11,353 nt of DNA from Candidatus Latescibacterota bacterium (lineage in GTDB: Bacteria > JAAXHH01 > JABIQT01). Made by a program: the position numbers and the translations under genes. Below are positions 1-11,353 of the stretch, one piece after another (the first letter of the stretch is position 1; each line of letters opens with the position of its first letter). The notes beneath the pieces are model-generated. The model did not search any database and was not told the DNA's origin. It saw nothing but the letters and a program-made list of their open reading frames with translations. Location: positions 1 to 11,353 of the forward strand of contig JABIQT010000600.1 of NCBI GenBank assembly GCA_018667995.1, in the 5' to 3' direction.

Positions 1-657
1 GCTGGCAACAAGATAACCAATCATCTTTCCGTGGCTGTTAAGAGCCGCATAGGGCTTACTGTGCCACCCTACCAGATGATCGTGAAAGTTCTGGTCACTT
101 CGCGCACAGTACAGCTGTTGACCATTGTGGAGCTTTGTGGCGTGGGCGATGCGTTCTTTATCGTAGCTGCTTATGGGGGCGAAAGAGACATGTGACGCCC
201 CATCAAAACTGTGCCTCAGATTGGTTTTGCTGACGGTGAATATGCACTTTGTACCACAGGACTCATATCCAAAGTACAGATACCGCTGTCTCTGACCGCC
301 TAGCCATGAAAGTTGATATCCCTGAGTCTTCATCTCGGTCACGCAGTGGTGCATCAGAGACTTCATGTAGCCCGTGGCTCGGTGACCAGGATGGGTCGAG
401 ACGCCACCAATACCTGCAATACGAAGCGGAACATTGCCCACAGATAGGTCTATGGGAAAGAGGCCGACGATGGCCCGGATACGTCCGTCTGTCTTGATGG
501 CGTAGTTGCATCCCATCAGTTCATCGGTGGGACCGTAGATAGACGGAAGCATTGTCGCAAAATCGTGGGGACTATGGGCACTGAATACCAGATTCAGAAA
601 GTCTATGGCCTCCTCAAAGTCACGGGCAGAGAGCTGAACTATTTTGTCATCACTCAT
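1..657 (-). CDS. GNAT acetyltransferase, Eis-like N-terminal part (3' end cut by window)
   Basis: The frame is open from ATG at 657 to the window edge, giving 219 residues without a stop, so the C-terminus lies outside. Residues 1-145 look like a GNAT fold of the Eis type: a short helix-rich start, then a beta-strand leading into GGVSTHPGHRATGYM (residues 84-98), which is the acetyl-CoA pyrophosphate-binding loop (R93-x-x-G96), followed by YLYFGYE (127-132), the usual C-terminal GNAT strand motif. The final Gly/Ala of the RxxGxG/A signature is Met here, a position that also varies in Eis proteins. Eis-family enzymes N-acetylate amines, but the substrate here cannot be predicted. The gene lies 115 bp downstream of the indoleamine dioxygenase gene on the same strand, so co-transcription is possible. 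No strong Shine-Dalgarno is seen before the ATG, so the start is moderately sure. Confidence 0.8.
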   Translation of the reverse strand, partial: MSDDKIVQLSARDFEEAIDFLNLVFSAHSPHDFATMLPSIYGPTDELMGCNYAIKTDGRIRAIVGLFPIDLSVGNVPLRIAGIGGVSTHPGHRATGYMKSLMHHCVTEMKTQGYQLSWLGGQRQRYLYFGYESCGTKCIFTVSKTNLRHSFDGASHVSFAPISSYDKERIAHATKLHNGQQLYCARSDQNFHDHLVGWHSKPYAALNSHGKMIGYLVAS

Positions 658-772
658 TGATTTTGTCCGATGGATGTCATACTCATGGGTCCTGTAAGTC
701 GTCGGGAAATGTAGCCGTAGCGGCAGTTCCTACGCACAGATTGGGCGTCTTGCATCTGCAAATGATAGATTG

Positions 773-1984
773 TCAAGAGATCAGGTGTCGAAGAGTCTCG
801 TCGATGTGCTTTTTCAGATACACAGTAAATGGCGTACCGCCGGTACCTACTGCAGATTTCCGTGAACCGTCAGCGGGCTTGATGATGTAGAGGGCCGCGT
901 ATTCGATATGGAGCTTTCGGAACTCGTAGAGAGTTTTGACGCACTCGTTATAGACATCCCGGAGATCGTGATTTCCTGATTGCAGAATGAAGTTTCTTAC
1001 GGAAGGTCCTGTTTCTATGGCCTCAATGAACGCTCTATCAGCCATGGGCATGTAGTCACGCATTTCGTTGAGATAGGCCCTCATTGCATCGTGTTCGTGT
1101 GCGATGCCGAGTATGGCGTCAAAGGCGTAGATCACACTGCTCTGGGCCCCCGTCTCCCCTCGGAATTCCCTGGGTTGCTCGTGATATGCGTTTACCCCTT
1201 CGTAGACCATCCCCCCTGGAAGATCTGGATTGTCCTTCCAACCGAACATATAGGGGCGTACCCGGTGGTAGTAGGTATTGGGGTCACAGCGCTCAGGCAT
1301 ACGTAGCAGCACTGTCTTTGCAGCCACCAGAGAAGCTGCTATCTCCGCGAGGCAATGCGAAAGTTTCCCGGTGTTCTCATCTGTCACGGCCTGTTGTGCC
1401 CAGGGCAACACCTTAAGCCCGCGTCCGGCTTCTGCTTCGATATTTACGTGGAGTGTGACGAACCACTCCTCATCCATGCCGCCCAGGAAATTCTGAATCA
1501 TTGCCAGATTGCCTACAGCCACGGGACCATCTGGATCGAGCCGTCGCCAGTTGTACAAGACCTGTCCGGCATAGGCAAGCATGGGTGGTCGGTGGAGGTG
1601 GGTAGCAACTGTATGCCAGGCTACCGCGAGGTTTCTCGGCAGGCGGGTAGCCGTAATGTGATCAGGGGCAAATACGTAGAGATTAGCCATGAAGGATAAC
1701 ATGGTCATGGCGCGCTCCCAGGACGATTCCGTTACCAGAGAGTCTGATGGAAACGGTGGAAGGGCCTCAACAGTAGGACGGATATGTTGGCTCAGGGCTA
1801 GTTTCGACAGGTCCTGGGCGGTCTCCTCCCAGACATCGAATGCATCAGATAGGCGCAACAGCGGGTCTTCCGGCGGTAGGAAGCCTCGGGAAAAATCTCG
1901 GTCCATGAAGGTTGTGTAGGATGACATGATGCGGGAAGTGTTACGGGTTGTCGTTTGGGGGCTCGGACACCCTCGTAGATTCAT
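773..1984 (-). CDS. Indoleamine 2,3-dioxygenase family heme protein
   Basis: The product (403 residues, or 384 from ATG 1927) aligns by recall along nearly the whole of human IDO1, which is also 403 residues. Matching blocks include RLPRNLAVAW (114-123), PPMLAYAGQVLYNW (133-146), GWKDNP..GGMVYEG (248-263), GQSS-like AQSSV (280-284), MRDYMP (308-313), PSVRNFILQSG (327-337) and GTGGT (380-384). His359 in RKLHIEY matches the proximal heme ligand His346 of IDO1. Arg243 matches Arg231, while the paired active-site Phe226/Phe227 are Tyr238/Tyr239 here. IDO enzymes open the indole ring of tryptophan with O2 to give N-formylkynurenine. No other kynurenine-pathway gene is in the window, so whether it degrades tryptophan or acts on another indole is open. 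Start 1984 has AGG six bases upstream; ATG 1927 is a plausible alternative because the first 19 residues resemble nothing in the family. Confidence 0.9.
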   Translation of the reverse strand: MNLRGCPSPQTTTRNTSRIMSSYTTFMDRDFSRGFLPPEDPLLRLSDAFDVWEETAQDLSKLALSQHIRPTVEALPPFPSDSLVTESSWERAMTMLSFMANLYVFAPDHITATRLPRNLAVAWHTVATHLHRPPMLAYAGQVLYNWRRLDPDGPVAVGNLAMIQNFLGGMDEEWFVTLHVNIEAEAGRGLKVLPWAQQAVTDENTGKLSHCLAEIAASLVAAKTVLLRMPERCDPNTYYHRVRPYMFGWKDNPDLPGGMVYEGVNAYHEQPREFRGETGAQSSVIYAFDAILGIAHEHDAMRAYLNEMRDYMPMADRAFIEAIETGPSVRNFILQSGNHDLRDVYNECVKTLYEFRKLHIEYAALYIIKPADGSRKSAVGTGGTPFTVYLKKHIDETLRHLIS

Positions 1985-2087
1985 TTAACCTGGTTGTCAG
2001 TTTGCCACTGTGGAGCGTATGCGTCAAGGTAATATGTGCCTTCGGTGATCAGCGGAATCGCCGCTGGGCCGCTACGGAGAATTGGTG

Positions 2088-2117
2088 TTGACAAAGTATT
2101 CGTGTCTGGACTATGAT
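2088..2117 (+). promoter_or_regulatory. Sigma-70-type promoter of the small lipoprotein gene
   Basis: A perfect -35 TTGACA (2088-2093) is followed by an 18-base spacer and TATGAT (2112-2117), five of six matches to the -10 consensus. Transcription would start near 2124, about 39 bases before the ATG at 2163. A GGAGA Shine-Dalgarno (2152-2156) precedes that ATG. It is the best promoter match I found in the window. Confidence 0.7.
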
Positions 2118-2162
2118 TGATCCACCACTACCAAATTCACAATCGAAAGACGGAGAATCACT

Positions 2163-2684
2163 ATGCCCCCTACGAATATCTCAATAATCCTTGTAACGTT
2201 CTTCGCGCTGGCTGTGGTAGTCGGCGGATGTAATTCCCCAGGCGAGGCGCCGTCCGCGACGACGCCATCCGCGAATCAAGAGATTGATCGCCGCTCCTAT
2301 GATCTGGGAGTGATCGGGGCGTTTGCCGAAATGGTGGGAGTAGGCGTCAAGAAAATGGCTTTGAGCGCCACACTGACTCCCGATGCTGCCGATGCTCTCG
2401 AAGAAGAGGCGGGAAAGATAGCTGAGCGCAACGGCGCCATGATCTACCGCGAATCGGATTTCCTGGTGACAGATCTCTTCCCGGCTTCTGTAACAGAAGG
2501 AAAGCACGTCTTCGTTATCTACAGTGGCTCCACGCTAGAGGAATACCTCGCCCTCAAATCTGAAAAGAAGAAGCTGGTGGATGCTGGGCAGTATGAGGGC
2601 ATGAGCCGTAGAGCGATCGCACAAGGTATGGGCGTACTACTTAGCTATCCAGAACAGAAGATCGAAGAAATGCTTACGGACTAA
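2163..2684 (+). CDS. Small secreted lipoprotein of unknown function
   Basis: The gene encodes 173 residues. The first 23 form a lipoprotein signal: a hydrophobic stretch from Ile7 to Val20 ending in VGGC, with Cys23 as the lipidation site. Asn at +2 gives no inner-membrane retention signal, so outer-membrane anchoring is the default guess. A Ser/Pro/Thr/Ala-rich linker (24-39) leads to a mixed alpha/beta region. The centre (about 70-88) is acidic and helical; 100-122 holds strand-like segments such as HVFVIYSG; the end (123-173) is charged and helical. I do not recognise the family and see no catalytic motif. It has its own promoter and a GGAGA ribosome site. It diverges from the indoleamine dioxygenase gene and converges on the VOC lipoprotein gene. 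Confidence 0.8.
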   Translation: MPPTNISIILVTFFALAVVVGGCNSPGEAPSATTPSANQEIDRRSYDLGVIGAFAEMVGVGVKKMALSATLTPDAADALEEEAGKIAERNGAMIYRESDFLVTDLFPASVTEGKHVFVIYSGSTLEEYLALKSEKKKLVDAGQYEGMSRRAIAQGMGVLLSYPEQKIEEMLTD

Positions 2685-2742
2685 TCAGTTCACCCATCGA
2701 TCTACAGCATCATCGTGTATGGTGATTCCGGTACCTGATGTG

Positions 2743-3735
2743 CTACTTGGTTTCTTCTAGTGCTTTGATCAATCGCGTATTGTCTGGCATTTCGTTGAAT
2801 TGGTCAAATTCCAGATAGTAATTCGCTGGATCGTAGCCCACGAAGGCGGTAAAGCGACCATTCTCCTCTTCGCTGAGCGATTCCGACTTCATCTTTATCC
2901 TGTTCTCGGAACTGAGATACTCGTACCAGCCTGCGATGTTATCTGTAAAGAAAGAGATCGTCACGCCCTTGTCTTCCGTGAATTTATGCATACCACGTGA
3001 CTCATCGACGAGACCGATGTAGGTAGACGGTGAGCTCGGGTAGATATAAGTCCAGCCCTGGTCAACGATCATCTCCATGCCGATTACATTCTCATAGAAT
3101 GCCTTGATGCCCGCCATATCTTTGTAGTAGCCCCAGACAACCAGTGTCTTGAATCCCAGACCATCTGGTACGGTGTGTTTCTGTTCGGGGTCCGGATAGA
3201 CGCTCTCGGTTGCGTTCAAGATAGGCATGAGTTTCTCGTTTTCAGGATGCTCGTGGAACACCTCAAACTCGAGGTAGTATCCTTCGGGGTCTACCACTAC
3301 AAACGCGTTGTGAGCGCGGCCCTCCTTAGGACTATATTCGTGCAGGAATTCAACGTCCTGTTTGCGCATATATTCCCACCAACCATCTATCTGGCTTTCA
3401 TCCATGACAAGCGCCAAAGCGACGGTCTTAGGCTCTTCTGCCGAGTGCATACCTTTCGTGTGATCTACGAGCGTCAGAAAACCCGTTGGGGAGGCCTGGA
3501 CCATTTTTGCAAATCCGTAATCCAGCACCAGTTTCATTCCCAGGGTTTCCGTGTAGAATTTTGTAGCCCTGTCCAGGTCCTCGTAATATAGAAACACATT
3601 TCCAGCCGTCGTTCCAAAATCCTTCATCGGGTTCACCTGTTTTGTCTCCTCCACGGAGGCCAATTGCTCCTCTTGGGCACAACCGAATGTGAGGGTGAGG
3701 GTTATACAGACCACAATGCGAGAAAAGAAACTCAT
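2743..3735 (-). CDS. Two-domain VOC (glyoxalase/dioxygenase-fold) lipoprotein
   Basis: The protein has 330 residues. An N-terminal signal ends at FGC (Cys19), which makes lipidation likely, although Thr at -3 is a weak lipobox residue. Two vicinal-oxygen-chelate modules follow, about 45-160 and 195-312. Each starts with a DLDRATKFY- or DMAGIKAFY-type helix and ends in DPxxYYLEF. Both keep a GMH tripeptide at the same place (95-97 and 248-250), showing that they arose by duplication. The usual first metal ligand His at the start of the module is not visible in either repeat, although the closing Glu of YYLEF is present, so a standard glyoxalase or ring-cleaving role is doubtful. Start 3735 has AAGGAG (3742-3747) six bases upstream. 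It is probably the last gene of the operon starting with the PhyH-family oxygenase. Confidence 0.85.
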   Translation of the reverse strand: MSFFSRIVVCITLTLTFGCAQEEQLASVEETKQVNPMKDFGTTAGNVFLYYEDLDRATKFYTETLGMKLVLDYGFAKMVQASPTGFLTLVDHTKGMHSAEEPKTVALALVMDESQIDGWWEYMRKQDVEFLHEYSPKEGRAHNAFVVVDPEGYYLEFEVFHEHPENEKLMPILNATESVYPDPEQKHTVPDGLGFKTLVVWGYYKDMAGIKAFYENVIGMEMIVDQGWTYIYPSSPSTYIGLVDESRGMHKFTEDKGVTISFFTDNIAGWYEYLSSENRIKMKSESLSEEENGRFTAFVGYDPANYYLEFDQFNEMPDNTRLIKALEETK

Positions 3736-3741
3736 GTGCTA

Positions 3742-3747
3742 CTCCTT
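3742..3747 (-). promoter_or_regulatory. Ribosome binding site of the VOC lipoprotein
   Basis: AAGGAG on the minus strand stands six bases before ATG 3735. It fixes this start and argues against a longer minus-strand reading frame that overlaps the region in another phase. Confidence 0.7.
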
Positions 3748-3829
3748 GTATAAGATCGTAAAGGATCCCTGTTGTCTGGGATCGGGCCCATTTTACGGAT
3801 AGGTACCCCATGGACGCCAGAGCGCAAGC

Positions 3830-4393
3830 TCAAACATTGGTGGCGTCGGGATCATCCCAGAACTCTTCAATTTCTACACCTAATCCGTCGATTGTTCGAT
3901 TGCACCAGGCAAAATATCCGGTGATCTGGTTGATCTCGAAGATCGCTTTGTCTCCGAATCCACTCGTTCGGAGCCGTAGGACATCGTTCTCATTTACGGA
4001 AACGGGTTTGATGGTCAACTTTCGTACGTAATCGAGCATTGCACGGTCCGGCGGCGTAAGTTCTGCGTCACGATAGTCTCTCTTAATGATCTCCACCCAA
4101 TCGGTATCGCCTGTTTCTCTGAGGAGTCCCTCCCCATGATGACGCACTCAGTACTCGCATTCATTGAGGACCGACACCGTCACGGCGATCATTTCGCGCT
4201 GGGCCAGCGATAGATCGCAGTCTCCATGCATCAGCCCTTTATAGAAGACCATCAACGAACGCAGTGCGGCCATATTCAGGCTGTGTGCTTTGATGATGTT
4301 ATCCACGCCGCCCCAGGATCGTTGTGTGTCTTTGTAAATCTTGGCGAGTGGGCCTGTGGCCTCGCCCTCGTTTATGGTCTTTATCCATGCCAT
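3830..4393 (-). CDS. AhpD-family peroxidase-related selenoprotein with in-frame TGA read as selenocysteine
   Basis: Read straight through one TGA (4148-4150), this frame gives 187 residues, the usual length of AhpD/CMD-fold peroxidase-related enzymes. Residues 1-81 and 83-187 are in the same phase with no gap. The TGA lies in NECEY-TGA-VRHHGE, exactly where the family has the second Cys of CxxC. The AhpD catalytic set is complete: Glu67, Cys79, Sec82 and His86, with the same spacing as Glu118, Cys130, Cys133 and His137 of mycobacterial AhpD. Such proteins reduce hydroperoxides through the thiol pair; Sec would replace the attacking residue. A SECIS-like hairpin follows the TGA. TGA ends several other genes here, including this one, so genome-wide recoding is unlikely. 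AAGGAG (4399-4404) precedes ATG 4393, whereas no ribosome site precedes the GTG just after the TGA. The gene lies 45 bp after the PhyH gene and 94 bp before the VOC gene. AhpD-like selenoproteins were previously reported from marine metagenomes. A nonsense mutation is the main alternative. Confidence 0.88.
4121..4135 (-). promoter_or_regulatory. Candidate bacterial SECIS hairpin
   Basis: Twelve bases after the UGA the minus-strand RNA reads GGGGAG-GGA-CUCCUC. This folds into a six-pair stem (five Watson-Crick and one G-U) with a GGA loop. The loop begins 18 nt after the UGA and its first base is G. Both points fit the published bacterial SECIS rule (loop about 16-37 nt from the UGA, G among the first two loop bases). 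No clear lower stem was found. The bases also encode a conserved part of the protein, so part of the pairing could be coincidental. Confidence 0.65.
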
Positions 4394-4398
4394 GAAGG

Positions 4399-4404
4399 CT
4401 CCTT
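4399..4404 (-). promoter_or_regulatory. Ribosome binding site of the selenoprotein
   Basis: AAGGAG on the minus strand stands five bases before ATG 4393. The second half of the gene, after the TGA, has no such site, which supports translation of both halves from this single start. Confidence 0.75.
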
Positions 4405-4438
4405 AATCCGACAGATCAGCGCATTATAATCAAAAAGA

Positions 4439-5272
4439 TCAATCAGAATCCTCTGCTGCGATTTTCTTTCTGGCCATCTGCATGAAGTTGACATGAAGCG
4501 GACGGAGTCGCTCAGGCAACGTCTCGCCAAAGCTCGCGTCAGTCATCCATGACAGCCAACGATACAGATCTTCCCGCGATTCCGAGCCCTCCATGGTTCC
4601 CATGCAGGCATGCAGTGTGCGTCGAACGGTCGCCCTCGGATACACACCACGGTGTAGCAGGTTGGCATTGTAGTACACACCTTGACCTGGATCCAGCCTT
4701 ACCACCAGCTGATCCTGCAGAGCCTCCATAGGTCTATGCTGCACTGTGGCTCGTTCGGTCTGGGTTGAGGCTCGGCGATGACTGCCCGGGACGATTTGCA
4801 GACACGCATCCTCATAGAGGGCGGCATTCCACTGGATACCGTGTCGAGCGCCTAGCAGGGCCGTGAGCTCGTCCTGGCTGCTCTGCTCGACGCTGACCAG
4901 ATCCCGATGCCATCCAATCTGATGGTCCGTGGTAGCCGGATTGACCAGCATGTTCACAAGTTCCAGCTGTAATGGCGTATCCTCTGGTGCCCCGCTGACG
5001 CTCAGGAGATCTGCGACCACATCAATGACCATGCTCGATGCTATGTATTCCGCGAAAACCGTTTCACAGACGTCTGGATGAAGCAAGTGGCCAACGCCCC
5101 AGATGTCGCCGTCACCCGCATCACGCTTGTGAGGCCAGGTACCTTCACGGGTTTTTGTCACGAGGCGGTTCGATGCCTGGCGAAGGGGTTCCACCAGATT
5201 TAGCGCCACGGCGTCGTCTATGATCAGGAAACCATAGAGCTCGTATTGCTCTATCTGGTCAGATGTCAACAT
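4439..5272 (-). CDS. PhyH-family Fe(II)/2-oxoglutarate-dependent oxygenase
   Basis: The product is 277 residues from ATG 5272, a typical phytanoyl-CoA dioxygenase family length. It begins in family style with MLTSDQIEQYELYGFLIID. The iron-binding facial triad is visible: GWHRD gives His122 and Asp124, and NANLLHRG gives His207. Arg217 or Arg218, ten to eleven residues after the distal His, would bind the 2-oxoglutarate carboxylate. The IVPGSHR segment (160-166) is another family hallmark. Members hydroxylate small molecules, lipids or amino-acid derivatives; the substrate is not predictable. The frame stays open to a TTG at 5344, but that TTG lies upstream of the predicted transcription start, so 5272 is preferred although no clear Shine-Dalgarno is seen there. 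It is probably the first gene of the operon leading to the selenoprotein and the VOC lipoprotein. Confidence 0.88.
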   Translation of the reverse strand: MLTSDQIEQYELYGFLIIDDAVALNLVEPLRQASNRLVTKTREGTWPHKRDAGDGDIWGVGHLLHPDVCETVFAEYIASSMVIDVVADLLSVSGAPEDTPLQLELVNMLVNPATTDHQIGWHRDLVSVEQSSQDELTALLGARHGIQWNAALYEDACLQIVPGSHRRASTQTERATVQHRPMEALQDQLVVRLDPGQGVYYNANLLHRGVYPRATVRRTLHACMGTMEGSESREDLYRWLSWMTDASFGETLPERLRPLHVNFMQMARKKIAAEDSD

Positions 5273-5322
5273 CGGTGTGCCCAGTGAGGCGCCAAACTGG
5301 TTGAACGTTTCGCAGGAACGTG

Positions 5323-5352
5323 AATATACAACGGGTGAGATCAAGCTGTTAA
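5323..5352 (-). promoter_or_regulatory. Promoter of the PhyH-selenoprotein-VOC operon
   Basis: On the minus strand TTAACA (5347-5352, five of six consensus bases) is followed by an 18-base spacer and TATATT (5323-5328, five of six). Transcription would start near 5316, about 44 bases before ATG 5272. This favours ATG 5272 over TTG 5344 as the start of the oxygenase. Confidence 0.5.
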
Positions 5353-5415
5353 GCTATCTTTCAAGATGGCCAACGTCAACCAGATTCAAAGGATAATAAC
5401 GTGAAGATTCGGGCG

Positions 5416-5444
5416 TTGCTTATGGTCATTCGGGTAAATAAAAT
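5416..5444 (+). promoter_or_regulatory. Candidate promoter of the first aminotransferase gene
   Basis: TTGCTT (5416-5421, a weak -35), a 17-base spacer and TAAAAT (5439-5444, five of six) point to a transcription start near 5451. This leaves a leader of about 108 bases before ATG 5559. The site is divergent from the oxygenase operon promoter about 65 bases away, so the two could share regulators; no clear operator was seen. Confidence 0.4.
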
Positions 5445-5558
5445 CTGTACATGAAATACAACGAATTATATACTCGGATACCACGGACATCAAGAAGGTG
5501 GCTACGGGGGCTCGACATCCTACTGTACGCTCTGAAACGATCTCAGAAGGGGCCGTTC

Positions 5559-6764
5559 ATGGTTGACTTGCATACGCACGATTCCGACGGATATTCTCGT
5601 CGAGGATTTCTGAAGAGCGCTTTAGCTTCGGCAGGCCTGATCACCGTCAGCCAATACGAGGCTGCCGCTCAGATGTTGGGAGGTACCGGCGGGCGTGATG
5701 TCCAGGGCTGGGGTGTCTCTCCAGGCACCGTCCAACTCAGCGGCAACGAAAATGCGCTGGGTCCGTCGCCCCGAGCTGTAGATGCTATTCTCGATACCAC
5801 CTATAGTATTAACCGATATGATCTTGCGCCCGACCTCTATGGGAACATCGCCCGTCGCCACGGACTGCCCGTGGTGGATGTGACCAGCCAATTCGAATTG
5901 CCTGCCGATGCCTGGCTGGCCGTCGGAGCCGGATCTTCGGACATTCTGACTGCCATAGCCCATGCCTATTTCGGTAATGGCGGGGAGTTGGTTGAAGTGA
6001 GCCCTGGCTTCGGGTTCATGGCCAGATTGGCGAACCAGAAGGGGCTCAATGTGGTTTCGGTGCCGCTGGCAGATGACTACGGTCCGGACCTGGTAGCCAT
6101 GCAGGCTGCGATTACCGAAAAGACGCAGTTGGTCGTGGTGACCACACCCGGCAATCCCAATGGGCGGTTGACGCCCATCAGTGCTCTGAAGCCATTCGTA
6201 GAATCGATACCGTCCGAAGTTTTGATATTGGTTGATGAGGCTTACATTGATTTCTGCCGCCAGCCTGGCGATAGAATAGGCGCGGCTCCTCTGATAGCTG
6301 ATCATCCGAATCTCATCGTCACGCGTACTTTCTCCAAGGTATTCGGCATGGCAGGAATGCGTGTGGGATATGCCTTGGCACAACCAGATGTGATTAACCG
6401 GATTAACGAAAATAGGGCGAATACACTGAGCATTCTTTCTGGCTATGCGGCTGCAGCGGCGTTGAAAGATCATGATTTTGTACGCCGATCACAGGAGCTG
6501 GTGCATAGCGGTAAGGATTACTTCTACAGCCAAATGGACGCGCTGGGTGTCGAGTATGTCCGTAGCGAATCCAGTTTCGTGCTCATCAACCTGCGACGTG
6601 ATGTGGACACTGTGGTCGATACCTTAGCTAAAGACCATGATGTCTGGGTCGCCAACGCTAAGCAGAGGTGGGGCATGGATACGTTCATTCGTGTGACTGC
6701 CGGTCTGCCCGAAGAGAATGAAGCATTCGTAGAAGCCTTCAAAAAAGTACTCGTTAAGAGCTGA
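5559..6764 (+). CDS. Tat-exported HisC-like PLP aminotransferase, copy 1
   Basis: The product is 401 residues from ATG 5559, which has AGAAGGGG (5545-5552) six bases upstream. An ATG at 5451 in the same frame lacks a ribosome site and would bury the signal peptide. The N-terminus carries a twin-arginine signal, SRRGFLK (Arg14-Arg15), then a hydrophobic Ala/Gly-rich stretch with likely cleavage near AAAQ (35-38). The mature part is a fold-type I aminotransferase of the histidinol-phosphate aminotransferase group: GNENALGPSP, PGNPNG (Asn199), VDEAY (Asp226, Tyr229), TFSKVFGMAGMR with PLP Lys260 and phosphate-binding Arg268, and near the end IRVTAGLPEEN, whose Arg fits the substrate-carboxylate ligand. 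Tat export fits an enzyme that folds around PLP before secretion. True histidine synthesis outside the cytoplasm is unlikely, so the substrate is probably another amine. The paralogue lies 171 bp downstream. Confidence 0.87.
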   Translation: MVDLHTHDSDGYSRRGFLKSALASAGLITVSQYEAAAQMLGGTGGRDVQGWGVSPGTVQLSGNENALGPSPRAVDAILDTTYSINRYDLAPDLYGNIARRHGLPVVDVTSQFELPADAWLAVGAGSSDILTAIAHAYFGNGGELVEVSPGFGFMARLANQKGLNVVSVPLADDYGPDLVAMQAAITEKTQLVVVTTPGNPNGRLTPISALKPFVESIPSEVLILVDEAYIDFCRQPGDRIGAAPLIADHPNLIVTRTFSKVFGMAGMRVGYALAQPDVINRINENRANTLSILSGYAAAAALKDHDFVRRSQELVHSGKDYFYSQMDALGVEYVRSESSFVLINLRRDVDTVVDTLAKDHDVWVANAKQRWGMDTFIRVTAGLPEENEAFVEAFKKVLVKS

Positions 6765-6905
6765 TGCTTCACACGGGCGGCGTCATAGATTCTCGTTTCC
6801 CGATATAGGTGGAGGGTTGGTTGTAAACACAGGTGTCGTATTGAGGTAAAGATCGTTGTTTCAAAGGATGATTGAATTTGGTAGTTGTTCTCTTACCCCC
6901 CACTC

Positions 6906-6923
6906 TCGGGGTTTGCGCCCCGA
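6906..6923 (+). promoter_or_regulatory. Small hairpin abutting the ribosome site of aminotransferase copy 2
   Basis: TCGGGG (6906-6911) pairs perfectly with CCCCGA (6918-6923) across the loop TTTGCG. The 3' end of the stem touches the AAAGGAG Shine-Dalgarno (6923-6929), so the fold could tune access to the start codon. It has no T-tract and is not a terminator. Whether it acts in vivo is unknown. Confidence 0.3.
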
Positions 6924-6935
6924 AAGGAGACGAAC

Positions 6936-8147
6936 ATGTCAGACAGCAAGAAGCGTGAAATTGGTGCGGGTTTCTCCCGCCGTGGATTCCTGAAGGGCGC
7001 CATAGCCGGCGCTGGTGTCGCGGCATTCGGCCTGCGTGAAGCTGCGGCGCAGATGCTCCAGGGCCCCAGTGCCCAGCCTGTGCGTGGCTGGGGCGTACCA
7101 CCAGGACTCGTAAGATTGAGCGGCAACGAGATGCCTATCGGCCCATCACCGCGCGCGGTAGAGGCTATCATGAAAGTCCTCTATTCGTTCAACCGGTACG
7201 GCCGAGTGTCTGAGATTTACGAGAAAGTTACCCGTATGCACGGTTTGCCCGTACCTGATATGTCTAACGTCCCATTTGGCGGTCCGCCGAATTCCTGGGT
7301 CACATTTGGCGCCGGTTCCTCAGAGGTCCTTTTTGCGGCGGCATCGGCTTTTCTTCGTGACGGCGGAGAAACCATCGAAGCCACACCAGGTTATGGAAAT
7401 ATCTCGGAAATGGGCGTTGGGTTTGGCGCAAAGCCAGTATTTGTACCAGTCAGAAGCGATTTCTCACATGACCTTCCGGCCATGAAGAAAGCCATAAACA
7501 GCAATACCAAGATGATTATCCTTACTTCGCCAGGTAATCCTACCGGCGTGTTGATACCCTATGAGGAACTCAAGGCGTTTGTCGCATCCATCCCGCCAGA
7601 GATCATCGTCTTTTCCGATGAAGCGTATATCGATTTCGCGCGCTCCCCTGAGGACCGGATCGGTGCGGCACCTCTCATCAAGGATCATCCAAACCTGATC
7701 GTGGCACGGACGTTCTCGAAGATCTATGGAATGGCCGGACTGGGTATTGGATATGGCCTTGCCCAGCCCGCGATGATCAAGACGTTGAATCTGAACAAAG
7801 GTGGCCGCGTTAATATGCTGTCGCTGCATGCGGCCAATGCCGCCCTGGACGATCATGACTACATCGCTTATGCTCGCGAAGTTACCAGCAACGGCAAAGA
7901 ATTCTTTGCAGAGAAATTCAAAGAGATGGGACTCGAGTACGTTCCTAGTGAGTCGAGTTTCATGCTGGTCAACATCAAGAAAGACGCCGACGAGGTGTGC
8001 CGAAAACTCGAGCAGGAATATCGCGTTATCGTCGGCAACGGGAATGCTCGTTGGGGTATGAAGACCTGGTTGCGTGTAACCGCCGGGTTACCCGAAGAGA
8101 ATGAAGCCTTCATGGCGGCGCTGCAGAAGGTTCTTGTTAGCAGTTAG
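6936..8147 (+). CDS. Tat-exported HisC-like PLP aminotransferase, copy 2
   Basis: The product is 403 residues from ATG 6936, which has AAAGGAG (6923-6929) six bases upstream. The frame also stays open to a TTG at 6885 that has no such support. It parallels copy 1 along its whole length, with about half the positions identical by eye. It has the Tat motif SRRGFLK (Arg15-Arg16), a signal ending near AAAQ, SGNEMPIGPSP, PGNPTG (Asn201), SDEAY (Asp228, Tyr231), TFSKIYGMAG with PLP Lys262, and LRVTAGLPEEN at the end. The clear difference is Gly270 (codon 7743-7745), where copy 1 and HisC enzymes have the Arg that grips the PLP phosphate. The enzyme may bind PLP more weakly or use a changed active site. 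It is probably co-transcribed with copy 1 and ends before a strong terminator. Confidence 0.87.
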   Translation: MSDSKKREIGAGFSRRGFLKGAIAGAGVAAFGLREAAAQMLQGPSAQPVRGWGVPPGLVRLSGNEMPIGPSPRAVEAIMKVLYSFNRYGRVSEIYEKVTRMHGLPVPDMSNVPFGGPPNSWVTFGAGSSEVLFAAASAFLRDGGETIEATPGYGNISEMGVGFGAKPVFVPVRSDFSHDLPAMKKAINSNTKMIILTSPGNPTGVLIPYEELKAFVASIPPEIIVFSDEAYIDFARSPEDRIGAAPLIKDHPNLIVARTFSKIYGMAGLGIGYGLAQPAMIKTLNLNKGGRVNMLSLHAANAALDDHDYIAYAREVTSNGKEFFAEKFKEMGLEYVPSESSFMLVNIKKDADEVCRKLEQEYRVIVGNGNARWGMKTWLRVTAGLPEENEAFMAALQKVLVSS

Positions 8148-8213
8148 TTCTGGCAGGGCATTCACGATGCCTGCAGATCAGGCTAGGATGTGACCGCAAT
8201 GAGTTTGGGTCAG

Positions 8214-8253
8214 AACCACAAAACCCGGGAGAATCCTCCCGGGTTTTGTGGTT
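8214..8253. terminator. Bidirectional intrinsic terminator
   Basis: An 18-base perfect inverted repeat (arms 8214-8231 and 8236-8253) closes the loop AATC. The core CCCGGGAG pairs with CTCCCGGG, and AAAA and TTTT lie on the outer sides of the core. Each strand therefore shows a G+C-rich stem followed by a T run. It lies between the convergent aminotransferase gene (stop at 8147) and the propeller-phosphatase gene (stop at 8282), and should end transcription in both directions. Confidence 0.9.
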
Positions 8254-8281
8254 GGTAGGGTTCAATCGGGAGCTCGACTTC

Positions 8282-11200
8282 TCAGGCTTTATTCTTACCC
8301 TCTACCTTTACCACAACCACCGTAATGTCATCGTCCAGGCTCGCCGTTCCTACGAACCGTTTCACGTCCGAGACGATTCGTTCCAATATTTCTCCTGCGT
8401 TACCCTTCGCCCCTAGACGTGAGATGGTACCTCTTAACCGGTCGAAACCGTAATCTCGATCTAGATGATTCCTGGCCTCGTACACCCCGTCGCTGTACAG
8501 CACCAGCACGTCTCCCGGAACGAGCTCCGTTGTACTCGTTTCGAATGAGACGCCAGGCCGCAGTCCAAGGGGGTGACCGGTGCACGTGAGTTCCGATACA
8601 TGACCATCTCCTGTACGACGATAGACAGGCGGATGTCCAGCATTCGCTACGGTGAAGCTGCTTGCCCCTACGTCCAGAACTCCGACGCAAGCCGTGACAT
8701 ACAATCGAGAATCCATACGTCCTGCCAGCGAGTCGTTCAAGGATTGCAGTATGGCGTCTGGATCCTGGCGATTGCGGATCTCGTAGAACAGCACCTCAGA
8801 AAAGCGCATGACCGTCATCGCGGCCTTCATCTCCTTACCTGCTACATCCGCCACAACCAGTGCGAGAAATTGGTGGTCTTTATCTACCCACTGATACGTG
8901 TAGTGATCGCCTCCCACCTGGTTGGCCGGAATGCAGACGCCGGCAATGTCAAATCCAGGCAGGTCCGGACTCGATTGTGGAAGTAAGCTCATCTGGACAT
9001 CGTGCGCGGCTTGAAGCTCTCTTGCCATAGCTTCAAAGAGCTGATCTTGAGTCTCTTCGAGTTTTTTCCGGGCGTCGTCCCGCTCGCGTCTTCTCTGCCC
9101 AGCCGATCTCGCCGCCAGGCCACCGGCCAGCACGATCAGTCCAATGATACATGACAGTGCTAACGTGCCATAGGGAAGGTGAACCGCCACTCCAATCTCG
9201 GCAGGCGAATCTGAAGTACCGAGATCAAGGTCCACAGCGGAAACCCGAAATGTATAGTCACCGCGGGGCAGACCGACATAACTAACCTGCCGGGCGTTTG
9301 TGGTCCTCTCTTCCGGATCGTGTCCGATCAGCTGATAGCGATAGAGCATTTGCTCGGGCCGTGTTTTGTAGCTTATGCCAACAAAATCGAAACGTATCGA
9401 AGATTCTGAAGAAGGGAAGCTGATAGTCTGTGAGAGGTCGTGAGAACTGTCTGTGGTGACGCCGGTTATTACGATAGGAGGGCGTGAATGGACGGGGCGG
9501 AATTTGGTGATTCCGCCGGGCGTGGCGATCCAGATGTTATCAAGAGAATCCTGAATCATTTTATCGATGGTATCGTCTGCCAGTCCATCCTGGCGAAACA
9601 ACCTTTGGCGCATCCCGTCCGCGTACTGAATGATGCCTCCGTCACGCGTGCCAAACCAGTAGCGTCCCGATCGATCATTGAGCATGGTGGTTATGCTGCG
9701 GCTGCCCTCTCGGCTGCCCGTCAACATTTCATGCATATGTCTACCGTCAAACCGACTGACGCCCCTCTCGGCTCCAAACCACAGGTCGTCCTTGTTATCG
9801 ATGAGGGCTGAGGTAATACGTTCTCCGGCGAGGCCGTCCGATACGGAAAAAGGGGTCAAGTCGCCGTTGTGGTAGCGTATGACTCCCCGCCCAGGAATGA
9901 CGAACCAGAGGGCGCCGTATCTATCAGGCAGGATACTACGCACAGGACTGCGTCCCAAAGACTTTTCAGGATCTATGGCCACGAATTCGCCACCATCGAA
10001 GTAACCCGCGCCGGCCGCCGTGCCTGCCCAGATTATGCCTTCTCCGTCCTGACGAAGAGTCCAAACGACGTTATGAGGGAGACCGGTGGCAATGGTGAAG
10101 CTCGTCCAGGATTCCTCTTCAAGGCGGCTGATTCCACCATTTGTGGCAAACCAGATTACGCCGGAGCGATCCTCGATGATATCATTCACGGATCTGTGCG
10201 ACAGTCCGTGACGGGGGCTGTAGGTTCGCCAGTTCTTACCGTCAAAGCGGCTCACGCCGTCGTCGGTTCCTAACCACGCTGTTCCGTCGCGGCCAATGAG
10301 AATCGTATTGACTCGGTTAGACGCCAATCCGCTTCCCTTCTTTGAATTGAGGAACTGGCCCGCCTTGTAATGCAGAACCCCCTCATTCTCCGTTGCGAAC
10401 CAAAGGCTGCCGTCCCGTCCCTCTGCAATATCAGTGAAGCGACCAGCTGGCACGCCATCGTCCACGTCGTACGTAACGCTACGATTGCGGTCGAATCGGC
10501 TGACGCCTCCATCGGTGCCGAACCAGAGATATCCCTCGTGGTCTTCGAGTATGACGTAGACTCGGTTGTCTACGAGTCCATCTTCCGTTGTATAATTGGT
10601 CCATAGCTCCCCATCATATCTGCTGACTCCCCCATCGGTACCAAACCAGATATTACCATTCCGGTCCTCAAGGATGCTATTCACGGAGTTGTGAATCAGT
10701 CCATCCCGTGTGGTAAAGGTATCCAGCCTTTGTCCGTAGATCCGAACGGCACCATGCCGTGATCCGAGCCAGGTGGATCCGTCCGAGCTCGGAACAACTG
10801 TCGTGACGAGGCTGTCGGGTAGTCCGTCACGCTGATCCAGCGACCGCCTGTTTCCGCCGGCATATAGCGCCAACCCAGTATTGGAAGCTACCAGAAGCGT
10901 GCCATCTGGACCGAAGGCCATTGAATTGATGTGATCGTCGGAGAGACCCTCAACGACCGGAAGGGAGGAACCCGAATCAGGCTGGATACCCGTATTTGTG
11001 CCGAACCATATAGTGCCATCGGCATCCTCGGCCAGGTGCCCCTCCCAACGGGTGGAAGCTTCATCACCTCTTCGTACGGAGAGCCGTTCGAAGCGCCTAC
11101 CTTCAAGCCGGCACGCACCTTCGCCGGTGAGTACCCAGATAAAGCCATCCGAGGATTCCAGGATGGCGTCTACCCGGTTGTCAGGCAAGCCATCATCTTC

Positions 11201-11353
11201 GGTGAAGCGCACCAGGTTAACGCCATCGAAACGAAAGACACCCCATCCGTCAGAACCGAACCAGAGATATCCTTGGCTGTCCTGCACCATGGATAGCACA
11301 CGAATAGAGGCCAGCTGGTCCGGAAGTCCAAACCTTTGCCAATGTCCGGTTCC
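8282..11353 (-). CDS. Membrane sensor: double beta-propeller, Y_Y_Y domain and SpoIIE/PP2C phosphatase (5' end outside window)
   Basis: The frame is open from the window edge to TGA at 8282, giving 1023 visible residues; the true start lies upstream. Residues 1-622 hold about fifteen Reg_prop blades of about 41 residues with the W(F/L)GTxxGVSRFDG pattern, usual for two seven-bladed propellers. A Y_Y_Y domain (about 623-725, with DFVGISY, YRYQL and LPRGDYTFRVSA) leads to one transmembrane helix (about 727-748) and a charged coiled coil (750-785). The end (799-1018) is a SpoIIE/RsbU-type phosphatase with metal-site motifs GGDHY (814-818), VADVAGK (Asp836), NAGHPP, YSDGVYEA (Asp955) and DDDIT (1007-1011). 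A periplasmic ligand would control dephosphorylation of a cytoplasmic partner, in related systems an anti-anti-sigma factor. No such partner is in the window. No kinase or receiver domain is present, unlike classical hybrid two-component proteins with the same sensor part. Confidence 0.93.
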   Translation of the reverse strand, partial: GTGHWQRFGLPDQLASIRVLSMVQDSQGYLWFGSDGWGVFRFDGVNLVRFTEDDGLPDNRVDAILESSDGFIWVLTGEGACRLEGRRFERLSVRRGDEASTRWEGHLAEDADGTIWFGTNTGIQPDSGSSLPVVEGLSDDHINSMAFGPDGTLLVASNTGLALYAGGNRRSLDQRDGLPDSLVTTVVPSSDGSTWLGSRHGAVRIYGQRLDTFTTRDGLIHNSVNSILEDRNGNIWFGTDGGVSRYDGELWTNYTTEDGLVDNRVYVILEDHEGYLWFGTDGGVSRFDRNRSVTYDVDDGVPAGRFTDIAEGRDGSLWFATENEGVLHYKAGQFLNSKKGSGLASNRVNTILIGRDGTAWLGTDDGVSRFDGKNWRTYSPRHGLSHRSVNDIIEDRSGVIWFATNGGISRLEEESWTSFTIATGLPHNVVWTLRQDGEGIIWAGTAAGAGYFDGGEFVAIDPEKSLGRSPVRSILPDRYGALWFVIPGRGVIRYHNGDLTPFSVSDGLAGERITSALIDNKDDLWFGAERGVSRFDGRHMHEMLTGSREGSRSITTMLNDRSGRYWFGTRDGGIIQYADGMRQRLFRQDGLADDTIDKMIQDSLDNIWIATPGGITKFRPVHSRPPIVITGVTTDSSHDLSQTISFPSSESSIRFDFVGISYKTRPEQMLYRYQLIGHDPEERTTNARQVSYVGLPRGDYTFRVSAVDLDLGTSDSPAEIGVAVHLPYGTLALSCIIGLIVLAGGLAARSAGQRRRERDDARKKLEETQDQLFEAMARELQAAHDVQMSLLPQSSPDLPGFDIAGVCIPANQVGGDHYTYQWVDKDHQFLALVVADVAGKEMKAAMTVMRFSEVLFYEIRNRQDPDAILQSLNDSLAGRMDSRLYVTACVGVLDVGASSFTVANAGHPPVYRRTGDGHVSELTCTGHPLGLRPGVSFETSTTELVPGDVLVLYSDGVYEARNHLDRDYGFDRLRGTISRLGAKGNAGEILERIVSDVKRFVGTASLDDDITVVVVKVEGKNKA
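9488..11353 (-). repeat. Coding repeat array: about fifteen Reg_prop propeller blades
   Basis: Units of about 123 bases encode a recurring pattern: DGLxxNxV, then I(L)EDxxGxLWFGT, then GGVSRFDG. Adjacent blades near 10480-10720 are the most alike, both carrying WFGTDGGVSR, which suggests recent unit duplication or homogenisation. Blades near 10850-11150 and around 9880-9960 are the most diverged. The array belongs to the sensor gene and is not a non-coding repeat. Confidence 0.85.

Follow-up and report, generated by a model that had tools for sequence, protein, structure and literature searches.

An AhpD-like gene with a conserved in-frame UGA in its CxxU motif in Candidatus Latescibacterota, and a putative two-part selenocysteine synthase

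We analyzed an 11,353-nucleotide stretch of DNA (hereafter the window) from a Candidatus Latescibacterota metagenome-assembled genome (MAG; G000, 6.06 Mb in 1165 contigs, 85% complete). The window carries an AhpD-like gene that almost certainly encodes a selenoprotein, a probable thiol/selenol peroxidase, with UGA codon 82 read as selenocysteine (Sec) at the position from which AhpD attacks peroxide (Table 1). Sequence comparison supports an intact frame, membership of the family, a conserved UGA, cysteine equivalents in homologues and Sec machinery in the lineage.

The codons of the gene run from 4393 to 3833 on the minus strand, and its terminator (3832-3830) is also TGA. As the first-pass annotation had stated, the sole internal stop is a TGA at the second residue of the CxxC motif (4150-4148), and E67, C79, U82 and H86 lie where it had placed them. 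A ribosome-binding site precedes the first start alone: AAGGAG stands before the ATG, and nothing similar was found before the GTG that follows the TGA. TGA terminates four of the seven other main open reading frames (ORFs) checked in the window, as well as the AhpD-like gene itself, and is thus an ordinary stop here, as had also been proposed. The flanking genes encode VOC/glyoxalase and PhyH proteins without apparent links to selenium, and the up- and downstream neighbours differ among the relatives inspected; we therefore left the neighbourhood out of the argument. Elsewhere, the window encodes a bacterial indoleamine 2,3-dioxygenase (773-1984, minus strand; PF01231, 343 bits) and, on the plus strand, two adjoining PF00155 aminotransferases (5451-6764 and 6885-8147) with a twin-arginine-like N terminus, SRRGFLK, apparently a tandem duplication.

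Table 1 Features of the window and of related loci
Feature	Position	Strand	Location	Details
AhpD-like (TIGR01926) selenoprotein gene	3830..4393	minus	window	187 codons + TGA terminator; profile match; AlphaFold model
In-frame TGA, codon 82, second residue of CEYU redox motif	4148..4150	minus	window	TGA in 12/12 orthologues
Ribosome-binding site AAGGAG	4399..4404	minus	window	5 nt ahead of ATG
Candidate bacterial SECIS hairpin UGGGGAG-GGA-CUCCUCA	4120..4136	minus	window	7 bp; loop 18 nt past UGA
AhpD-like paralogue L003, CVYU	673-1299		G000:C870	TGA; passes TIGR01926
AhpD-like paralogue L004, CHYU	1309-1935		G000:C484	TGA; passes TIGR01926
SelA1 of MAG (L006)	1492-2685		G000:C455	
SelA2 of MAG (L282 = L007)	1173-2552	minus	G000:C499	
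SelA loci of relatives				L209-L220, L224; L221, L223, L227, L237-L247

With the TGA read through, the protein matched the TIGR01926 'peroxidase-related enzyme' profile over residues 2-173 (139.7 bits; cut-off 81.8) and the Pfam CMD domain PF02627 (39.7 bits; cut-off 23). It is a full-length TIGR01926 member, in keeping with the earlier suggestion that 187 residues fits the family. The spacing is that of TIGR01926/AhpD-like 1, with Glu 12 residues before the first Cys and His four after the second CxxC/CxxU residue, and the columns of E67, C79, residue 82 and H86 were invariant in alignments of 17 and of 30 sequences. An AlphaFold model, built from 30 aligned sequences with Cys in place of Sec, adopted the all-helical AhpD/CMD fold (mean pLDDT 95.4, pTM 0.91). 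The top PDB sequence matches were 2pfx, 3c1l and 6k40, and the same three entries gave the best fold matches to the model, 6k40 superposing with a TM-score of 0.88 at 1.8 Å.

We then examined conservation of the TGA codon. A search of 59 genomes yielded 12 full-length orthologues (71-79% identity), which belong to two further genera within the order; each has a single TGA, always at CEYU. Among the best 80 homologues from GTDB species genomes, the codon aligned to position 82 was TGA in 72, TGC in six, TGT in two and nothing else, and E67, C79 and H86 were retained in all 80. The record titles of these homologues name Marinimicrobia, Chloroflexi, Acidobacteria, Planctomycetota, Gemmatimonadota, Bacillota and others. 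Since the scan scores query residue 82 as Cys, any bias should favour Cys. The in-frame UGA thus aligns with a conserved Cys, as is typical of bacterial selenoproteins: the eight Sec-less homologues carry Cys there, a check that the first-pass annotation had proposed, and the unrelated stops that it had named as a possible objection were absent from codon 82, where only TGA or Cys occurs. Against the nearest orthologue, dN/dS (Nei-Gojobori) was 0.036 before the TGA and 0.074 after it, values that are approximate because dS is high (1.4 and 2.8). Purifying selection therefore acts on the codons on both sides. The TGA is unchanged in 13 orthologues despite near-saturated synonymous sites against most of them. 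Together with the selection on both flanks, this invariance argues that the TGA is not there by chance, and we infer that Sec is inserted at codon 82.

We searched the MAG for the Sec machinery, as the first-pass annotation had recommended, and this check was borne out in part: selA (contig C455, 486 bits) and selD (contig C1058, L022, minus strand, 367 bits) were present, and selB and selC were not found. The MAG selD has an in-frame TGA within a CGU motif, so SelD is probably itself a selenoprotein. No selB scored over the profile cut-off and no tRNA-Sec passed in the contigs of this 85% complete assembly. Two selB candidates (C439 and C1023) proved to be CysN-like sulfate adenylyltransferase subunits, each adjoined by a CysD-like gene, and the tRNA-Sec candidates were Ser and Leu tRNAs. 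The earlier objection from missing Sec genes had been framed for a complete genome and does not extend to a MAG of this completeness. The phylum sample comprised 16 genomes, all from one order, and 13 of the 15 relatives encode both selB and a tRNA-Sec (68-72 bits, anticodon UCA); all 13 also bear the AhpD-like selenoprotein gene or a paralogue. Of the other two, G011 has selB alone, located at the end of a contig, and G015 has no selB over the cut-off. In most relatives, for example G001, G002 and G005, selB adjoins tRNA-Sec (~40-170 nt apart where inspected), so a single gap could have cost the MAG both genes, and their absence is likely an assembly gap.

The MAG contains two more AhpD-like genes that pass TIGR01926 and have a TGA in CxxU (Table 1), and the genome search returned a further AhpD-like candidate on contig C496. 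Same-order relatives have one to four TGA-bearing AhpD-like genes each. The lineage of the window gene thus has several AhpD-like selenoproteins in each genome.

These data bear on two other accounts of the TGA. If it were a nonsense mutation in a pseudogene, or a sequencing miscall, the frame would consist of ORFs of 81 and 105 codons, as it does whenever Sec is not read, and a MAG without selB and selC would suit this account. Standard annotation would indeed split this functional gene or label it a pseudogene. Neither decay nor a miscall, however, would keep TGA at one catalytic codon across genera and phyla with purifying selection on both flanks; we discarded both readings on the conservation of the TGA and give them next to no chance. 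Decoding of UGA as Cys, Trp or another standard amino acid could likewise draw on the lack of selB and tRNA-Sec in the assembled contigs, but homologues without the TGA all carry Cys, which is the analogue of Sec, and the MAG encodes both selA and selD, the latter with a TGA of its own. Such decoding is highly improbable.

Sec insertion at codon 82 being by far the preferred reading, a further question is which substrate the selenoprotein reduces. In Mycobacterium tuberculosis AhpD, the second CxxC residue attacks peroxide, the first resolves, and a Glu/His pair relays the proton. By analogy, Sec82 would be the nucleophile in place of the attacking Cys of AhpD, C79 its resolving partner, and E67 and H86 the proton relay. 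Sec at this position may plausibly raise peroxidase reactivity, as the first reading had supposed. A selenoprotein of the same fold acting on something other than peroxide, such as a reductive dehalogenase or another Sec/Cys reductase, is a less probable but serious alternative, to which we would give a minority share. AhpD/CMD fold matches include the debrominase Bmp8 (6ohi; 6ohj is its C82A variant), and the several diverged Sec paralogues per genome suggest distinct substrates. Nevertheless, by both sequence and structure the protein is closest to AhpD-like peroxidase-related proteins, and it keeps the relay residues E67 and H86, which favours peroxide as the probable substrate.

Folding predictions include a 7-bp hairpin downstream of the UGA, both for the window gene and for the majority of its orthologues, though not for every one. 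SelB would bring Sec-tRNA to codon 82 guided by this hairpin. Synonymous changes are absent from codons 87, 88 and 90-92 across 13 orthologues; in a block-wise test, synonymous conservation at the hairpin gave p ~0.04, with codons 150-157 more conserved. Relative to synonymous reshuffles, folding of the downstream region was slightly more stable in the 72 TGA homologues (mean z -0.60), the corresponding value in the eight Cys homologues being 0.05. This modest statistical support is supportive of a SECIS element, not proof of one. An Rfam scan of the gene region returned a single chance match, which we dismissed.

Analysis of the selA genes revealed two paralogues, SelA1 and SelA2, which occur together in 14 of the 16 phylum genomes (G000, G002-G010 and G012-G015). 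SelA1 scored 485-506 bits in these 14 genomes and matched the SelA profile only from position 58-72 onward, with ~10-21 residues between the likely start codon and the core (13 measured); the lysine of the SGDK motif is kept in all 14. The N-terminal domain PF12390 had no Pfam match in the MAG SelA1. We also looked for a hidden, frameshifted N-terminal domain with a custom profile, whose positive controls were members of its training set, and detected none on scanning every frame around the 14 SelA1 loci. SelA2, found in the same 14 genomes and G001, is a full-length SelA-like protein (155-351 bits, profile positions about 2-454); PF12390 scored 25.7 and 49.1 bits in the two tested (cut-off 22). 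The PLP-binding SGDK lysine is absent from all 15 SelA2 proteins, with Gly instead in 14. G011 has only a C-terminal SelA2-like fragment at a contig end. Both paralogues are present in G002 and G007, assemblies of 7 and 9 contigs, so a binning error is unlikely. The control set was 40 genomes from other phyla in which SelA was matched; 37 of them encode a single full-length SelA. The exceptions are G070 (at a contig edge), G091 (in two frames) and G095, where ~77 residues do precede the core.

Of 74 columns invariant across 17 canonical SelA proteins, 68 are retained in the SelA1 majority and 36 in that of SelA2. Mean identity to canonical SelA in the catalytic part was 43-45% for SelA1 and 24-34% for SelA2 (49% among canonical proteins); in the N-terminal part it was 20-32% for SelA2 (27% among canonical proteins). 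These figures suggest that the half retained by one paralogue is relaxed in, or missing from, the other. Canonical SelA, SelA1 and SelA2 each formed one group in a phylogenetic tree (96/88, 100/99 and 100/100). As the tree has no outgroup and SelA2 forms a long branch, it is not informative on a sister relationship between the two paralogues. The SelA2 genes of the MAG and G013 are each flanked by a TIGR04282-type glycosyltransferase on one side and a class II aldolase-like gene on the other; the glycosyltransferase, of the arsenosugar type, scored 192.6 bits in the MAG (L282 2533-3270, minus strand, G000:C499; also L283).

On the strength of these sequence patterns, we lean slightly toward a two-component selenocysteine synthase, a heteromeric complex in which SelA1 would be catalytic and SelA2 would bind tRNA-Sec. 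SelA1, having lost the tRNA-Sec-binding N-terminal domain, would supply the active site; SelA2, with its PLP lysine and a large part of its active site gone, would supply the tRNA-binding domain; and the complex would make Sec-tRNA for AhpD-like and other selenoproteins. The competing explanations are that SelA1 acts alone with altered tRNA recognition and that SelA2 now serves a different function. We found no report of a full-length, lysine-less SelA paralogue in the literature searched (open-licence PMC papers). A two-component arrangement, if true, would mean that tRNA binding and catalysis are naturally divided between two selenocysteine synthase proteins, which could help studies of mechanism and the engineering of Sec incorporation.

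Finally, we compared the window protein with known systems. It resembles Deinococcus radiodurans AhpD-like 6k40, Mesorhizobium Mlr4105 (3c1l) and Silicibacter 2pfx in fold (TM 0.83-0.88) and in sequence over the full length (30-34% identity in structural alignments), whereas these proteins bear Cys at the position of its predicted Sec. Two related AhpD-domain families, the NF041238 AhpD-related and NF053654 YciW-related (seleno)proteins as NCBI names them, are distinct from it, as it scored far under both cut-offs (43.8 vs 175 and 23.5 vs 310). AhpD-like selenoproteins were already known, as the first-pass annotation had noted: Zhang and Gladyshev (2008) listed 'AhpD-like 1, COG2128, CxxU' in the GOS survey, counting 299 Sec-containing and 902 Cys-containing forms (PMC2398784), and a 2026 review lists 'AhpD-like protein, TIGR01926, CxxU' (PMC13188914). 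The window protein shares with AhpD-like 1 the family, the Sec position in CxxU and the existence of Cys homologues, and differs in host lineage; the window gene adds to this known CxxU family (PMC2398784, PMC13188914).
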